From Candidatus Methylomirabilota bacterium (GTDB lineage Bacteria > Methylomirabilota > Methylomirabilia > Methylomirabilales > Methylomirabilaceae), in NCBI GenBank assembly GCA_028870115.1, contig JAGWQH010000028.1, forward strand, positions 1 to 64,000: DNA of 64,000 bases, read 5' to 3'. Below are positions 1-64,000 of this stretch, one piece after another. A model generated the notes under the pieces. It was not told the origin of the DNA. It saw only the letters and a program-made list of their open reading frames with translations, and did not search any database. The position numbers and the translations under genes are program-made. Within the stretch, counting starts at the first letter, position 1; the number at the start of each line of letters is the position of its first letter.

Positions 1-15
1 AATAACGTCAAACAG

Positions 16-1803
16 TTACAGCCCTGATTCGGCCGTTTTCTGCACTACATTGTCAATGATCTTGGGCCGGTTGGGCAGCAAGATGTTCATCCGCTGGAGC
101 AGCACCCTCAGGGCTTTTGAAGGGGTAGAGACCACTCTCAGCCGGATGGTCTTATCTTTCGCAGGCAGCAGGACATCCAAGGATCGCACCTCCCGCATCT
201 CCTCAAGGAGCTTTCTCGGCGCGGTGCCGAGTCCAGCCGCCTTCATCCACTGCTGCAGCGTTCGCCACATGGCCAGGGCCAGAAAACAGACCAGGATATG
301 GGCCTGGGTCCGGTCCTGTCGCTGATGGTAGATCGGCCGCATCCCGAGATCCGACTTTTCGGTCCTGAAGGCCTCTTCCACTTCGGTCAACTGGATATAG
401 CGCCTCCAGATGGTCGTCGGATCAGCCTCCTGCCAGTTGGTGCGCAGGAGATAACTGCCGCCGCTCTGCAGCGCCCACCGATACCGGTCGTCGTGCTTGA
501 TGATCTCGATGGCCAATCGCGTCTCCTGACCCATCACGGTTTCCGTCACCGTCACGGTGAAGAGGGAGGCGGCCCGGCTATTGCGCTCCAGGAGCCGTCC
601 GATGCGACGTTCGGCCTTTTGCCGATCCCGGAGTCGGCCCTGGTCGGCCTGGGCTTGCAGGCTGTGCAGTCCAGCCTCCAGGCGGATAAGAAACCGGTCG
701 AGGATGGCCGCCTCCTTGTCTTTCCGGCGTGCGGACCGGCACAGCACAAAGGTGTCCGCTCCGCCGTCCGGTGACGCACACCGCTTGACCTCGACACCGG
801 GCTGCACCTCCTCCCAGTCGTGGGCCAGCAGCTCGTGCTCGAACTTTCTGAGCATCGACTTCGGGGTCCCGACGAGGTAGCGTGCACCCCGCTGCCGCAG
901 AAACTCCATGTTGTCTTCGCTGACCATCCCCCGGTCCATGACCCAGATCCGATCGGCCTGACCGTACTTGCGCTCCATGGTCAGCACCATGTCCTTGGTG
1001 GTGGTGACATCGGGACGATTGCCGTCGAAGACTTCAAAGGCCAGGGGCAAGCCCTCCCGGCTCGTCACCAGGCCGATACAGACCTGGGGACAGTCCGGGC
1101 GGCCATCGCGGCTGTAGCCTCTCCTGGCCTGCGGATTCCCGTGCGCCCGGCCTTCCCAATAGGCGGAGGTGATATCGTAAAACAGAAAGTCGAAGGTCGC
1201 CCCAAAGAGTTCGCCGTAGCGGTCCTGCAGGTGTCGGCACAGGGCGTCTTTGTGTGGCAGCAGCGCATCCAGGGCGCGGTAGAGGCGATCGTCGTTGATC
1301 CTGTCCGTGGGTACGCCGACCAGGTCCTCCAGCGCGGTCTTGGCATACCAGGAGTCGGCAATCTGCAGTTCCGACGACGGGGCGCAAAAGCGTGCAATGG
1401 TCAGGAGGCAGGCCATGACGGACCATGGGATCGCTTCTCGGCCTTCGGCCATCTGCGCGGCACACCAGGTGGCCAAGCCGAGCCGGTGCCACAGAAGCAG
1501 GGCCAGATACACCTCGCCGAAGTGTCGCAGCCGCTCGACTCTGACGCGAGTGAGATCGATGGTCACCCAGGCCGGCGGCTCGACCGTCTGTGTAAAGAGG
1601 CTGTCTTGTGGTGAGGACTTCCCGGTGAGCAGGCGGCCGATGGCTTCCCAGCCGATCCGTTCCTCTCGGTCCAGTCCCGGCAGTTTCCCGATCGTGGCGA
1701 CGAGACGCTGGCGAGGGCCTCGTGCGGTGCGGATGGATTCCACCAGCGACCAGTAGCCGTACTCCTCGCCGTCCACGCGCTTGTCATGTCGCCGCAAGTA
1801 CAT
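16..1803 (-). CDS. IS1634-type (IS4 superfamily) DDE transposase
   Basis: Cut-and-paste transposase of about 595 residues, a usual length for the IS1634 group. Visible hallmarks are a first catalytic region (FLFYDITSAYWEG), a second (RIWVMDRGMVSEDN) and a late Y-E block (TEVEEAFRTEKSDLGMRPI) followed by a helix (AHILVCFLALAMWRTL). I chose the ATG at 1803; a GTG 17 codons upstream is also open. No frameshift or internal stop is seen, so the copy could be active, but clear terminal inverted repeats were not found within the window and its 3' end lies only 15 bases from the window edge. A 14-base direct repeat brackets most of the gene. Confidence 0.85.
   Translation of the reverse strand: MYLRRHDKRVDGEEYGYWSLVESIRTARGPRQRLVATIGKLPGLDREERIGWEAIGRLLTGKSSPQDSLFTQTVEPPAWVTIDLTRVRVERLRHFGEVYLALLLWHRLGLATWCAAQMAEGREAIPWSVMACLLTIARFCAPSSELQIADSWYAKTALEDLVGVPTDRINDDRLYRALDALLPHKDALCRHLQDRYGELFGATFDFLFYDITSAYWEGRAHGNPQARRGYSRDGRPDCPQVCIGLVTSREGLPLAFEVFDGNRPDVTTTKDMVLTMERKYGQADRIWVMDRGMVSEDNMEFLRQRGARYLVGTPKSMLRKFEHELLAHDWEEVQPGVEVKRCASPDGGADTFVLCRSARRKDKEAAILDRFLIRLEAGLHSLQAQADQGRLRDRQKAERRIGRLLERNSRAASLFTVTVTETVMGQETRLAIEIIKHDDRYRWALQSGGSYLLRTNWQEADPTTIWRRYIQLTEVEEAFRTEKSDLGMRPIYHQRQDRTQAHILVCFLALAMWRTLQQWMKAAGLGTAPRKLLEEMREVRSLDVLLPAKDKTIRLRVVSTPSKALRVLLQRMNILLPNRPKIIDNVVQKTAESGL
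36..49. repeat. 14-bp direct repeat, copy 1 (TTTTCTGCACTACA)
   Basis: TTTTCTGCACTACA occurs here, inside the last codons of the transposase, and again at 1845-1858 in the same orientation just upstream of its start. This could be a subterminal motif of the insertion sequence or a trace of recombination. Confidence 0.6.
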
Positions 1804-1844
1804 GCCCGACGTTATGCCCGATCTCGGCGTCCACCGCAAGAGGC

Positions 1845-1858
1845 TTTTCTGCACTACA
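1845..1858. repeat. 14-bp direct repeat, copy 2 (TTTTCTGCACTACA)
   Basis: Exact same-strand copy of bases 36-49, lying upstream of the IS1634-type transposase start. The two copies enclose about 1.8 kb. Confidence 0.6.
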
Positions 1859-1959
1859 CGCGGTTTTCAGCATCCGGCGCTTCCGGATCACGGAGTGACG
1901 CGGTCCGGCTGATCGACGAGCGGTCTTTTTGGTGCAGATCGAGCCACTACTGCGGAAGA

Positions 1960-2171
1960 TGGGCTAACGTTGCTGTACCAGCCAGAGTACCGGACCACGT
2001 GCTCGCCGTGGTTGGGGATGTGCGCGGTGAGGGCGGCCAGCCAGTCCAGGGCGGGGAAGAGCTCGAAGTTTCGCGTGAGACGGGGTGCATCTTGGAGCGG
2101 TAGATGACAGTCTGGGTCTTCGCCTGATAGCGCAGCTTCTCCTGGGAGAAGGGGGAGCGGAGGATAACCAA
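1960..2171 (-). pseudogene. Remnant of an IS91-family (Y2) transposase, frameshifted
   Basis: Two minus-strand frames together spell a segment typical of IS91-type transposases: first LRYQAKTQTVIYRSKMHP, then in another frame LTRNFELFPALDWLAALTAH continuing to VVRYSGWYSNVS. The switch falls near 2070-2085, so there is a one-base frameshift. Only about 70 residues of a protein of several hundred remain. It lies between an intact transposase and the lipase gene, which suggests repeated insertions here. Recognition is by the conserved LDWLAALTAHIPN and GWYSNVS strings from memory of the family. Confidence 0.7.
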
Positions 2172-2195
2172 CTCTTCTCACGCGAAGCTGAGCGC

Positions 2196-3206
2196 TCAGC
2201 GACCCCCTGCAAGATGTGGTAGATCTTCGGTAACAGGCACCGCAGCGCGCTCTACCAACGCGACATATCTTTCCATGGAGTGGGCCTTGAACGTAAACAC
2301 TGATGCGAAGTTGCGCCACAGGCGGCGCAGCCAGAAATCCGCGACGGCGTGCACATCGCTCACGTCGAAGTGGATAGTACCGGCGCTGTCAAAGTAGACC
2401 AACTGGCCGACATGCACGTATCCCGTACTAAAGAGCGGCACACGCGGGACCAGGTCTGCGTGATTAACAAATCGGAACGTGCGATCACCCATGCGCAGAT
2501 CGTAGTCCCTCGCGAATTCACTATTGCCCACTCTCGGCGCACCAAAGAGGTAGACACCTTGGACGTCGATATCATCCGCCAATAGCTGTGTGGCCACGAG
2601 GAGCGCAATAGCGCCGCCGAGGCTATGACCAGTCAGCCATATTGGCTTCCCGCCCGCCGACGCTTCTGCGATCAGCGATGGGAGCTCATAAAGTTTCCAC
2701 AACATTTCAAATGCTGCCTTGAAGCCCGAGTGGAATCTGTACAGGCTGACTTCTCTTGTTTTGTCCCGCCGTTCCTCATATGTCGTCGGCCGCAAATCCT
2801 GGCCCACATATCCGAACTCCAGATGTCCGAAGAGGTCAATGGTGAACACATCCCAGAAAATCCCTTTGAACCGATTTACTTGTGTACCGCGGAACGAAAC
2901 GATTACTTTCTCCGCATCGTGCAGTAAGAGCGCTTGCTGGTTCATAACCGTTTCGCCAGGGAATGTCGTCTTCAGTCCCCAACGAGCGGCAGCTTCGCGC
3001 ATCTTCGCTACGGGATCGTATGCGAGGCTCGATATCCCCGCGAGCCACACGGCATTGGCTGTGCTATAGGCCGTTGCGTGTGCCTCAAACGGACCGCCTT
3101 GCCTCACAGCGCCGAATCTCCGCGGCGTACATTGCTCGCTCGATATCCCGTGCGGACGCGATTGCCGGAAAGTCGCATGAGGCACAAACATCGGTGCCGG
3201 AAGCAT
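2196..3206 (-). CDS. Lipase class 3 family alpha/beta hydrolase
   Basis: A 336-residue protein of the fungal-type class 3 lipase fold, expected to hydrolyse acylglycerol or similar esters. The nucleophile elbow GHSLGG places the catalytic Ser at about residue 195. Downstream NHADLVPRVP and YVHVGQ supply the expected Asp (about 251) and His (about 265), and SFRGTQ upstream matches the oxyanion-loop region of the family. No clear signal peptide is seen, so its location is uncertain. The ATG at 3206 is preferred because GGAG lies six bases upstream; a GTG at 3218 is also in frame. It sits alone among transposon debris, so it is probably accessory cargo. Confidence 0.85.
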   Translation of the reverse strand: MLPAPMFVPHATFRQSRPHGISSEQCTPRRFGAVRQGGPFEAHATAYSTANAVWLAGISSLAYDPVAKMREAAARWGLKTTFPGETVMNQQALLLHDAEKVIVSFRGTQVNRFKGIFWDVFTIDLFGHLEFGYVGQDLRPTTYEERRDKTREVSLYRFHSGFKAAFEMLWKLYELPSLIAEASAGGKPIWLTGHSLGGAIALLVATQLLADDIDVQGVYLFGAPRVGNSEFARDYDLRMGDRTFRFVNHADLVPRVPLFSTGYVHVGQLVYFDSAGTIHFDVSDVHAVADFWLRRLWRNFASVFTFKAHSMERYVALVERAAVPVTEDLPHLAGGR

Positions 3207-4028
3207 TACCCGCTCCACAAAGATGGCAAGTCCACGGGTAGCGAATCATGCAAGAACAAATGGCTCAGCGGCGTAGATATAGGAATTTTAAACGCCCTTT
3301 TTCGCTGATAAAAAAAGTACCACTGGGCTAGTGGGTTTGTCAAACACGCGAGTCTTCGGTCTAGGCTGATAGGTTGATAGGAATTTGCTTTTTGGGCCGG
3401 CCGTGGTGAGACGTCATGGACACCCCTCGGCGGGACCGCACCGCATCAGCCATTGTTCCTTTTTCCTAGGCATAGCTACGGCGGTATCATCAGGTGGTTC
3501 CCCGAATTGTGTCAACGGAAAAGACAGCTTAGATGTCCGACATGATCGAGCTGTAGTCGCGGAATTGGCAGTATAGGTTACAACCACTTACCCCTGTGTC
3601 CACGTTTGGGGTGCACCACGCAACCGAGACCACCACGAGCCAGTGCCGCACGGGTTCGGCGCTTCCAGATCCCCTGCCCGCATCGTCGCGCTGCTCGCTC
3701 GCCCCCGTCGGGCGGCCTCGACACCCCTCTCCCGGCACGCACCGGCCTCTCGCCCGGAACGCCGCTTCAGTCGCTCAGAGACCCAACCAATCCGCCTGCC
3801 GGATCGCTCTCAGGCAGAGGCATCCCTCGCTTCTCGGGTTCGCCCACCGACACACGACCAGATCGTCCTCTCCGTGCGTCTCCTGACTCACGCACAGTTC
3901 CAGCACATGACAGATCCTTATGCCTTGACCGGATCCCTCCCCATCACCCCCCCTTGGCACCGTGCGACACCGCGCCTATGCTCAACTCGATAGAGAAACA
4001 CCGCGATGAAAGGTCTTACACCCCAGTG
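3207..4028. other. 822-base stretch without a convincing gene
   Basis: Only short open frames without family resemblance are seen. The part from about 3600 to 3990 is strikingly C-rich on the plus strand, with few G runs. It starts with a copy of a dispersed repeat (3569-3592). The region may be decayed mobile DNA. Confidence 0.5.
3569..3592. repeat. Dispersed repeat, copy A (core only)
   Basis: The core CAGTATAGGTTACAACCACT is shared, with few changes, with 6111-6158 and 10729-10775. Only the core of about 24 bases matches here; the right half seen in the other two copies is absent. Confidence 0.65.
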
Positions 4029-4538
4029 CTACTCCATCTGCTCGACCGAAACTACGCGGCACCGCCAGTCGAAGACTACATTCGGCGCCGCCGCTCCGTT
4101 GGCACCCCAGGCGTAGGCTCTGATTTCGAGGTCCTTGAAGCCGTTGACCGTTGGATCGATCAGCGAATAGTCCAGTGTGAGGAAGGAAGGCGTTTGAGCA
4201 AGTGGCGTGGCAACTACATTCACCGGTGCGGCTACGAACACGTTGCCGCCCGTGGCGGCGGCATCACAAACAAACTCGGAGAGTCGAAAGACTGTTTTCC
4301 CGTCGCTGCCGGTGGAAGAAACTCCACTTACATCCCTTAGTTTGACATTAATGCAGTACTTGAACGGCGGCGGGAAGAGAAGATTAACCCAGGTGGCGAG
4401 ACCGTCCGAGGATGAATATGTTCCCTTGGGCACAAATAGATTGAACGTTCCAGCCCGAGCCGTAGCCGCGTCGACTTCGTGACCGACCAATGCTTCGAAG
4501 TGTTTCTTCATTTCCAATTCTTTGGGCTTCCTCTCCAT
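4029..4538 (-). CDS. Hypothetical protein, 169 residues
   Basis: Not recognised. The product begins MERKPKELEMKKHFEAL and has a beta-rich looking body with many Val, Thr, Ala and Gly, but no signal peptide, transmembrane span or known motif. The start at 4538 is well supported by AAGGAGG five bases upstream; the frame stays open for 45 codons further upstream but lacks such a site. The gene lies downstream of, and on the same strand as, the protein kinase at 4799-5965, with 260 bases between them, so it probably has its own promoter. It could be a kinase substrate or an unrelated accessory gene. Confidence 0.65.
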   Translation of the reverse strand: MERKPKELEMKKHFEALVGHEVDAATARAGTFNLFVPKGTYSSSDGLATWVNLLFPPPFKYCINVKLRDVSGVSSTGSDGKTVFRLSEFVCDAAATGGNVFVAAPVNVVATPLAQTPSFLTLDYSLIDPTVNGFKDLEIRAYAWGANGAAAPNVVFDWRCRVVSVEQME

Positions 4539-4798
4539 TTCGTCCTCCTTAGGTTGCGCGCTATCATTTACAGGGTTTTTTCCGGAGTTTATGAGGGAAT
4601 GTAGAATACCATGCCGGTGGGGGCGCCGCCAAGTACGGCGGTGAACTGCCCCCAATTGTTGTACCACCCTCAATGTTGGTCATGCACACACATCTGGCCG
4701 GTAAGTTCCTTGTATCATGAGGCGCCCTTAATGTCGACGAAGGGGATCAAAAATTCAACGCATCAATTGGCAGATAAACTTGCTCGATCTAGTTTGCC

Positions 4799-5965
4799 CT
4801 ATTCGCGCCAGGCGTCTGATGGCTCCCCCCCGTCGAAATAAAACCACTGGACGTGCCCACAGTGGGAACATGTGAAAATCCTATATGTGCCAGCGCCAGT
4901 TGGATTAACCCCCATGTTTGCCAGTAGGGCTCGCTTTCGATCCGCAGCAATTCGGTAGGTCCCAAGCCCGCATACCTTGCAGCGCCGTTTAGCCTTAAGA
5001 TCAAGACGACAGGCGTTATCGTCAATTAGAGATAAGACTTGATCAATCTCCGCAAGCAGCCTGCTTGCATCAGGAAGACAGTCTTTCTCGTGTTCCACGA
5101 TGCATTTCTTGAGAAGAGGGTTCGCCCACTCAATTGCCCGAGCCTCGGGAAATTTCGTTTCTACGTTGAACTCCGAGCTTTCAAAGTACCAGAGCCGAAG
5201 GATCGGTAGTCCTGAAACCATGTACCACAGGACCTTGCCGAGGCAAAACACGTCGAAGGCAGGGGTTATCGTTTCAACGCGCATCCCCATTGCCCACCCA
5301 GGCATCCAGTCGCGGCTTCCTACGTTCTCCCATTTGTCTGAAATTCTGGTGCGTTGAGTGTCTACGAAGTAAATCAATCCAAAATCCCCGAGAACCAGAT
5401 TGTCTGCCGCATCAACGAAAATGTTCTGCGGCTTGATATCCCTATGCACAAAACCCTTTTTGTGTAACTCGGAAGCTCCCTCCACGAGCGGTCGAAACGC
5501 TTTGAGTGCACGTGCGAAGTCTCCGAAAAATCTGCTTTGATTTTTCGCAAGAGTTCCCTTTGGATAGTATTGAGAGACAAACCACTTGGATTCTGGATCA
5601 GCATCGAGAATCTTTAGGAGATTGGGATGCGAAATATCGGACATCGCTTGAATTTCGCACCTTATGCGGGCGTCAGCTCGGTCGGGATCTCTTGCCTCTT
5701 TGGGTTGATGCAGAACTTTCAGAGCGCCATGATGAGATGGGTCTTCCATTTGAACAAGAGCAACCACCGATTCCCGAAACGCGTCGAAGTGATCCTTCTT
5801 CGGCTCTTGGAAATCGGATTGGGCCAAGTATACAATCGCTTTTCTTAAGGCCGGTCGAAGATGACCCTCTACATCAAACTTGGAGCCATCGAGGGCGCGG
5901 TAGACTTTTCCCTGCCCCCCTTCGGGGAGCTCTTCAATGATTTTCCATCGATTGGAATGATCCAT
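4799..5965 (-). CDS. Hanks-type Ser/Thr protein kinase with C-terminal zinc ribbon
   Basis: A 388-residue kinase. The glycine loop GGQGKV is at 16-21, the ATP-binding ALK Lys at 83, the catalytic loop VHRDIKPQN at 173-181 and DFG at 194-196, so the catalytic residues are present. About 60 residues are inserted between the glycine loop and the ALK motif, which is unusual. After the kinase domain two CxxC knuckles (C329/C332 and C366/C369) form a probable zinc ribbon. No transmembrane span or PASTA repeat is seen, so it should be cytoplasmic. It stands within a mobile segment, so a role in stress or phage response is possible but only inferred. The ribosome site before the ATG is weak. Confidence 0.85.
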   Translation of the reverse strand: MDHSNRWKIIEELPEGGQGKVYRALDGSKFDVEGHLRPALRKAIVYLAQSDFQEPKKDHFDAFRESVVALVQMEDPSHHGALKVLHQPKEARDPDRADARIRCEIQAMSDISHPNLLKILDADPESKWFVSQYYPKGTLAKNQSRFFGDFARALKAFRPLVEGASELHKKGFVHRDIKPQNIFVDAADNLVLGDFGLIYFVDTQRTRISDKWENVGSRDWMPGWAMGMRVETITPAFDVFCLGKVLWYMVSGLPILRLWYFESSEFNVETKFPEARAIEWANPLLKKCIVEHEKDCLPDASRLLAEIDQVLSLIDDNACRLDLKAKRRCKVCGLGTYRIAADRKRALLANMGVNPTGAGTYRIFTCSHCGHVQWFYFDGGEPSDAWRE

Positions 5966-6110
5966 TTACTTTCACTTTTTGCTTTCTGGGGAATGGTCTT
6001 GGCCGCGGCCAGCAGATGGCCAGATTTTATCGGCAGACAAGCAGAGGCGTCAAGAGGCTTCTGGGTGACATCTTGCGACAAAGCACCCAGCCACTTTCCT
6101 GGGTTCCCCG

Positions 6111-6158
6111 CAGTATAGATTTCAACCACTAACCCGCACAAGCATCGGAACGCCTGGC
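6111..6158. repeat. Dispersed repeat, copy B
   Basis: Begins CAGTATAGATTTCAACCACT and continues GCACAAGCATCGGAACGCCT. It matches 10729-10775 over its full length and 3569-3592 over the core. It ends about 60 bases before the left end of the IS3-type element. Confidence 0.65.
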
Positions 6159-6216
6159 CGAGTTCAATCGGAATCGGTGACCGGTTTGCGATTGGAATAG
6201 GTGGCAGATTGCCCTC

Positions 6217-6241
6217 TGTGCCAATAATAGTGAGACACCTG
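6217..6241. repeat. Left terminal inverted repeat of the IS3-type element
   Basis: Pairs with 7816-7840 at 21 of 25 positions, including 11 perfect bases at the inner end. Confidence 0.8.
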
Positions 6242-6285
6242 CCCCCCCTGTAAATTAGTGTAGAGGGCGGGGAGGAGCACACATC

Positions 6286-6789
6286 ATGAGAACTGACACG
6301 ATCAACGCACGTCAGGGCATCCCAGTCGCCCGCCGAATCCCCGCACGTCCGTGGGTCGACCCAGTACGCACCGCCGAGCCGCAGCGGGCTGCCTCAGCAG
6401 CTCCGGCCGATCCCGAGGTGCCGGCCAAGGCGGCCAGGCGACGCTTTACCGCCGCCGACAAGCTGCGTATCCTAAAGCTCGCCGATGCCTGCACGGTGCC
6501 GGGAAGCCGGGGAGCGCTCCTGCGCCGGGAGGGGCTGTATTCGTCGGACCTCACGACCTGGCGACGTCAGCGGGAGGCCGGCACCCTGTCCGCGCTGACG
6601 CCACAGAAGCGGGGTCGCAAGGCCCCAGGTCGCGATCCGCTGCGGCGCGAGAATGCCCAGCTCCGCACGGAGAACGAACGGCTGACGCGGCGCCTTCGAC
6701 AGGCCGAACTCATCATGGACGTTCAAAACAAAGTCTCGCAGATGTTGGGGATCCCGCTGGCGACCGTCGAGGCAGGAGACAGCGACTGA
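6286..6789 (+). CDS. IS3-type transposase OrfA (HTH protein)
   Basis: A 167-residue protein. A helix-turn-helix region of the IS3/IS911 OrfA type (RRRFTAADKLRILKLADAC, then GLYSSDLTTWRRQRE) is followed by a basic linker and a leucine-zipper-like coiled coil (RRENAQLRTENERLTRRLRQ) expected to mediate dimerisation. The N-terminus of about 45 residues is rich in Ala, Pro and Arg. Its TGA stop overlaps the ATG of orfB (ATGA), so translation is probably coupled rather than fused by a frameshift. Confidence 0.85.
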   Translation: MRTDTINARQGIPVARRIPARPWVDPVRTAEPQRAASAAPADPEVPAKAARRRFTAADKLRILKLADACTVPGSRGALLRREGLYSSDLTTWRRQREAGTLSALTPQKRGRKAPGRDPLRRENAQLRTENERLTRRLRQAELIMDVQNKVSQMLGIPLATVEAGDSD

Positions 6790-7805
6790 TGACCGTCGCG
6801 CGCACCCTGGCCTCCGAGGTGGGGATCACGCCGGCCTGCGACGCACTCGGCCTGTCCCGTGCCGGGTTCTATCGGACGCAAGCCCGGAACAATGCGCCTC
6901 CTGTGGAGCCCACGAGGCGGCTGAGCCCTGCGCGTGCCCTGTCTGCCGACGAACGGCAGGGGGTGCTCGACCTGCTGCACGCGGACCGGTTTGTGAATCA
7001 GGCGCCCCATGAGGTCTATGCGGCTCTGCTGGATGAAGGCGACTATCGGTGCTCTATCCGCACCATGTACCGCATCCTCAACGACCACACCGAGGTCAAG
7101 GAGCGTCGGAATCAGCTCCGCCACCCGGTGTATCAGACACCCGAGCTGCTGGCCACGGCCCCGAACCAGGTCTGGTCCTGGGACATTACGAAGCTCCTCG
7201 GCCCCGTGACGTGGTCGTATTTCTACCTCTATGTCATTCTCGATATCTTCAGCCGCTACGTGGTGGGCTGGATGATCGCCCCGGCGGAATCGGCGGCCCT
7301 GGCCGAGACGCTGATCCGGGAGACCTGCGACAAGCAGCACATCGAGAAAGGCTGCCTGACGATCCATGCGAATCGGGGGTCGTCCATGACGTCCAAATCG
7401 GTCGCCTTCCTGCTGGCCGATCTGGGCGTGACCAAGACGCACAGCCGACCGCACACCAGCGATGACAACCCGTACTCCGAGGCCCAGTTCAAGACCCTCA
7501 AGTACCGGCCGGACTTCCCAGAGCGCTTCGGCAGCATCGAAGATACCCGGGGCTTCTGTCAGGACTTTTTCCTCTGGTACAACACCGCGCATCGACATAC
7601 CGGCATCGGCCTGCTGACGCCGGCGGTCGTGCACTACGGCTTGGCGGACGAGGTGCGCGCGGCCCGCGCCGCGGTACTCCAGGCCGCCTATGCGGCCCAT
7701 CCGGAGCGGTTCGTCCGCAAGATCCCGGTTCCTCCGGCGCTGCCGGAGGCGGCGTGGATCAACAAGCCGAAGCCGGCGTCCGTGAGCGAGGAGACGCGAC
7801 ACTAA
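6789..7805 (+). CDS. IS3-type transposase OrfB with catalytic Asp replaced by Asn
   Basis: A 338-residue rve-fold integrase-type protein. The first acidic residue is D132 (VWSWDITKL) and the last is E231 (DDNPYSEAQFK). The middle position reads HANRGSS, so the expected Asp is N195 (codon AAT at 7371-7373 where GAT is normal). The spacing of 35 residues between 195 and 231 fits the DD35E pattern, which confirms that N195 is the catalytic position. The reading frame is otherwise intact. The product is therefore probably inactive, although it could still bind DNA or be rescued by another copy. The alternative is a sequencing error at one base. Confidence 0.9.
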   Translation: MTVARTLASEVGITPACDALGLSRAGFYRTQARNNAPPVEPTRRLSPARALSADERQGVLDLLHADRFVNQAPHEVYAALLDEGDYRCSIRTMYRILNDHTEVKERRNQLRHPVYQTPELLATAPNQVWSWDITKLLGPVTWSYFYLYVILDIFSRYVVGWMIAPAESAALAETLIRETCDKQHIEKGCLTIHANRGSSMTSKSVAFLLADLGVTKTHSRPHTSDDNPYSEAQFKTLKYRPDFPERFGSIEDTRGFCQDFFLWYNTAHRHTGIGLLTPAVVHYGLADEVRAARAAVLQAAYAAHPERFVRKIPVPPALPEAAWINKPKPASVSEETRH

Positions 7806-7815
7806 ATTCGGATAC

Positions 7816-7840
7816 CAGGTGTCTCAAAATCATTGACACA
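7816..7840. repeat. Right terminal inverted repeat of the IS3-type element
   Basis: Complement of 6217-6241 with four mismatches. It begins 11 bases after the orfB stop codon. From here to 8090 no gene is seen. Confidence 0.8.
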
Positions 7841-8090
7841 TTCCGTTGATCGGAATACGCAGTGCATAATTGACACCGGAGTATAGGGCATTCGATTCGA
7901 TTTATAGGTGCGTTAGTGCGATAAGCTAAATCGACAAAAACGACAATACAATTCAAGTGTTCTGCTATTTCAGAGCACGCCCACGCAACTGCGGTGACGG
8001 TTCGCTGACTGAAAAACTGCGATCTCAGCTAACGAGCACACCTCCCACTTCGAGCCAGCGCAACGTGTCCAGTAGCAAACTTCAATCGTC

Positions 8091-9095
8091 CTAAAGTTTC
8101 GGAAAAGGCTTTGGTGCTTGAGTAAAATCAAAACAATCGGCCATGCCGTCGGCGTGGGCGTCTCGTTTATTCAGATGCGGCAAATTGAACACGTCTTCAC
8201 AGAAACGCACCAGGCTAACGTGCGAATGCAGGACTTTTGAGATGTAGCCCTGTTTCGCATACGGGCTGACTACCAGGCATGGCACGCGTGACCCGTAACG
8301 AAAAGGTTCTCCATTGAATTGAGGGAACGCGTCCTGGGACCGCTGCGCCATTGAGCTGTCCCACTTCTCCACCACCTGAGGCGTTACGTGATCGAACCAT
8401 CCGCCCCAGTCGTCAAAAGTCACGAAGATCGCCACACTGTTCCACTGCGGTCCGGCGGCGACGGCTTTGATCTGGTCCAACGTCCACTGCATTCCCTGGG
8501 TCACGTTCTGCTTGGGGTGCTCACTCAATGATGGTGTGCCCTCTGCATACAGCCAGGAAATGGTAGGCAGGTGTCCGTTGGTCGCGTCAGGAATAAACTC
8601 ATCCGTCTTGCGAGTACCCGGATGATTCTTCAACGCCTTAATGTACTGGAACGGATAGCCGCCGTAATTGCCCCAGGTCAGACCTTTGTTCTCCAGAAGA
8701 ATCGGTAGCGACGGCAAGTCATATGCGTCCGTCGGGCTGGGCCGATAATGATGGGCCGGATTGTTGATAATCGGCGCGGCTGCCGCGATCAGCATCAGGT
8801 GATTGGGCGTCGACGGCCCGGCGACTTCAGAAAAGTAGTTGTCGCAGAGAGTAAATTTCTTCGCGAGCTTGAAGTAGCCAGGGATATCGGCCTCTTTGTA
8901 CTGAATCCGATGGACGGCATCTGCATCGCGCTTCATCCACGCTTCATGTCGATGATTCGGATCGTCATTCGGCGGATTGGGCGCGGACGCCAGCTTGATA
9001 CCGTTGGCGCCCGGGAAGGTGCCGAAGTAATTGTCAAAGGAATGATTCTCCTTAACGATGATCACCACGTGTTGGATCTGGCTGTGTTGGGTCAT
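8091..9095 (-). CDS. Phosphoesterase family protein (phospholipase C / acid phosphatase type)
   Basis: A 334-residue member of the phosphoesterase family that includes non-haemolytic phospholipase C and AcpA-type acid phosphatases. The metal-binding N-terminal motif KENHSFDNYFGTFPG is at about 15-29, and later DDWGGWFDHVTPQVV and SRVPCLVVSPYAKQG match the alkaline-phosphatase-like core. It is shorter than phospholipases C, which carry extra C-terminal domains, and no Tat or Sec signal is seen, so the substrate and location are open. AAGGAG lies about nine bases before the ATG. It may be cotranscribed with the lipoprotein gene upstream at 9158-10366. Confidence 0.85.
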   Translation of the reverse strand: MTQHSQIQHVVIIVKENHSFDNYFGTFPGANGIKLASAPNPPNDDPNHRHEAWMKRDADAVHRIQYKEADIPGYFKLAKKFTLCDNYFSEVAGPSTPNHLMLIAAAAPIINNPAHHYRPSPTDAYDLPSLPILLENKGLTWGNYGGYPFQYIKALKNHPGTRKTDEFIPDATNGHLPTISWLYAEGTPSLSEHPKQNVTQGMQWTLDQIKAVAAGPQWNSVAIFVTFDDWGGWFDHVTPQVVEKWDSSMAQRSQDAFPQFNGEPFRYGSRVPCLVVSPYAKQGYISKVLHSHVSLVRFCEDVFNLPHLNKRDAHADGMADCFDFTQAPKPFPKL

Positions 9096-9157
9096 GGGTG
9101 GTTTCTCCTTTGTGATGGCAGACAGACGGGTGATTCACTGCGCTTACAATGCCCGCC

Positions 9158-10366
9158 TCACCGACCTCCAGAGGTGTTAGCGACCCGGTCCGCATCGCCT
9201 CGCGCGTCCTGGCGATCGGCGCGCGCCTTGCCGGAGGTCACGAGGTAGTAGCAAAATAGCTCGTGTTCCGTCAGCTTCTTGGCGATGACGCCGGCGGCCG
9301 TCTCGATGACGCTCGCCAGCGTCTCATTGTTGATGCCGAGGCCTCCCCCGCCTCGCACCCACTCTCCCATATGGGACGTCGCTGCGGCTTCGGCCCGGAG
9401 CGCATCGGTGGTGACCTTCGCAAAGTCGTCAATCGGAATCGGAGGGCTGTTCGCATCAAACTTCGGATATCCCGCCATCTTCAGGGCCGTCGCCCTCTCC
9501 GCGGCCGGGACTTGAAACGCGGCATCGAACACGGCTTCCATGAAGATCCGAGCCAGATCCGATGCGACACGACGAGAGTCCGCCGACCCGGCCTGGACGA
9601 GCAAGGAATTCTTCGCGACGAGCACATCAGCGGACAAGCCCGGAAACACGAGCGTTGCGCCGTTGCGGTCCACAAACCCGTCTGAGGCGCTCCGGACCAC
9701 CCCTGTGATCGTCATGCCTGCTGCACCCCGCCGGGCTTCTTCCGGCGCGACTTTAAATGTGATCTCGCCGAAATAGGCTTTGTTATAGGCCACCAATAGG
9801 CGTTCGACTCGCGATCCTGTCTGAGCCATCTGGGCTTCGTCGTACCGAATGCGCGCATGCAGATGCTCAACCAACTGCGGCGTGGCGGCAAGGAGAGCTG
9901 TGTACCGACCCAGTTCGAGCTTGTGCTGGCTCGAGTCGATGGTGCCCTTGAGCCTCCGAGCGAGCGGCCCTAACGTCAGGCCATGTCCGCCCAGATCGAC
10001 CAAGTCCGTGACCCGCTCGCGTAGATCGTGTCGGGCCTCGTCAACCGTGATGTGAAGGTCCCGCACCACCCGATCGACCAACGCCGCCGCCCTGCCTGCC
10101 GCGACCTCCGGCTCTGCACTGCTGACTCCGGGTCCGGACCCGACGTCGGCCGGCTCGCCCGGAGACGGCTCACCATAGGTCTCGCCGCTACAGACGAGAA
10201 ATCGCCTGGCGAGTTCCTTGTCGTGTTGGATCTTCTCGTATACCCTTGACTGAGGCGGAAGGGACAGTCTGGGCAGTTCGCGAAGCGGCTGATCGAGGGT
10301 GGCGCATCCGGCCGCGACGACGCACAGTGCAATCGTCAGCCGGTGAAGCAGGCGAGCAACACGCAT
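9158..10366 (-). CDS. Predicted lipoprotein of unknown function, 402 residues
   Basis: The N-terminus MRVARLLHRLTIALCVVAAG followed by Cys is a lipoprotein signal with a VAAGC lipobox at about residues 17-21. The start at 10366 is chosen because AAGGAGGAGG stands just upstream; 14 further codons are open before it. The mature protein is Ala- and Arg-rich, mostly helical in appearance, with segments such as GGGGLGINNETLASVIETAAG near the C-terminus. I do not recognise the family. It precedes the phosphoesterase gene by about 60 bases on the same strand, so the two may form a small envelope or periplasm operon. Confidence 0.7.
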   Translation of the reverse strand: MRVARLLHRLTIALCVVAAGCATLDQPLRELPRLSLPPQSRVYEKIQHDKELARRFLVCSGETYGEPSPGEPADVGSGPGVSSAEPEVAAGRAAALVDRVVRDLHITVDEARHDLRERVTDLVDLGGHGLTLGPLARRLKGTIDSSQHKLELGRYTALLAATPQLVEHLHARIRYDEAQMAQTGSRVERLLVAYNKAYFGEITFKVAPEEARRGAAGMTITGVVRSASDGFVDRNGATLVFPGLSADVLVAKNSLLVQAGSADSRRVASDLARIFMEAVFDAAFQVPAAERATALKMAGYPKFDANSPPIPIDDFAKVTTDALRAEAAATSHMGEWVRGGGGLGINNETLASVIETAAGVIAKKLTEHELFCYYLVTSGKARADRQDARGDADRVANTSGGR

Positions 10367-10728
10367 CGAAGACCTCCTCCTTCTGAGTGCAGTGGTCGGA
10401 AGGCTCAAGGATTATTCGAGCCGACCGTCTTCCTATGAGACAATAGCCGTCGCTAGCCAGTTTTCAGTGACACTCGGTATCACAAAACACACTAAGCGGT
10501 TAGCTGTAACGCCTAACGCCGAGGCTCGCTTGCTGCGTCGGACTGAACGTAATCTCATAGGTTGCATGCCGTCAATACGCTTTTTGGCGTACATGGTCTA
10601 ACTCCGACCAGCGGGAACGGAGGATGAACCGGCTCACCCAGACACGGACGATCTAGACCTTCACCCACACGAAACCCGGAAGAACCGGAAAAAAGAGCCG
10701 TATTGAGGGCCGCACTGGAGGGGGTTGG

Positions 10729-10775
10729 CAGTGTAGGTTACAACCACTAACCTGCACCAGGATCGGACGCCTGGC
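10729..10775. repeat. Dispersed repeat, copy C
   Basis: Reads CAGTGTAGGTTACAACCACT and then GCACCAGGATCGGACGCCTG. This is the best-preserved of three copies; see 3569-3592 and 6111-6158. Confidence 0.65.
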
Positions 10776-10850
10776 GGATTTTAGTCGGGATGAGTGCGCG
10801 ATTTCTTCGTTTGAGTCCATAGATGAGCCTGATGCGCAAACCCAATGATG

Positions 10851-10876
10851 TGCTTCGACAGGCTCAGCACGAACGG
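10851..10876. repeat. Common intergenic repeat unit (TTCGACAGGCTCAGCACGAA type)
   Basis: A 26-base string of a kind I recall as scattered through intergenic DNA of many environmental bacterial genomes, often in multiple copies. Only one copy was noticed in this window. Confidence 0.4.
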
Positions 10877-10893
10877 GGGGGCAGGACAGGCTC

Positions 10894-12012
10894 CTATTGC
10901 CCGGCGAATCGATCAGGGGAGAAAGCCTCGAGGGGGAATGGCGGTTTCTTGCCAAGAATGAGGTCGGCGAGCAACTCTCCGGTCAGCGGTCCCAGCAGGA
11001 TCCCGCTACGGTAGTGGCCCGTAGCCACGACCAGATTCGGGATATTCGCAAAGCGGCCAATGGCAGGCAGCCCGTCCGGTAGGCGTGGACGTAGTCCGGC
11101 CCATACTCTGTCGAACGGCGCGGACATCAAAGTCGGCACCATCGCCTTGGCAGCCCCGCACAGCCCTGTCACACCGGCGAGAGTGGGGGTTGAAGCGAAT
11201 CCCGCCTGCTCAACCGTAGTCCCGATCAAAAGCTCTCCGTTGAGTCGCGGAACAAGATACCCCAATGAGCCCCAGACAAGATGAGTCAACAGGGGCCGGT
11301 CAAACCGGGTCCGAACGATCTGACCTCGCACAGGCTCCATGGGCAGCCCGTGGCCGATGAGATCCAAGAGGCGGCCGGACCATGCGCCGGCGCACGCCAC
11401 CACGGTATCTGCCAGGAACGTCTTACCGCCGACGTTGACACCTCGCACCCGGTCCTCGTCGAGAACGAAGTCGATCGCCTCGACGTTCTCCAGAATCTGT
11501 GCGCCGCCGGCACGGGCTCCCTCCGCCAGCGCGGATACGACGGTACAGGGTCGAACATGAGCCTCATCCGGAAAGAAGAGCGCGCCTCCAATCTCAGGAT
11601 TCAGGACGGGTTCCAACGCGCGCACCTCACGTCCCGAAAGTTCCTCTACGCGAAGGCCGGCCGCTCGCTGCCAGGCGGCTCGTCCTTTGGCGGCTTCATG
11701 CTCGGTCGGATCGACGAGATACAGCAGTCCCCATCGGCAATATTCAATGTCCTCTCCGGTTGCGTCCCGAAGCTCATCGGCCAGCGTCCGATAGCGATCC
11801 CTTGCGGCGAGACAAAGGTCGAGGAAGGGCCCGGGGCCTTCTGCCTCGCCTTGAGGCACCAGCATACCTGCAGAAGCCCGCGACGCCTCACGCCCGAGCT
11901 TTCCACGCTCGATCAGGACGACACGCTTAACGTGAGCTCGGGTCAGGGCGTAGGCGCAGGCCACGCCGATAATCCCGCCACCGATGATGATAACATCCGC
12001 GCCTTTAGCCAT
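10894..12012 (-). CDS. thiO: Glycine oxidase ThiO
   Basis: A 372-residue FAD-dependent amine oxidase. The dinucleotide-binding motif IIIGGGIIGVACAYALTRA is at the N-terminus, followed by the D-amino-acid-oxidase-type segments RASAGMLVPQGEAEG and CAGAWSGRLLDL, and a C-terminal VATGHYRSGILLGPLTGELL that matches ThiO. It would oxidise glycine to the imine used to build the thiazole ring of thiamine. It is the last gene downstream of the cytochrome oxidase operon, 62 bases after ctaF, with no other thiamine genes nearby. Cotranscription with the oxidase is possible but unproven. Confidence 0.88.
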   Translation of the reverse strand: MAKGADVIIIGGGIIGVACAYALTRAHVKRVVLIERGKLGREASRASAGMLVPQGEAEGPGPFLDLCLAARDRYRTLADELRDATGEDIEYCRWGLLYLVDPTEHEAAKGRAAWQRAAGLRVEELSGREVRALEPVLNPEIGGALFFPDEAHVRPCTVVSALAEGARAGGAQILENVEAIDFVLDEDRVRGVNVGGKTFLADTVVACAGAWSGRLLDLIGHGLPMEPVRGQIVRTRFDRPLLTHLVWGSLGYLVPRLNGELLIGTTVEQAGFASTPTLAGVTGLCGAAKAMVPTLMSAPFDRVWAGLRPRLPDGLPAIGRFANIPNLVVATGHYRSGILLGPLTGELLADLILGKKPPFPLEAFSPDRFAGQ

Positions 12013-12074
12013 GGTTATATGAGGGTACCGTATGTATCTATAGGGAAATCGTTACGTTGCACTAAAAGTTGCGC

Positions 12075-12353
12075 TCAATGGTGAAAAACGATGTCTGGAA
12101 AAAGGACCAAGGTCATGGCAACAGCGAGTAGCACTGGAACGATCGCCAGAGCGTAGATCAGCCAATTTTCAGATTTCAGGTGCATGTAGTTCAGTGCGAC
12201 AAGCACCGCCTTGACGGCTGCAATGGCGAAGATCAGGCCAACAACAGCCGACTTCTCAATGGGTAACAGGGTAGCGAGGACCCCGGCCAGCATCAATACG
12301 ACCAGCCATATCCAGATCGCTACATAGTGAGGGTGAACCTGTTCAGCAGTCAC
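12075..12353 (-). CDS. ctaF: Cytochrome c oxidase subunit IV (CtaF/CyoD-like)
   Basis: A 92-residue protein with three predicted membrane spans, beginning after a short HPHYVAIWIWLVVLMLAG segment, the middle span running VGLIFAIAAVKAVLVALNYM, then the charged HLKSENW loop. This is the usual layout of the small prokaryotic subunit IV, which assists assembly or stability of CuB in subunit I. It lies 77 bases after ctaE on the same strand. Confidence 0.85.
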   Translation of the reverse strand: MTAEQVHPHYVAIWIWLVVLMLAGVLATLLPIEKSAVVGLIFAIAAVKAVLVALNYMHLKSENWLIYALAIVPVLLAVAMTLVLFPDIVFHH

Positions 12354-12430
12354 TTGGCGTATCCTTTACACAACAACTCGACGACTCGTCGGGCGCATAT
12401 ACAGCAGACGCAGGTACTAATATCATAGTT

Positions 12431-12997
12431 TTAGTACGAAAGATAGAGCAGTGGAAAGAGAAAGATCCACACGATGTCAACAAAGTGCCAGTATAACCCC
12501 GCAACTTCGATGCGATAGCCGGTGTTCAATCCCTTCCCTGCCGCCAGCAACAGGATGAAGTTCACAACAATCCCGGCGAGGACGTGTAGCGCGTGCAGTC
12601 CCGTCAGCATATAGTAAAAGGACCAGAAGGAACCGCTCCACGGTACGGCGCCCTCCATAATGTGGGAGGTATACTCATAGGCTTTGATGCCGAGGAACGC
12701 CAGCCCGAGCAGGATGGTGAGCAGCAGGAATTTGCGCACTCCACGCTGATCCATCTTTTGGTAGGCGGCAAAGGCCATCGCCATCGTCATACTGCTGGTC
12801 AGCAGGACAAAGGTATTGATCGTCGCCAGGGGGGTGCTCAGATGGGCGGCCTCTGCCGACCATCCTGGACCGGCCGCCCGAGCCATGATATAACTGCCGA
12901 TGGCGCCGCCAAAGATCATCACCTCAGAGGCGATCAACCACCAGAGCGCGATCTTGCCACGACGCGCGGGAGTGAACTGTTCGGTTACGACGGCCAT
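12431..12997 (-). CDS. ctaE: Cytochrome c oxidase subunit III
   Basis: A 188-residue membrane protein with five hydrophobic spans, corresponding to the five-helix form of subunit III. Conserved landmarks include KIALWWLIASEVMIFGG, FLGIKAYEYTSHI with the conserved Glu, TGLHALHVLAGI and GLYWHFVDIVWIFLFPLLYL. It stabilises the catalytic core. It follows ctaD by only 17 bases and is clearly in the same operon. Confidence 0.92.
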   Translation of the reverse strand: MAVVTEQFTPARRGKIALWWLIASEVMIFGGAIGSYIMARAAGPGWSAEAAHLSTPLATINTFVLLTSSMTMAMAFAAYQKMDQRGVRKFLLLTILLGLAFLGIKAYEYTSHIMEGAVPWSGSFWSFYYMLTGLHALHVLAGIVVNFILLLAAGKGLNTGYRIEVAGLYWHFVDIVWIFLFPLLYLSY

Positions 12998-13014
12998 ACC
13001 TGTTAACGCTGCTC

Positions 13015-14739
13015 TCAGGCAGATCTCGCCGCTAAGGGGCGATCCTGCGGAAGATAATCTTCATGAACACCTGGAAGGCTGTACTCATAGGGGCCGCGGT
13101 AGACTGTTGGGATCGCCTCTCCCCAGTTACCGTGGGGCGGCGGTGATGGAACGGTCCACTCCAATGTCGCTGCCTCCCAGGGGTTGCGCTCCGCCTTCCT
13201 GCCGGCTACAACGCTCCAGACAAAGTTGATCAGGAACAGAAACTGAGCCAACGTGAGTCCAATCGCACTGATTGTAATGTAGATGTTCAACGAGTGAACC
13301 GGTTGGAGAAACTCGTACTGAAGCGGGTTTGCGATGCGGCGCGGCATCCCGGCGAGGCCGACGGCATGCATGGGGAAGAATGTGAGATTAAAAAAGATGA
13401 AGGTAAGCACAAAGTGAAGATTCCCCAGGGTCGCATTCATCATCCGACCGAACATCTTTGGAAACCAGAAGTAGATGCCGGTAAAACTGCCGAATATGAC
13501 GACGCTTAACAGGACGTAGTGAAAGTGGGCCACGACAAAGTAAGTTCCGTGGACCTGAATGTTGGCCGGTGCAGAACCAAGGACGATGCCGGTGAGTCCC
13601 CCGGTAATGAACATGACGACGAAAGCCAAAGCCCAGAGCATCGGTATTGCAAGCCGGATCGAGCCTCTCCACAGTGTGAGAATCATCGAGAAGACGATGA
13701 GCGCAATCGGGACGGAGATTAAGATCGTGCTGATGCTGAACGGCATCGCCAGTCGAGGATCCATGCCGCTGATAAACATATGATGGGCCCAGACAACGAG
13801 GCTAAGGAGTCCCACGGAGATCGTCGAGTAGATGATCCACCGATAGCCAAAGATCGGTTTTCTCGAAAAGACGGCCAGGACCTCCAGCACCGCCCCAAGT
13901 CCCGGCATCAGGACGACATAGACCTCCGGATGGCCGAAAAACCAGAAGAGATGCTCCCAGAGCAGCGGGTTGCCGCCTCCTTCGGGCACAAAGAAGCTGG
14001 TCCCTAAGAGCCGGTCCATCAGGAGCATCACGGCACCGGCGATGAGAGGTCCAACAGAGAGTAAGAAGATGATGGAGGCGGTGAGTAGCTGCCAGACCAT
14101 CAGCGGCAGACGGAAGAAGGTCATCCCCGGTGCCCGCATAGTGATGGCGGTCGTGAGAAAATTGACGCCTCCCATCAGGAATGAGGCAAACTCAAGCGCG
14201 TGGGCCACAAGCCACAGGTTAATTCCCCAGTTCACACCGGTATATTCGGCTCTGGCGCTCAGCGGCGCATAGCCGGTCCAACCGGCCGCCGCCGCCCCCC
14301 CGGGAACAAAGAAGGATGACAAAATTATGAGCGATGACGCAAAGAGGATCCAAAAGGAGAGCATATTGAGCCGCGGGAAGGCCATATCCCTGGCTCCGAT
14401 CATGAGTGGGATTAAAAAGTTGCCAAAGGCTCCAAGCAGGATCGGCATCGCCACAAAGAACACCATAATCGTACCGTGGTTCGTGACGAGGGCGTTGTAC
14501 GTCTCCGGCCCCACGAATCCGAATCCAGGGATGGATGTGTCGGGGAAGGCGAGCTGCCAGCGCATCACATAGACCAGATAGCCCCCCACAAGCGCCATAA
14601 AGAGGCCGAGGCTGAGATACTGTTTGGCGATCGTTTTGTGGTCGGTCGAGAAGATGTAGGTCCGCCAAAAGCCAAGCTCCTCATGCGCGCTACGGGCCAC
14701 AGACGAGGGAATGGAGTCTGATCGTGCGCGATGACTCAT
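13015..14739 (-). CDS. ctaD: Cytochrome c oxidase subunit I (A-type haem-copper oxidase)
   Basis: A 574-residue catalytic subunit. Haem and copper ligands are visible: TNHGTIMVFF (low-spin haem His), FFGHPEVYVVLMPGLG (CuB His, crosslinked Tyr and proton-channel Glu), WAHHMFISGMD (two CuB His) and HFHYVLLSVV (haem His pair). GHPEV with its Glu fits the A1 group of proton-pumping oxidases. I chose the ATG at 14739, seven bases after the ctaC stop and preceded by AAGGA; 14 more codons are open upstream but would overlap ctaC. It reduces oxygen at the cytoplasmic membrane. Confidence 0.95.
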   Translation of the reverse strand: MSHRARSDSIPSSVARSAHEELGFWRTYIFSTDHKTIAKQYLSLGLFMALVGGYLVYVMRWQLAFPDTSIPGFGFVGPETYNALVTNHGTIMVFFVAMPILLGAFGNFLIPLMIGARDMAFPRLNMLSFWILFASSLIILSSFFVPGGAAAAGWTGYAPLSARAEYTGVNWGINLWLVAHALEFASFLMGGVNFLTTAITMRAPGMTFFRLPLMVWQLLTASIIFLLSVGPLIAGAVMLLMDRLLGTSFFVPEGGGNPLLWEHLFWFFGHPEVYVVLMPGLGAVLEVLAVFSRKPIFGYRWIIYSTISVGLLSLVVWAHHMFISGMDPRLAMPFSISTILISVPIALIVFSMILTLWRGSIRLAIPMLWALAFVVMFITGGLTGIVLGSAPANIQVHGTYFVVAHFHYVLLSVVIFGSFTGIYFWFPKMFGRMMNATLGNLHFVLTFIFFNLTFFPMHAVGLAGMPRRIANPLQYEFLQPVHSLNIYITISAIGLTLAQFLFLINFVWSVVAGRKAERNPWEAATLEWTVPSPPPHGNWGEAIPTVYRGPYEYSLPGVHEDYLPQDRPLAARSA

Positions 14740-14746
14740 GGTTGAT

Positions 14747-15460
14747 CTATTTCCTTGACAAGGTGTGACGTGATATTTCATCTCCTGTGGCGGAAGGCCA
14801 CTGCTCCTTCACCCACTTGTCGTACTCCTCAGCCGTGTGGACGATCAGATGTCCGATCATTCCAGAGTGGCCGAATCCGCAGAGCTCCGCGCAGGGGATC
14901 TCGAAGACACCGGGCTTTGTGGCCTGGAACCAGGCATGAAACTCGCGTCCGGGTATCACATTCTGTTGCAGGCGCACATTTGGCAGGTACAAGCTATGGA
15001 TGACATCCTTTGACTTGAGTGTGACACCGACGACCCTGTTGACTGCAACGTGCAGCTCGTTGTCGATCTGCAGATCATCTGCCGTTCCGAACTGGCCGTC
15101 CGGTCCTGGATAGAGGATCTCCCAGTTGAACTGCTTTCCGGTCACCTGCACCTGGATCTCGCTCGGTGGCACGTGGAGCTTGACTTTCGCCCAGGCATCG
15201 CCTCCACGAAAATCGATCCACAGGTCGAGCATGAGGACGAGCGCGGTCGGGATAAGCAACCATGCGGCCCCTGAAAGCCCGTCGCCGGTAATATAGGCAG
15301 CCCGTTTTCCATCACGGCGGCGGAACAACAGCACAAAGCCGAGCAGCGCTCCTATGGTCACGATGAACCAAGGCAGCGTGATGTAAAAGATAAGCCGGAG
15401 GATTGAGTCAATCTCCCCTCCAAAGGTTGAGATATTCTCGGGAAGCCAGTCCAGGAACAT
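14747..15460 (-). CDS. ctaC: Cytochrome c oxidase subunit II (CuA)
   Basis: A 237-residue protein with two N-terminal membrane spans (about 20-45 and 62-82) and a periplasmic cupredoxin domain. The CuA site is complete: H155 and the loop CAELCGFGHSGM giving C190, E192, C194, H198 and M201. No fused cytochrome c domain follows, so this is an aa3 rather than a caa3 subunit. A DGQFGTADD segment sits between the strands. It is the first gene of the ctaC-ctaD-ctaE-ctaF unit; the promoter should lie in 15461-15567. A lipobox is not seen. Confidence 0.94.
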   Translation of the reverse strand: MFLDWLPENISTFGGEIDSILRLIFYITLPWFIVTIGALLGFVLLFRRRDGKRAAYITGDGLSGAAWLLIPTALVLMLDLWIDFRGGDAWAKVKLHVPPSEIQVQVTGKQFNWEILYPGPDGQFGTADDLQIDNELHVAVNRVVGVTLKSKDVIHSLYLPNVRLQQNVIPGREFHAWFQATKPGVFEIPCAELCGFGHSGMIGHLIVHTAEEYDKWVKEQWPSATGDEISRHTLSRK

Positions 15461-15567
15461 ATCTCACTCACCTCGATCAGACTCACCACATTGTGACAGA
15501 CATGCGCCTCATGACCTACGTAAGGGTTTCTAACATTCGCCTGGGGCGGTGTCAATGTTAATCCTGT

Positions 15568-18500
15568 CTAGCGGATTCTAAAATCAACGCGGCTCTGCTT
15601 CAGTGCGTTGCGTTTCTCAGGCGCCAGCGACTTGGGTTCGACGATGAACAGCCGTTCCGGCTCAACCTTGTTCGATCGCAGGATGGCGTCCTTAACCTTT
15701 AAGGCGCGCTGAGAGGCCAGCAGTCGCAGATCATCGTCCTTGATCTGGATGTGGGTCAGTATCAGCTTTTCCATTTCAGGAACCGGTAGATCCTTCGCAA
15801 ATCCCAAGAGGTTGCGTGGCTTAGGAAATGTTTCAGCTTTGTAGGCCAGTGTCAGGTACCGCTCGTACTCAGCGGATTCGATGTTCAGTTCATCGACCGG
15901 GATCGACGGCTGTCCTTGCTTGAGGCGCTGATTGAATTTCTGGACCTTCAGCTTCCCCATGAACTGGTGCTGCCGCAACCCCTCTTTGTCCTTCTCAAGA
16001 TCAACATGGCCTTCGATCTCGAGCTTCAGCGATGGCCGCTCATACAGTGCCTTGATCAGCATCTCAATCTTTTTGACGTTCGCATCGGCCACGGCAGCGC
16101 TCCCAGGCTCGTACTCGAGATACCCCAGTTCCTCTCCACCCCCGAGAAGCGCCCCAAGCAGGGTAAATGGGGCCGTTGCCGCCTTTGAGATGAGATTAAT
16201 AAGGATCTTAATAACAACCTTCCAGACGCTGAATTCAGGGTCATCAAGGCTGCCGGTCACCGGGAGGTCGAGATGGATCTCTCCTTTTCTGTCCTTGAGG
16301 AGGGCGATGGCCAATCTAACTGGCAAGTTTGTGGCGGTAGGACTCTCCACCTTCTCCCCAAGCGTCATCTGGTCCAGGAATAGATTATTTTTTGCATCGA
16401 GTCTCCGCTTGGCGATCTGATAATTCACATCGAAGGAGAGTTTGCCCTTCTCGATCGTGTAGCCGATATATTTTCCGGAGTAGGGGGTCATCGAGCTGAG
16501 GTCCATGTCCTTGAACCTGGCTTTCAGGTCTACGAAGAGGTCCTCGCGCAGCGGGTTGATCTTTCCTACGATTTCGAGGGGGGCGAACTGATTGACTTTG
16601 CCACGTAACTCGACATCCGCGAGGGTGGTTTCACCGGACGACAGTCCGGATACCCTCCCACCGATTTCTGTCAGGTCCATGGAGTAGGCCGGTTTCAGCG
16701 AAGTATCTGAAAAGTTAATGCGTCCCCCCTGGAGGGTGACCGTCTGGATTTGAACGTCAGCGCCGGTCTTACCGGAGACTTGGGCTGGGGCGGGCTGCGG
16801 CGTGGTCGGCGATGTATTCGGGAGAGACGGCTTTGCCTCGCGCGTCCCCTTTTCCATGATCTGCGCGAGGTTGACGGAGCCATCGGGATACACGATCAGG
16901 CGGGCGTAGAAGTCGGTCAGCGCGACCTTACCGATATGGACGTACGTCGGATTATAGCCTACATTGAGGTCGCCGAACGCGAGGGACTGCCAGGCCAGAA
17001 AATCCTGCGCATGAGCCTTGTCAACCGATCCGAACTGCGTCAACGATACGTCCCCCTTGTAGACAGCCTGCAAGCCCGTTCCATCCTGGTGAGTCACTGA
17101 CAGATAACCCTCGGTTGATACGGCGCCCTGTGTGACGTGGATCTTAACGCGATCAGTGAAATAGGGTTGAAGAGGGCGAAGATCGATATCTTTGAGACTT
17201 ACGGTCAATCGCGCGGACAGCGGGGTGATGCCGACGGGCCCTTTGACCATGATGGTCCCCCCCTTATTCAAACGGAAAGAGACAGCGGTCGTACCCTGAC
17301 GACCTTTCCTGGTCGTCAGGGCGTTTGCCCTCAAGCTGATATCCTCGGCGACGAGGCTGGCCGGCTCGACAGGCGATTGATCCTCAAGTTTGATCGCATA
17401 CTTTTCGGCCATCACCTTCTCGACCGTAACCAGCCAGGGTCTTTCAGTAGAGGTGATGTTGGGTTGGGTCGTCGCCGAATTCTGAGCAGGAGATGGTGTA
17501 AATAGGGTCTGGATATTGAATTGACCTTCAGGGTTCCGCCTGAGTGCGAGTGAGCCCTTGGTCGTCGAGAACTCGCCGATCACAAGTTCCCGTGTCGGCT
17601 GATCCAGACGTGTCTTCTTAACGCCAATAAAGGGAATCACCGCGAATGCTTCTGTCTCATCCCGCTTTTTGAGTTTCAGTGAGGCGATGGAGACGGAAAG
17701 ATCCGAAAGATTGACTCCGGCATCCGCGGTGTCACCTGACTTGTATACATACTGAGTAGAAAGTCCGAGGGTTCCCGCCTGCACGTCGAACAACAGTCTG
17801 TCGGCATAATACGGCGAGTATTTTTTCAGTGCGATGGACTGAAGGGATGCTTGCCCTTTCACTGTGAGAGGATCGAGGGAGAGATCGCCATTGAGCGCGA
17901 CCTCTTCACCGACCTCCGTTTTGACCTGTAAGGCAAAGGTCGCCGGCGTTCGACCCCTGGTGCTGAAATGCTCCACGCGCAGTTCGACAGGGTTCAACAC
18001 CGTTGTGAATGGAATCGCCGTGGCCGCATCTGAAAAGGAGAGCATCCCCTTGATCAGCCGTATCCCATCAATGTCTATGATGATAGGGGTAGAGTTGTCT
18101 TGGGCCTTGGCATCAGTTGGGGTATCAGCATTCCGGGGGAAGAGGGTCTGAAGGTTCGTCATCCCGGCCCTATCGCGCCTGATGAACAGTTCAGGCGATT
18201 CCAGCGTCACGGATGCTGCGTGGAACAGCCCGGCAAGCGGTTCTGTGGGTGCGAGCGAGAGATCCAGAAGCGGAAGCGTCAGGAGTAACCGATCCTGCGC
18301 GTCGCTGACGGAAAGCTGGCGCAAGGCGACGTGGCCTTCTACTGTCAACGCTGGTTGTGGATGTTGAACAAAAGAGAGTTGCGCCTTGACGGTCAGCTTT
18401 CCTGAACGGATCGCGAAGTTGGTTTTCAGCGGCAGATAGGCAAGATAGTGGGGAATATCGAGATCGGTGATCTCGATATCGAACGCGGTCTGCCGGGACG

Positions 18501-19170
18501 AGGCAAACGGTTTTGTCTTGCCTTCAAGGACATACTGACTGCCGTTGATCGTTGCCGATATTCTGGGCTCGACCGATGTCTCGATATAGTAGGGGTAATT
18601 CGAGATAAATGGGATGGCGATGTTCATATCCCTGACGGTGTGACTTGTCTGCTTAGGCTGATCCAGGAGGTCCATGCTGCCGTCCACGATCCGAATATTA
18701 TTGAATGAGAACCTGCTGGGGGCTGCTCCGCCACCCTGGCCCGAGCCACCCCCCGCCAGAAGATCGGAGAAGTTGTAGGAGCCGTCCTGATGGCGGACGA
18801 TCCGGATGTAGGGCCGATCGAGCCTCACCTCCTTCAGAATCAGAGCCCAGCGGAACACAGAAAAGCTTTGGAGATTAATGAAGAGCTGATCAAACGACGC
18901 GAACGTTTCGGGTGTCCCACGCTCCTTAACCATGACGCCTCTGACGGTCAGTGATAGCGTGAGCGGATTGATCCTGATCTGTTGGATCGTCACCTCGCGG
19001 TGAAGCGTGTCCGAAAGTGTTCGTATCAGATACGATCGCATAAGGGGAGGGAGGCCAAAAAACGCAAAGACCGTCACGGCGACGAAGACCGCGCCAAACC
19101 AGATGAGCAGTTTCCGGATACGATGCATGGGCATCAGTCGGCTCAACGACGATAATACTAAAGGTCTCAT
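15568..19170 (-). CDS. Large AsmA-like envelope protein with DUF748 domains
   Basis: A 1200-residue protein with one N-terminal membrane anchor (LLIWFGAVFVAVTVFAFFGL) followed by a very long beta-rich periplasmic region of AsmA/DUF748 type, with repeated segments such as TVRGVMVKERG, VRLDRPYIRIVRHQDGSYNF and FSDTSLKPAYSMDLTEIGG. Proteins of this class are linked to lipid transport between membranes and outer-membrane homeostasis. The C-terminal 200 residues contain EIEGHVDLEKDKEGLRQ, which resembles the OmpA-like tail often fused to DUF748. The ATG at 19170 overlaps the mscS stop (ATGA), so the two are translationally coupled. ATGs 12 and 14 codons later are alternative starts. Confidence 0.85.
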   Translation of the reverse strand: MRPLVLSSLSRLMPMHRIRKLLIWFGAVFVAVTVFAFFGLPPLMRSYLIRTLSDTLHREVTIQQIRINPLTLSLTVRGVMVKERGTPETFASFDQLFINLQSFSVFRWALILKEVRLDRPYIRIVRHQDGSYNFSDLLAGGGSGQGGGAAPSRFSFNNIRIVDGSMDLLDQPKQTSHTVRDMNIAIPFISNYPYYIETSVEPRISATINGSQYVLEGKTKPFASSRQTAFDIEITDLDIPHYLAYLPLKTNFAIRSGKLTVKAQLSFVQHPQPALTVEGHVALRQLSVSDAQDRLLLTLPLLDLSLAPTEPLAGLFHAASVTLESPELFIRRDRAGMTNLQTLFPRNADTPTDAKAQDNSTPIIIDIDGIRLIKGMLSFSDAATAIPFTTVLNPVELRVEHFSTRGRTPATFALQVKTEVGEEVALNGDLSLDPLTVKGQASLQSIALKKYSPYYADRLLFDVQAGTLGLSTQYVYKSGDTADAGVNLSDLSVSIASLKLKKRDETEAFAVIPFIGVKKTRLDQPTRELVIGEFSTTKGSLALRRNPEGQFNIQTLFTPSPAQNSATTQPNITSTERPWLVTVEKVMAEKYAIKLEDQSPVEPASLVAEDISLRANALTTRKGRQGTTAVSFRLNKGGTIMVKGPVGITPLSARLTVSLKDIDLRPLQPYFTDRVKIHVTQGAVSTEGYLSVTHQDGTGLQAVYKGDVSLTQFGSVDKAHAQDFLAWQSLAFGDLNVGYNPTYVHIGKVALTDFYARLIVYPDGSVNLAQIMEKGTREAKPSLPNTSPTTPQPAPAQVSGKTGADVQIQTVTLQGGRINFSDTSLKPAYSMDLTEIGGRVSGLSSGETTLADVELRGKVNQFAPLEIVGKINPLREDLFVDLKARFKDMDLSSMTPYSGKYIGYTIEKGKLSFDVNYQIAKRRLDAKNNLFLDQMTLGEKVESPTATNLPVRLAIALLKDRKGEIHLDLPVTGSLDDPEFSVWKVVIKILINLISKAATAPFTLLGALLGGGEELGYLEYEPGSAAVADANVKKIEMLIKALYERPSLKLEIEGHVDLEKDKEGLRQHQFMGKLKVQKFNQRLKQGQPSIPVDELNIESAEYERYLTLAYKAETFPKPRNLLGFAKDLPVPEMEKLILTHIQIKDDDLRLLASQRALKVKDAILRSNKVEPERLFIVEPKSLAPEKRNALKQSRVDFRIR

Positions 19171-19979
19171 TGCTCGGACACCAAACGCACCTCCCGTTGC
19201 GGAAACGGAATGGCGATGCGACCGGCCTGGAACCGCTCAACAATGGCTTGATAGAGCTCGGCCTGGGCCGTGTCATATTCGTTGACTTTGACCCACGGGC
19301 GAATCGAGATAATGATGGCTGAGTCGTCAAGCAAAGTGATGCCGACGAGGGAGGTCGGCTCCTTCAGCACATATGCGCTGTTCTCCAATACCTGGCGCAC
19401 GATGCCCAGTGTGTGATCCAGGTTGGTACCATACGCTACCCCCACCTTCAGGTTCAGTTGACGCATGGTCCCGAAGTTGTGCAGGATCTCCCCAACGATC
19501 TTGCGGTTGGGAATGACGATCTTCGAGAGGTCCGGATGAACGAGTGTCGTCGAAAAGAGATCGATCATGTGAACCTCACCCTGCTCCCCAGCCAGCTCGA
19601 TGTACTCGCCGACACGATACGGTTTTGTAAAGATGATCGTCAGGCCCGCGACCACGTTACTCAGGACGCCCTGCAGCGCCAGCCCGATACCGACCCCGGC
19701 CACCCCGATGCCGGCGAGGAACGGTGTGATCTGAACCCCGAGGTTATCAATCACTACGACGAACGTCAGGAGGACCACCGCCATCCGGATAAGGCGGACG
19801 ATCAAAATTCTGATCGGAGGCTCAATCTGCTGATGCGCAATCCATGAATGGACGATGTTCCCGATCCATCGGGCCACGAGCAGACCGCCTGCAAGGATAA
19901 CCATGGCCCCGAGGACCTTGAATCCGTAACGGATGGTAAGGTCGATTACGAGATCTGTCGGCGACATCGTCATACTCAT
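19167..19979 (-). CDS. mscS: Small-conductance mechanosensitive channel MscS
   Basis: A 270-residue channel with three N-terminal hydrophobic spans and the MscS pore and beta domain. GVAGVGIGLALQGVLSNVVAG is the Gly/Ala-rich TM3 pore helix, and KPYRVGEYIELAGEQGEV with VVIPNRKIVGEILHN is the beta domain signature. It opens under osmotic downshock. The gene sits immediately upstream of the DUF748 gene with a 4-base overlap, and an upstream GAGGG supports the ATG at 19979. The pairing with an envelope-lipid protein suggests shared control in membrane stress, which is an inference. Confidence 0.9.
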   Translation of the reverse strand: MSMTMSPTDLVIDLTIRYGFKVLGAMVILAGGLLVARWIGNIVHSWIAHQQIEPPIRILIVRLIRMAVVLLTFVVVIDNLGVQITPFLAGIGVAGVGIGLALQGVLSNVVAGLTIIFTKPYRVGEYIELAGEQGEVHMIDLFSTTLVHPDLSKIVIPNRKIVGEILHNFGTMRQLNLKVGVAYGTNLDHTLGIVRQVLENSAYVLKEPTSLVGITLLDDSAIIISIRPWVKVNEYDTAQAELYQAIVERFQAGRIAIPFPQREVRLVSEQ

Positions 19980-20113
19980 AGTGTAGGCTTTCCCTCGTTG
20001 TTGTGATTCGCCGTTGTCATCCTTACTTCACTTCCTAATCCCTGACCAAGTCGTCTGGGCACGAATTATTGGCTCAACGACAGGCCGACTAGGTTAAGAC
20101 CGCCACGCTCTCT

Positions 20114-20548
20114 TTAGATCACCGATGTGCAGTAGGCGCAGCGCGTAGCCTTCAGGTGGATGCTCGACAGACAGTGAGGGCACGCTTTTGTGCTCGGTTC
20201 GACCGGAGCAGCTTCGGGTTTCCGTACCATGCGATTCACCTGCCTGATCAGCAGGAAGATCGCAAAGGCCACGATTAGGAAATCCAGTACGGTGTTGAGA
20301 AACACCCCGTAATTGATGGTGGCCGCACCTGCAGCCTTGGCTGCGGCGAGCGTGGGGTAGGCGCCACCGGAAAGATCGACAAATAAGCCGGAAAAATCGA
20401 CTTTGCCGACTAACCGACCAACGGGGGGCATGAGGATATCGTTCACAAAAGAACTGACGATCTTGCTGAAGGCGGTGCCGATAACGATCCCGATAGCCAT
20501 GTCAAGGACATTCCCGCGCATTGCGAACTCTTTGAACTCCGTCAGCAT
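20114..20548 (-). CDS. mscL: Large-conductance mechanosensitive channel MscL with zinc-ribbon tail
   Basis: A 144-residue MscL. The N-terminal helix [20 protein letters not shown] and the first pore helix [19 protein letters not shown] are typical, with the second span at about 84-104. The usual cytoplasmic helix bundle is replaced or extended by a short treble-clef-like tail with C123/C126 and C137/C140 (CPHC and CAYC). The ATG at 20548 has AAGGAGG upstream; 27 additional codons are open in front. mscL follows mscS by 134 bases in the gene line-up but is upstream in transcription, so both channels may respond together. Confidence 0.9.
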
Positions 20549-20823
20549 TTGCGCCCCTCCTTTCATATAATATAGTGTACTGCGCCTACCTGTGCCTCCA
20601 CAGAGGGTATCATCATCACCACACTTCACACATAGCTTTCAATCGGGTGAAATCTGTAAAATGGAGTAAGACGGTACCTCATTCATCTCTCCAAGCTTTT
20701 CCGGTCCTTGTGCTACGTAATTCGGGGATTGCCCTGAGACCCGGAAAGAAAGCAATCAGCGCTTGCGCTAGGTTTCCGGCGTTGCTATGATTCGCAGCGT
20801 CGGTTTTGCCTCCTCGTTCTAGT

Positions 20824-21324
20824 CTAGCCCAAAGAGATCCTGTGTTCGCGCATGATCTGTCGAAGGCGCTGGCCGTTAATGAGTTCGATGGGTGGCCCTG
20901 CGATAAGTTTGGCAACCTCTTCGGAGAAGAAGCCCGTTGTGATGAGGATACCTTTCAATGCCCTTTCGGCAAGCACCGTATGGCTCAGAGCAATGATCTG
21001 GGTGGAGTGGATCGGTGTCTCAGGCGGGGTCAGGATGCAGCGAATAATATAGCTGCCGCCGGTAATTGGTTGGGAGTTGACGGCAGCAACATCGATCTCC
21101 CCCTGTCTGTTGCGGTGGCAGCCGGTGATGGACAAACCCATCTGCTCCACGAGGCGATAACAGAGGCGCTCGAACTGTTCGGACGTGAGTTGTTCCAACT
21201 GTTGTTGCTCGACGCCCCTGGGTTGGTAGTAGGCCTTTTCGACGGCGACCGGCGACGAAGAACGATTGAGTAAGAGGATCAGGCCCAAACCGAGCAGGAT
21301 CGCAATCGTCACCAGAATGAACAT
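20824..21324 (-). CDS. Membrane-anchored Mrr-like (restriction endonuclease-fold) protein
   Basis: A 166-residue protein with an N-terminal membrane span (FILVTIAILLGLGLILLLN) and a domain resembling the Mrr_cat restriction-endonuclease fold: TSEQFERLCYRLVEQMG, then QGEIDVAAVNSQP, SYIIRCIL and a C-terminal KGILITTGFFSEEVAKLIAG. In active members the Asp of the second strand is followed by Q/E-x-K; here the third-strand motif reads IIRCI, so the catalytic Lys appears lost. It may be a non-nucleolytic membrane relative. It is transcribed toward mscL and lies just downstream of the small membrane protein at 21380-21547. Confidence 0.7.
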   Translation of the reverse strand: MFILVTIAILLGLGLILLLNRSSSPVAVEKAYYQPRGVEQQQLEQLTSEQFERLCYRLVEQMGLSITGCHRNRQGEIDVAAVNSQPITGGSYIIRCILTPPETPIHSTQIIALSHTVLAERALKGILITTGFFSEEVAKLIAGPPIELINGQRLRQIMREHRISLG

Positions 21325-21379
21325 GCGCCTCGCTCTTCAAGGCCCCATTCAGGGGATCAAGCGAACAGATAGAAAGTTC

Positions 21380-21547
21380 CTATCTGTACATCTCTTCGAA
21401 GATTCGATCTTTCTGGCCCTTTTTGATCAAGCGGTCATGGCGGAATGCTTGTTTCATCGCTGATCCAAGGCAGACCAGGATCAGGATGAGCATGCCGATG
21501 ATCGGGATGTTGTCCGGCTGGGTCGCAATGGCCAATACATTGTCCAT
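21380..21547 (-). CDS. Small membrane protein, 55 residues
   Basis: A short gene with strong start signals: AAGGAGG lies eight bases before the ATG at 21547. The product has one hydrophobic span (IPIIGMLILILVCLGSAM) followed by a basic cytoplasmic-type tail KQAFRHDRLIKKGQKDRIFE. The family is not recognised. It is the first gene of the minus-strand run and stands back to back with the TPR gene on the plus strand, with about 140 bases between them that must hold divergent promoters. The 55-base gap to the Mrr-like gene suggests cotranscription. Confidence 0.7.
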   Translation of the reverse strand: MDNVLAIATQPDNIPIIGMLILILVCLGSAMKQAFRHDRLIKKGQKDRIFEEMYR

Positions 21548-21687
21548 ACAGAACCTCCTTTCAGTCGAGATTCTAGCACCACTACTCGTGATGGCAAGTC
21601 TTTTGTTCGAAAGGTTCCGTGGGGGATCTGATGCTTTCCTGGATAGGTTCTGAGAACGAGAAATAAGGTGAGAGTGAGAGGCGATTG

Positions 21688-22743
21688 ATGCAATGGTCGA
21701 TGCATACTCTCGTAATTAGCTTGCTCCTGGTTGGACGCGCCTGGGGAGCTGAACTGACGCCGGCTCGATCCGGTGAGGCCGACCAGGCGTACCGACTTGG
21801 CGTACGTCTGCAGCAGGAGGGACGGATGGCGGAGGCGATTGAGGCATTCCGGTCCACCCTTCGACTTGACCCTGCTCGCGCCGTTGTCTATGTGAGGCTC
21901 AAGGAGGCGTATCGTGGACGGACCAGCGATCAGATCCTTATGGAGCTCAGGCAGCAGGCTGATCAGGACGGCACCGACTTCGTATCCTGGAATCTGCTCG
22001 GTGTTCTGTATGCCGGGCAAGGGCGTTGGGCCGACGCCATAACCGCACTTCATAGAGCGGTGCAGATCCAGCCTGCAGATGTCGATGCATGGACGAATCT
22101 CGGATGGCTCTCATCGGAATTACAGCAGAGCGAGAAGGCCCGCGAGGCCTTCCGTCGAGCCCTTACGCTCGATCCTGCCTATGGGCGCGCTCATGCCGGC
22201 CTGGCCGGTCTGTATGCGGAGGCAGGACGTGACTACGACAGAGCGATAGAGGAGTATCAACTCGCGTTATCGGCGGAGCCGGATAATCCGCGCTACCTGT
22301 ACGATATGGGATGGGTCTACTACCGGAAGGGGATGATGGATGAGGCGCTGAAGATCTTGACAGAGGCTTCAATCCTGAGTCCGGACGACCCGGCGGGACG
22401 GGCGAAGATCGGGTGGGCGCGGCTCCGGCGGAAGGAGTATACGGTGGCGGTTGAAGAGTTTGAGCGGGCGTTGCGCGCGCAGCCGCACTATACCTTCGCT
22501 CGGTTCGGGTTAGCGCGGGCGCTTCAGGCGGAGGGACACGACGATGCGGCCGCTGTGGAATATAAGCGGGCATGGCAGGAGGCCAATAACGATATCTACC
22601 TCTTGTATCTTGTCAAGCTCTATCTGCAACGAAACCTTTGGGTTGTGCTCCTGGCAGTGGTATCGGCGATGGGCCTGACGGTGGTGTGGCTCTTACGACG
22701 CAGAGGCCTTCCGCAAGGTTCTGAGGCTACATCCGGAAAGTGA
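21688..22743 (+). CDS. TPR-repeat protein with signal peptide and C-terminal membrane span
   Basis: A 351-residue protein. The N-terminus MQWSMHTLVISLLLVGRAWG is a likely Sec signal. The body consists of tandem 34-residue tetratricopeptide repeats, for example QEGRMAEAIEAFRSTLRLDP, QGRWADAITALHRAVQIQP and SEKAREAFRRALTLDPAYG, spanning about residues 30-290. A hydrophobic segment (LWVVLLAVVSAMGLTVVWLL) near the C-terminus would anchor it. The ATG at 21688 is favoured over the TTG one codon earlier. It probably scaffolds a periplasmic or membrane complex; no partner is indicated by the neighbours. Confidence 0.8.
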   Translation: MQWSMHTLVISLLLVGRAWGAELTPARSGEADQAYRLGVRLQQEGRMAEAIEAFRSTLRLDPARAVVYVRLKEAYRGRTSDQILMELRQQADQDGTDFVSWNLLGVLYAGQGRWADAITALHRAVQIQPADVDAWTNLGWLSSELQQSEKAREAFRRALTLDPAYGRAHAGLAGLYAEAGRDYDRAIEEYQLALSAEPDNPRYLYDMGWVYYRKGMMDEALKILTEASILSPDDPAGRAKIGWARLRRKEYTVAVEEFERALRAQPHYTFARFGLARALQAEGHDDAAAVEYKRAWQEANNDIYLLYLVKLYLQRNLWVVLLAVVSAMGLTVVWLLRRRGLPQGSEATSGK

Positions 22744-22851
22744 TGGTTAGGGTATAGGTCTCCGTATCTCTGCAAGTGAATACGCTCCCATCGTTGTCTC
22801 GGTCTCGCCTACACCAACGGGAAATATCCAGCCGATTAACGCATTTTATTC

Positions 22852-22906
22852 TTGACACGCACAATATATCGTAGTAATTAAAATATAGCTATACAAGATA
22901 TAGTGT
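22852..22906 (+). promoter_or_regulatory. Tandem NrdR-box-like sites at the nrdJ promoter
   Basis: A TTGACA -35-like hexamer (22852-22857) is followed by GCACAATATATCGTAG (22859-22874) and ATACAAGATATAGTGT (22891-22906). Both fit the NrdR consensus acaCtAtATaTwGtgt at most positions. Their starts are 32 bp apart, i.e. three helical turns, as is usual for paired NrdR boxes. The first box lies in the promoter spacer, where binding would block RNA polymerase. The -10 is unclear (TAATTA at 22875 or TAAAAT at 22879). Confidence 0.7.
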
Positions 22907-23031
22907 TCTATGAGAATCGACATCGATCTGAAAAGTTGGCGATAGATAGCGTATTCAGGCGTATAAGATCGGGTGCTCGGGATCGTAGTAAATCCGTATT
23001 ATATCAATTATCCCAGGTAGAGGAGGACACA

Positions 23032-25437
23032 ATGCTTGGTAAGGCAAGCGAGTCAACGTTTCACGGGATAGAACAGGGAGTAGACACGACCCAGGCGTTT
23101 GGAGCCCGGCCGGTGAAGGATGGACAGTGGAGTGAGTCGGCTCTCCGCGTTCTGAGGGAGCGTTACCTGGTGAGGGACGCGACAGGTATCAAAGAGACAC
23201 CGGAGGAAATGTGCTGGCGGGTGGCGGTGGCCATCGCCAAGGCCGAAGCGCAGTGGGGTAGAACTGAGGCGGAGGCTCGCCAGGTCGCAGAGTCGTTTTA
23301 CGAGATGATGGTTGAAGGAAAGTTTCTTCCTAACTCGCCCACGATGATGAATGCCGGCAAAGACAATGGGCTGCAGTATTCGGCCTGTTTTGTGCTTCCG
23401 GTCGATGACTCCATGGAGGGGATCTTCGAGGCGGTCAAGAGGGCGGCGATTATCCACCAGTCGGGTGGCGGGACCGGCTTTGCCTTCTCGCGTCTCAGGC
23501 CGAAGGATACGCTGGTCAGGTCGACAGGCGGCAAGGCCAGCGGCCCGATCAGCTTTCTTCGAGTCTTCAATGCCGCCACTGAAGCCGTCAAGCAGGGTGG
23601 CACCAGGCGAGGCGCCAACATGGGGATTCTTAAGGTGGATCACCCTGACATCCTGGAGTTTATCGACTGCAAGCTGGACGGTGGCATTACTAACTTTAAT
23701 ATCTCGGTGGCTGCCACCGAAACCTTCATGGACGCCCTGGCGAAGGACGAAGTCTATGATCTGGTCGATCCTCACACCAAGCTCGTGACCGGCCATCTTC
23801 AGGCTCGAGAGGTCTTTCAGCGGATCGTTCAGGCGGCTTGGCGGACTGGCGATCCAGGAATGGTGTTCATTGATCGAATCAATGCGAGCCCGGCCAATCC
23901 GATCCCGCAGGATGAGCTGATCGAAGCCACCAACCCCTGTGGGGAGCAGCCGCTTGGGCCTAATGATGCCTGCAATCTGGGCTCGATCAATCTGACCAGA
24001 TTTTACCTCGCCTCAATTCCAGTGAACACCCTGGTGACGGAGCGAATCGATTGGGTTGGACTGGAACAGGTCGTACGAACGGCGGTTCGCTTTCTTGACG
24101 ACGTTATCGACGTGAATCCCTATCCGCTTCAAGACATCATCGAGGAGGTTAGAAACAACCGGCGGATCGGTCTTGGCGTCATGGGGTGGGCCGATCTGCT
24201 GCTTGAGCTTGGCATACCATACGATAGCAATGAGGCGGTCACGCTGGGTGCGGAGATTATGGGTTTTATCCGTCGAATCGGCCACGACGCCTCCGAGAAA
24301 CTGGCGGAGGCGCGGGGGCCGTTTCCGCGTTGGGGACGGAGCATTTACAAGGGTAAGAGGCCGCTCCGCAACTCCACCGTCACGACCATTGCGCCCACCG
24401 GGACCATCAGCATCATCGTCGGCTGCTCATCCGGGATTGAGCCGATCTTCGCCGTCGCGTTCAGGCACATCGTCGGCGACCGGCACCTGACCTTCGTCAA
24501 CCCGATCTTTGAGGAGATCGCGAAGCGGCGCGGCTTCTACAGCGAAGAGCTGATGCGGCGCGTGGCTGAGCGAGGCACGGTTCGCGGGCTTGAAGGCGTA
24601 CCGGAAGACGTTCAGCAGGTCTTCGTGACGGCCCACGAGATTGAGCCTGCCTGGCACGTGAGAATGCAGGCGGCGTTCCAGCAGCAGACTGACAACGGTG
24701 TCTCCAAGACGATCAACCTGCCCAACTCGGCGACGCCTGAGGATATCGCCAAGGCCTATATGATGGCATATGAGCTGGGCTGCCTTGGGATCACGGTCTT
24801 CCGCGACGGCTGTAAGGACACGCAGGTCTTGCACATAGGCACGGGCGCTCAGCCTGCGCTGAGCAAAGCCGAGGCAGCTGAGGAGAAGGAAGCTTTACAA
24901 GCCAGCCTTGCCACCGGGGCGATGGGTCTGGAGGAAAGACTGAAGGTCAAGCCGAGGCCGCGGACCATGAAGGGCGTCACGTACAGGGCGGAGACGCCGC
25001 TTGGGACGGCCTTCATCACCGTGAACCAGAATGGCGAGGGCGAGCCGTTCGAGGTGTTCGCCAGCGTGGGGAAGGCCGGGAGCGACACCTCTGCAGTGTC
25101 CGAGGCGATCGGCCGTCTCATCTCGTTAGTCCTGAGGCTGCCGTCACCGATGTCGCCACGGGAGCGGGTCGAGCAGATCGTCAACCAACTCTCCGGCATC
25201 GGTGGACGGCGACAGATGGGTTTCGGCAAGGATCGGGTCCGGTCGCTGCCGGATGCCATCGCCCAGGTCCTGGCCGAGCATATCGGCCTCACCGAGCCCG
25301 GCGTTCAGGAGATGCAGGCGGCTCTCGGCAAGGCGACCCAGAAAGCAGGCGATATGTGCCCCGACTGTGGCTCGGCCACCCTCGTCTACGAGGAAGGCTG
25401 CCAGAAGTGCTACTCCTGCGGCTTCAGCGAGTGCTAG
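23032..25437 (+). CDS. nrdJ: Adenosylcobalamin-dependent (class II) ribonucleotide reductase
   Basis: An 801-residue reductase that makes deoxynucleotides without oxygen, using B12. Seen are the N-terminal [20 protein letters not shown] with a redox Cys, the [15 protein letters not shown] loop, the catalytic [20 protein letters not shown] and [20 protein letters not shown]. The C-terminus has a CPDC/CYSC zinc-ribbon-like tail with the final Cys residues that recycle the active site. The ATG at 23032 is chosen for its AGAGGAGG; 43 further codons are open upstream but would start inside the second NrdR box. Its TAG stop is the first three bases of a palindromic element (25435-25577). Confidence 0.93.
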
Positions 25438-25577
25438 TGTAGCGTCTCAGAAGTCTCTTTACTCTGATTGTCATTTCGGGCTTGACCCGGAATCCAGTCT
25501 TTCCGCGCTGGATTCCCGCTTTCGCGGGAATGACGACCTTGGAGTCAATGTAAAGAAGTGTTGGGGATACTACACTA
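25435..25577. repeat. 143-bp MITE-like palindromic element at the nrdJ stop codon
   Basis: Perfect 8-base termini TAGTGTAG (25435-25442) and CTACACTA (25570-25577) enclose further related arms (CTTTAC...TGTCAT against the complement of the right arm). The centre holds nested hairpins: GGAATCCAG/CTGGATTCC (25489-25497, 25508-25516) and ATTCCCGC/GCGGGAAT (25512-25519, 25524-25531). The central sequence resembles a hairpin repeat widespread in bacterial genomes. It has no coding capacity and may also act as a transcription terminator for nrdJ. Confidence 0.75.
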
Positions 25578-25626
25578 GGCGGCAACGCAGTGACTATGGT
25601 GACGCTGCCTTGAATCGTGCGTTACA

Positions 25627-28600
25627 GTGACCGGCATACCCCCCATCAGCGCAGGTCAGATCCTGACCGGCCCGCTCTTCAACGAGCCGATGCGGGTGGA
25701 GACCGTGCAGGCCAATGGCCCTGCGAGCTGGGTGGTGGGGCTGGTCGGCACGCACTCCGAGCGCTTCCGCAAGGTGACACTGACTGCCGACGAGTTCAAG
25801 CGCCTCACGGTCCTTGACGCGCGGCACTCCTTTGACGGCGACGGGCGCCTCCTGCGCCTCGGCTTGCAGGCCTACGCCCTGGGCATCGCCTACGAGTTTG
25901 ATCCGTACTTCGGGCTCTCGATCTCGCGCGTCGATCCGCTCCCGCACCAACTCGAGGCGGTCTACGACTACCTGCTCAAGCTCGCGCGCGTGCGGTTCCT
26001 CCTGGCCGACGACGCCGGGGCTGGGAAGACCATCATGGCAGGCCTGCTCATCCGCGAACTCGAGCTGCGCGGCCTCGCCGAACGTATCCTGATCGTCTGC
26101 CCGGCCAACCTCGCCTTCCAATGGCAGCGCGAGCTCAAGGAGAAGTTCGACACGAAGTTTCTCGTGCTCAAGGGCCAGGACATCCGCGACCAGTTCGGCG
26201 TGAACCAGTGGCTGGAGCGGAACCGGATCATCACGTCCCTCGATCTGGCCAAGCGCCAGGACATCCTGCCAGGGCTGCGCCAGGTCCGCTGGGATCTGGT
26301 CATCGTGGACGAGGCGCACCGCATGTCCGCCGCGGACGAGTCGCACAAGAGCCTGCGCTACCGGCTCGGGGAGCTGCTGCGCGACATCTCGGACCACATA
26401 CTCCTGCTTACGGCGACCCCCCACAAGGGCGATCCTCAGAACTTCAGCCTGTTCCTGCAGCTTCTTGATACCGACGCCTACGCCGACGTGCGGTCGATCC
26501 GCGAGGCGATGGACCGCCGCCGGGCGCCCTTCTACCTTCGCCGCACCAAGGAGGCGATGGTCTACTTTCCCCAGCGGCGCGCGGACGGCACCTGGGCCGC
26601 CGAGAAGATCTTTACGAAGCGCATCCCCCACACGGTCGACTTTCACATCGACGGGGCAGAGTTCGACCTCTATCGCGACGTGACGCGCTTCGTGAAACGC
26701 GAAAGCGCGCGGGCCGCCGCCGAAGGAGAAGACCCGCGCGCCCGCGCGATCGGCTTCCTGATGTCCCTCTACCAGCGACGGCTGGCCTCCAGCACCTACG
26801 CCATGCGGCATTCGCTGGACAACCGGGCGCGCCGTCTCGAGGAGGGGATCAAGCGCGCCCAGGAGCTGGCCCGCCAGGCGCCGCCCGATCTTCCCGATCC
26901 GGAAGAGCTGGAAGAGATGGAGGAGGTCGAGCGCGACCGGCTCGAAACGCTCCTTGAGGCGATCACGCTGGCCGGAAGCGCCGAGCAGGTGCGCGAGGAG
27001 GTGCAGGAGCTGCGGCGACTCTCGGCACAGGCCCAGGCCGTCGAGCATGCCGGCGTCGAGGCCAAGCTCTCGAAACTGAAACATCTGCTCCACGAGCAGG
27101 GCTTCTTCGACAACCCCGACCAGCGCCTGCTGCTCTTCACCGAGTTTAAGGACACACTGGATTATCTGCTGAATCGGCTAAGGTCCTGGGGCTTTCGCGT
27201 CGGCTGCATTCATGGCGGCATGAAGTCCGGCTCGCGCGACGAGCCGGGGACGCGCCTGCACGCCGAGCAGCAGTTCCGCGAAGGCGTGATCCAGATCCTG
27301 GTCGCCACCGAGGCGGCGGGTGAGGGGATCAACCTCCAGGTCTGCAACATCCTCTTCAACTACGACATCCCGTGGAATCCGAACCGCCTCGAGCAGCGGA
27401 TGGGCCGCATCCATCGCTACGGCCAGCGAAAGGACTGCCTGATCTTCAACTTTGTGGCCACCAACACCATTGAAGGCCGCGTCTTACAGCGGTTGCTCGA
27501 GAAACTGCAGGAGATCCGGGATGCCCTGGACGACGACGCGGTGTTCAACGTGGTCGGCGAGGTCCTGCCCGCGGCCCACGTCGAGCGCGTATTGCGCGAC
27601 TACTATGCCGGGCGCCTCGGCGACGCCGACCTCGAGGAGCGCCTGCTCCGCGGCGTGGACGAGGGGCAATTCCGTGCGATCTGCCGGAATGCCCTGGAGG
27701 GACTGGCAAGCAAAAAGCTCAATCTGGAGATGCTGATCGAGCGGCGGGCGCTGGCGCAGGAGCGACGCGTGGTGCCGGAGACGATTGCACGCTTCCTGCG
27801 CGAGGCGGCTGAGTTTGTGCCGCTCACGCTCAAGACGTTCCCGAGCTTGCCGTACACCTTCGAGCCGGCGCGGACGCCCTCGGTCCTCCGCCGCTATGAG
27901 AAAGATCCGGACTGGAAGCTCCCGGCCCTTGCGGACCGTTATCCGCGCTGTTCGACCGACCGCGAGGCGGCGGAGACGAACAAACTGGAGTGGGTTACGC
28001 CCGGCCATCCGTTGTTCGAAGCGATCCGGCGACACACCCACGCGCAGGCGCTTGACGTCCTCGGTAAGGGCGCGACTTTCTACTCGCTTCAGCACGAGCA
28101 CCCGGCGCGCATCGACTTCTACCGGGCGCGTGTGGTGGATGGACTCGGCCAGGTCATCCATGAGCGACTGTTCGCCGTGGAGATCTCCGAGGACGGTGAA
28201 CCTCGACTCCAGGAGCCCGGCCTGCTCGGCAACTTTGTGCCTGCGGACCCCTGCCTGCCGGCAGGCGGGGCGCCGGCCGAGACGCCCGCGGTTGTGATCC
28301 TTCCCGAGGCGACGACCTGGCTGCACGAGTACGTACTCGCACCGTTCCTCGAGGAGACACGCAGGGACCGCCTGGCCGAGGTCGAGCGGGTCAGCACGCA
28401 CGTGGAGCTCTCGCTCACCGAGCTGCTCCAGCGAGCGGACGAGGAGATTGGCCGCGCGGTGGCCGAGGTGGACCAGAAGGTCGCCGGGGCGGAGGGACGG
28501 CTCGCACAGGCCGAGACGCGCCACGCAGAGCTGCTCGCCCGCCGCGATCATCGCAGGACCGACCTCGATCGCCAACGGGCACTCACGCTTCAGGCTGTGG

Positions 28601-29085
28601 AGCGGCTCGCGAGCGTCCTTGTGCTGCCCCACCCTGAGCAAGAGGCGCCAGAGGTGCGGCGTCTCAAGCCGAACTTCGAGACCGAGGCCGTCGCGATGCG
28701 CGTGGTGATGGAGCACGAGCGGGCGCAGGGCCGGCAGGTCTACGACGTCTCCGAGAAGAATCTGGGCTACGACGTCACGAGCCTCGACTTGGCTTCCGGA
28801 GAGCTGCGGCTCATCGAGGTCAAGGGGCTTGGCGCAGCGACCGGCACGATCCTGCTTACGCCCAACGAGCGACGCGTGGCAGAAGACCGTCCCGACTGTT
28901 TCTGGCTCTACGTCGTCACCGACTGCGACAATGCGCCGCGACTCCAGGAACCGATCTGCGACCCCGCCCGCCTCGACTGGCACGAGGTCACGAAGGTCGC
29001 GCACTACTACCTAAGCGTAGACGCGATGACGAGGCCAATGTTGGTCAAGGAGGATAGCGCGTCATATGGAGGGGAAACGCCATGA
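25627..29085 (+). CDS. SNF2/RapA-type helicase with C-terminal DUF3883-like domain
   Basis: A 1152-residue superfamily 2 DNA translocase. The Walker A motif DAGAGKT is at 129-135, DEAH at 228-231, LLLTATPHKG follows, and the C-terminal lobe has LVATEAAGEGINLQ and QRMGRIHRYGQ (near 590). A coiled-coil insert lies at about 400-470. Residues near 1045-1070 (GYDVTSLDL, LRLIEVKG) match DUF3883, a nuclease-like fold common in defence proteins. The GTG start at 25627 has a weak ribosome site. It opens the defence island and is followed without a gap by the fic remnant. A palindrome at 28250 encodes a local CLPAGG insertion. It is the likely motor of a restriction-like system. Confidence 0.9.
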   Translation: MTGIPPISAGQILTGPLFNEPMRVETVQANGPASWVVGLVGTHSERFRKVTLTADEFKRLTVLDARHSFDGDGRLLRLGLQAYALGIAYEFDPYFGLSISRVDPLPHQLEAVYDYLLKLARVRFLLADDAGAGKTIMAGLLIRELELRGLAERILIVCPANLAFQWQRELKEKFDTKFLVLKGQDIRDQFGVNQWLERNRIITSLDLAKRQDILPGLRQVRWDLVIVDEAHRMSAADESHKSLRYRLGELLRDISDHILLLTATPHKGDPQNFSLFLQLLDTDAYADVRSIREAMDRRRAPFYLRRTKEAMVYFPQRRADGTWAAEKIFTKRIPHTVDFHIDGAEFDLYRDVTRFVKRESARAAAEGEDPRARAIGFLMSLYQRRLASSTYAMRHSLDNRARRLEEGIKRAQELARQAPPDLPDPEELEEMEEVERDRLETLLEAITLAGSAEQVREEVQELRRLSAQAQAVEHAGVEAKLSKLKHLLHEQGFFDNPDQRLLLFTEFKDTLDYLLNRLRSWGFRVGCIHGGMKSGSRDEPGTRLHAEQQFREGVIQILVATEAAGEGINLQVCNILFNYDIPWNPNRLEQRMGRIHRYGQRKDCLIFNFVATNTIEGRVLQRLLEKLQEIRDALDDDAVFNVVGEVLPAAHVERVLRDYYAGRLGDADLEERLLRGVDEGQFRAICRNALEGLASKKLNLEMLIERRALAQERRVVPETIARFLREAAEFVPLTLKTFPSLPYTFEPARTPSVLRRYEKDPDWKLPALADRYPRCSTDREAAETNKLEWVTPGHPLFEAIRRHTHAQALDVLGKGATFYSLQHEHPARIDFYRARVVDGLGQVIHERLFAVEISEDGEPRLQEPGLLGNFVPADPCLPAGGAPAETPAVVILPEATTWLHEYVLAPFLEETRRDRLAEVERVSTHVELSLTELLQRADEEIGRAVAEVDQKVAGAEGRLAQAETRHAELLARRDHRRTDLDRQRALTLQAVERLASVLVLPHPEQEAPEVRRLKPNFETEAVAMRVVMEHERAQGRQVYDVSEKNLGYDVTSLDLASGELRLIEVKGLGAATGTILLTPNERRVAEDRPDCFWLYVVTDCDNAPRLQEPICDPARLDWHEVTKVAHYYLSVDAMTRPMLVKEDSASYGGETP
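28250..28269. repeat. In-frame palindromic hairpin, copy 1 (helicase)
   Basis: CCTGCCTGCCGGCAGGCGGG is a near-perfect palindrome inside the helicase gene, encoding the CLPAG part of a Pro/Ala/Gly loop. Same arms as 32335, 32601 and 39034. Confidence 0.7.
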
Positions 29086-29763
29086 TGACTCTGCGGCGCT
29101 TTTCCCGGAAGTTCGAATCTGTACCCGCTGCTACATCCTGGCATCTCGCTGACCTCGGTGAAGCACGAGGAAAGCAGGAATTGTTTACCCGCCAGTCGCC
29201 ACAGCGCCTCAAGGCGCTCCGGGAGCACGCGCTTATTGAAAGCGCCGTATCGTCGAACCGGATCGAGGGCGTTGAAGTTGATCAATCACGAATCGCCACC
29301 ATCGTCTTCGGCAAGTCGCTCCTGCGGGATCGTGATGAAGAGGAAGTTCGGGGATACCGGCAAGCTCTGACAATGATTCATGAGCAGGGCGCGAAACTGC
29401 CCGTATCGGAAGCCACCACATTGACACTCCACCGCCTGACACGAGGGCACACACGACACCTGGCCGTATATCAATTACATTCTTTCCATCGTCAAGATGG
29501 CGTATCGGGAATTCGAACAGCGCATCGGTCAACTCCGGAGTCCCAAGGGGGAGAAAACACGCCTCATTCTTCAAGCGATCGACAGGACGCTCGGACCTTT
29601 CAGCGTAGCCGATCTTCAACACCGACATCCGAATGTCAGCGTGGATTTGATCCGGCGTATCCTGAAAAATGTGCGGGCTACAAATCAGATTGAATGTCTT
29701 GGACGCGGCCAGAACGCCCGATGGCAAAAAACCGCCAAGTGGCAATTGGGTAATGTCGAATGA
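29082..29763 (+). pseudogene. Broken Fic-family gene lacking the catalytic core
   Basis: The first about 115 codons encode a clear Fic N-terminal domain (ALIESAVSSNRIEGVEVDQS, FGKSLLRDRDEEEVRGYRQA). At about 29440-29455 the sequence jumps, in another frame, to the C-terminal part (EGTHDTWPYINYILSIVKMA, then REFEQRIG and a winged-helix tail ending near 29763). The segment with the essential HPFxDGNGR motif is missing and the frame is shifted. A deletion of roughly a hundred codons explains this. The start overlaps the helicase stop (ATGA), so it was once coupled to the helicase. AMP-transfer activity is lost. Confidence 0.85.
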
Positions 29764-30192
29764 ATTGGGTAACGAAATGGGTAATAACAGAGGCAGGGCT
29801 GGCGGTTTTGGAGAAGGGAAGAACGAGGCAGAAATCATGACGATTCCTGCCGAATTGGGTGTCGATCATCGCGTCACACTGAATGTGGCAAAAACAAAAA
29901 GAGCGCGCCGTGCAGGCTTGGACCCCTCCAGCTTAGCCAACCTATGGATGGAAACACTGGAGGAACCTACAACGGACTTACCGCTCATCTCGTAAATTAT
30001 GCTTACGGCCTAGTCCGCGTCAAGATACAATTACAGGGCAGCATAGCTTTACGCTGGGCGACAAGCGAGTATTCCCAGGGAATGTAAGCGCCTCGCCGAG
30101 CAGGAGAAGTCCATTCAGCGAGGATTCGAGTAGGCTGCATCTACTGTGTACCGATCTGCAGACAGAAAACAACCGGCGGAAGGAATGACCCG
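29764..30192 (+). other. 429-base gap between the fic remnant and the AAA ATPase gene
   Basis: An open frame from 29753 to 29995 (80 codons) begins inside the fic tail with a Gly-Asn-rich repeat and has no family resemblance or good ribosome site; I regard it as unlikely to be a gene. The rest, to 30192, shows no coding signal and probably carries the promoter of the ATPase/DUF4276/methylase unit. Confidence 0.45.
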
Positions 30193-31353
30193 ATGAGTGA
30201 AAAGACCGAGTCGCTAAGATTCTCAAGCCTCCGGCTGCAGAACTGGAAGAACTTCGCGCAGATCAAAGTCGATCTCCAGAACCGCGTCTTCCTCGTTGGA
30301 CCGAACGCCGCCGGAAAATCTAATGTGCTGGACGTCTTCCGCTTCCTGCGGGATCTGGCCTCGCCGGGCGGAGGCTTTCAGGAGGCGATCCGTCGCCGCG
30401 GCGGTGTGAGCGCCATCCGGTGTCTCGCCGCGCGCCGCTATCCCGACATCGAGCTTCGCGTCGTCGTTGAGCCGCCCCAGACGGCAATCCGATGGGAGTA
30501 CGAACTCGCCTTCAATCAGGACGCGCAGCGCCGGGCGCGCATCCGCAAAGAAAGGGTGGTTCGAAACGGGCAGACGCTGCTGGAGCGTCCGAACGATGAT
30601 GACAAGCAGGACCCGGCGCGATTGACGCAGACGCACATCGAGCAGGTCAACGTCAACCGTTCCTTTCGGGATCTCGCGTCCTTCTTCGAGTCGGTGCGGT
30701 ATCTGCACATCGTCCCGCAGCTCGTCCGCGAGCCGGACCGCTCGGTCGGACGTTCAAACGATCCCTTCGGTGGCGATTTTCTCGAGCAGATCGCCAAGAC
30801 CCAGGAAAGAACGCGTGTCGCCCGCCTGAATCGGCTCCGCAACGCGCTGGGCGTGGCCGTTCCCCAGCTCGCAGAGATCGAGATGACGCGGGATGATCGC
30901 GGCGCCCCACACCTGCGTGGGAAATACGAGCACTGGCGCCCGCAAGGCGCGTGGCAGACCGAGGATCAGTTTTCCGACGGCACCCTGCGTCTCATGGGAC
31001 TGTTGTGGGTGGCGATGGAGGGTGGCGGGCCGCTCCTGCTCGAGGAACCGGAGCTGTCGCTTCATTCCGAGATCGTGCGATACCTGCCGCAGATGTTCGC
31101 CCGCGTCCAGCGCCGGACGGGAAGGCAGATCATCCTCAGCACCCATTCGCCCGATCTGCTTCGCGATGAGGGCATCGGGCTCGACGAGGTGCTGCTGCTG
31201 CGCCCGGGTAGCGAAGGCACCGAGATGGCGCCTGCCGGCGCCTTCCAGGAGATCCGCGACCTTCTTCAAGGTGGGATGACACTCGCCGATGCCGTCATAC
31301 CCAAAACTCGCCCCGCGCACGCAGACCAACTGACCTTGTTCGGGGATTCGTGA
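30193..31353 (+). CDS. AAA ATPase (RecF/OLD-like, AAA_21 type)
   Basis: A 386-residue ABC-fold ATPase of the kind common in defence islands. LRLQNWKNFAQIKVDL is the typical N-terminal strand, the Walker A GPNAAGKSN is at 36-44, the signature-like SDGTLRLMGLLW comes next, Walker B is LLLEEPELSLH, and the late switch is STHSPDLL. GGAAGGA supports the ATG. Its TGA overlaps the GTG of the DUF4276 gene (GTGA), so the two products are made together. ATPase plus TOPRIM-like partner recalls the logic of PARIS, Gabija and OLD systems, though the partner family differs. It may sense phage components; that is inference. Confidence 0.85.
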   Translation: MSEKTESLRFSSLRLQNWKNFAQIKVDLQNRVFLVGPNAAGKSNVLDVFRFLRDLASPGGGFQEAIRRRGGVSAIRCLAARRYPDIELRVVVEPPQTAIRWEYELAFNQDAQRRARIRKERVVRNGQTLLERPNDDDKQDPARLTQTHIEQVNVNRSFRDLASFFESVRYLHIVPQLVREPDRSVGRSNDPFGGDFLEQIAKTQERTRVARLNRLRNALGVAVPQLAEIEMTRDDRGAPHLRGKYEHWRPQGAWQTEDQFSDGTLRLMGLLWVAMEGGGPLLLEEPELSLHSEIVRYLPQMFARVQRRTGRQIILSTHSPDLLRDEGIGLDEVLLLRPGSEGTEMAPAGAFQEIRDLLQGGMTLADAVIPKTRPAHADQLTLFGDS

Positions 31354-31961
31354 AGATGGCGGGCGGCACCGTGATCTCAGCGGCGGTAGAGGGAATCGTG
31401 GACGAAGCGGTGGTGCGTAAGCTCATCGCCCACGCAGACGCCACGCCCGGAGACGTGTACGGCAGGCAGGGCAAATCGTTCCTGCGGCAAAAGATCGCCA
31501 GCTACAATAACGCCGCGCAACGGATGCCCTGGATCGTCCTCGTGGACCTCGACCGCGATCATGACTGCGCGCCTCCGCTACGCATCGCATGGCTGCCTCA
31601 GCCGGCGCCATATCTCTGCTTTCGCGTCGCCGTGCGCGAGGTCGAAGCCTGGCTCCTTGCCGATCGCGAACGCCTCGCGCAATTCCTTGGTGTGGCGCGC
31701 AGGAAGCTTCCCCCTGATCCTGAAGCCCTGGACGATCCAAAGACCACCATGGTCAACCTGGCGCGAGCCTCGCGCCGCAGGGACATCCGAGAAGACATGG
31801 TACCTCGGCCTGGAAGCGGCCGGCAGGTCGGACCTGCTTACTCGTCCCGGCTCATCGAGTTTGCTTCGAGGGATTGGCGGCCGGACGTGGCGGCCGGCAG
31901 GGCGGACAGCTTGAAGCGGGCGTTGCGCTGTCTGAAGCGACTCATCGAAGGCGCGGCATGA
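31350..31961 (+). CDS. DUF4276 family protein (TOPRIM-like), partner of the AAA ATPase
   Basis: A 203-residue protein. VEGIVDEAVVRKLIAHA at the N-terminus and WIVLVDLDRDHDCAPPL give the Glu and the Asp-x-Asp pattern of TOPRIM-like folds, followed by FRVAVREVEAWLLADRERLA, characteristic of DUF4276. It would act as a nuclease or effector under control of the ATPase encoded just upstream. Both its start (GTGA with the ATPase) and stop (ATGA with the methylase) overlap neighbours, so the whole block is one operon. A PGSGRQ loop near residue 150 resembles the peptide encoded by the palindromic repeats found in neighbouring genes. Confidence 0.78.
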   Translation: MKMAGGTVISAAVEGIVDEAVVRKLIAHADATPGDVYGRQGKSFLRQKIASYNNAAQRMPWIVLVDLDRDHDCAPPLRIAWLPQPAPYLCFRVAVREVEAWLLADRERLAQFLGVARRKLPPDPEALDDPKTTMVNLARASRRRDIREDMVPRPGSGRQVGPAYSSRLIEFASRDWRPDVAAGRADSLKRALRCLKRLIEGAA

Positions 31962-34900
31962 TTCCGAAGGACTGCAAGCGGCTGGCGGAGGTGGATTTTC
32001 CGATTGCCGAGGTGTCGCGGCATGCGGCGCGGGAGAAGTCGATCCGGCACGGGCATCCGAGCACGCTGCACCTGTGGTGGGCGCGCCGGCCGCTGGCGTC
32101 GAGCCGGGCGGTGCTGCTCGCGCTGCTGTGGCCGGACCCGTGTGATCCGTTGTGCCCGGAAGCGTTCAAGGAACAGGCGCGGGAGCTGCTGCCACAGGTC
32201 CAGGGCAAGGTCGGGCCGACGGATGAGGACCTGCGCAAGGCGCTGCTCAAGTTCATCGCAGACTTCGCGAACTGGGACCTCGCCGCGAACCGCAACTACT
32301 TAGAGGTAAGTCGCGCGCTGGTGAAGGCCGCGCACCTGCCTGCGCCGGGCTCCGGCAGGCAGGCGGCGTACGAGCCGCCGCTGGTCGTGGACCCGTTCGC
32401 AGGCGGGGGCTCGATCCCGCTCGAGGCGCTGCGGCTCGGGTGCGAGGCGTTCGCAAGCGATCTGAATCCTGTCGCCTGCCTCATCCTCAAGGTGATGCTC
32501 GAGGACATCCCGCGCCACGGGCCGAAGCTCGCCCAGGAGCTGCGCCGCGTCGGGGCGGAGATCAAGCAGCAGGCGGAGAAGGAGCTGGCCGATTTCTATC
32601 CCTGCCTGCCGGCAGGCAGGCGAAGGACCCCGCCGGCGCCAGAACCCGGAAAGTTCTATGCCTATGTCCTGAAGTGCTCGGATGGCAGCTTCTACAAAGG
32701 TCACACCGACAATCTCGAACGCCGCTTCAAAGAACACGAAGGTGGGATGGTTGATTGGACTTCGACTCGCCTGCCCGTGGCTCTCTGGTACTTCGAGGCA
32801 CTCACCAGTCGAGATGCCGCGATCGCCAGGGAGAACTATTTCAAGTCTGGGAGCGGGCGCGAGTGGCTCGAACGGAAGTTTCAGGAAATCGAGGAGCAGC
32901 CCATCGCCTATCTCTGGGCGCGGACCGTGCGCTGCGAGTCACCGAACTGCGGCGCCGAGATCCCCCTCGTGCGCTCGTTCTGGTTGTGCAAGAAGGCGAA
33001 GCGCAGGCGCGCACTCAAGCACCGGGTCGTGCGGCGCGCTGGTGAGGCGCCGAGTGTGGAATTCGAGGTCTTTGAGCCGAAGGCGGAGCAAGACGTATCG
33101 CCTGGTACGGTCTTCAAAGCAAGAGCCACGTGCATCTCATGCAGTTCCGTTCTGGCCCCGGCTCGAGTGCAGGCCCAACTAACGGCCCAGCAGGCAGGTG
33201 CGAGCGTTCTCTTCGATCCCACCGGCGCGAGGGTTGGAGGGGCGAGGTTACTTGCGATTGTGCAGCGATCTACGTCCACGGATGAACGCGAGTATCGAGG
33301 CCCAATCGCACAGGACTATCTCGCGCTTTGGAGAGCGTCGCTCGCAATCGGTGCGGTGGAACCGACAGGACTAGCGATTCGGCTGAACCCAGCGCGCCCT
33401 TCTCCGAACGCCCGAGGCGTAACCGCCCCGACGCGCTATGGCGCAACCACGTTTCGTGACTTGTTCTCGCCACGTCAGCGGCTCTCATTGGGAACGCTCG
33501 CCCGACTGATCAAGCAGCTATCAGGATCCGATGTCGCCGAGGTGCTCCAGGATTGCTTGTTCTTGGCTCTGGGGCGATGTGCGGATCAGTCATCAGCCCA
33601 CATTGCGTGGATTCCTGGAATCGAGGCCGTCGGACACACGTTCCCGAGGCAAGCCATTCAAATGGTGTGGGACTTTGTTGAGAGTGTTCCCATCGCCAGC
33701 GAGAGCGCAAACTACCTCGCTGCGGTCGAGTGGATCGCGAAGGTTGTTGACGCCATGGCCGTGGCTGTCAAGACCCCAGGATCGGTCAATCAAGCCGACG
33801 CCGGATCCCTGCCGTTACCGACGGAATCGGCGGGGATGGTATTTACGGACCCGCCCTACTACGACGCTGTCCCGTACGCTGACCTCTCAGACTTCTTCAT
33901 CGGGTGGCTAAGTAGTTCACCAAGCATGAGGAGATTCTCCAGCCTCAATGGAGGAGATGGGTCCGCTCCCAAAGAGCAGGAGTGCGTATGGAACACTGCG
34001 CACTCCGTGAACGGCCACCCGAAGACCTCCGACTTCTTTGAGGCGAAGGCACGGGAATGTCTTGCGGAGGCACGGCGCGTAGTTGGCGCCCACGCCATTG
34101 CTTGTGTCGTGTTCGCGCACAAGACTACAGAAGGATGGGAGGCTTTACTCTCGGGAATGATCAATGGCGGGTGGATGATTCGTGCCTCATGGCCAATCGT
34201 GACCGAGCGATCGGTTCGGACCAACGCCCAGAATACGGCCTCGCTTGGAACGAGCGTTCATCTCGTCTGCCGCCCGCGTGCGGACGACGCGGTGGTCGGC
34301 GACTGGGCCGACGTGCTGCGTGAGCTGCCGAACCGCGTTGGCGACTGGATGGAGCGCCTGCAGGGTGAAGGCGTTCGTGGTGCCGATCTTGTCTTCGCCT
34401 GTATTGGCCCCGCCCTCGAGATCTTCAGTCGCTATACCAAGGTCGAGACCGCCGACGGGCGCGAGGTCACGCTCGCCGAGTACCTGGAGAAGGTCTGGGA
34501 GGTCGTCGGCCGTAGCGCTCTTGCTCAGGTGCTCGGCACCGCTGAGGCCAAAGCCCGCAACGGTGCGGCCGGCGCCGTCGAGGAAGACGCGCGGCTCACG
34601 GCACTCTTCCTGTGGACGCTCCAGAGCACTGATCAAGGAAAAAGTGAAAAGGAAAAAGGTAAAAGTGAGGACGTAATCGAGGAGGTAGCGGAAGACATTG
34701 AGGATGACGAAGAAGGCGGGGAGCCGGAGGGAAAGGCGAAAGGATATACGCTCGTGTTCGATGTCGTGCGACGGTTTGCCCAGCCGCTGGGAATCGACCT
34801 ACCCAAGTGGGAGGGCCGAATCATCGAGACGAAAAAGGGAGTCGTGCGCCTGTTTTCGATAGCGGAACGCGGGAGGATTCTTTTCGGAGACGATGGCGTT

Positions 34901-35269
34901 CAGGCCGCTGCTGAACAGTTGGAGGAAATGCCTTCCAGTAGCGTCACGCAGCTCGCTCTCTTCCCGGAGTTGGCGGCCGGTACCCCCACGAAGATGAAGG
35001 GGCGTGGCAAGGGAGGTAAGAGGGTCAGCCTTGATGTCTCCGACGAGGCGCTCAAGACAGACCGCGAGGCCACGATCCTCGACCGCGTCCACGCGGCGAT
35101 GCTGTTGCAGGCTGGCGGCCGCACGAACGCCCTGCGCGCGCTCCTCAAGGCCGAGCAGGAGCGCGGCCCAGACTTCCTGCGGCTGGCGAACGCCTTCTCT
35201 GCGCTCTATCCGAATGGGAGCGAAGAGAAGCGGCTTCTTGATGCGATGCTCTTGGCGGTCCCGAGATGA
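31958..35269 (+). CDS. DUF1156-type DNA methylase with inserted GIY-YIG nuclease domain
   Basis: A 1103-residue adenine-specific-type DNA methyltransferase. The N-terminal DUF1156 region (FPIAEVSRHAAREKSIRHGH, LWWARRPLASSRAVL) is followed by the cofactor motif VDPFAGGGSIPLEALRLG and, much later, the catalytic TDPPYYDAVPYADL. CESPNCGAEIP looks like a zinc knuckle. Between ELADFYP and QPIAYLWARTVRCE, which are normally adjacent, about 90 residues are inserted, carrying a GIY-YIG nuclease domain (about residues 232-310). The ATG at 31958 overlaps the preceding stop. A second palindrome adds LPAPGSGRQ near residue 130. The C-terminal third is helical, with a charged acidic linker (about 890-930). 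Confidence 0.88.
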   Translation: MIPKDCKRLAEVDFPIAEVSRHAAREKSIRHGHPSTLHLWWARRPLASSRAVLLALLWPDPCDPLCPEAFKEQARELLPQVQGKVGPTDEDLRKALLKFIADFANWDLAANRNYLEVSRALVKAAHLPAPGSGRQAAYEPPLVVDPFAGGGSIPLEALRLGCEAFASDLNPVACLILKVMLEDIPRHGPKLAQELRRVGAEIKQQAEKELADFYPCLPAGRRRTPPAPEPGKFYAYVLKCSDGSFYKGHTDNLERRFKEHEGGMVDWTSTRLPVALWYFEALTSRDAAIARENYFKSGSGREWLERKFQEIEEQPIAYLWARTVRCESPNCGAEIPLVRSFWLCKKAKRRRALKHRVVRRAGEAPSVEFEVFEPKAEQDVSPGTVFKARATCISCSSVLAPARVQAQLTAQQAGASVLFDPTGARVGGARLLAIVQRSTSTDEREYRGPIAQDYLALWRASLAIGAVEPTGLAIRLNPARPSPNARGVTAPTRYGATTFRDLFSPRQRLSLGTLARLIKQLSGSDVAEVLQDCLFLALGRCADQSSAHIAWIPGIEAVGHTFPRQAIQMVWDFVESVPIASESANYLAAVEWIAKVVDAMAVAVKTPGSVNQADAGSLPLPTESAGMVFTDPPYYDAVPYADLSDFFIGWLSSSPSMRRFSSLNGGDGSAPKEQECVWNTAHSVNGHPKTSDFFEAKARECLAEARRVVGAHAIACVVFAHKTTEGWEALLSGMINGGWMIRASWPIVTERSVRTNAQNTASLGTSVHLVCRPRADDAVVGDWADVLRELPNRVGDWMERLQGEGVRGADLVFACIGPALEIFSRYTKVETADGREVTLAEYLEKVWEVVGRSALAQVLGTAEAKARNGAAGAVEEDARLTALFLWTLQSTDQGKSEKEKGKSEDVIEEVAEDIEDDEEGGEPEGKAKGYTLVFDVVRRFAQPLGIDLPKWEGRIIETKKGVVRLFSIAERGRILFGDDGVQAAAEQLEEMPSSSVTQLALFPELAAGTPTKMKGRGKGGKRVSLDVSDEALKTDREATILDRVHAAMLLQAGGRTNALRALLKAEQERGPDFLRLANAFSALYPNGSEEKRLLDAMLLAVPR
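32335..32363. repeat. In-frame palindromic hairpin, copy 2 (methylase)
   Basis: Arms CCTGCCTG (32335-32342) and CAGGCAGG (32356-32363) flank an inner CCGG/CCGG stem. It encodes the LPAPGSGRQ loop in the methylase just before the cofactor motif. Confidence 0.7.
32601..32620. repeat. In-frame perfect 20-bp palindrome, copy 3, at the GIY-YIG junction
   Basis: CCTGCCTGCCGGCAGGCAGG is identical to its reverse complement. It lies exactly where the methylase sequence departs from the usual FYP-to-IAYLWARTV order, i.e. at the left border of the GIY-YIG insert. Confidence 0.85.
32621..32895 (+). other. GIY-YIG endonuclease domain inserted in frame in the methylase
   Basis: The insert reads FYAYVLKCSDGSFYKGHTDN, then LERRFKEHEGG, RLPVALWYFEAL and ARENYFKSGSGREWLERK. 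This is a complete small GIY-YIG domain of the YhbQ/UvrC-N type: YVL stands for GIY, YKG for YIG, with the catalytic-region Arg (ERR) and Glu (RENYFK). Free-standing proteins of this family are about 80-100 residues, so the entire domain has been placed inside the methylase without breaking the frame. Confidence 0.85.
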
Positions 35270-35273
35270 AACG

Positions 35274-35549
35274 ATGGCTGAGCCGATCGTTAATTACATC
35301 GTAACGCCGCATGCTGCCTTCGAGATGGAGCGTCGAGGCGTCGCTGATGAGATTTTGCGGCGGGTGTTGGGCGAACCCGAGCAACGGTTGCCGGTTCGTC
35401 CTGGGCGCGAAGTGCTACAATCCAGGGCTGTGCTGGCCGGTAAGACGTATTTGATCCGCATCTTCGTGGACGTGGATTGCAGCCCGGCTGAGGTGGTAAC
35501 GGTCTACCGGACGAGTAGGATCAGCAAATACTGGAGGAACGAGCCATGA
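35274..35549 (+). CDS. DUF4258 family protein (putative toxin-like)
   Basis: A 91-residue protein with IVTPHAAFEMERRGVADEIL, QRLPVRPGREVLQSR and YLIRIFVDVD...VVTVYRTSRISKYW, the pattern of DUF4258, a RelE/BrnT-like small fold in which the N-terminal His-Ala-x-x-x-M/R segment is conserved. It is often encoded next to a DUF2283 gene, as here, where its stop overlaps the next ATG (ATGA). This looks like a toxin-antitoxin-type or regulatory pair, but the activity is not established for the family as far as I know. The ATG at 35274 lies five bases after the methylase stop. Confidence 0.75.
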   Translation: MAEPIVNYIVTPHAAFEMERRGVADEILRRVLGEPEQRLPVRPGREVLQSRAVLAGKTYLIRIFVDVDCSPAEVVTVYRTSRISKYWRNEP

Positions 35550-35746
35550 AAGTCACCTATGACCAGAGGACGGACACACTGAGCGTCATCCTAAAGGAGA
35601 ACGTACTGGTTGCCGAGAGCGACGAGGACAAACCGGGTGTGATCCTGGACTACGACGAGCAGGGAAATCTTGTCTCTCTCGAGGTCCTCGATGCTTCGAA
35701 GCGGGTTACGGAGGCGCGGAAGATAGAATTTCAGACTACGGCATGA
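35546..35746 (+). CDS. DUF2283 family protein, partner of the DUF4258 gene
   Basis: A 66-residue protein beginning KVTYDQRTDTLSVILKE and continuing PGVILDYDEQGNLVSLEVLD, which is the standard DUF2283 sequence pattern. Its start overlaps the DUF4258 stop and its stop overlaps the next gene, so it is tightly locked into the operon. It probably neutralises or accompanies the DUF4258 protein. Confidence 0.82.
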   Translation: MKVTYDQRTDTLSVILKENVLVAESDEDKPGVILDYDEQGNLVSLEVLDASKRVTEARKIEFQTTA

Positions 35747-36693
35747 AGCAGGCAATCTGGCAATTGGCCGGTGGCCAATCCACCCGGCCGTATGCGGATG
35801 TCTTCTTGAAGTACGGCGTCGGCCTGATCGGCCCGGGGGACGCCGGAGCATGGGCGCCCGAGCGCGACGACGATGAGTTCGAGGGCGGCTTCGTGCGGCG
35901 CTTTGCGAGCGAGATAAAAGCCGGGGACGCGTTCCTACTGCGCACCGGCCTCGCCACGATCGCTGCTGTTGGCCTCGTGGCGGGCGAGTACCTCTATGTG
36001 AATGCCTTCGATGATGTAAACGGCTGGGACCTGCAGCATGCCAGGCGCGTCCGCTGGTGCCGTCTTCCCGAGGAGCACGCCTTCGGAAGCGCTGTGTTCG
36101 GCGCCAACCCGCCGCGCTGCTCGCGGGTGTGGAACGAGGAGATCGTGGACTTTGCGGAACGGTTCCTCAAGTCCCCACCGACACACTGGCAGACGGCGCC
36201 TCTTCCGGAGCTGCCCGCCGAGGAGCCGCCGTTCGATGAAGTACCAGTCACTCTACAGGGGATAGTCGCCCAGGCGGCCGATCTCGTACCGCTGCTTCAG
36301 GACGGCCAAGCCTTCGGCGAGCACCCGAGCGAGGACGAGTTGATCGCGCACTTCGTCGTACCGTTCTTGCGTGCGCTCGGCTGGCCGCCGGAGCAGATCG
36401 CCATTCAGTGGCATCGCATCGACGTGGCGGTGTTCCGGGCGCTGCCGCGAACGCCGGAGAACTGTCACCTCGTGATCGAGGCGAAGCGCTTGGGCGCGGG
36501 CGTCGAAGGCGCACTTGAACAGGCCAAAGGGTACGTGGAGGCGCTCGGCGTGCGCCGCGACGTGATCGTGACTGACGGCATTCGCTATCGGCTGTACGAT
36601 GGAGAGCGTAACTTCGAGCCCGTGGCCTACGCAAACCTTGTGCGGCTGAAGCAACGGGCAATCGAGTTATTTACACGCATGCAGAGACCGTAG
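35743..36693 (+). CDS. PD-(D/E)xK nuclease with HSDR-type C-terminal domain and possible PUA/EVE-like N-terminus
   Basis: A 316-residue protein. The C-terminal half resembles the N-terminal nuclease of type I restriction R subunits: EDELIAHFVVPFLRALGW, then RIDVAVF with the catalytic Asp and LVIEAKRLG with the E-x-K pair (about residue 245), then EQAKGYVEALG. The N-terminal 110 residues (QSTRPYADVFLKYGVGLIGP, AGDAFLLRTG, VVAGEYLYVN) have the look of a PUA/EVE-type domain that could read modified bases; this part is uncertain. Its ATG overlaps the DUF2283 stop, and the DUF499 gene follows after ten bases. It is the likely DNA-cutting component of the locus. Confidence 0.75.
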   Translation: MKQAIWQLAGGQSTRPYADVFLKYGVGLIGPGDAGAWAPERDDDEFEGGFVRRFASEIKAGDAFLLRTGLATIAAVGLVAGEYLYVNAFDDVNGWDLQHARRVRWCRLPEEHAFGSAVFGANPPRCSRVWNEEIVDFAERFLKSPPTHWQTAPLPELPAEEPPFDEVPVTLQGIVAQAADLVPLLQDGQAFGEHPSEDELIAHFVVPFLRALGWPPEQIAIQWHRIDVAVFRALPRTPENCHLVIEAKRLGAGVEGALEQAKGYVEALGVRRDVIVTDGIRYRLYDGERNFEPVAYANLVRLKQRAIELFTRMQRP

Positions 36694-36703
36694 GAGGATC
36701 GGA

Positions 36704-39499
36704 ATGGAGCCGTGGTACAAGGTCGCCACACCGCGCAAGGAAGTCCGTGAAGGTCGCTCGTTCAACCCGGACGAGTTCGCCATTGCCCTCGAGCAGGTCG
36801 TGGCCGGGACCGCGCCGGAGGACTACCGCGACCCGGCCCAGTTTTTCGCCCGCACCTGCTTCACGCGGGCGCTGCGTGAGCACGCCGGGATGGTCCTGCG
36901 CCGACTCTCGGGCAAGACCGAGAACACTGCGCCGGTGCTCACGCTCATCACGCAGTTCGGCGGGGGCAAGACGCATACGCTGACGGCGGTCTATCACCTC
37001 GCCAAGAGCGGGGACAAGGCAGCCGGGTTCAGCGGCGTCTCCGACTTACTGAGGGAGGCTGGGCTCTCTTCGGTTCCGGAGGCGCGTGTCGCCGTCTTCG
37101 TGGGCAACGCCTGGGATCCGCGGCCGGGCCGCGAGACGCCATGGATCGACATTGCCAGGCAGCTCGCGGGCGATAAGGGCGTCGAGGCGCTCGGCCAGGC
37201 GGCACTGACTACACCGCCCGGGACTGAGGCGATTGCGCGAGTCTTCCAGGCCGCCGCGGCGCCGGTGCTCCTACTCTTTGATGAGGTGCTCAACTTCATG
37301 AACCGCCATCGCGGGAGCGCCGAGTCGTTCCACGCCTTCATTCAGAACCTGACCGTTGCGACGACAGGCACGACTCACGGCGCTGCGATGATCAGCCTGC
37401 CGCGCAGTCAGGTCGAGATGACCGAGTGGGACCAGGAGTGGCAAGAGCGGATCTCGAAGGTCGTGCGGCGCGTCGCCAAGGATTTGATCGCCAACGACGA
37501 GACCGAGATCAGCGAGGTCGTCCGGCGGCGGCTCTTCCAAGATCTGGGCAGCGAGAAGATCCGGAAAAACGTCGCCAAGGCCTTCGGCGATTGGTGCTTC
37601 GAGCGACGGGCGCAGCTCCCACCTGAATGGACGGCGGTCGACACGGCCGCGACCGAGGCCAAGGCGCGGGAGTTCCTGCGACATCGCTTTGAGACTTGCT
37701 ACCCGTTCCATCCGGCGACGCTGTCGGTGTTCCAGCGCAAGTGGCAGGCGCTGCCGCAGTACCAGCAGACGCGCGGTACTCTGGCGATGCTGGCCCAGTG
37801 GATTTCGATCGCCGCGCAGGACGCCTACTGCAAGGCGCGCACCGAGCCGCTCATCACGCTCGGCTCGGCACCGCTCGCCGAGCCGGGATTCCGAAGTGTG
37901 GTGCTGGGTCAACTGGGCGAGTCGCGTCTCGTTGCCGCCATCGATGCAGACATCGCCGGCGAGCAGGCGCACACAAAAGTGCTTGACGCCGACACCAAGG
38001 GACCATTTCGGGACATTCACCGCCGCGTCGGTACCGCTATTCTCTTTGAGTCGTCGGGCGGGCAGTCCGACAAGGTCGCGCATCTACCCGAGCTGCGCTT
38101 CGCCCTCGGCGAGCCCGAATTGGACACAACGTCAATCGACAACGCCGCGTTGGCACTCGAGGATCGCTCCTACTTCATCCGCAAGGCGGGCTCGGACGGT
38201 TTCCGGATCGGCTACCTGCCCACGATGAAAAAGGTGGTGAGCGACCGGCGTGCGTCACTGGACGAAGAGACAGAGGTCAAGCCTGCTATGCGGAAGCTTG
38301 TCGATGACGAGTTCCGGCGAGGGGCGAGTATTCTCGTTGTGCCATTCCCTGGCGAAGGAGCGGAAATCCCGGACACGCCCAGGCTGAGCCTTGTGGTTGC
38401 CGATCCCGAGGTGGAGTGGTCTGGCGGTGGGTCGCTGCGTGCGCAGATTGCCGAATGGACACGTCAGCGCGGCAAGTCGCCACGGCTCTACCCGGGCGCC
38501 CTCGTCTGGTGCCTCAAGAAGCCCGGCCGCGATCTGCGGGAGAAGATCGAGTTGTGGCTCGCATGGAAGCGGGTGGCACGGGAAGTCACCGACGGAACGC
38601 TCGGCGGCGACTTCGACAAGATCAATCGGGCAGAGCTCCAGTCGAAGGTCAAGGACGCAGAGGAGGCCGCCAAAGACGGCGTCTGGGGCGACTACCGCTT
38701 CGCCGTCGTCGCGGACGGGCAGGAGACAGACGGTCTCAAGGTCATCGACCTGGGCGCGGGGCACTCTTCCAGCGGCAAGACGCAGTGTGGCCGAGTCATC
38801 GAGGCGCTCAAGTCCGAGGCGCTGCTGAACGAGTCCGTCGGCGCCAGCTACATTGAGCGCAATTGGCCCCCGGCGCTCAAGGAGTCAGGGGTGTGGCCGC
38901 TTGCAAGCCTGCGGCAGAGCTTCCTCAACGGCTCGCTCACGCGCCTCGTCGATCCCGACGCAATCCTGCGCGGCAGGATCGTCGAGTTCGTCAGCCGCGG
39001 CGAGTTCGGGCTCGCGTCGGGGCAGGGAGCCAACCTGCCTGCCGCGTCGGGCGCGGCGCAGGCAGGCGGCACCTACGAGCGGGTATGGTTCCATGAGCTT
39101 GTGGCGCCGGACGAGGTCGCCTTCGAGGCTGGTATGTTCCTACTGAGAAAGGTCGTGGCGGAGGCGCTGAAGTCGGGTGCGTCACCAAAGCTCACGCCGG
39201 AGCCCAAGCCCCAACCCAGCCCAGAGGATATTGTATCCCCTGAGCCACTCGACGCGCATAGGCCCGAGTCAGTACCGGACATCCAGGTGAAGACTATCCG
39301 TCTTGTGGGCACCATTCCTCCCGAAGTCTGGAACCGCCTCGGGACAAAAATCCTGCCGAGGCTTCGGTCTGGTGCCGACCTCAAGGTTGGCGTGGAGTTC
39401 TCGGCCACGGTCAACGCGACCAGCGCCGGCAGCTTGGCATCGGAGCTACGGCAGATCCTGCAAGAACTCGGACTGGCCGATCTGGTGCGAATCGAATAG
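36704..39499 (+). CDS. DUF499-type AAA ATPase of the defence locus
   Basis: A 931-residue ATPase. FGGGKTHTLTAVYHLAK gives Walker A (85-92), and VLLLFDEVLNFMNRH gives Walker B (about 188-200). FNPDEFAIALEQVVAG and RDPAQFFARTCFTRAL in front of the P-loop are typical of DUF499 proteins, which occur with DUF1156 methylases and large helicases. The long C-terminal half is of unknown structure and ends in a small beta-rich domain after a Pro-rich linker (about 827-850). It carries an in-frame hairpin repeat at 39034. It ends the defence operon; dcd follows after 143 bases. Confidence 0.85.
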   Translation: MEPWYKVATPRKEVREGRSFNPDEFAIALEQVVAGTAPEDYRDPAQFFARTCFTRALREHAGMVLRRLSGKTENTAPVLTLITQFGGGKTHTLTAVYHLAKSGDKAAGFSGVSDLLREAGLSSVPEARVAVFVGNAWDPRPGRETPWIDIARQLAGDKGVEALGQAALTTPPGTEAIARVFQAAAAPVLLLFDEVLNFMNRHRGSAESFHAFIQNLTVATTGTTHGAAMISLPRSQVEMTEWDQEWQERISKVVRRVAKDLIANDETEISEVVRRRLFQDLGSEKIRKNVAKAFGDWCFERRAQLPPEWTAVDTAATEAKAREFLRHRFETCYPFHPATLSVFQRKWQALPQYQQTRGTLAMLAQWISIAAQDAYCKARTEPLITLGSAPLAEPGFRSVVLGQLGESRLVAAIDADIAGEQAHTKVLDADTKGPFRDIHRRVGTAILFESSGGQSDKVAHLPELRFALGEPELDTTSIDNAALALEDRSYFIRKAGSDGFRIGYLPTMKKVVSDRRASLDEETEVKPAMRKLVDDEFRRGASILVVPFPGEGAEIPDTPRLSLVVADPEVEWSGGGSLRAQIAEWTRQRGKSPRLYPGALVWCLKKPGRDLREKIELWLAWKRVAREVTDGTLGGDFDKINRAELQSKVKDAEEAAKDGVWGDYRFAVVADGQETDGLKVIDLGAGHSSSGKTQCGRVIEALKSEALLNESVGASYIERNWPPALKESGVWPLASLRQSFLNGSLTRLVDPDAILRGRIVEFVSRGEFGLASGQGANLPAASGAAQAGGTYERVWFHELVAPDEVAFEAGMFLLRKVVAEALKSGASPKLTPEPKPQPSPEDIVSPEPLDAHRPESVPDIQVKTIRLVGTIPPEVWNRLGTKILPRLRSGADLKVGVEFSATVNATSAGSLASELRQILQELGLADLVRIE
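39034..39066. repeat. In-frame palindromic hairpin, copy 4 (DUF499 gene)
   Basis: Arms CCTGCCTGC (39034-39042) and GCAGGCAGG (39058-39066) flank a GC-rich loop. It encodes an NLPAASGAAQAGG loop in the ATPase. Confidence 0.7.
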
Positions 39500-39642
39500 A
39501 AGCGGCTCAACAAGTTTAATAGCTTTTCTCTTGTCAGGCTGCAGGCTATTGCGATATATCTGCTTGACCCTTCAATTCATCCGGGGTCATAAGTACGTGA
39601 TCCGCAAAAATAGAGACGTGGTGTTTCGCGGGAGGATGTCAT

Positions 39643-40197
39643 ATGTCCATCAAATCAGACAAGTGGATTAAGCGGATGGCGGTGGAGCATCAGATGATTG
39701 CCCCGTTCGAGGAGCGGCAGATTCGGGATGGGGTCATCTCTTACGGTTTGTCTTCATATGGATACGATATCCGGGTCGCAGACGAGTTCAAGATCTTTAC
39801 CAATGTCAATACGACCATCGTGGACCCAAAGTGCTTCGACGAGCGGTCGTTCGTCGACTTCAAGGGCGATGTCTGCATTGTCCCGCCCAACTCATTCGCC
39901 TTGGCCAGAACCATCGAGTATTTCAGGATTCCTCGTAACGTCTTGACCGTCTGTCTCGGGAAAAGCTCATACGCACGCTGCGGAATCATTTTAAATGTCA
40001 CCCCGTTCGAGCCGGAGTGGGAGGGGTTTGCCACCCTCGAGATCAGTAACACCACACCACTCCCCGCCAAGATCTATGCCAACGAAGGGATCGCTCAGGT
40101 GATTTTTTTTGAGAGCGATGAGCCATGCCTCGTGTCATACGGCGATAAGAAAGGGAAATATCAGGCCCAGCACGATATTACGCTGCCAAGAATTTAA
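39643..40197 (+). CDS. dcd: dCTP deaminase
   Basis: A 184-residue enzyme, the usual length, converting dCTP to dUTP for thymidylate synthesis. [40 protein letters not shown], the nucleotide-binding [23 protein letters not shown] with the catalytic Glu region, and [20 protein letters not shown] are all conserved. GGAGG lies eight bases before the ATG. It borders the defence island. Some bacterial dCTP deaminases act in phage defence by depleting dCTP, but this sequence looks like the ordinary housekeeping form. Confidence 0.92.
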
Positions 40198-40288
40198 GCG
40201 CCGTTTCGCGTTCCCCTTCGCTACAGTAACTGCTGAAGTCGCACTGACAACAGCCAACGTATGTAATCTTTTTAGCCTCAGCTCAAAT

Positions 40289-40306
40289 AAAAAATAATTA
40301 TTTTTT
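40289..40306. repeat. Perfect 18-bp A/T palindrome downstream of dcd
   Basis: Six A, TAATTA, six T: identical to its reverse complement, followed by another T. It could help terminate dcd transcripts or form an AT-rich element upstream of the promoter at 40320. Confidence 0.6.
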
Positions 40307-40319
40307 TGTACGATTTCTG

Positions 40320-40361
40320 TTGACATGGAAGGAACAGTCGTTGTAAAAATATCAACAACGA
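40320..40361 (+). promoter_or_regulatory. Promoter with overlapping inverted repeat upstream of the HTH-nucleotidyltransferase/HEPN pair
   Basis: TTGACA (40320-40325) and TAAAAA (40344-40349) are 18 bases apart. A 7-base inverted repeat TCGTTGT (40338-40344) / ACAACGA (40355-40361) straddles the -10 region, ten bases between arms. The first gene product has an HTH domain, so autoregulation through this site is likely. Confidence 0.6.
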
Positions 40362-40373
40362 TGAGGTGGGCTG

Positions 40374-40943
40374 TTGTTAATTCGGTTGTTTTCGTCAGAA
40401 GTACGTGTAAGTCTTCTCACCCTTTTTTTTACTAGGTTGGATAAGCGCTTTTATGTGAGAGAGTTGGCGCGACACCTTGGGCGGGATATCTCTGGGATTA
40501 AGCGAGAGTTGGACAACTTGGAAAGGGCTGGTTTGTTGGCTAGTGAAAAGGTTGGAAATCTTCGGTACTACCGGGTCAATAAAGCGTCGCCCCTATACAC
40601 TGAGATCAGGGGAATTATCGCGAAGACCACTGGCATCTATGCGAGCCTCCGAGAAGGGCTCAGAAGGATCAAAGGAATCCAGAGGGCCATGGTATATGGG
40701 GCAGACCAGCGGGAGGGCGAGGAGGGCCTCGGTCCTGTGCGATTAATGGTGATCGGTCAAGTCGATTTGAATGAGCTTAATGAGGCAATAAGAGTGCTGG
40801 AGAGCCGCTTGAATCGTGAGATTAACTACCTTGTGTTTGATGAGGCCGAATATCAGCGGAGAAAGACAGAGGATGACCCGTTTCTGGCTGAAGTTCTGAA
40901 AGGTCGAAAGTCAATCCTGATCGGAACGGACGATGGCCTATGA
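40374..40943 (+). CDS. HTH protein fused to a nucleotidyltransferase-like domain (MNT-type antitoxin)
   Basis: A 189-residue protein with an N-terminal winged helix (FYVRELARHLGRDISGIKREL, then LERAGLLASEKVGNLRYYRV) and a C-terminal half shaped like minimal nucleotidyltransferases (KGIQRAMVYGADQREGE, VRLMVIGQVDLNELNEAI, LNREINYLVFDEAEYQRR). The canonical GSxxxG and D-x-D are degenerate (YGADQREG), so transferase activity is doubtful. The start is a TTG preceded by GAGGTGGG. It overlaps the HEPN gene by 11 bases. HTH-nucleotidyltransferase plus HEPN is a known toxin-antitoxin layout, with this partner as regulator or antitoxin. Confidence 0.8.
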   Translation: MLIRLFSSEVRVSLLTLFFTRLDKRFYVRELARHLGRDISGIKRELDNLERAGLLASEKVGNLRYYRVNKASPLYTEIRGIIAKTTGIYASLREGLRRIKGIQRAMVYGADQREGEEGLGPVRLMVIGQVDLNELNEAIRVLESRLNREINYLVFDEAEYQRRKTEDDPFLAEVLKGRKSILIGTDDGL

Positions 40944-41382
40944 GGAACTTCGAGAACGGGGGCTGGTTGAGGAAATTAGGCCCGACTTCCGCCAGGTCTC
41001 GATGCTGCTCGTGCGGGCGTCGAAAGATTTAGCGACCGCTGGAGCAAATATAAATATTGATAAGGAGTGGGCATATATCATTGCCTATCAGGCGATGCTG
41101 AGAGCGGCGAAGGCGTTGGTGATGGCTGAAGGGTGGCGAGCAAAGGGTCGTGATCAGGCGAGAACATTCGTCATATTAATTGGAGAGATATTGGGTGAAG
41201 AAGGACGAGCGCTCGTCAACGGTTTCGATCGCATGCGTCGTAAGCGACAGGACCTTATGGAGGAACCGCAGACGCCGATTCCTCGATACGAGGTTGAGGG
41301 AGCGCTTAAAGATTCGCAGGTCTTAATTGAGAGGCTGGTGGAGCTTGCGCGTCAGAAAAATCCACAGTTAGCGTTCTTGTAG
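40933..41382 (+). CDS. HEPN-domain protein with degenerate RNase motif
   Basis: A 149-residue helical protein: VSMLLVRASKDLATAGANIN, WAYIIAYQAMLRAAKALVMAEG, GRDQARTFVILIGEILGEEG and RMRRKRQDLMEE. The last segment is where HEPN ribonucleases carry R-x4-6-H; here it reads RKRQDLM, so His is replaced by Gln, and GRDQARTF also lacks the His often present. It may be an inactive or non-RNase variant. It is translationally coupled to the upstream HTH-nucleotidyltransferase gene. Confidence 0.8.
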   Translation: MAYEELRERGLVEEIRPDFRQVSMLLVRASKDLATAGANINIDKEWAYIIAYQAMLRAAKALVMAEGWRAKGRDQARTFVILIGEILGEEGRALVNGFDRMRRKRQDLMEEPQTPIPRYEVEGALKDSQVLIERLVELARQKNPQLAFL

Positions 41383-41430
41383 CGAGACCGACCAGAAAAC
41401 CGGTGGCGTAGAAAGGGGGTGAGGGACTGT

Positions 41431-41502
41431 ATGGCAGCGAAGAAGCCAGCACCAAAGAAGGCGGCGCCGAAAACGGGAAAAAAGGGCGGGAAAGGTTGTT
41501 AG
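41431..41502 (+). CDS. Micro-ORF: Lys/Ala/Pro-rich basic peptide, 23 residues
   Basis: A short frame starting MAAKKPAPKKAAPKTGKK and ending GGKGC, preceded by AAAGGGGGTGAGG. The composition is like histone H1-type or AlgP-type tails. A close relative lies 52 bases downstream (41555-41605). The repetition of both peptide and ribosome site argues that they are translated. Confidence 0.6.
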   Translation: MAAKKPAPKKAAPKTGKKGGKGC

Positions 41503-41554
41503 CCTCGATCGGCCGTGTCAGAGGCCTTAATGAGGAAAGGAGGTGAGAACCTCA

Positions 41555-41605
41555 ATGGCAGCGAAGAAAAAGGCAGCACCAAAGAAGGCGACGAAGAAGA
41601 AGTAG
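41555..41605 (+). CDS. Micro-ORF: Lys/Ala-rich basic peptide, 16 residues
   Basis: Encodes MAAKKKAAPKKATKKK behind a strong AAAGGAGGTGAG site. Nine of 16 residues are Lys or Pro-Lys context, and it starts with the same MAAKK as the peptide at 41431. Possible nucleic-acid-binding peptide; function unknown. Confidence 0.6.
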   Translation: MAAKKKAAPKKATKKK

Positions 41606-41739
41606 GAACATTGTTAGGCCTTGGTGACCGAATCGACCCCGAGAAGCCGGAGATGAAGCGGCTCTATGTGAACGGCTTCGGGTTAATCATCGGGGAAGAG
41701 TTGGTCGGTTGCCTTATCGGTGGGAAAATACCACCCGCT

Positions 41740-41764
41740 GCTGGGGGGGGTTACCCCCCCCAGC
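41740..41764 (+). terminator. Strong GC hairpin downstream of the micro-ORFs
   Basis: GCTGGGGGGGG (41740-41750) pairs perfectly with CCCCCCCCAGC (41754-41764) over 11 bases with a TTA loop, followed by GGTATTATAATTAT. The stem is typical of an intrinsic terminator although the T run is broken. Confidence 0.6.
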
Positions 41765-42082
41765 CGGTATTATAATTATCATACATGATTCCACGTGTTG
41801 GGCATCAACATTGAATGGCCAACGCAATAGCATGTAAAGGTACAATTGGGGAGGTGAAGCTTAACTTGTCGGAGTACCCGAAGAAAGTAATGTCTGATCG
41901 GTAAAAGAAGTCCTGGAGTTCTCCCATCGGTCGTTAGTTCATTCCGCTTGTTGCCCCCGGCGGTGAGCCTCGTTACGTTATATGTGAAATGTAGTGGCTC
42001 TCGCTACTCTGCCTATCCGTATCGCTTCACCCCCTCCGCGTCTCTTTACATCATCTCCACTTTATGTTATAGGAAAGTAGGA
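41765..42082 (+). other. Intergenic region before lptC
   Basis: 318 bases without a recognised gene. A GGGGAGGTG site near 41850 precedes a 12-codon TTG frame, which could be a leader peptide but is too short to support. The lptC operon promoter is expected here. Confidence 0.4.
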
Positions 42083-42694
42083 ATGCGAACGACTCGGTGT
42101 ATATGGATAACGTGGATCGTAGTGATATCGGTAACCGCTACGTGTGCTTTTGAGTCGATCGTCGGTGCGTCACCGGCATCCGGTGAGGAAAAATCAGGCT
42201 CCACAGCAGACGTCAAGATCACCAAATTCCATCTGGTAGAAACGAAGGATGGCAAGACGCTCTGGGAGGTGTGGGGCGATCGCGGTGAGATCTTTGAAAA
42301 GGGAGATGTCGCGAAGGTGGTGAAGGTCGCTAATCCGGTGACCGTAGTGCTCTATTCAGAGCATAGCAAATTGACGACCTGGTCCGATAGCGCCCGGGTG
42401 AATATGCGGACGAAAGATATCCGTTTGGAAGGTAATGTGACGGCGACTTCGGAGCAGGGCAACAGTCTGCAGACCCAGTCCCTGGACTGGTCGGCCAAGG
42501 ATCGTCGAGTGTTCACTCGATTGCCCGTGACGATGGTCAGGGGCGGCCTGACGAGTTGGGGCGTGGGAATGGAGGCGGAGACCGATCTTGAACGCGCGAG
42601 GTTTTTAAGTCGGGTGCGATCGCATGTGGCTCCCGGTAGCGCTGAGCTGAAGACGAAAGCCGGTTCTGGTGCGCGAAACCGAGGAGCTCAGTGA
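42083..42694 (+). CDS. lptC: LPS export protein LptC-like
   Basis: A 203-residue protein with an N-terminal hydrophobic anchor or signal (CIWITWIVVISVTATCAF) and a periplasmic beta-jellyroll: ADVKITKFHLVETKDGKTLW, EVWGDRGEIFEKGDVAKVV, LTTWSDSARVNMRTKDIRLE and WSAKDRRVFTRLPVTMVRGG. This is the LptC pattern of the bridge that carries lipopolysaccharide to the outer membrane. Its stop overlaps the lptA GTG (GTGA). Position before lptA and lptB settles the call. Confidence 0.85.
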   Translation: MRTTRCIWITWIVVISVTATCAFESIVGASPASGEEKSGSTADVKITKFHLVETKDGKTLWEVWGDRGEIFEKGDVAKVVKVANPVTVVLYSEHSKLTTWSDSARVNMRTKDIRLEGNVTATSEQGNSLQTQSLDWSAKDRRVFTRLPVTMVRGGLTSWGVGMEAETDLERARFLSRVRSHVAPGSAELKTKAGSGARNRGAQ

Positions 42695-43254
42695 GCTACC
42701 GCGGTTGGATCTGCGCCGTCGTTGTACTGGTGAATCTGGTCTTACCGGTCGGTTTCGGGTTCGCCCAGGAGCAGCAGCAAGCCAAGAATCCTGTGACGAT
42801 TACCTCGGATCGCCTGGAGGTGAACCGGAAGCTTCATACTGCGGTCTATGCCGGGAACGTGATGGCTGACGATAAGGATCGAAGTATGGTTGTGCTGGCT
42901 GATAAAATGGAGTTCCTCTTCGATGAGAAGATGGAGCGGATCCAAAAGGGGATCGCCACCGGCAACGTCAGGGTCACCATTAAGGAGAAAAGGATCACCG
43001 CGGATCGACTCGAGCTGTTTCCTGATGAAGATAAGGCAGTCCTGACAGGGAATCCCAGGGCATGGCAGGATAACGATCTTATTACCGGAACGAAGATGAC
43101 GATTTTCTCGAAGGAGGACAGGGCGGTCGTCGAAGGCGATCCCTCGAAGCGCGTAACGGCGATCCTCTATCCCAAGGCCGATGGGGCGGCGCGATCTGAG
43201 CCGCAAGCGCCCGATAAGACTGACAAACCGGCAACGACGCAGGGGGGATCCTGA
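42691..43254 (+). CDS. lptA: LPS transport periplasmic protein LptA
   Basis: A 187-residue protein with a signal sequence ([16 protein letters not shown]) and the OstA/LptA fold: [60 protein letters not shown] and [20 protein letters not shown]. It bridges LptC and the outer-membrane translocon. The GTG start overlaps the lptC stop. The C-terminal 30 residues are a polar Pro/Gln-rich tail not needed for the fold. Confidence 0.9.
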
Positions 43255-43268
43255 ACCGGGATGGACCT

Positions 43269-44009
43269 GTGGTGAGCCCGTCGAACCAACGGACCCTCCG
43301 AGCAGACAACCTTGTCAAGTCGTTTAAGGGTCGAACAGTCGTAACCGGCGTCAGTATCAGTCTCGAAGCCGGAGAGGTGGTTGGCCTGCTGGGGCCCAAC
43401 GGCGCCGGGAAGACGACGACCTTCTACATGGTTCTTGGGCTGTTAAAGCCGGATCGCGGCCATGTCATGTTGAATGGGGAAGATGTCACCGACCTTCCGG
43501 TGTACAAGCGAGCCCGCAAGGGCTTAGGGTTTCTCCCGCAGGAGCCCTCGATCTTCCGCAAGCTGACAGTAGAACAGAACGTAATGGCGATCCTGGAGAT
43601 TCTGGACCTGTCAGAAGAGGAGCGACGGAAACGGCTTGAGAGCCTCCTCCAGGAGTTGGATCTCACCCACCTTGCCAAGAGCAAGGCCTACACGCTCTCA
43701 GGTGGCGAGCGTCGCAGAGCGGAGATCACTCGAGCCTTGGTGACCTCCCCGGATTTCATGCTGCTGGACGAGCCGTTCGCGGGCATTGATCCCATTGCGA
43801 TAGCCGATATTCAGGCCATTATCGCTCGGCTCAAGCAGAAGGGTGTGGGGGTCCTGATAACCGATCACAATGTGCGGGAGACCTTGCAGATCGTAGATCG
43901 CGCGTATCTGATCTACGAAGGCAAGGTATTAGTCTCCGGAACAGCCCAAGAGTTGGCATCCGACGAGCGCGCCAGGGAGATCTACCTGGGCGAACGGTTC
44001 AGCCTGTAA
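43269..44009 (+). CDS. lptB: LPS export ATP-binding protein LptB
   Basis: A 246-residue ABC ATPase. Walker [11 protein letters not shown], signature [15 protein letters not shown], Walker [14 protein letters not shown] and the switch His (ITDHNVRE) are all intact. [18 protein letters not shown] is the characteristic LptB Q-loop. It powers lipopolysaccharide extraction from the inner membrane with LptF and LptG, which are not in this window. Two GTG codons in tandem at 43269 and 43272 are possible starts. Next comes rpoN, a common arrangement. Confidence 0.95.
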
Positions 44010-44020
44010 GGGTGAATGTG

Positions 44021-45445
44021 ATGGCGTTTGAAGCGAAGCTCAGTCTGCGACAGATGCAGAAGATGGTCATGACGCCGATGCTGCAGCAGGCGATCAACCT
44101 CTTGCAGTTATCGCGGATGGAGCTGCTTCAGGCAGTGCGGCAGGAGGTAGAGGCGAATCCGGTCCTGGAAGAGATGATAGAGGACACGGAGGAACTGGAC
44201 GAGGCGCCGGCTTTGAAGTCGGCGGCCGAGGAACCGACGGTCGAGCACAATGGAGAAGGGCAAACCACAGAGATTGATTGGGACAGTTATCTTCAGGATG
44301 CCTCAGACTATCGGCCATCTATCCAATACGAGTCGGTCGATCGGTTCGATAGCGAAAGCATGCTTACCAGGTCGAACTCCCTTCAGGACCATCTGCTTTT
44401 CCAGCTTCACCTGGCTGTCAGGGATCAGGAACTTCTCAGGCTGGCCTGCCTCATCATTGGGGAGTTGGACGACAACGGATATCTGCGTAGCAGCATTGAG
44501 GAGCTGGCGTCGCTGGCCGGCGCTTCCTTGGAATCGATGGAATCAGCTCTTCGGCTTATCCAGAGTTTCGATCCGGCCGGGGTAGGGGCGCGGGATCTCC
44601 GAGAATGTCTGCTTATTCAACTCAGGACGCGGTCGGAGGAGCATGCGGTGGCTGAGGCTATTGTCAACAGTTACCTCCATGATCTGGAGCGCCACCGATT
44701 CGGGAAGCTTGCGGCTGCGCTGGGCTTGTCACTCAGAGAGGTGCAACAGGCGGTGACGCTCATCGCCTCTTTGGAGCCCAAACCTGGAAAGAACTACAGC
44801 AGTGAGGAACCACAATATATTACGCCCGATGTCTATATTCTCAAGATCGATGGACGATTGCTGGTGGCGCTGAATGAGGACGGTCTCCCACGCCTTCGGG
44901 TCAGTCGATATTATCGGCAGATCCTTTCCAAGCAAGCGCTTGCCCCGCGCGAGGCCCGGGGTTACGTTGAAGAGAAGATGCGCTCCGCCCTATGGTTCAT
45001 CCGGAGCATTGAGCAGCGAAAACGGACGTTGATCAAGGTGGCCGAAAGCTTGGTCAAATACCAGAGGGATTTCTTCGAGTACGGGATCTCCCACCTCAAG
45101 CCCCTGACGCTTCGCGAAGTGGCCGATGACATCTCGATGCATGAGTCCACCATCAGTCGAGTGACCACGAATAAGTATGTCCAAACCCCGCAAGGACTAT
45201 TCGGTCTGAAATACTTTTTTCATCGTGGTGTTTCATCAACCGTAGGTGAAGTCGTCTCTTCTCGTCGGGTGAGGGACTTGGTTCGCCGATACCTGACGGA
45301 AGAAGACGCCAGCAAGCCGCTGAGCGACCAGAAGATTGTGGAGATTCTGGCGAGGGTTCACGGAGTGGAGATCGCCCGTCGGACTGTAGCCAAGTATCGT
45401 GGTCAGCTCAAGATCCCCTCGTCCAATCAACGTCGCTACGTGTAA
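44021..45445 (+). CDS. rpoN: RNA polymerase sigma-54 factor
   Basis: A 474-residue sigma-54. Region I (LSLRQMQKMVMTPMLQQAIN, then LQLSRMELLQAVRQEVEANP) contacts the activator ATPase, an acidic region II follows, and the C-terminal DNA-binding part has the HTH (LREVADDISMHESTISRVTT) and the RpoN box (ARRTVAKYRGQLKIPSS). The ATG at 44021 is chosen because AAGGGTGA lies eight bases ahead; a GTG at 44012 overlaps that site. No sigma-54-dependent activator gene is in the window. Confidence 0.95.
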   Translation: MAFEAKLSLRQMQKMVMTPMLQQAINLLQLSRMELLQAVRQEVEANPVLEEMIEDTEELDEAPALKSAAEEPTVEHNGEGQTTEIDWDSYLQDASDYRPSIQYESVDRFDSESMLTRSNSLQDHLLFQLHLAVRDQELLRLACLIIGELDDNGYLRSSIEELASLAGASLESMESALRLIQSFDPAGVGARDLRECLLIQLRTRSEEHAVAEAIVNSYLHDLERHRFGKLAAALGLSLREVQQAVTLIASLEPKPGKNYSSEEPQYITPDVYILKIDGRLLVALNEDGLPRLRVSRYYRQILSKQALAPREARGYVEEKMRSALWFIRSIEQRKRTLIKVAESLVKYQRDFFEYGISHLKPLTLREVADDISMHESTISRVTTNKYVQTPQGLFGLKYFFHRGVSSTVGEVVSSRRVRDLVRRYLTEEDASKPLSDQKIVEILARVHGVEIARRTVAKYRGQLKIPSSNQRRYV

Positions 45446-45487
45446 TACGGTACATAGGCATTCCATTCTCTGACGAGGAGTCAACTG

Positions 45488-46030
45488 ATGCAGATTACTA
45501 TTACTACTCGCAATCTCGAAATCACCGAACCCCTCAGACGTTACGCGGAGGAGAAGATCGCCCGCCTGCAGAAGTTCGTCAACCAGATTACCTCAGTCCA
45601 TGTCATCCTCTCAGTGGAGAAGCATCGACAGATCGCCGAGGTGACGCTCCACGTACGAGAGCATACGATCCGGGGAGAAGAATCGAGCACTGATCTATAC
45701 TCGGCCATCGATCTTGTGGCGGACAAGATTGAACGCCAGATCCTTCGGTATAAGGAGAAGATCGTGGAGCACTCCGGTCGAGGCCTTGGGCGGTCGAGTC
45801 CTACAGAAGAGACGGTATTGGCGGAGGGCGAGTCTTTTTCCGAAGACGGTCCCCGCATCGTCAAGATGAAGCGTTTCGCCATGAAACCGCTATCCCCTGA
45901 CGAGGCCGCCGTACAGATGAGCCTGTTGGGCCACAATTTTTTTGTGTTCCGAAACGCTCGGACTCAAGAGGTCAATGTTCTGTATCGAAGACGCGATGGT
46001 GATTACGGCTTGATTGAGCCCGCAGGTTGA
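45488..46030 (+). CDS. hpf: Ribosome hibernation promoting factor, long form
   Basis: A 180-residue protein with the N-terminal S30AE domain (ITTRNLEITEPLRRYAEEKI, then HVILSVEKHRQIAEVTLHV and LYSAIDLVADKIERQILRYK), a linker, and the C-terminal dimerisation domain (KRFAMKPLSPDEAAVQMSLL, then GHNFFVFRNARTQEVNVLYR). The long form pairs ribosomes into 100S particles. GAGGAG precedes the ATG. Its location after rpoN and before rapZ is the classic rpoN cluster. Confidence 0.94.
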   Translation: MQITITTRNLEITEPLRRYAEEKIARLQKFVNQITSVHVILSVEKHRQIAEVTLHVREHTIRGEESSTDLYSAIDLVADKIERQILRYKEKIVEHSGRGLGRSSPTEETVLAEGESFSEDGPRIVKMKRFAMKPLSPDEAAVQMSLLGHNFFVFRNARTQEVNVLYRRRDGDYGLIEPAG

Positions 46031-46164
46031 GCGCTCCTCACCGGCATTAGATACGGAAGATGACAGACGCGACGCGATGAGACCGCGTTCTTGAGATATA
46101 ACGATGATTCTCCGAAGAGTCGGAGCTGAGGAAGTCCTCTCACAGCGACGACCAAGGGTGCGAT

Positions 46165-47034
46165 GTGGTGAAGGCGGCTGAGGTTGTCATCATCACCGGT
46201 GTGTCCGGGGCCGGCAAGAGTCAGGCGATCAAGTGCCTGGAAGACATCGGTTTTTTCTGTATCGATAACCTGCCGACCACATTACTCCCCACCTTCGTCC
46301 GACTTTGCATGCAATCGGAGCACACGATTGAGCGGGTCGCCCTTGTCATCGACGTTCGGGGGGCCGAGTTCCTGACCCCGCTGTTCGACATCCTGAAGAC
46401 GCTTCGGGCTGAAGGACATGTCGTCAAGATCGTATTTCTGGACGCAAGCAATGAGGTCCTTGCGCGGCGATTTAGCGAGAGCCGACGCCCTCACCCGCTC
46501 GCCGCCGGAAAGTCGGCCATGGCAGGGATCGCGGCGGAGCGACAGATGCTGACTCGCCTCCGGGGCGAGGCCGATCTCATTATTGATACGAGTACGCTGA
46601 CCATTCACGATCTGAAGCGATTTCTCTCGCAGGCATTCGTGATGGAGCGGCCAACGGCCAGGATCGCCCTCTCCTTGGTCTCTTTCGGCTATAAGCATGG
46701 ACTGCCGTTCGACGCCGATGTGGTCTTTGATACCCGATTTCTACCGAGCCCTCACTTTATCGATGACCTGCGGCCGCTGACCGGTCTTGATTCCCAGATC
46801 GGCGAGTTTCTCATGCGGGCCTCCGTGACCAAGCCTTACCTTGAACGCCTGACGGATTTGCTCGACTTCGTGACCCCTCTCTGCGAGGAGGAAGGTCGCG
46901 CCTATCTGACTATTGCGCTCGGCTGTACCGGCGGACATCACCGTTCGGTCTTCCTTGCGGAACGACTCGCCGGTCATTTTCGGGAGTGCGGCTATCAGGT
47001 CAACGTCCGGCACCGTGACATCGAAAGGACCTGA
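46165..47034 (+). CDS. rapZ: RNase adapter / nucleotide-binding protein RapZ
   Basis: A 289-residue protein. The P-loop GVSGAGKSQAIKCLEDIGF at the N-terminus, FCIDNLPTTLLPTF and the second nucleotide motif FLDASNEVLARRFSESRRPH are conserved, and the C-terminal domain ends IALGCTGGHHRSVFLAERLA with the RHRD motif. In enterobacteria RapZ guides RNase E to a small RNA controlling GlmS; here the partner is unknown. The start is one of two tandem GTG codons at 46165 and 46168. Confidence 0.93.
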   Translation: MVKAAEVVIITGVSGAGKSQAIKCLEDIGFFCIDNLPTTLLPTFVRLCMQSEHTIERVALVIDVRGAEFLTPLFDILKTLRAEGHVVKIVFLDASNEVLARRFSESRRPHPLAAGKSAMAGIAAERQMLTRLRGEADLIIDTSTLTIHDLKRFLSQAFVMERPTARIALSLVSFGYKHGLPFDADVVFDTRFLPSPHFIDDLRPLTGLDSQIGEFLMRASVTKPYLERLTDLLDFVTPLCEEEGRAYLTIALGCTGGHHRSVFLAERLAGHFRECGYQVNVRHRDIERT

Positions 47035-47137
47035 CCATGCACTCATCGCGTGCAGGGGTAGGGGAAAGCGTGTAGGCGACGCGGGACCGCTCGACCAGAA
47101 ACTCAAAGAGCGGGACCGGACTGATGGACGCCTGAGG

Positions 47138-47932
47138 ATGCCTCCCGCAGGCCGGCTTCTGAGGATGGGCGCTTCTGCCGGTTCCATCAACATGGGGATC
47201 GATGAGGCGCTTGCTACGCTGTGCCCGGATCGCGCCACTCTGCGCTTTTATGCGTGGGACGCGCCTACACTTTCCATCGGTTACGCCCAGCGGAGCGATG
47301 ACATCGACCTGGCGGCCTGTCGCAAATCCATGGTGCACCTGGTACGTCGTCCTACGGGCGGTCGAGCTGTACTGCACCAGCAGGACCTGACGTACAGCCT
47401 GATCCTGCCGCTACGCCCGCCCTGGACGACGATCTCGATTGCAGAGAGTTGCCGCCTGATCAACGTCTACCTACTCCGGGGTCTTGAAATGCTCGGCCTG
47501 CAAGTGAGTTTCGGGCATCGCCAAAGACAGGCTGATGGGGCGCTGTCGCCGTTCTGCTTCCTGACCATCTCGCCGCATGAACTTTTGGTGGATGGGAAAA
47601 AGGTGATCGGTTCGGCGCAACGACGATTTCCCGCGGCGCTTCTCCAACAAGGGACCATTCTGTTGGATTTCCAACCTGTCGGCATTCTCGATCTCCTACG
47701 CCCGGCCGAGCGGGCCGCAGCGGCCGGTGCCGTCAAGACAATGGGCTCACTGCGGGAAGCGCTGGGACGGCTTCCCGATCGCCTGAACATCGAGACGGCG
47801 ATTCGGGATGGGTTAGCCGGAGAGATGGGAATCGAATTTGTGGAAGATGAGCTGCAACCGGAGGAGTACAGGCTGGCTACAGAGTTAGCCGACACCCGCT
47901 ATAGCTCAGAGGACTGGACGTTCCGTCGCTGA
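47138..47932 (+). CDS. Lipoate-protein ligase A family protein (possibly LipM-like octanoyltransferase)
   Basis: A 264-residue BPL/LplA-fold enzyme. INMGIDEALATL, the lipoate-binding VRRPTGGRAVLHQQDLTYSL and the Lys motif LLVDGKKVIGSAQRRF are clear. SPFCFLTISPHELL contains a Cys at the position used by LipM octanoyltransferases, which suggests that it moves octanoyl groups from acyl carrier protein rather than ligating free lipoate. The start is uncertain: the ATG at 47138 fits the family N-terminus but lacks a good ribosome site, and the frame is open further upstream into rapZ. Confidence 0.8.
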   Translation: MPPAGRLLRMGASAGSINMGIDEALATLCPDRATLRFYAWDAPTLSIGYAQRSDDIDLAACRKSMVHLVRRPTGGRAVLHQQDLTYSLILPLRPPWTTISIAESCRLINVYLLRGLEMLGLQVSFGHRQRQADGALSPFCFLTISPHELLVDGKKVIGSAQRRFPAALLQQGTILLDFQPVGILDLLRPAERAAAAGAVKTMGSLREALGRLPDRLNIETAIRDGLAGEMGIEFVEDELQPEEYRLATELADTRYSSEDWTFRR

Positions 47933-47950
47933 TCGCGTGTGGGATCGACC

Positions 47951-47980
47951 TTGACAGCTTCCTTCAGCGTTTGCTACGGT
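47951..47980 (+). promoter_or_regulatory. Possible sigma-70 promoter upstream of pgsA
   Basis: TTGACA (47951-47956) and TACGGT (47975-47980) with an 18-base spacer lie about 200 bases before pgsA, after the lipoate ligase-family gene has ended. The -10 is imperfect. Confidence 0.4.
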
Positions 47981-48183
47981 ACTTTTGTCATGGTATGGCG
48001 CGGGGCTGTAGAATATAACTCACGGAGTGGTGGGTGGTGCGCGCTGAAAAGTGGGGGCCATGAAGAAGGTGCTGGTGCTGGTCCAGGCAGCTCCACAGGA
48101 AGAGAATAGTGATTGAGCACGGCAGACGCGATAAAGAAGAGTCGACGGGCGTCGCGCGGGATGTCAAAGGGTCAGGAGTCTAT

Positions 48184-48729
48184 ATGAACCTGCCCAATAA
48201 GCTCACGCTTGGTAGGATCTTCCTGGTGCCCTTTATCATCGTCTTTCTGGTTGTGGGAGAGAAGGTCCCTAACTACACGGCGGGAGCCATCTTTCTTGCC
48301 GCGGTGCTGACCGACTGGCTGGATGGCCGGATCGCCCGGAATACCAGGCAGGTGACTGCACTGGGCAAGTTGCTTGACCCGATTGCCGATAAGCTGCTCA
48401 TCTCAACCGCCCTTATTGCGCTGGTACAGGTGGGTCGGGCGCCGGCCTGGATGGTTGTCCTCGTTGTCGGCCGTGAACTGGCTATCACCGGGCTCAGAAC
48501 GGTCGCCGCCTCGCAGAGCATCATCATCCATGCAAGCGACTTCGGAAAGTACAAGATGCTGGCTGAGGTAGCTGCGGTGACGTTCCTGATCCTCGATTGG
48601 CCCCCGCAGTGGGATTTCATTGGCACCGCGTCTCTGGGCATTCTGTGCCTCTGGGTTGCGATTGTGTTGAGCACCGCCTCGGGTATCGACTACTTCCTGA
48701 GATTCTGGAAGGTGATCGACCTGAGCTGA
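48184..48729 (+). CDS. pgsA: CDP-diacylglycerol-glycerol-3-phosphate 3-phosphatidyltransferase
   Basis: A 181-residue membrane enzyme for phosphatidylglycerol synthesis. NLPNKLTLGRIFLVPFIIVF opens the protein and the CDP-alcohol phosphotransferase motif DWLDGRIARNTRQ...LGKLLDPIADK is complete. ELAITGLRTVAA fits PgsA. The ATG at 48184 has AGGAG seven bases upstream. plsY follows after 25 bases, so the two phospholipid genes form a unit. A second homologue lies at 58583-59113. Confidence 0.9.
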   Translation: MNLPNKLTLGRIFLVPFIIVFLVVGEKVPNYTAGAIFLAAVLTDWLDGRIARNTRQVTALGKLLDPIADKLLISTALIALVQVGRAPAWMVVLVVGRELAITGLRTVAASQSIIIHASDFGKYKMLAEVAAVTFLILDWPPQWDFIGTASLGILCLWVAIVLSTASGIDYFLRFWKVIDLS

Positions 48730-48754
48730 TAAACCTTTTCGTATCCTGAGGGCA

Positions 48755-49387
48755 ATGAGCACAAGCGTGTGGCTTGTTCCACTGGGGTATCTCGCCGGCT
48801 CCATCCCGTTCGGTCTCCTGATCGCCAGGGTCACCACGGGAGTGGATGTACGTAAAGCCGGGAGCGGCAACATCGGCGCCACCAATGTCCTTCGTGTCGT
48901 GGGCTCTGGGGCCGGCGCGCTCACCCTTGCCCTGGACGCGCTGAAGGGGTGGGCGCCTGTCGCGTTGAGTCAGCTCTTTGGGTCACCGGAACTGCTCGTT
49001 GCCATGGTTGGGCTGGCTGCATTTCTGGGTCATCTGTATCCGCTCTTTCTCGGCTTTCGCGGGGGGAAGGGGGTCGCTACCGCCCTGGGGGTGCTACTCG
49101 CGCTGTTCGCGAAGATCGCGTTGCTGATTGTAGGCGTCTGGTTGTTGATCGCGGCTCTCTTTCGCTATTCGTCTCTCGCGGCCCTCGTCACCGCCGTCGC
49201 GGCCCCCTTACTCGTCTGGGTGCTTGATGGCCGACCGCCCTATGTGGGACTGGCGATCATTATCTGCGGTTTTATCCTCATTCGGCATCGGGACAATTTA
49301 GGACGCCTTATGGCAGGGCACGAGGGGAAGATCGGAAAAAGACTGCAGGGGGCGGATCTGCCAGGGCACGATCGGCTCGTCTCGTAG
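48755..49387 (+). CDS. plsY: Acyl-phosphate glycerol-3-phosphate acyltransferase PlsY
   Basis: A 210-residue membrane protein with about five spans. [20 protein letters not shown], the [15 protein letters not shown] motif, [20 protein letters not shown] and [14 protein letters not shown] are the three conserved PlsY motifs. It makes lysophosphatidic acid, the first step of phospholipid synthesis. It overlaps functionally with the pgsA gene just upstream. Confidence 0.95.
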
Positions 49388-49394
49388 GAGTGAT

Positions 49395-50633
49395 ATGCCT
49401 CTTATCGTTCAGAAATACGGCGGCAGCTCCGTCGCGGATGTAGAGCGGATCACAAATGTGGCCCGCCGGGTGGTGGAGACGAAGGTTCAGGGGAACGACC
49501 TGGTTGTGGTGGTGTCAGCCATGGCGGGAGAGACGGATCGCCTGTTAGGTCTAGCTGCTGAGATCTCCGATACGCCGGATGAACGGGAGCTTGACGTCAT
49601 CGTAGCCACCGGGGAACAGATCTCGATCGGTCTGCTGTCACTGGCCATCCAACAACTCGGGCACAAGGCCCGCTCTTTCACCGGAGCCCAGGTGAAGATT
49701 CAAACCGACACCGCCCACACCAAGGCAAAGATTGTCAGTGTCGAGGTTGATCGGGCACAACAGGCGCTCCGTGAGGGAGCCATCGTCATCGTCGCCGGGT
49801 TCCAGGGGGTGACGGCGGAAGAAGACGTGACGACGCTGGGGCGCGGCGGATCCGACCTGACGGCGGTCGCCATGGCTGCAGCGCTGAAGGCCGACCTCTG
49901 CGAGATCTATACCGATGTGGAAGGGGTCTACACGGCAGACCCGAACATTGTTCCGGAGGCAAGGAAGCTTGGGAAGATCTCCTATGATGAGATGCTCGAA
50001 CTGGCCAGTTTGGGGGCTAAGGTGCTTCAAGCTCGGTCGGTGGAGTATGCCAAGAATTATACCGTGCCGGTTCACGTCCGTTCCAGTTTCAATACAAACC
50101 AGGGGACACTGGTGGTCCAGGAGGATACAGAGATGGAGAGAGTGGTGGTCTCGGGGATCGCCTGCGACAGGAACGAGGCGAAGATCACCGTGCTGCGTGT
50201 GGCGGATCGGCCGGGGATCGCTGCGAAGCTGTTCGGCCAGGTTGCAGAGGCCAACATTGTGGTAGACATGATTGTCCAGAACATCAGCCAGGATGGGACC
50301 ACCGATATCTCGTTCACGGTTCCCAAGTCCGATTTCTCCAAGGCAATGTCGCTCGTGAACGGGGTGGCCAAAGAGATCGGTGCCCAGCAGGTTATGGGTG
50401 ACGACAGGATCGCCAAGGTCTCGATCGTGGGGGTGGGGATGCGGACTCACTCCGGGGTGGCTGCGAAGATGTTTGAGACCCTGTCACGCGAGAACATTAA
50501 CATTCTGATGATCAGCACCTCCGAGATCAAAGTCTCGTGTGTGATCGATGCCAAATATGGAGAGCTGGCTGTTCGGGTTCTTCACGAGGCCTTCGGCCTG
50601 GCCGAGCGCAACGTTGTCGGGGAGCGTGTGTGA
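49395..50633 (+). CDS. lysC: Aspartate kinase
   Basis: A 412-residue enzyme, the usual size of the monofunctional lysine-sensitive type. [15 protein letters not shown] at the N-terminus, [20 protein letters not shown] and [20 protein letters not shown] form the catalytic domain, and two ACT domains follow ([20 protein letters not shown] and [20 protein letters not shown]). It starts the lysine, threonine and methionine pathway. Its stop overlaps the GTG of the comEA-like gene. Confidence 0.95.
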
Positions 50634-51034
50634 AGGGGGCGTATACCAGACGCGAAGCGATCGTCGCCGGCCTCTTTGGCGTGGCTGTTGCCGGCATCGT
50701 GTGGGGTCCCGTTCTCCTCCGTCCGTTCAGTACCTCTCATGCCGTCGATCTCGGAACACTCCATCTCCCTGAAGATCAGCGTGCTGCACACACTCGCTCG
50801 TCGCCGACGCCGGCCAAGGTCGCAAAGGGGAGACCAAGCAGCCGGGTGGACATTAATCATGCGGATGCCGCAGCGCTTCAGACGCTGCCGGGGATTGGTC
50901 CGACGCTGGCCAGGCGGATCATCGCCTATCGGAAGGCCTATGGCTTGTTCGCTGACGCCCGCGGGCTTCTGGAAGTCGATGGGATCGGTCCCAAGCGATT
51001 TGATAAGATTGAGTCCTGGATCGAGGCTCGCTGA
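50630..51034 (+). CDS. ComEA-like helix-hairpin-helix protein
   Basis: A 134-residue protein with an N-terminal hydrophobic anchor ([20 protein letters not shown]) and a C-terminal double helix-hairpin-helix domain ([48 protein letters not shown]). Such proteins bind double-stranded DNA, as ComEA does in natural transformation. The GTG start overlaps the lysC stop (GTGA). No other competence gene is nearby. Confidence 0.85.
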
Positions 51035-51037
51035 GCG

Positions 51038-51775
51038 ATGAGCTATCGCGTTCGCCTGGAGATGTTTGAAGGTCCCCTGGATCTCTTGCTCTATCTGATT
51101 CAGGTCAACGAGATCGACATCTACGACATCCCCATTGCTAAAATCACCCAGGAATACCTGGGATGTCTGGCAGGGATGGAAAAGCTGGATCTGGAGGTTG
51201 CGGGAGAGTTTCTGGTACTGGCCGCCACACTGATCCATATCAAGTCGAAGATGCTCATCCCGGTCGAGGAAGAGACGACGGATGGGCCGCTTGCGGATGA
51301 CCCGCGACAGGAGTTAGTAGAACGCCTTCTGGAATATAAGCGATTCAAGGAGGCGGCCATGACGTTCGAAGAGTTGGAGGCTGGCCAGTCGCTCCTCTAC
51401 GTGCGGCCTGCCGATCCTGTGGTTCCGATTGCCGACGGACCCCTGGAGATCAGTCTCTCCGCGCTGCTGCGCGCATTTATGACGGTGATGCAGCGAGTGC
51501 CGGAGGCCGTAGCAGGCGAAATTACCCCAGAGACGATTAACGTAGGAGAGCGAATGGTGGCGCTGTTGGATCGGCTGGCCCTTCAGAGTCCGGTATCGTT
51601 TATGGCCCTCTTCGAGGGGGTAACAACGCGTATCCAACTGATTGCGACCTTCCTCGGATTGCTCGAGTTGTTGCGTCGGGGCCTGGTCCGAGCCCGGCAA
51701 GCGGAACCGGGAAGCGAGATCACGATCTATCGTACCGTTGAAACTGCGGTGGAGACCGATGGACACTCCGGCTGA
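51038..51775 (+). CDS. scpA: Segregation and condensation protein ScpA
   Basis: A 245-residue kleisin. YRVRLEMFEGPLDLLLYLIQ at the N-terminus, the conserved EYL...LDLEVAGEFLVLAATLIHIK and RQELVERLLEYKRFKEAA are typical, with a winged-helix C-terminus (VSFMALFEGVTTRIQLIATF) that binds SMC. It overlaps scpB by 17 bases. Together with SMC it compacts chromosomes. Confidence 0.94.
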   Translation: MSYRVRLEMFEGPLDLLLYLIQVNEIDIYDIPIAKITQEYLGCLAGMEKLDLEVAGEFLVLAATLIHIKSKMLIPVEEETTDGPLADDPRQELVERLLEYKRFKEAAMTFEELEAGQSLLYVRPADPVVPIADGPLEISLSALLRAFMTVMQRVPEAVAGEITPETINVGERMVALLDRLALQSPVSFMALFEGVTTRIQLIATFLGLLELLRRGLVRARQAEPGSEITIYRTVETAVETDGHSG

Positions 51776-52370
51776 CCTCGGCCCACTCGGCATTCTTGAG
51801 GCATTGTTGTTTATGTCCGACGCGCCGCTCTCGCTGGAGCGGATCGAGGCGGTACTCGATGGGTACCCCAAAGCAGAGGTCAGCCGCCTACTCGCCGACT
51901 TACAGGAACAATGCCGGCAGCCGGAGCGAGGGGTGATCGTCAGTGAGGTTGCCGGAGGGTATCGCCTGACGACAAAGCCGGAGGTGGCCCCCTGGATCCA
52001 GCGGCTTCGCGGATCCAAACCGGCGAGGCTGTCCAAGGCTGCGCTGGAGACGCTGGCACTCATTGCCTATAAACAGCCGATTACCAAGCCGGAGATTGAG
52101 GCGGTTCGAGGGGTCATGGTTGACGGCGTCTTAAAGACGCTGGTGGAGCGTGATCTGGTTCGGATTCTCGGACGAAAGCCGGAGGTGGGCAGGCCGATCC
52201 TGTACGGAACCAGCCGCTCCTTCTTGGAATATTTTGGATTCAAGGATCTTTCGGAGCTGCCGACCTTGAAGGAGATTGAGGCGCTGGCCCCGAATGCGGC
52301 GGGGAAGGAGGTTTCACACGAGGCAGTTGAGCACACCGAGGAGGCGGAGGGAGTCGGCCGGCCCGACTAA
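51759..52370 (+). CDS. scpB: Segregation and condensation protein ScpB
   Basis: A 203-residue protein of two winged helices: LGILEALLFMSDAPLSLERI, then ALETLALIAYKQPITKPEIE and RGVMVDGVLKTLVERDLVRI, GRPILYGTSRSFLEYFGFKD. The C-terminus is acidic (EAVEHTEEAEG). The start ATG lies inside the end of scpA. It acts in the SMC-ScpAB condensin. Confidence 0.93.
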   Translation: MDTPADLGPLGILEALLFMSDAPLSLERIEAVLDGYPKAEVSRLLADLQEQCRQPERGVIVSEVAGGYRLTTKPEVAPWIQRLRGSKPARLSKAALETLALIAYKQPITKPEIEAVRGVMVDGVLKTLVERDLVRILGRKPEVGRPILYGTSRSFLEYFGFKDLSELPTLKEIEALAPNAAGKEVSHEAVEHTEEAEGVGRPD

Positions 52371-53163
52371 GCCGGCACGGCAGACAGGCGGCGGAGAGGA
52401 GCGGCTGCAGCGCTATCTCGCACGCGCGGGGCTCGGCTCGCGGAGGAGTTGCGAGCAACTGATCCTGGATGGGAGAGTCCGTGTGAATAATCGGGTCGTT
52501 ACCCAGCTTGGGACCAAGGTCTCACCGGGTTTCGATACGGTAACGTACGACGGCAGACCCGTCACGCCATCGCAGAGTCTTCTTTATCTTATTCTCCATA
52601 AGCCGGCGGGCGTACTGACTTCGCTGTCCGATCCACGAGGGCGGCCGGTTATCGGTGATCTCTTGCCGCCGCGTGGACTGCCCAGGCTCTTTCCTGTCGG
52701 GCGTCTTGACTATCAGACCGAAGGCCTGGTGCTTCTGACCAATGATGGGGCGCTGGCCCATGGGCTCATGCATCCCAGCTTCGAGGTCGAGAAGGAGTAT
52801 CTCGCAAAGGTGCGTGGTTGTCCTACACCCGACGATCTGGCCAGATTGAAGGCGGGGGTGGTGTCGGATGGGGAGAAGCTGCGAGCGACCCACGCCGAGA
52901 TTGTGAGGCCCGGGATCGGTTCCGCGTGGCTCAAGCTGATCGTGCATCAGGGACGGTATCACGAGATTCGACGGATGTGCGACGTCATCGGACACCCGGT
53001 GCTGCGGCTTCAGAGGGTTCGCGTCGGCCCGATTGTGTTAGGGAGGTTACCCAAAGGGTGCTGGCGTCGGCTCACTCCCGTGGAGTTAGCCGGTATCCGT
53101 CGCGCGGTAGGCGACGGAGCAATGCGTAGGGGTCCAATAGCGAGGGGTAGCGCGCGCCCCTGA
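52294..53163 (+). CDS. rluB: 23S rRNA pseudouridine synthase, RluB/RsuA family
   Basis: A protein of up to 289 residues. An S4 RNA-binding domain (LQRYLARAGLGSRRSCEQLI, DGRVRVNN) precedes the catalytic domain with LFPVGRLDYQTEGLVLLTND (catalytic Asp) and VHQGRYHEIRRMCDVIGHPV. The Arg-rich first 30 codons are outside the family pattern and the start is unresolved: the only ATG, at 52294, overlaps scpB by 77 bases with no clear ribosome site. No start codon lies between it and the S4 domain. Confidence 0.88.
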   Translation: MRRGRRFHTRQLSTPRRRRESAGPTKPARQTGGGEERLQRYLARAGLGSRRSCEQLILDGRVRVNNRVVTQLGTKVSPGFDTVTYDGRPVTPSQSLLYLILHKPAGVLTSLSDPRGRPVIGDLLPPRGLPRLFPVGRLDYQTEGLVLLTNDGALAHGLMHPSFEVEKEYLAKVRGCPTPDDLARLKAGVVSDGEKLRATHAEIVRPGIGSAWLKLIVHQGRYHEIRRMCDVIGHPVLRLQRVRVGPIVLGRLPKGCWRRLTPVELAGIRRAVGDGAMRRGPIARGSARP

Positions 53164-53180
53164 GAGGACTGGAGAGCCGG

Positions 53181-54257
53181 ATGAAGATTACAACGTTGCG
53201 GCGTAAGGTCGATCAAATCGATTCGAAGATTGTGTCGCTGCTGGGCGAGCGGGCCGAGCTTGTGGTCAGGATCGGGCAGGAAAAGGCCAAGGCGAATCTG
53301 AACGTCCACGTTCCACAGCGCGAGGAAGAGATTGTCGCCCGTCTGATACGGCAAAACAAAGGCCGCTTTCCGGCTCACGCCATCAGGCCTGTCTTTCGCG
53401 AGATCATATCAGCCTGCCGGTCCGTACAGGGTCCGCTGAAGCTGGCCTATCTTGGCCCTGAAGGGACGTTTACCCACGTGGCCTGCACCCGGCGGTTTGG
53501 AGGTTCGGCCTGCTTTGTACCGGTCCACACTATCGGTGATGTATTTGCTGAAGTGGAAAAGGGGAACGTCAACTACGGGATCGTGCCGATCGAGAACTCC
53601 AGCGAAGGTGTGGTCAGCCACACCCTGGATATGTTCGTTGACTCGGACCTGAAGATCTGCGGTGAGATTCTTCTGGGGGTATCCCACAGCCTGCTGTCCA
53701 AATCAGGCGATTTGAGGAAGGTGAAAAAGGTCTACTCGCACCCGCATGCCTTCGCTCAGTCACGGAAGTGGCTGGAGGCGAATCTGCCGAGAGTTCCGCT
53801 CTTTGAGGCTTCCAGTACGGCAGCGGCCGCACAGCTTGTGACAAAGGATCGGACGGCCGCGGCTATCGCCAGCGAATTGGCGGCGAGCCTGTACAAGCTT
53901 CAAGTAGTTTCTAGGAAAATAGAGGATACGCCTTGTAATGTCACAAGATTCTTGATAATAGGTCGGATCGTACCCGCACCCACTGATCACGATAAAACCT
54001 CCCTGATGTTCTCGATCAAAGATCGGGTCGGCGCACTCTATCGGATCCTGGAACCGTTTGCGAAGTATCAGATCAACCTGACCAAGGTCGAGTCCCGCCC
54101 ATCTAAGACGAAAGCGTGGGAGTATATCTTTTATCTGGATATTGAGGGACACATCGGCGACGAGCCTGTCAAGGCGGCGCTCGCGCTCTTACAGGAGGAG
54201 TGCCTTTTTTTGAAGGTCCTCGGCTCGTACCCAAGAGAAAACTCAATCGAGAGCTGA
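53181..54257 (+). CDS. pheA: Bifunctional chorismate mutase / prephenate dehydratase
   Basis: A 358-residue enzyme of phenylalanine synthesis. An AroQ-type chorismate mutase domain is at 1-85 (LRRKVDQIDSKIVSLLGERA), the dehydratase at 90-270 (LAYLGPEGTFTHVACTRRF, YGIVPIENSSEGVV, NVTRFLIIG) and an ACT domain with the ESRP-type feedback motif (TKVESRPSKTKAWEYIFYLD) at the end. It starts the aromatic block pheA-hisC-aroF-tyrA, 17 bases after rluB. Confidence 0.95.
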   Translation: MKITTLRRKVDQIDSKIVSLLGERAELVVRIGQEKAKANLNVHVPQREEEIVARLIRQNKGRFPAHAIRPVFREIISACRSVQGPLKLAYLGPEGTFTHVACTRRFGGSACFVPVHTIGDVFAEVEKGNVNYGIVPIENSSEGVVSHTLDMFVDSDLKICGEILLGVSHSLLSKSGDLRKVKKVYSHPHAFAQSRKWLEANLPRVPLFEASSTAAAAQLVTKDRTAAAIASELAASLYKLQVVSRKIEDTPCNVTRFLIIGRIVPAPTDHDKTSLMFSIKDRVGALYRILEPFAKYQINLTKVESRPSKTKAWEYIFYLDIEGHIGDEPVKAALALLQEECLFLKVLGSYPRENSIES

Positions 54258-54273
54258 GACAATCGGAAAAGCC

Positions 54274-55416
54274 ATGACTAAGTTACTGGAAGAGCTCGCC
54301 TCTCCATATCTTCAGGGGCTCGTACCGTATATCCCGGGGAAGCCGATCGGCGAAGTGGAGCGGGAACTCGGAATCACGGGAGCCATCAAGCTAGCTTCCA
54401 ATGAGAACCCCCTTGGCCCCTCGCCGCTGGCGCTCCGCGCCCTACGAGACGCGCTGTCGGAGAGCCACCGGTATCCCGATGGCGGCGGCTATTACCTGAA
54501 ACAGGCGCTGGCGAAGCGTCTTGGGCTGGCACCGGACCATCTGGTGCTGGGGAACGGCTGCAATGAACTCCTTGAGCTGACGGCCCGCTGCTTCCTGCTG
54601 CCGGGTGATGAGGTCGTGATCGCCGATCCGGCGTTCATCATCTACGGCATGCTGGCGCATCTGCAGGGGTGTACGACGGTTCGCGTACCGCTGAAGGCGT
54701 GGACCCACGATCTTGAGGCGATGGCGAAGGCAGTGACCTCCAGAACCAAGATGGTCTTTATCGGCAATCCGAACAATCCTACCGGCACGGCTGTGAGGCC
54801 GACGCAACTGGCCGTATTTATGGACGCCCTGCCGGACAATGTCGTTGTCGTGATCGATGAGGCGTATGTCGAGTATGTCCCTTCGGAAATGGTGCCGGAT
54901 TCGCTCAGGTTTGTCCGGCAAGGGTGCTCCGTGATTGTGCTGCGGACCTTCTCCAAGATCTATGGCTTGGCAGGGCTGCGGGTCGGATATGGGATGGCGC
55001 CTCCGGCGATGGTGGAACTCCTCGATCGGATTCGCGCGCCGTTCAACGTCAATGCCTTGGCGCAGCGGGCTGCGCTGGCTGCCCTCGATGACGAAGCCCA
55101 TCTGTCAAGTAGCCGAAAGGTGAATGAGTTGGGCAAGGCCTACCTGTCCGGAGAGCTTCATCGCCTGGGGCTGGAGTGCCCGCCGTCCGTCGCCAATTTC
55201 CTGTTGGTCGATCTAAAGCGGGACGGGCGGTCGGTGGCGGATGCGCTGCTCCGCATGGGCGTCATTGTACGCCCATTAGGGGGAGCCCAATTATTGAAGA
55301 CCTACATCCGTGTGACCATCGGGACGCCTCCGGAAAACGAACGATTCATGGAGGCGCTAAAAACTGTGTTGGGGAGAGAGCAGCATTCAACTCTCAGCGA
55401 TCAGCAAGCAGGATAA
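54274..55416 (+). CDS. hisC: Histidinol-phosphate / aromatic aminotransferase
   Basis: A 380-residue class I/II PLP aminotransferase. KLASNENPLGPSPLALRALR, the PLP-phosphate region and FSKIYGLAGLRVGYGMAP with the Lys that binds PLP (FSK) mark HisC. Between pheA and aroF it probably also transaminates phenylpyruvate or prephenate, since no separate aromatic aminotransferase is in the block. It follows pheA by 16 bases. Confidence 0.93.
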   Translation: MTKLLEELASPYLQGLVPYIPGKPIGEVERELGITGAIKLASNENPLGPSPLALRALRDALSESHRYPDGGGYYLKQALAKRLGLAPDHLVLGNGCNELLELTARCFLLPGDEVVIADPAFIIYGMLAHLQGCTTVRVPLKAWTHDLEAMAKAVTSRTKMVFIGNPNNPTGTAVRPTQLAVFMDALPDNVVVVIDEAYVEYVPSEMVPDSLRFVRQGCSVIVLRTFSKIYGLAGLRVGYGMAPPAMVELLDRIRAPFNVNALAQRAALAALDDEAHLSSSRKVNELGKAYLSGELHRLGLECPPSVANFLLVDLKRDGRSVADALLRMGVIVRPLGGAQLLKTYIRVTIGTPPENERFMEALKTVLGREQHSTLSDQQAG

Positions 55417-55455
55417 GAGCCGAGAGCTGATTACTGCCAACTGAGGGTTTATTCT

Positions 55456-56469
55456 ATGATCATCATCTTGAAACCGAACGCAACCGAAGCTGAGATTGCC
55501 CTGGTCGTGAAGAAGATCGAAAGCTTCGGCTTGGCCGCCCACATCTCGAAAGGGACCGAGCGGACCATCATCGGGGCGATCGGCGATGAACGGGTTCTGC
55601 AGGAGGGGCCGTTAGAGGCCTTCCCCTTTGTGGAAGAGGTTCTGCCGATTCTGAAGCCGTATAAGCTGGCCAGCCGCGAATTCAAGCCGGACGGCTCCGT
55701 CGTCAATGTAGACGGGGTGCTGGTGGGCGGCCGGCAGGTGGTGGTGATGGCCGGTCCCTGCGCTGTGGAGAGTCGGGAAGGTCTCCTGCAGATCGCGCAG
55801 TACGTGAAGGCCGGCGGAGGGCGCATCCTCAGAGGCGGCGCGTATAAACCTCGGACCTCCCCGTACAGCTTTCAAGGTCTGGGTGAGGAGGGGCTGGCCT
55901 ATCTGGCTGAGGCCAAGCAGGCCACGGGACTACCGATTGCGACCGAACTGATGGACAGCCGTGATGCGGATGCCGTCTATCAATACGCCGATCTGATACA
56001 GATCGGCGCGAGGAATATGCAGAACTTCAAACTCCTGACCGAGGTCGGGTCCCGGCGAAAGCCGGTTCTCTTGAAGCGGGGATCGAGCAGCACCGTTAAA
56101 GAACTGTTGCTCGCCGCCGAGTATATCCTGTCGGAGGGCAACTACGACGTGATCCTCTGTGAGCGCGGGATCAGGACCTTTGAGGACGCCACCCGCAACA
56201 CACTGGATCTCTCGGCTGTCCCACTAATCAAGCGGCTTTCCCACTTGCCGGTGGTCGTCGATCCGAGTCATGGGACAGGCAAGTGGCATCTGGTTTCGCC
56301 GATGGCCCTGGCAGCCGTCGCAGCCGGCGCCGACGGTATCATGGTGGAGATCCATCCTCACCCGGAAGAAGCCCTGTCCGACGGCCCGCAAGCGCTTCTA
56401 CCCAGCACATTCGAGACACTGATGAACGAACTGCACAGAGTGGCTCAGGCCGTAGGAAGATCCCTGTGA
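55456..56469 (+). CDS. aroF: 3-deoxy-7-phosphoheptulonate (DAHP) synthase, type I-beta
   Basis: A 337-residue enzyme with an N-terminal ferredoxin-like regulatory domain ([20 protein letters not shown]) and a barrel containing [50 protein letters not shown] and [14 protein letters not shown]. It commits erythrose-4-phosphate and PEP to aromatic synthesis. The stop overlaps the tyrA GTG, which confirms coupling. Confidence 0.95.
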
Positions 56470-57410
56470 CCACCGGGTCAAGCTCGGAGCCGCTTGGCGC
56501 TGATGTCTCGCCGTCTCTTCCCCTCATGGGACGGCTCGCCATTGTCGGCCTGGGTCTGATCGGTTCAAGTGTGGGGCTGGCCTGTCGGGCTCGTGGTCTG
56601 GCCAAAGAGATCCGAGGGGCCGATATCGCAACGGACCATCGCGCGCACGCGATCGCGCTGGGCGTCGTCGACCTGACCTTTGCAGATGCTGGTGCTGCTG
56701 TCGAGGGGGCCGACATGGTCCTGCTCGCTGTGCCGGTCGGCGCGATTGCACCTACGCTGGAGCGGATCGTTCCGCATCTTGCGCCGGGCGCGGTGGTGAC
56801 TGATGTGGGAAGCGTCAAGCGAGTGGTTACGGCGGCGATGGATCGGCTGCTGCCGAAGGGCAACGGAGTTCCCGGCCATCCGATCGCCGGACGCGAGACA
56901 TCCGGTCCATATGCGGCGTCGGCCGAGCTGTTTGTTAGCGCCAAGTGCGTTCTGACCCCAAGCGTCATTACCGATCCGGCCGCTGCTAGTCGGGTCGGCG
57001 CCCTGTGGAACGGAATGGGAGCGGAGGTACTGCAGATGAGCCCGGAGCGTCACGACGAGATCTTCGCCGCCGTCAGCCATCTGCCGCACATTGTTGCGTA
57101 TGCGCTGATGGGTGCTATATTCGATCTGGAGGATGGCGAGAATCTGCAGGCATTAGCGGGAGGTGGCTTGAGAGATTTCAGTCGGGTAGCGATGAGCCAT
57201 CCGATCATGTGGCGGGATATCTGTCTCGCCAACCGTGAGCCGATTCTGAAGATGATCGAACGGTTCCAGGCTGCGCTTGGTGATCTGGCGGCGACGATCA
57301 GTGCCGAAGACGGGGAAGGGCTCCGCCAGCGGTTCGCGAGGGCGCGCGCCTGTCGGGAGGATTTTAGGAGCGGGAATGAAGGGAACGACCGCGAGCGTCC
57401 AGGTCGGTAA
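56466..57410 (+). CDS. tyrA: Prephenate dehydrogenase
   Basis: A 314-residue NAD(P)-dependent enzyme of tyrosine synthesis. LAIVGLGLIGSSVGLACRAR is the Rossmann glycine loop. TDVGSVKRVV, GHPIAGRETSGPYAA and LSHLPHIVAYALMG-like AAVSHLPHIVAYALMG supply the active-site Ser and His residues. The GTG start at 56466 forms GTGA with aroF; an ATG at 56526 is the alternative and begins right at the Rossmann motif. It overlaps hflX by 35 bases. Confidence 0.92.
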   Translation: MTTGSSSEPLGADVSPSLPLMGRLAIVGLGLIGSSVGLACRARGLAKEIRGADIATDHRAHAIALGVVDLTFADAGAAVEGADMVLLAVPVGAIAPTLERIVPHLAPGAVVTDVGSVKRVVTAAMDRLLPKGNGVPGHPIAGRETSGPYAASAELFVSAKCVLTPSVITDPAAASRVGALWNGMGAEVLQMSPERHDEIFAAVSHLPHIVAYALMGAIFDLEDGENLQALAGGGLRDFSRVAMSHPIMWRDICLANREPILKMIERFQAALGDLAATISAEDGEGLRQRFARARACREDFRSGNEGNDRERPGR

Positions 57411-58551
57411 GTCAAGCGAACGGGCGCTGCTGGTGGGGATTCACTGCAAGCGCAACCCCCGCTGGGAGGCTGAAGAGTCGTTGGAGGAGCTGGCTCGTCT
57501 GGCGGAATCGGCAGGGGCCTCAGTGGCTGGGACGATCTTGCAGGAACGGGACGCGCCGGACCCGCGCTATCTGATCGGGAAGGGCAAGGCGCAGGAGATG
57601 AAGGCGCAGTGGGGCGGGAAGGTCGATCTGCTGGTAATGGATGAGGAGCTGTCCGGTTCGCAGCAGCGCAACCTGGAGGAACTGATCGGATGGAAAACCG
57701 TTGATCGTCCCTTGCTCATCCTGGATATCTTTGCCCAGCGTGCGAGGAGCCGGGAAGGCAAACTCCAGGTGGAGTTGGCCCAGCTCGACTACCTGTTGCC
57801 GCGCCTCGTCGGGCGAGGGGTTGAGCTGTCGCGCCTTGGTGGCGGCATCGGGACACGTGGCCCAGGCGAAACCAAATTGGAGACCGATCGTCGGACGATC
57901 CGCCGCCGCATGGCGAAGATCCGGGAGGAGCTGGCCAAGGTCCGTCGGCATCGAGCGCTCCTCAGGCGGCCTCGAAAACGCCATGCCATCCCGATCGTGG
58001 CCTTGGTCGGCTACACCAATGCCGGGAAGTCGACGCTCTTCAATGCCCTCACGCACTCGGGCGTCCGGACCGACGACGCGCTCTTCGTGACCCTCGATCC
58101 CATCCTGCGTCGGGTAACCACGGCCGACGGATTCAGCTTTCTGCTCTCCGATACCGTGGGGTTCATCCGGCGCCTCCCCGCGCAATTGGTGACGGCGTTC
58201 AAGGCGACCCTTGAGGAGTTGGACGAGGCCGATCTCCTGCTGCACATAATCGATGCCAGCCATCCCCAGGTGATGGAGCAGAAAGAGACCGTAGATACGC
58301 TCCTCAGGGAGCTCGGCCTCTCGCCAAAGCCGATTGTTGAGGTCTTCAACAAGGTTGATCTCTTGACGAGCGGGATTGGATCTTCCTTTATTGGCGGTAA
58401 GACTGTGGTGCCGCGGGTGGCTGTATCCGCCATCACAGGGTATGGCCTCGATCGACTCACGCAGACAGTGCGTGAGTCGCTTGTTCCTACCGCTTCGCAG
58501 GCGAAAGAATACGACTGGGTACCCTATCCCGCCGTTCACGTGCAAGGCTGA
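57376..58551 (+). CDS. hflX: Ribosome-splitting GTPase HflX
   Basis: A 391-residue GTPase. The N-terminal HflX domain (ERDAPDPRYLIGKGKAQEMK, LDIFAQRARSREGKLQVELA, GGGIGTRGPGETKLETDRR) leads into the G domain with GYTNAGKSTLFNAL (G1), DTVGFIRRLP (G3) and NKVD (G4). It rescues stalled ribosomes under stress. AGGAG precedes the ATG at 57376, inside the tyrA end. Confidence 0.95.
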   Translation: MKGTTASVQVGKSSERALLVGIHCKRNPRWEAEESLEELARLAESAGASVAGTILQERDAPDPRYLIGKGKAQEMKAQWGGKVDLLVMDEELSGSQQRNLEELIGWKTVDRPLLILDIFAQRARSREGKLQVELAQLDYLLPRLVGRGVELSRLGGGIGTRGPGETKLETDRRTIRRRMAKIREELAKVRRHRALLRRPRKRHAIPIVALVGYTNAGKSTLFNALTHSGVRTDDALFVTLDPILRRVTTADGFSFLLSDTVGFIRRLPAQLVTAFKATLEELDEADLLLHIIDASHPQVMEQKETVDTLLRELGLSPKPIVEVFNKVDLLTSGIGSSFIGGKTVVPRVAVSAITGYGLDRLTQTVRESLVPTASQAKEYDWVPYPAVHVQG

Positions 58552-58582
58552 TCACTCGTTTCCTCTGGCCGGAGTCCTGTCA

Positions 58583-59113
58583 ATGCTGAACCTTGCCAAT
58601 AGCCTCACGATCCTCAGGATCTTTATGACCCCCGTCATCTCGATCCTGCTGGTTTACAAGTTCTGGAGGCTTAGCCTGGCGACCTTTCTGTTGGCAGGCG
58701 TCACCGACGCACTGGACGGGTTTATCGCTCGTTCGAGGGCCCAGCGAACAGACTTGGGGACGATCCTGGATCCCCTGGCCGACAAGCTGCTGCTCTCTGC
58801 CACCTTCGTGACGCTGGTCTATCTGCGGCAGATTCCCCAGTGGCTCTTCATTATTGTTATCAGCCGGGATCTGATATTGATTGGCGGTTTCCTCGTCGTC
58901 TACATTGCCACCGGCAAGACAACGGTCTCCGTCTCCAAGATGGGAAAGCTTACCACCGGTCTGCAGGTTGCGACCGTGTTGACAACCCTGCTGGCGCGTC
59001 TGAGCAGCGGGGTGGGATCCTTCTTGCCTGGGCTCGTCTATCTCACAGCAGCGATCACGATCTTTTCCGGACTCGACTACGTCCGCCGGGGCGCGAGGGT
59101 GCTCAGCTGGTGA
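58583..59113 (+). CDS. Second CDP-alcohol phosphatidyltransferase (PgsA paralogue)
   Basis: A 176-residue membrane protein with LNLANSLTILRIFMTPVISI and the full phosphotransferase motif DALDGFIARSRAQ...LGTILDPLADK. It belongs to the same family as the pgsA at 48184 but differs substantially. It may make cardiolipin, phosphatidylinositol phosphate or phosphatidylserine rather than phosphatidylglycerol phosphate; the substrate cannot be told from sequence alone. GGAG lies eight bases before the ATG. der follows after 11 bases. Confidence 0.85.
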   Translation: MLNLANSLTILRIFMTPVISILLVYKFWRLSLATFLLAGVTDALDGFIARSRAQRTDLGTILDPLADKLLLSATFVTLVYLRQIPQWLFIIVISRDLILIGGFLVVYIATGKTTVSVSKMGKLTTGLQVATVLTTLLARLSSGVGSFLPGLVYLTAAITIFSGLDYVRRGARVLSW

Positions 59114-59124
59114 AGGAGGCCGCG

Positions 59125-60441
59125 ATGTCCCTTCCGATTGTCACGATTGTTGGTCGGCCCAATGTAGGGAAATCGACCTTATTCAACCGGCTGGTGGGGG
59201 GGCGAAGGGCGATTGTGCACGACGAGCCTGGCGTCACCAGGGATCGGCTGTACGCGACGGTCGAGTGGAAGGGCCGCACGTTCACCCTCGGTGATACGGG
59301 GGGGTTGGAGCCTGGCGCAGGAAGCGGTCTGGCGGCCCAGGTGCTCATCCAGGTCCGGCAGGCGGTTCAGGAGGCCGCCCTCGTCATCTTCGTCGTTGAC
59401 GCCCGCGAGGGGCTGACACCACTGGATGAAGAGATCGCTCGGCTGCTTCGACACGATGTGAAAGCTCGCATCGTCGTGGCGCCGAATAAGGTCGATCGTC
59501 CGGCCCATGAGACGCTGGCGTCTGAATTCTTTCGGATGGGGTTCGACGAGATCTGCCCGGTCTCCGCCGAGCATGGGCTGGGCGTCGCGGAGCTGTGCGA
59601 CGTGATTGTCGAGGCGCTGCCACCGGCAGAGGTTGCACCCGAGCAGAAGGCCATCCGCGTGACGGTGGTCGGTCGCCCGAATGTGGGAAAATCATCGCTG
59701 GTCAACGGGCTACTGGGGCAGGAGCGTGTCATCGTGAGTGAGCTGCCGGGCACAACGAGGGATGCGATCGATACCCCGTTCACCTACAACGATACCCCGT
59801 ACATCCTGATCGACACCGCAGGACTCCGGTCGCGTAGTAAGGTCCAACAGCCATTGGAACGGTTCAGCGTAGTGCGGGCGCTCAAGGCCATTGAACGGAG
59901 CGATGTCGCCCTGATCCTGCTGGACGCGAAAGACGGGATCACTGACCAGGATGCCAAAATCGCCGCCTTCGTCCAGGACGCCGGCAGCGGTGCCATCCTG
60001 GTGGCGAATAAGTGGGACCTGATGCCGTCCGGCGGCGATGCCCGGCAACAGTTCACACTGGAGGTCCGCGAGCGATTGCGGCACCTGGACTACGCGCCCA
60101 TCGCGTTCGTCTCGGCGCTGACCGGCTATCAAGTGCTTACGCTGTTACCGATGCTTCAGACCGTCTCACAAGCGCGCACCCACCGGGTGCCGACCCCCCA
60201 GCTCAATGATCTCATTGGTGAGGCGGTCCAGAAGTATCCCCCGCCCGCCCACGGCAAACGCCCCGTCCGATTTCATTACGCCACACAGGCGGCAGCGCTT
60301 CCCCCCACTTTTTTACTCTTCGTAAGCGACCCGCGCGGTGTGCGGGTCGCTTACCGGCGCTATCTGGTCAACCAACTCAGAGCCGCGTACGGCTTTGTCG
60401 GTACTCCAATCCGCTTGGTTTTAAAGGCCAAGTCCGCCTAG
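59125..60441 (+). CDS. der: Ribosome assembly GTPase Der (EngA)
   Basis: A 438-residue protein with two tandem G domains, unique to Der: VGRPNVGKSTLFNRL near residue 10 and VVGRPNVGKSSLVNGLLG near 183, each with DTGG or DTAG and NKxD motifs (PNKVD, ANKWD). The C-terminal KH-like domain contains GKRPVRFHYATQ. AAGGAGG precedes the ATG. The coding sequence contains a perfect 13-bp inverted repeat (60322-60354). Confidence 0.95.
   Translation: MSLPIVTIVGRPNVGKSTLFNRLVGGRRAIVHDEPGVTRDRLYATVEWKGRTFTLGDTGGLEPGAGSGLAAQVLIQVRQAVQEAALVIFVVDAREGLTPLDEEIARLLRHDVKARIVVAPNKVDRPAHETLASEFFRMGFDEICPVSAEHGLGVAELCDVIVEALPPAEVAPEQKAIRVTVVGRPNVGKSSLVNGLLGQERVIVSELPGTTRDAIDTPFTYNDTPYILIDTAGLRSRSKVQQPLERFSVVRALKAIERSDVALILLDAKDGITDQDAKIAAFVQDAGSGAILVANKWDLMPSGGDARQQFTLEVRERLRHLDYAPIAFVSALTGYQVLTLLPMLQTVSQARTHRVPTPQLNDLIGEAVQKYPPPAHGKRPVRFHYATQAAALPPTFLLFVSDPRGVRVAYRRYLVNQLRAAYGFVGTPIRLVLKAKSA
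60322..60354. repeat. Perfect 13-bp inverted repeat within der
   Basis: GTAAGCGACCCGC (60322-60334) and GCGGGTCGCTTAC (60342-60354) with a 7-base loop, in the KH-domain coding part. It encodes ordinary-looking residues (VSDPRGVRVAYR). Confidence 0.75.
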
Positions 60442-60635
60442 GGCGCCCGTGAAGTCATGCTGACCGGCTGGAATATGTAAGCGAATCAAGACCAGCGTTT
60501 AGAGATCGGCTCACCTCCTCCCGTGAACGGGCGGGAATCAACTACGCCCCAACGGAGGGAGAGCAAGAACTTTCATGGTAATAACGCCCTTGCTATGTCC
60601 GGGAAACTAACCAAACATCACGCACTGGAGACGCT

Positions 60636-61517
60636 ATGAACAACGCGCAATCCGGAATCCTGGAATCGACCCCTCCGGTCGCCCGGTATCTCATCTTCTC
60701 GCTGACCGACCAGGACGAAGTCCGTAGGAGCCTGCGGCTCCTCGGTAACATCGCTGACGGTCGACAGACTGTTGTCGGACTCGGTCAATCGCTGGTGCTG
60801 GCGCTAGGGGCGACGGTGCCCGGTCTCCGCACGGCTCCGTGCTATACCGGCGCCGGGTGTGAAGTGCCTTCAACGCCGTTCGCGTTGTGGTGTTGGTTGA
60901 GGGGGGATGACAAGGGTGAGCTGCTGCATCGAACCAGGCGCATTCATGAGGCGCTGACGCCTGCGTTTCGCCTGGAACAGGTCATTGATGCCTTCACCTA
61001 TGGTACAGGTCGGGATTTGACGGGGTATGAAGACGGCACTGAGAACCCGAAAGACGAGCGTGCGTCTGAGGTTGCGTGTGTTCGGGGACACGGCGAGAGG
61101 CTGGATGGATCGAGCTTCGTCGCCGTCCAGCATTGGGTACATGATCTCGACCGCTTCGAAGCCAAGTCGACCCAGGAGCAGGATTATACGGTGGGGCGCC
61201 GCCGGAGCGACAACGATGAGATCGAAGATGCGCCGCCGTCTGCGCACATAAAAAGAACGGCGCAGGAAAGCTTCGATCCTGCAGCGTTCGTATTGAGGCG
61301 CTCGATGCCGTGGACGGACGGCTTACGCGCAGGCTTGGTCTTTGTCGCGTTTGCCGCGTCATTCGACGCGTTCGAGGCCCTCTTGAGACGGATGGTCGGC
61401 GCGGAAGACGGGATCGTAGACGCATTGTTCACCTTCACCCGTCCGATATCAGGTGCCTTTTTCTGGTGCCCGGGCATGCATGACGGGCGATTGGATTTAC
61501 GATTGCTCGGCGTGTAA
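60636..61517 (+). CDS. DyP-type haem peroxidase
   Basis: A 293-residue dye-decolourising peroxidase without a signal peptide. GYEDGTENP is the GxxDG motif with the distal Asp, SAHIKRTA carries the proximal haem His, and LRRSMPWTDGLRAGLVFVAF includes the distal Arg. The length is typical of the short B-type group, some of which are packed in encapsulins, but no encapsulin gene is in the window. It stands alone, with GGAG before the ATG, and 194 bases of intergenic DNA separate it from der. Confidence 0.9.
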   Translation: MNNAQSGILESTPPVARYLIFSLTDQDEVRRSLRLLGNIADGRQTVVGLGQSLVLALGATVPGLRTAPCYTGAGCEVPSTPFALWCWLRGDDKGELLHRTRRIHEALTPAFRLEQVIDAFTYGTGRDLTGYEDGTENPKDERASEVACVRGHGERLDGSSFVAVQHWVHDLDRFEAKSTQEQDYTVGRRRSDNDEIEDAPPSAHIKRTAQESFDPAAFVLRRSMPWTDGLRAGLVFVAFAASFDAFEALLRRMVGAEDGIVDALFTFTRPISGAFFWCPGMHDGRLDLRLLGV

Positions 61518-61617
61518 ACTATCCTCACAGCCGATACCTGTTACCTCTTGTTGCTGGGGGGCGGCGTAAGCGAACTGGTAGGCTTGACAGGTTCGTGAGG
61601 TTCATGTTAGCGTGCGC

Positions 61618-61646
61618 CTGTCAAAAGCCGGACCGTCGCGTATAAT
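61618..61646 (+). promoter_or_regulatory. Sigma-70-like promoter upstream of icd
   Basis: A consensus TATAAT (61641-61646) stands 17 bases after CTGTCA (61618-61623). A TTGACA at 61584-61589 with TTAGCG 17 bases later is a weaker alternative. The leader before icd would be about 170 bases. Confidence 0.55.
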
Positions 61647-61821
61647 CCGGTGGCTCACAGGAGAAACTCCGGTTAGAGATGCCTATCTACAGGCGTCTTC
61701 CCTCGCGTTTTCTTCACAAATCATGCTGCGGAAACAGTGGCGGATCGAAAGAGCCGAGGGGGTCCGTTTGACAAATGAGGCGCCCGTGCGGGGTACAACG
61801 CTGGTCAGGGAGAGGTCGATA

Positions 61822-63237
61822 ATGGAGCGGTGTGAAGGGCTGAAGCGACCGAAAGAGGGCTGCGCGATTGCCGTGAAAGACGGCCAGTTGATCGTCCCGG
61901 ATGATCCGATCGTTCCATTCATCGAGGGTGACGGAACCGGGCGAGACATCTGGCGCGCCTCGGTCCGCGTGTTCGATGCGGCGGTGACACGCGCCTATGG
62001 CGGGCAGCGCCGTATCGCCTGGCTGGAGGTCTATGCGGGCGAGAAGGCGTTCAATACCCTCAAGACCTGGTTGCCGGAGGAGACTGTCCAAGCCTTCCGT
62101 ACGTATATAGTCGGGATCAAGGGACCGCTCACGACGCCTGTAGGCGGCGGTATCCGAAGCCTGAACGTCGCGCTCCGCCAACTCCTCGACCTGTATGTCT
62201 GCCTCAGGCCGGTCCGGTACATTCGCGGCGTCCCGAGCCCTGTGAAGCGCCCCGAACAGGTCGACATGATGATCTTCAGAGAGAATACCGAGGACATTTA
62301 CGCCGGGATCGAGTGGGAGGCGGAGTCGGCGGAAGTCAGCAAGGTCATCCGCTTCCTTCAGGATGAGATGGGGGTCAAAAAGATCCGCTTTCCGGAGAGC
62401 TCGGCGATCGGGATCAAGCCGGTCAGTCGGGAGGGAAGCGAGCGACTGATCGAAGCCGCGATTCAGTACGCGCTCCGACATAAGCGGAAGTCTCTGACGA
62501 TGGTCCACAAGGGGAACATCATGAAATTTACAGAAGGCGCGTTTCGGGACTGGGGGTATGCCTTGGCGGCCGGTAAGTATCGCCACGAGACGGTCAGCCT
62601 TCGAGAGAGCTGGATCCTCGATAACAAAGAGAAGCAACCCAACCTCACGGTTGAGGAGAATGCCCTGGCCATCGAGCCAGGCTACAAAGATATGACACCG
62701 GACCGTCAGGCGAAGATCCGCGAGGAGGTCGAGGCCGCACTCGCGCTGTGGCCGACGCATGGCGATGGACAGTGGAAGCGCAAGCTGTTGATCAAGGACT
62801 CGATCGCCGACATCACGCTGCAGCAGACCCTGACACGGGCCGATGAGTTCGACGTGATCGCCACGCTCAACCTGAATGGCGACTATCTGTCGGATGCGCT
62901 TGCCGCGCAGATTGGCGGGATCGGGATTGCGCCGGGGGGGAATATCAACTATCGTACCGGTCACGCCATCTTTGAGGCGACCCATGGCACGGCGCCGAAA
63001 TACGCCGACCTGGATAAGGTCAATCCCGGCTCGGTTATCCTCTCCGGCGAGATGATGCTGCGGCACCTCGGTTGGAACGAGGCGGCAGATCTGGTGGTCC
63101 GTGGGCTGGAGGAGACTATTGCTCGGAGGCAGGTCACCTATGACTTTGCCAGGCTGCTGCGCGTCGAGGGGGCAACCGACGTCAAGGAGTTGAAGTGCTC
63201 CGAATTCGCCACAGCGGTCATCGAGAATATGGGCTAG
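61822..63237 (+). CDS. icd: Isocitrate dehydrogenase (NADP type)
   Basis: A 471-residue TCA-cycle enzyme. [40 protein letters not shown], the substrate loop [20 protein letters not shown] and [20 protein letters not shown] are hallmarks. [20 protein letters not shown] is in the C-terminal part. The ATG at 61822 is chosen for AGGGAGAGG upstream; the frame is open for 70 more codons, but that part has no family match and contains the promoter. mdh follows after 31 bases. Confidence 0.94.
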
Positions 63238-63268
63238 ACAGGTTGAGCCGGGACGCTAGAGGAGATCG

Positions 63269-64000
63269 ATGCGATCGAAGGTGACCGTTGTCGGCGGTGC
63301 GGGCAATGTTGGAGCCACCGTCGGCCAATATCTTGTCGCGAAAGAACTGGCCGATGTGGTGCTGATCGATATCCTGGAGAGCGTCCAGCATGGACGGGCG
63401 CTGGATCTGCTCCAGACGGGACCGGTCCTCGGATCCGACAGCCGGATCATCGGCACAAAAGACTATCGAGATACCGCCGACTCCGACATTGTGGTTGTGA
63501 CGGCCGGCATCGCCAGAAAGCCGGGGATGAGTCGGGATGATCTGCTTCATACGAACGCCAGAATCGTCGGCGAGGTGATCGGGCAGATTGTGGCCCATTC
63601 GCCGAACTGTATTCTCATTATTGTCAGCAACCCGCTTGACGCGATGACCCAACTGGCGCTCAAGCGAAGCGGCTTCGCCAGAGAGCGGGTCATCGGCATG
63701 GCGGGCGTGTTGGATGCCGCGCGATTTCGGACCTTTATCGCGCAAGAGCTTCGGGTGTCGGTTGAGAATGTTCATGCCTGCGTGCTTGGCGGCCACGGCG
63801 ACGCGATGGTTCCACTGCCGCGGTTCTCTACGGTGGCCGGGATTCCGATTACTGAGCTGCTGTCGCCCGACCGGGTCGAGGCATTGGTGAACCGGACAGC
63901 CGGAGGTGGGGGGGAGATTCTGGCGCTGCTGACAACGGGAAGCGCGTATTATGCGCCTGGCGCCTCTGTCGTGGAGATGGTAGAGGCGATTCTCAAGGAC
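63269..64000 (+). CDS. mdh: Malate dehydrogenase, 5' part (runs off the window)
   Basis: The first 244 codons are present and the frame is still open at the window end. [20 protein letters not shown] is the Rossmann loop, an Asp (VVLIDI) selects NAD, and [20 protein letters not shown] with the catalytic Arg, VSNPLDAMT and [14 protein letters not shown] with the catalytic His follow. This is the LDH-like MDH group. AGAGGAG precedes the ATG. It is probably cotranscribed with icd. Confidence 0.95.

Follow-up and report, generated by a model that had tools for sequence, protein, structure and literature searches.

Are the two very short, lysine-rich reading frames in this 64,000-nt stretch of DNA (the window, to which all positions refer) genes, and if so, what could such small peptides do for the cell? 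Both frames follow a Shine-Dalgarno (SD) sequence and are in turn followed by a GC hairpin:

41412 to 41422, forward strand: SD site 1, AAAGGGGGTGA, 8 nt before the ATG of micro-ORF1.
41431 to 41502, forward strand: micro-ORF1, MAAKKPAPKKAAPKTGKKGGKGC, 23 aa, called on third-position-biased substitutions in 11 genus orthologs.
41536 to 41546, forward strand: SD site 2, AAAGGAGGTGA, 8 nt before the ATG of micro-ORF2.
41555 to 41605, forward strand: micro-ORF2, MAAKKKAAPKKATKKK, 16 aa, called on codon-position differences of 14/0/244.
41740 to 41764, forward strand: hairpin GCTG8-TTA-C8AGC, a perfect 11-bp GC stem with no U-tract, found at the locus in 12 genus genomes.

The start codons and lengths (23 and 16 codons, both beginning MAAKK) are as the earlier note had claimed, as is the strength of the SD sequences, which match the anti-SD complement at 10/11 (site 1) and 11/11 (site 2) positions, versus 5-7/11 at neighbouring genes. 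The description of the peptides as almost only Lys, Ala, and Pro suits micro-ORF2 (14/16 residues) but fits micro-ORF1 less well (16/23), where the other residues include four Gly, one Thr, and one Cys. Across the class, micro-ORFs (n=130) are 60% Lys and 24% Ala, with lengths of 10-32 aa (median 13) and net charges of about +7 to +16. The Gly-Cys C-terminus of micro-ORF1 (41494-41502) occurs in 11 genus genomes. Cys is also terminal in some Nitrospirota peptides (loci L248, L257, and L260; ...KGKC, ...KKKKC), and together these suggest a conserved terminal thiol.

The combination of strong SD and basic frame is rare. AAAGGRGGTGA occurs 3-10 nt before an RTG at only six sites in the 2.8-Mb genome (122 contigs), and two of these are the micro-ORF sites; another, AAAGGAGGTGATCC (15-codon frame), resembles the antisense of the 16S 3' end. 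Micro-ORF1 and micro-ORF2 were the sole matches in the 64-kb window when it was screened for Lys-rich ORFs no longer than 70 aa behind an SD, and the same screen of the reversed or complemented window gave 0 matches. Two further candidates were rejected: a third micro-ORF near 41870 (TTG start, LSEYPKKVMSDR after GGGGAGGTGA), which is unconserved in the genus alignment, and an SD-sequestering hairpin (GAGGT-GAGA-ACCTC before the ATG). The latter is striking in some species but occurs at 18/101 distinct sites versus 13 expected from shuffled spacers.

Such sites raise the question of whether the locus acts as RNA. The tandem anti-SD complements could form a ribosome- or 16S-binding decoy in a non-coding RNA, with the Lys codons being incidental purine-rich sequence; the two SDs are more complete than is usual and have few equals in the genome, and purine-rich codons could lengthen the pairing. 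Interspecies comparison speaks against this. Single-base codon differences at positions 1/2/3 among the 11 genus orthologs number 52/35/454 for micro-ORF1 and 14/0/244 for micro-ORF2, and the same count over 36 Rokubacteriales pairs gives 180/309/1120 and 77/131/1107 (all are pairwise counts of events that are not independent). In the genus alignment, indels are whole codons, the start and stop are kept, and Ala and Lys codons are exchanged synonymously. Comparative evidence thus shows protein-coding selection on both frames, which are predicted to be translated genes because the changes between species sit almost only on third codon positions. Third-position bias, whole-codon insertions, and kept starts and stops therefore exclude a purely RNA-level reading. 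The ORF regions also lack RNA structure beyond chance, and no Rfam family matches at the micro-ORF locus, so that we consider a decoy RNA highly improbable. The sole Rfam match in the window is a DUF3800-V RNA (RF02964) at 29896-29992 on the minus strand.

The most informative part of the locus, in our ranking, is its operon context, which the earlier note had missed. Two genes precede the micro-ORFs on the same strand:

40374 to 40943, forward strand: F0, a winged-helix (ArsR-like) plus degenerate MNT-type nucleotidyltransferase domain protein, 189 aa, TTG start.
40933 to 41382, forward strand: F9, a HEPN-domain protein (PF05168) that overlaps F0 by 11 bp and has no RX4HXY RNase motif.

F0 has weak wHTH matches in Pfam/NCBIfam, and its Nitrospirota ortholog matches the Polbeta and MntA models. 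A Foldseek search with the AF2 model of F0 matched its N-terminal part to ArsR repressors and also returned the MNT antitoxins 6m6u and 8xeo. In the alignment, GSx10DxD is lost in Methylomirabilis (YGADQ...GPVRLMVIG) and replaced by SDVN or SNIN in Nitrospirota, whereas GS...SDxD is intact in 15/15 F0 paralogs. F9 matches Pfam HEPN (E=3e-6), and its AF2 model (pLDDT 92) has as its best PDB match the HEPN protein 2hsb (TM 0.68); querying PDB sequences with the HEPN profile gave 0 matches. R102 and Q106 of F9 are invariant, with RMRRKRQ where RX4HXY, the RNase and AMP-acceptor motif, would lie, and His is not conserved. The protein is closer to Class II PF05168 HEPN, the class without RX4H (PMC7641770). 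In Rokubacteriales a different protein, F8, takes this upstream position and combines a winged helix with an AbiEi_2 region (PF09952, 29.7 bits versus a cutoff of 21).

How widely is the pair kept? Conservation in relatives had been named as a test in the earlier note, and we find the micro-ORF pair class-wide; a lack of conservation is clearly not what the genomes show. A DNA search recovered the SD plus ORF2 block from further families within the class, and the pattern GGTGA-N3-10-RTG-N0-9-(AAR)3-GC matched 84/95 class genomes and 32/33 genera, with 0 matches for a reversed-pattern control over the class genomes. Exactly two ORFs are present in 61/67 loci read, one in five, and three in one; paired ORFs are usually spaced 45-60 nt apart. 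Any locus found by the pattern necessarily contains GGTGA and AAR codons, and the ORF screens in turn demand at least 7 or 8 of 11 SD matches. Because this selection is circular, claims of linkage and absence rest on profile-chosen sets and paralog controls.

These sets agree in linking peptides to regulators. For Nitrospirota, where a looser DNA pattern was too unspecific for use, the protein-profile route was taken in its place. A search with the F0 profile, blind to micro-ORFs, yielded 30 readable loci. At 29 of them F0 is followed, on its own strand, by 1-3 Lys-rich micro-ORFs, whether or not HEPN is present; the 30th ends at a contig edge. Methylomirabilales F0 genes in genomes missed by the DNA pattern are followed by pairs in 4/4 cases. 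F0 paralogs of the class with intact GS...SDxD have micro-ORFs in 0/15 cases, and 20 homologs from a deltaproteobacterial phylum have none bar one spurious nonapeptide, MKKRGSKDG. The peptides accompany the catalytically dead branch of the F0 family, given the 29/30 Nitrospirota F0 loci with micro-ORFs and the intact-motif paralogs with none. Pairs lie 47-144 nt behind F0 plus F9 in Methylomirabilales and 26-126 nt behind F8 in Rokubacteriales, where micro-ORFs are directly downstream of F8 in all loci read. Wherever the contig covers the upstream side of a locus, F0/F9 or F8 is present there on the same strand; only loci cut by a contig end lack such a gene. Comparative evidence thus shows putative micro-genes that are paired, carry near-perfect SDs, and are linked to predicted regulators at each locus uncut by a contig end. 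Peptide length at one syntenic place in Nitrospirota ranges from 13 to 67 aa, and one Nitrospirota locus (L119) has a micro-ORF peptide without F0. Homology of the peptides between phyla would follow from synteny, the sequences themselves being too low in complexity.

Among the matches listed, similar ORFs (10 to about 100 aa, MAKKKAAKKK...) also occur behind AAAGGRGGTGA in other contexts in Planctomycetota, Omnitrophota, Patescibacteria, Verrucomicrobiota, Chloroflexota, and other phyla; from such simple sequence, their homology to the micro-ORFs cannot be claimed. In Planctomycetota (L056, L095, L109, L118, L131, L138, L142, and others), one Lys-rich ORF of about 16-60 aa with an AAAGGRGGTGA SD is flanked by a nadD-like gene on the opposite strand and a diaminopimelate-decarboxylase-like gene. 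This arrangement recurs in many Phycisphaerae/Sedimentisphaerales and is a second conserved context. Desulfobacterota/Nitrospinota (L101, L051, and L067) have short Lys-rich ORFs that contain multiple Cys (such as MAEKKKACGCGCIP... and ...SSCKSC) and are possibly metal-binding relatives or lookalikes.

Given their neighbours, the Lys peptides could be toxins or antidotes in a three-part toxin-antitoxin or defence module alongside HEPN-MNT. F0 and F9 share fold and gene order with HEPN-MNT pairs, and F8 matches AbiEi_2. As judged by comparative evidence, however, the predicted active-site motifs of both the MNT and the HEPN protein are lost. GSx10DxD and RX4HXY carry the activity of known HepT/MntA pairs (PMC7641770), and a regulatory role has been proposed for domesticated HEPN-MNT derivatives whose active sites are dead (PMC3710099), for which reasons we do not class F0/F9 as toxin-antitoxin. 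No peptides accompany the intact MNT paralogs encoded in the same genomes, and a near-universal, mostly single-copy, syntenic presence across the class is unlike that of mobile toxin-antitoxin loci. We regard such a module as quite unlikely.

The hairpin bears on another possibility, that translation of, or stalling on, the Lys-rich micro-ORFs controls downstream genes in cis through the G8/C8 stem. The arrangement of short ORFs and strong SDs, then a hairpin, suits a leader or attenuator, and here lptC lies downstream on the same strand. The perfect 11-base stem that had been noticed downstream of both frames is present (fold of the segment, -27.7 kcal/mol; z -2.8). It is followed by ATTATAATTAT rather than a U-tract, and a terminator scan does not report it. 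Within the 12 genus genomes the G8/C8 stem is found at this locus and almost nowhere else; it is a genus-level feature, outside the widely conserved unit. In the genus alignment its loops vary while the stem is near-invariant, so covariation cannot be judged. A separate region in one genus genome, away from the micro-ORF locus, has four G6/C6 hairpins 72 bp apart (L290, G010:C91, 1509-1741). Restriction to the genus, the missing U-tract, and the placement of the ORFs at the 3' end of a regulator operon all count against attenuation, as do the downstream genes, which vary by family and are often on the opposite strand. This makes control in cis very unlikely. In the genus, the hairpin probably lies at the 3' boundary of the operon.

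We return to a regulator and peptide operon, in which a winged-helix regulator is followed by tandem translated micro-genes. We hold it slightly more probable than not that a domesticated regulator here doses H1-tail-like, polyanion-neutralising peptides. In Methylomirabilales and Nitrospirota the regulator would be F0, partnered by the HEPN protein F9; in Rokubacteriales it would be the AbiEi_2-like winged-helix F8. Co-transcription of regulator and micro-ORFs is strongly implied by the gene layout, because the 26-144 nt gap, SD counted, leaves little or no room for a promoter; in most loci the SD nearly fills the interval from the regulator stop to the first micro-ORF. Translation of the peptides far in excess of the regulators is likewise strongly implied, because the SDs of the regulator genes are weak compared with the near-perfect ones of the peptides. 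With 10-32 aa, net charges of about +7 to +16, and no hydrophobic core, the peptides would stay disordered and may bind and neutralise polyanions as histone-H1-tail-like counter-ions. Nucleoid DNA is the likeliest target, with RNA or polyphosphate possible. As a former HEPN-MNT or AbiE antitoxin, the regulator would set the peptide dose, probably via autoregulation of the operon.

The peptide appears to be the constant part of this arrangement, because the regulator is exchanged (F0/F9 versus F8; L119 without F0) while the peptide persists. Function by charge fits, since the peptide is constant under regulator swap, its length is elastic, and the 67-aa form is weakly HC2/H1-like. A peptide of only 10-16 residues should by itself bind DNA weakly and would need high abundance or a partner, and the genus-wide C-terminal Cys of micro-ORF1 is unaccounted for by pure charge. 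Alternatively, the product may be a ribosome- or RNA-associated basic peptide, or a polyphosphate-granule peptide, instead of a nucleoid component. Very strong SDs suggest output like that of ribosomal proteins, and the H1-like protein AlgP has been found with polyphosphate granules (PMC9239181). Only charge and the M-A-x-KKK start are conserved, however, over lengths of 10-67 aa, unlike a fitted ribosomal protein; we consider this alternative unlikely, though worth keeping in mind. A broader form of the regulator and peptide operon is offered more tentatively, as one we doubt somewhat more than we believe: a class of phylum-spanning, chromatin-type bacterial effectors, previously undescribed and encoded as tandem pairs of 10-32-codon polycation genes behind super-strong SDs. 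A pseudo-enzymatic regulator derived from HEPN-MNT or AbiEi would set their dose, a toxin-antitoxin system having been domesticated to run a protamine-like peptide.

If the operon is as proposed, bacteria across the class and in Nitrospirota keep dedicated genes for peptides as small as 10-16 residues, conserved above all in their positive charge, and a catalytically dead, domesticated HEPN-MNT pair gains a concrete partner. The usual gene callers have a length limit of about 30 codons, and ORFs below that limit would explain why a nearly universal locus was overlooked in the methane-oxidising Methylomirabilis and in Rokubacteria. It would also name a compact operon directly testable by small-protein detection. 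An open-access literature search found no description of these peptides or of their family, operon, or function. Their class-wide pairing behind the gene of a DNA-binding regulator points to an undescribed operon for very short histone-tail-like peptides. The micro-ORFs may already be anonymous entries in global smORF catalogues such as GMSC, which takes ORFs of 30 nt or more (PMC11364881).

Among known systems, the closest in composition are the H1-like proteins Hc1/Hc2 and the C-terminal KPAA tail of AlgP, which share with the micro-ORF peptides a Lys/Ala/Pro-rich, repeat-like KKAAPKKA composition and an elastic length. The earlier label of histone-tail-like thus holds for composition (60% Lys and 24% Ala in the 130 class ORFs), but no HC2- or H1-like model matches above cutoff: the 23-aa peptide hits 0 families in Pfam and NCBIfam, and the 67-aa Nitrospirota form at the orthologous place scores 18.1 bits against HC2 (Pfam; cutoff 40) and 17.0 against H1-like (NCBIfam; cutoff 80). 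From their composition, the micro-ORF peptides are probably disordered, as H1-like tails are. The known H1-like proteins are larger: in AlgP, a 154-residue repeat tail is joined to a folded N-terminal part (PMC9239181). The peptides here, by contrast, are free-standing, 10-32 aa long, and encoded in tandem pairs within a regulator operon. Like HepT/MntA (HEPN-MNT, type VII), F0/F9 have both folds, the MNT-then-HEPN order, and the gene overlap; unlike them, they lack GSx10DxD and RX4HXY, have a winged helix fused to MNT and two added peptide genes, and are conserved in syntenic distribution. F8 shares the winged helix and AbiEi_2 region (PF09952) of the AbiE (type IV) antitoxin, but no AbiEii toxin was seen beside it, and in all loci read its downstream neighbours are the Lys-rich micro-ORFs.
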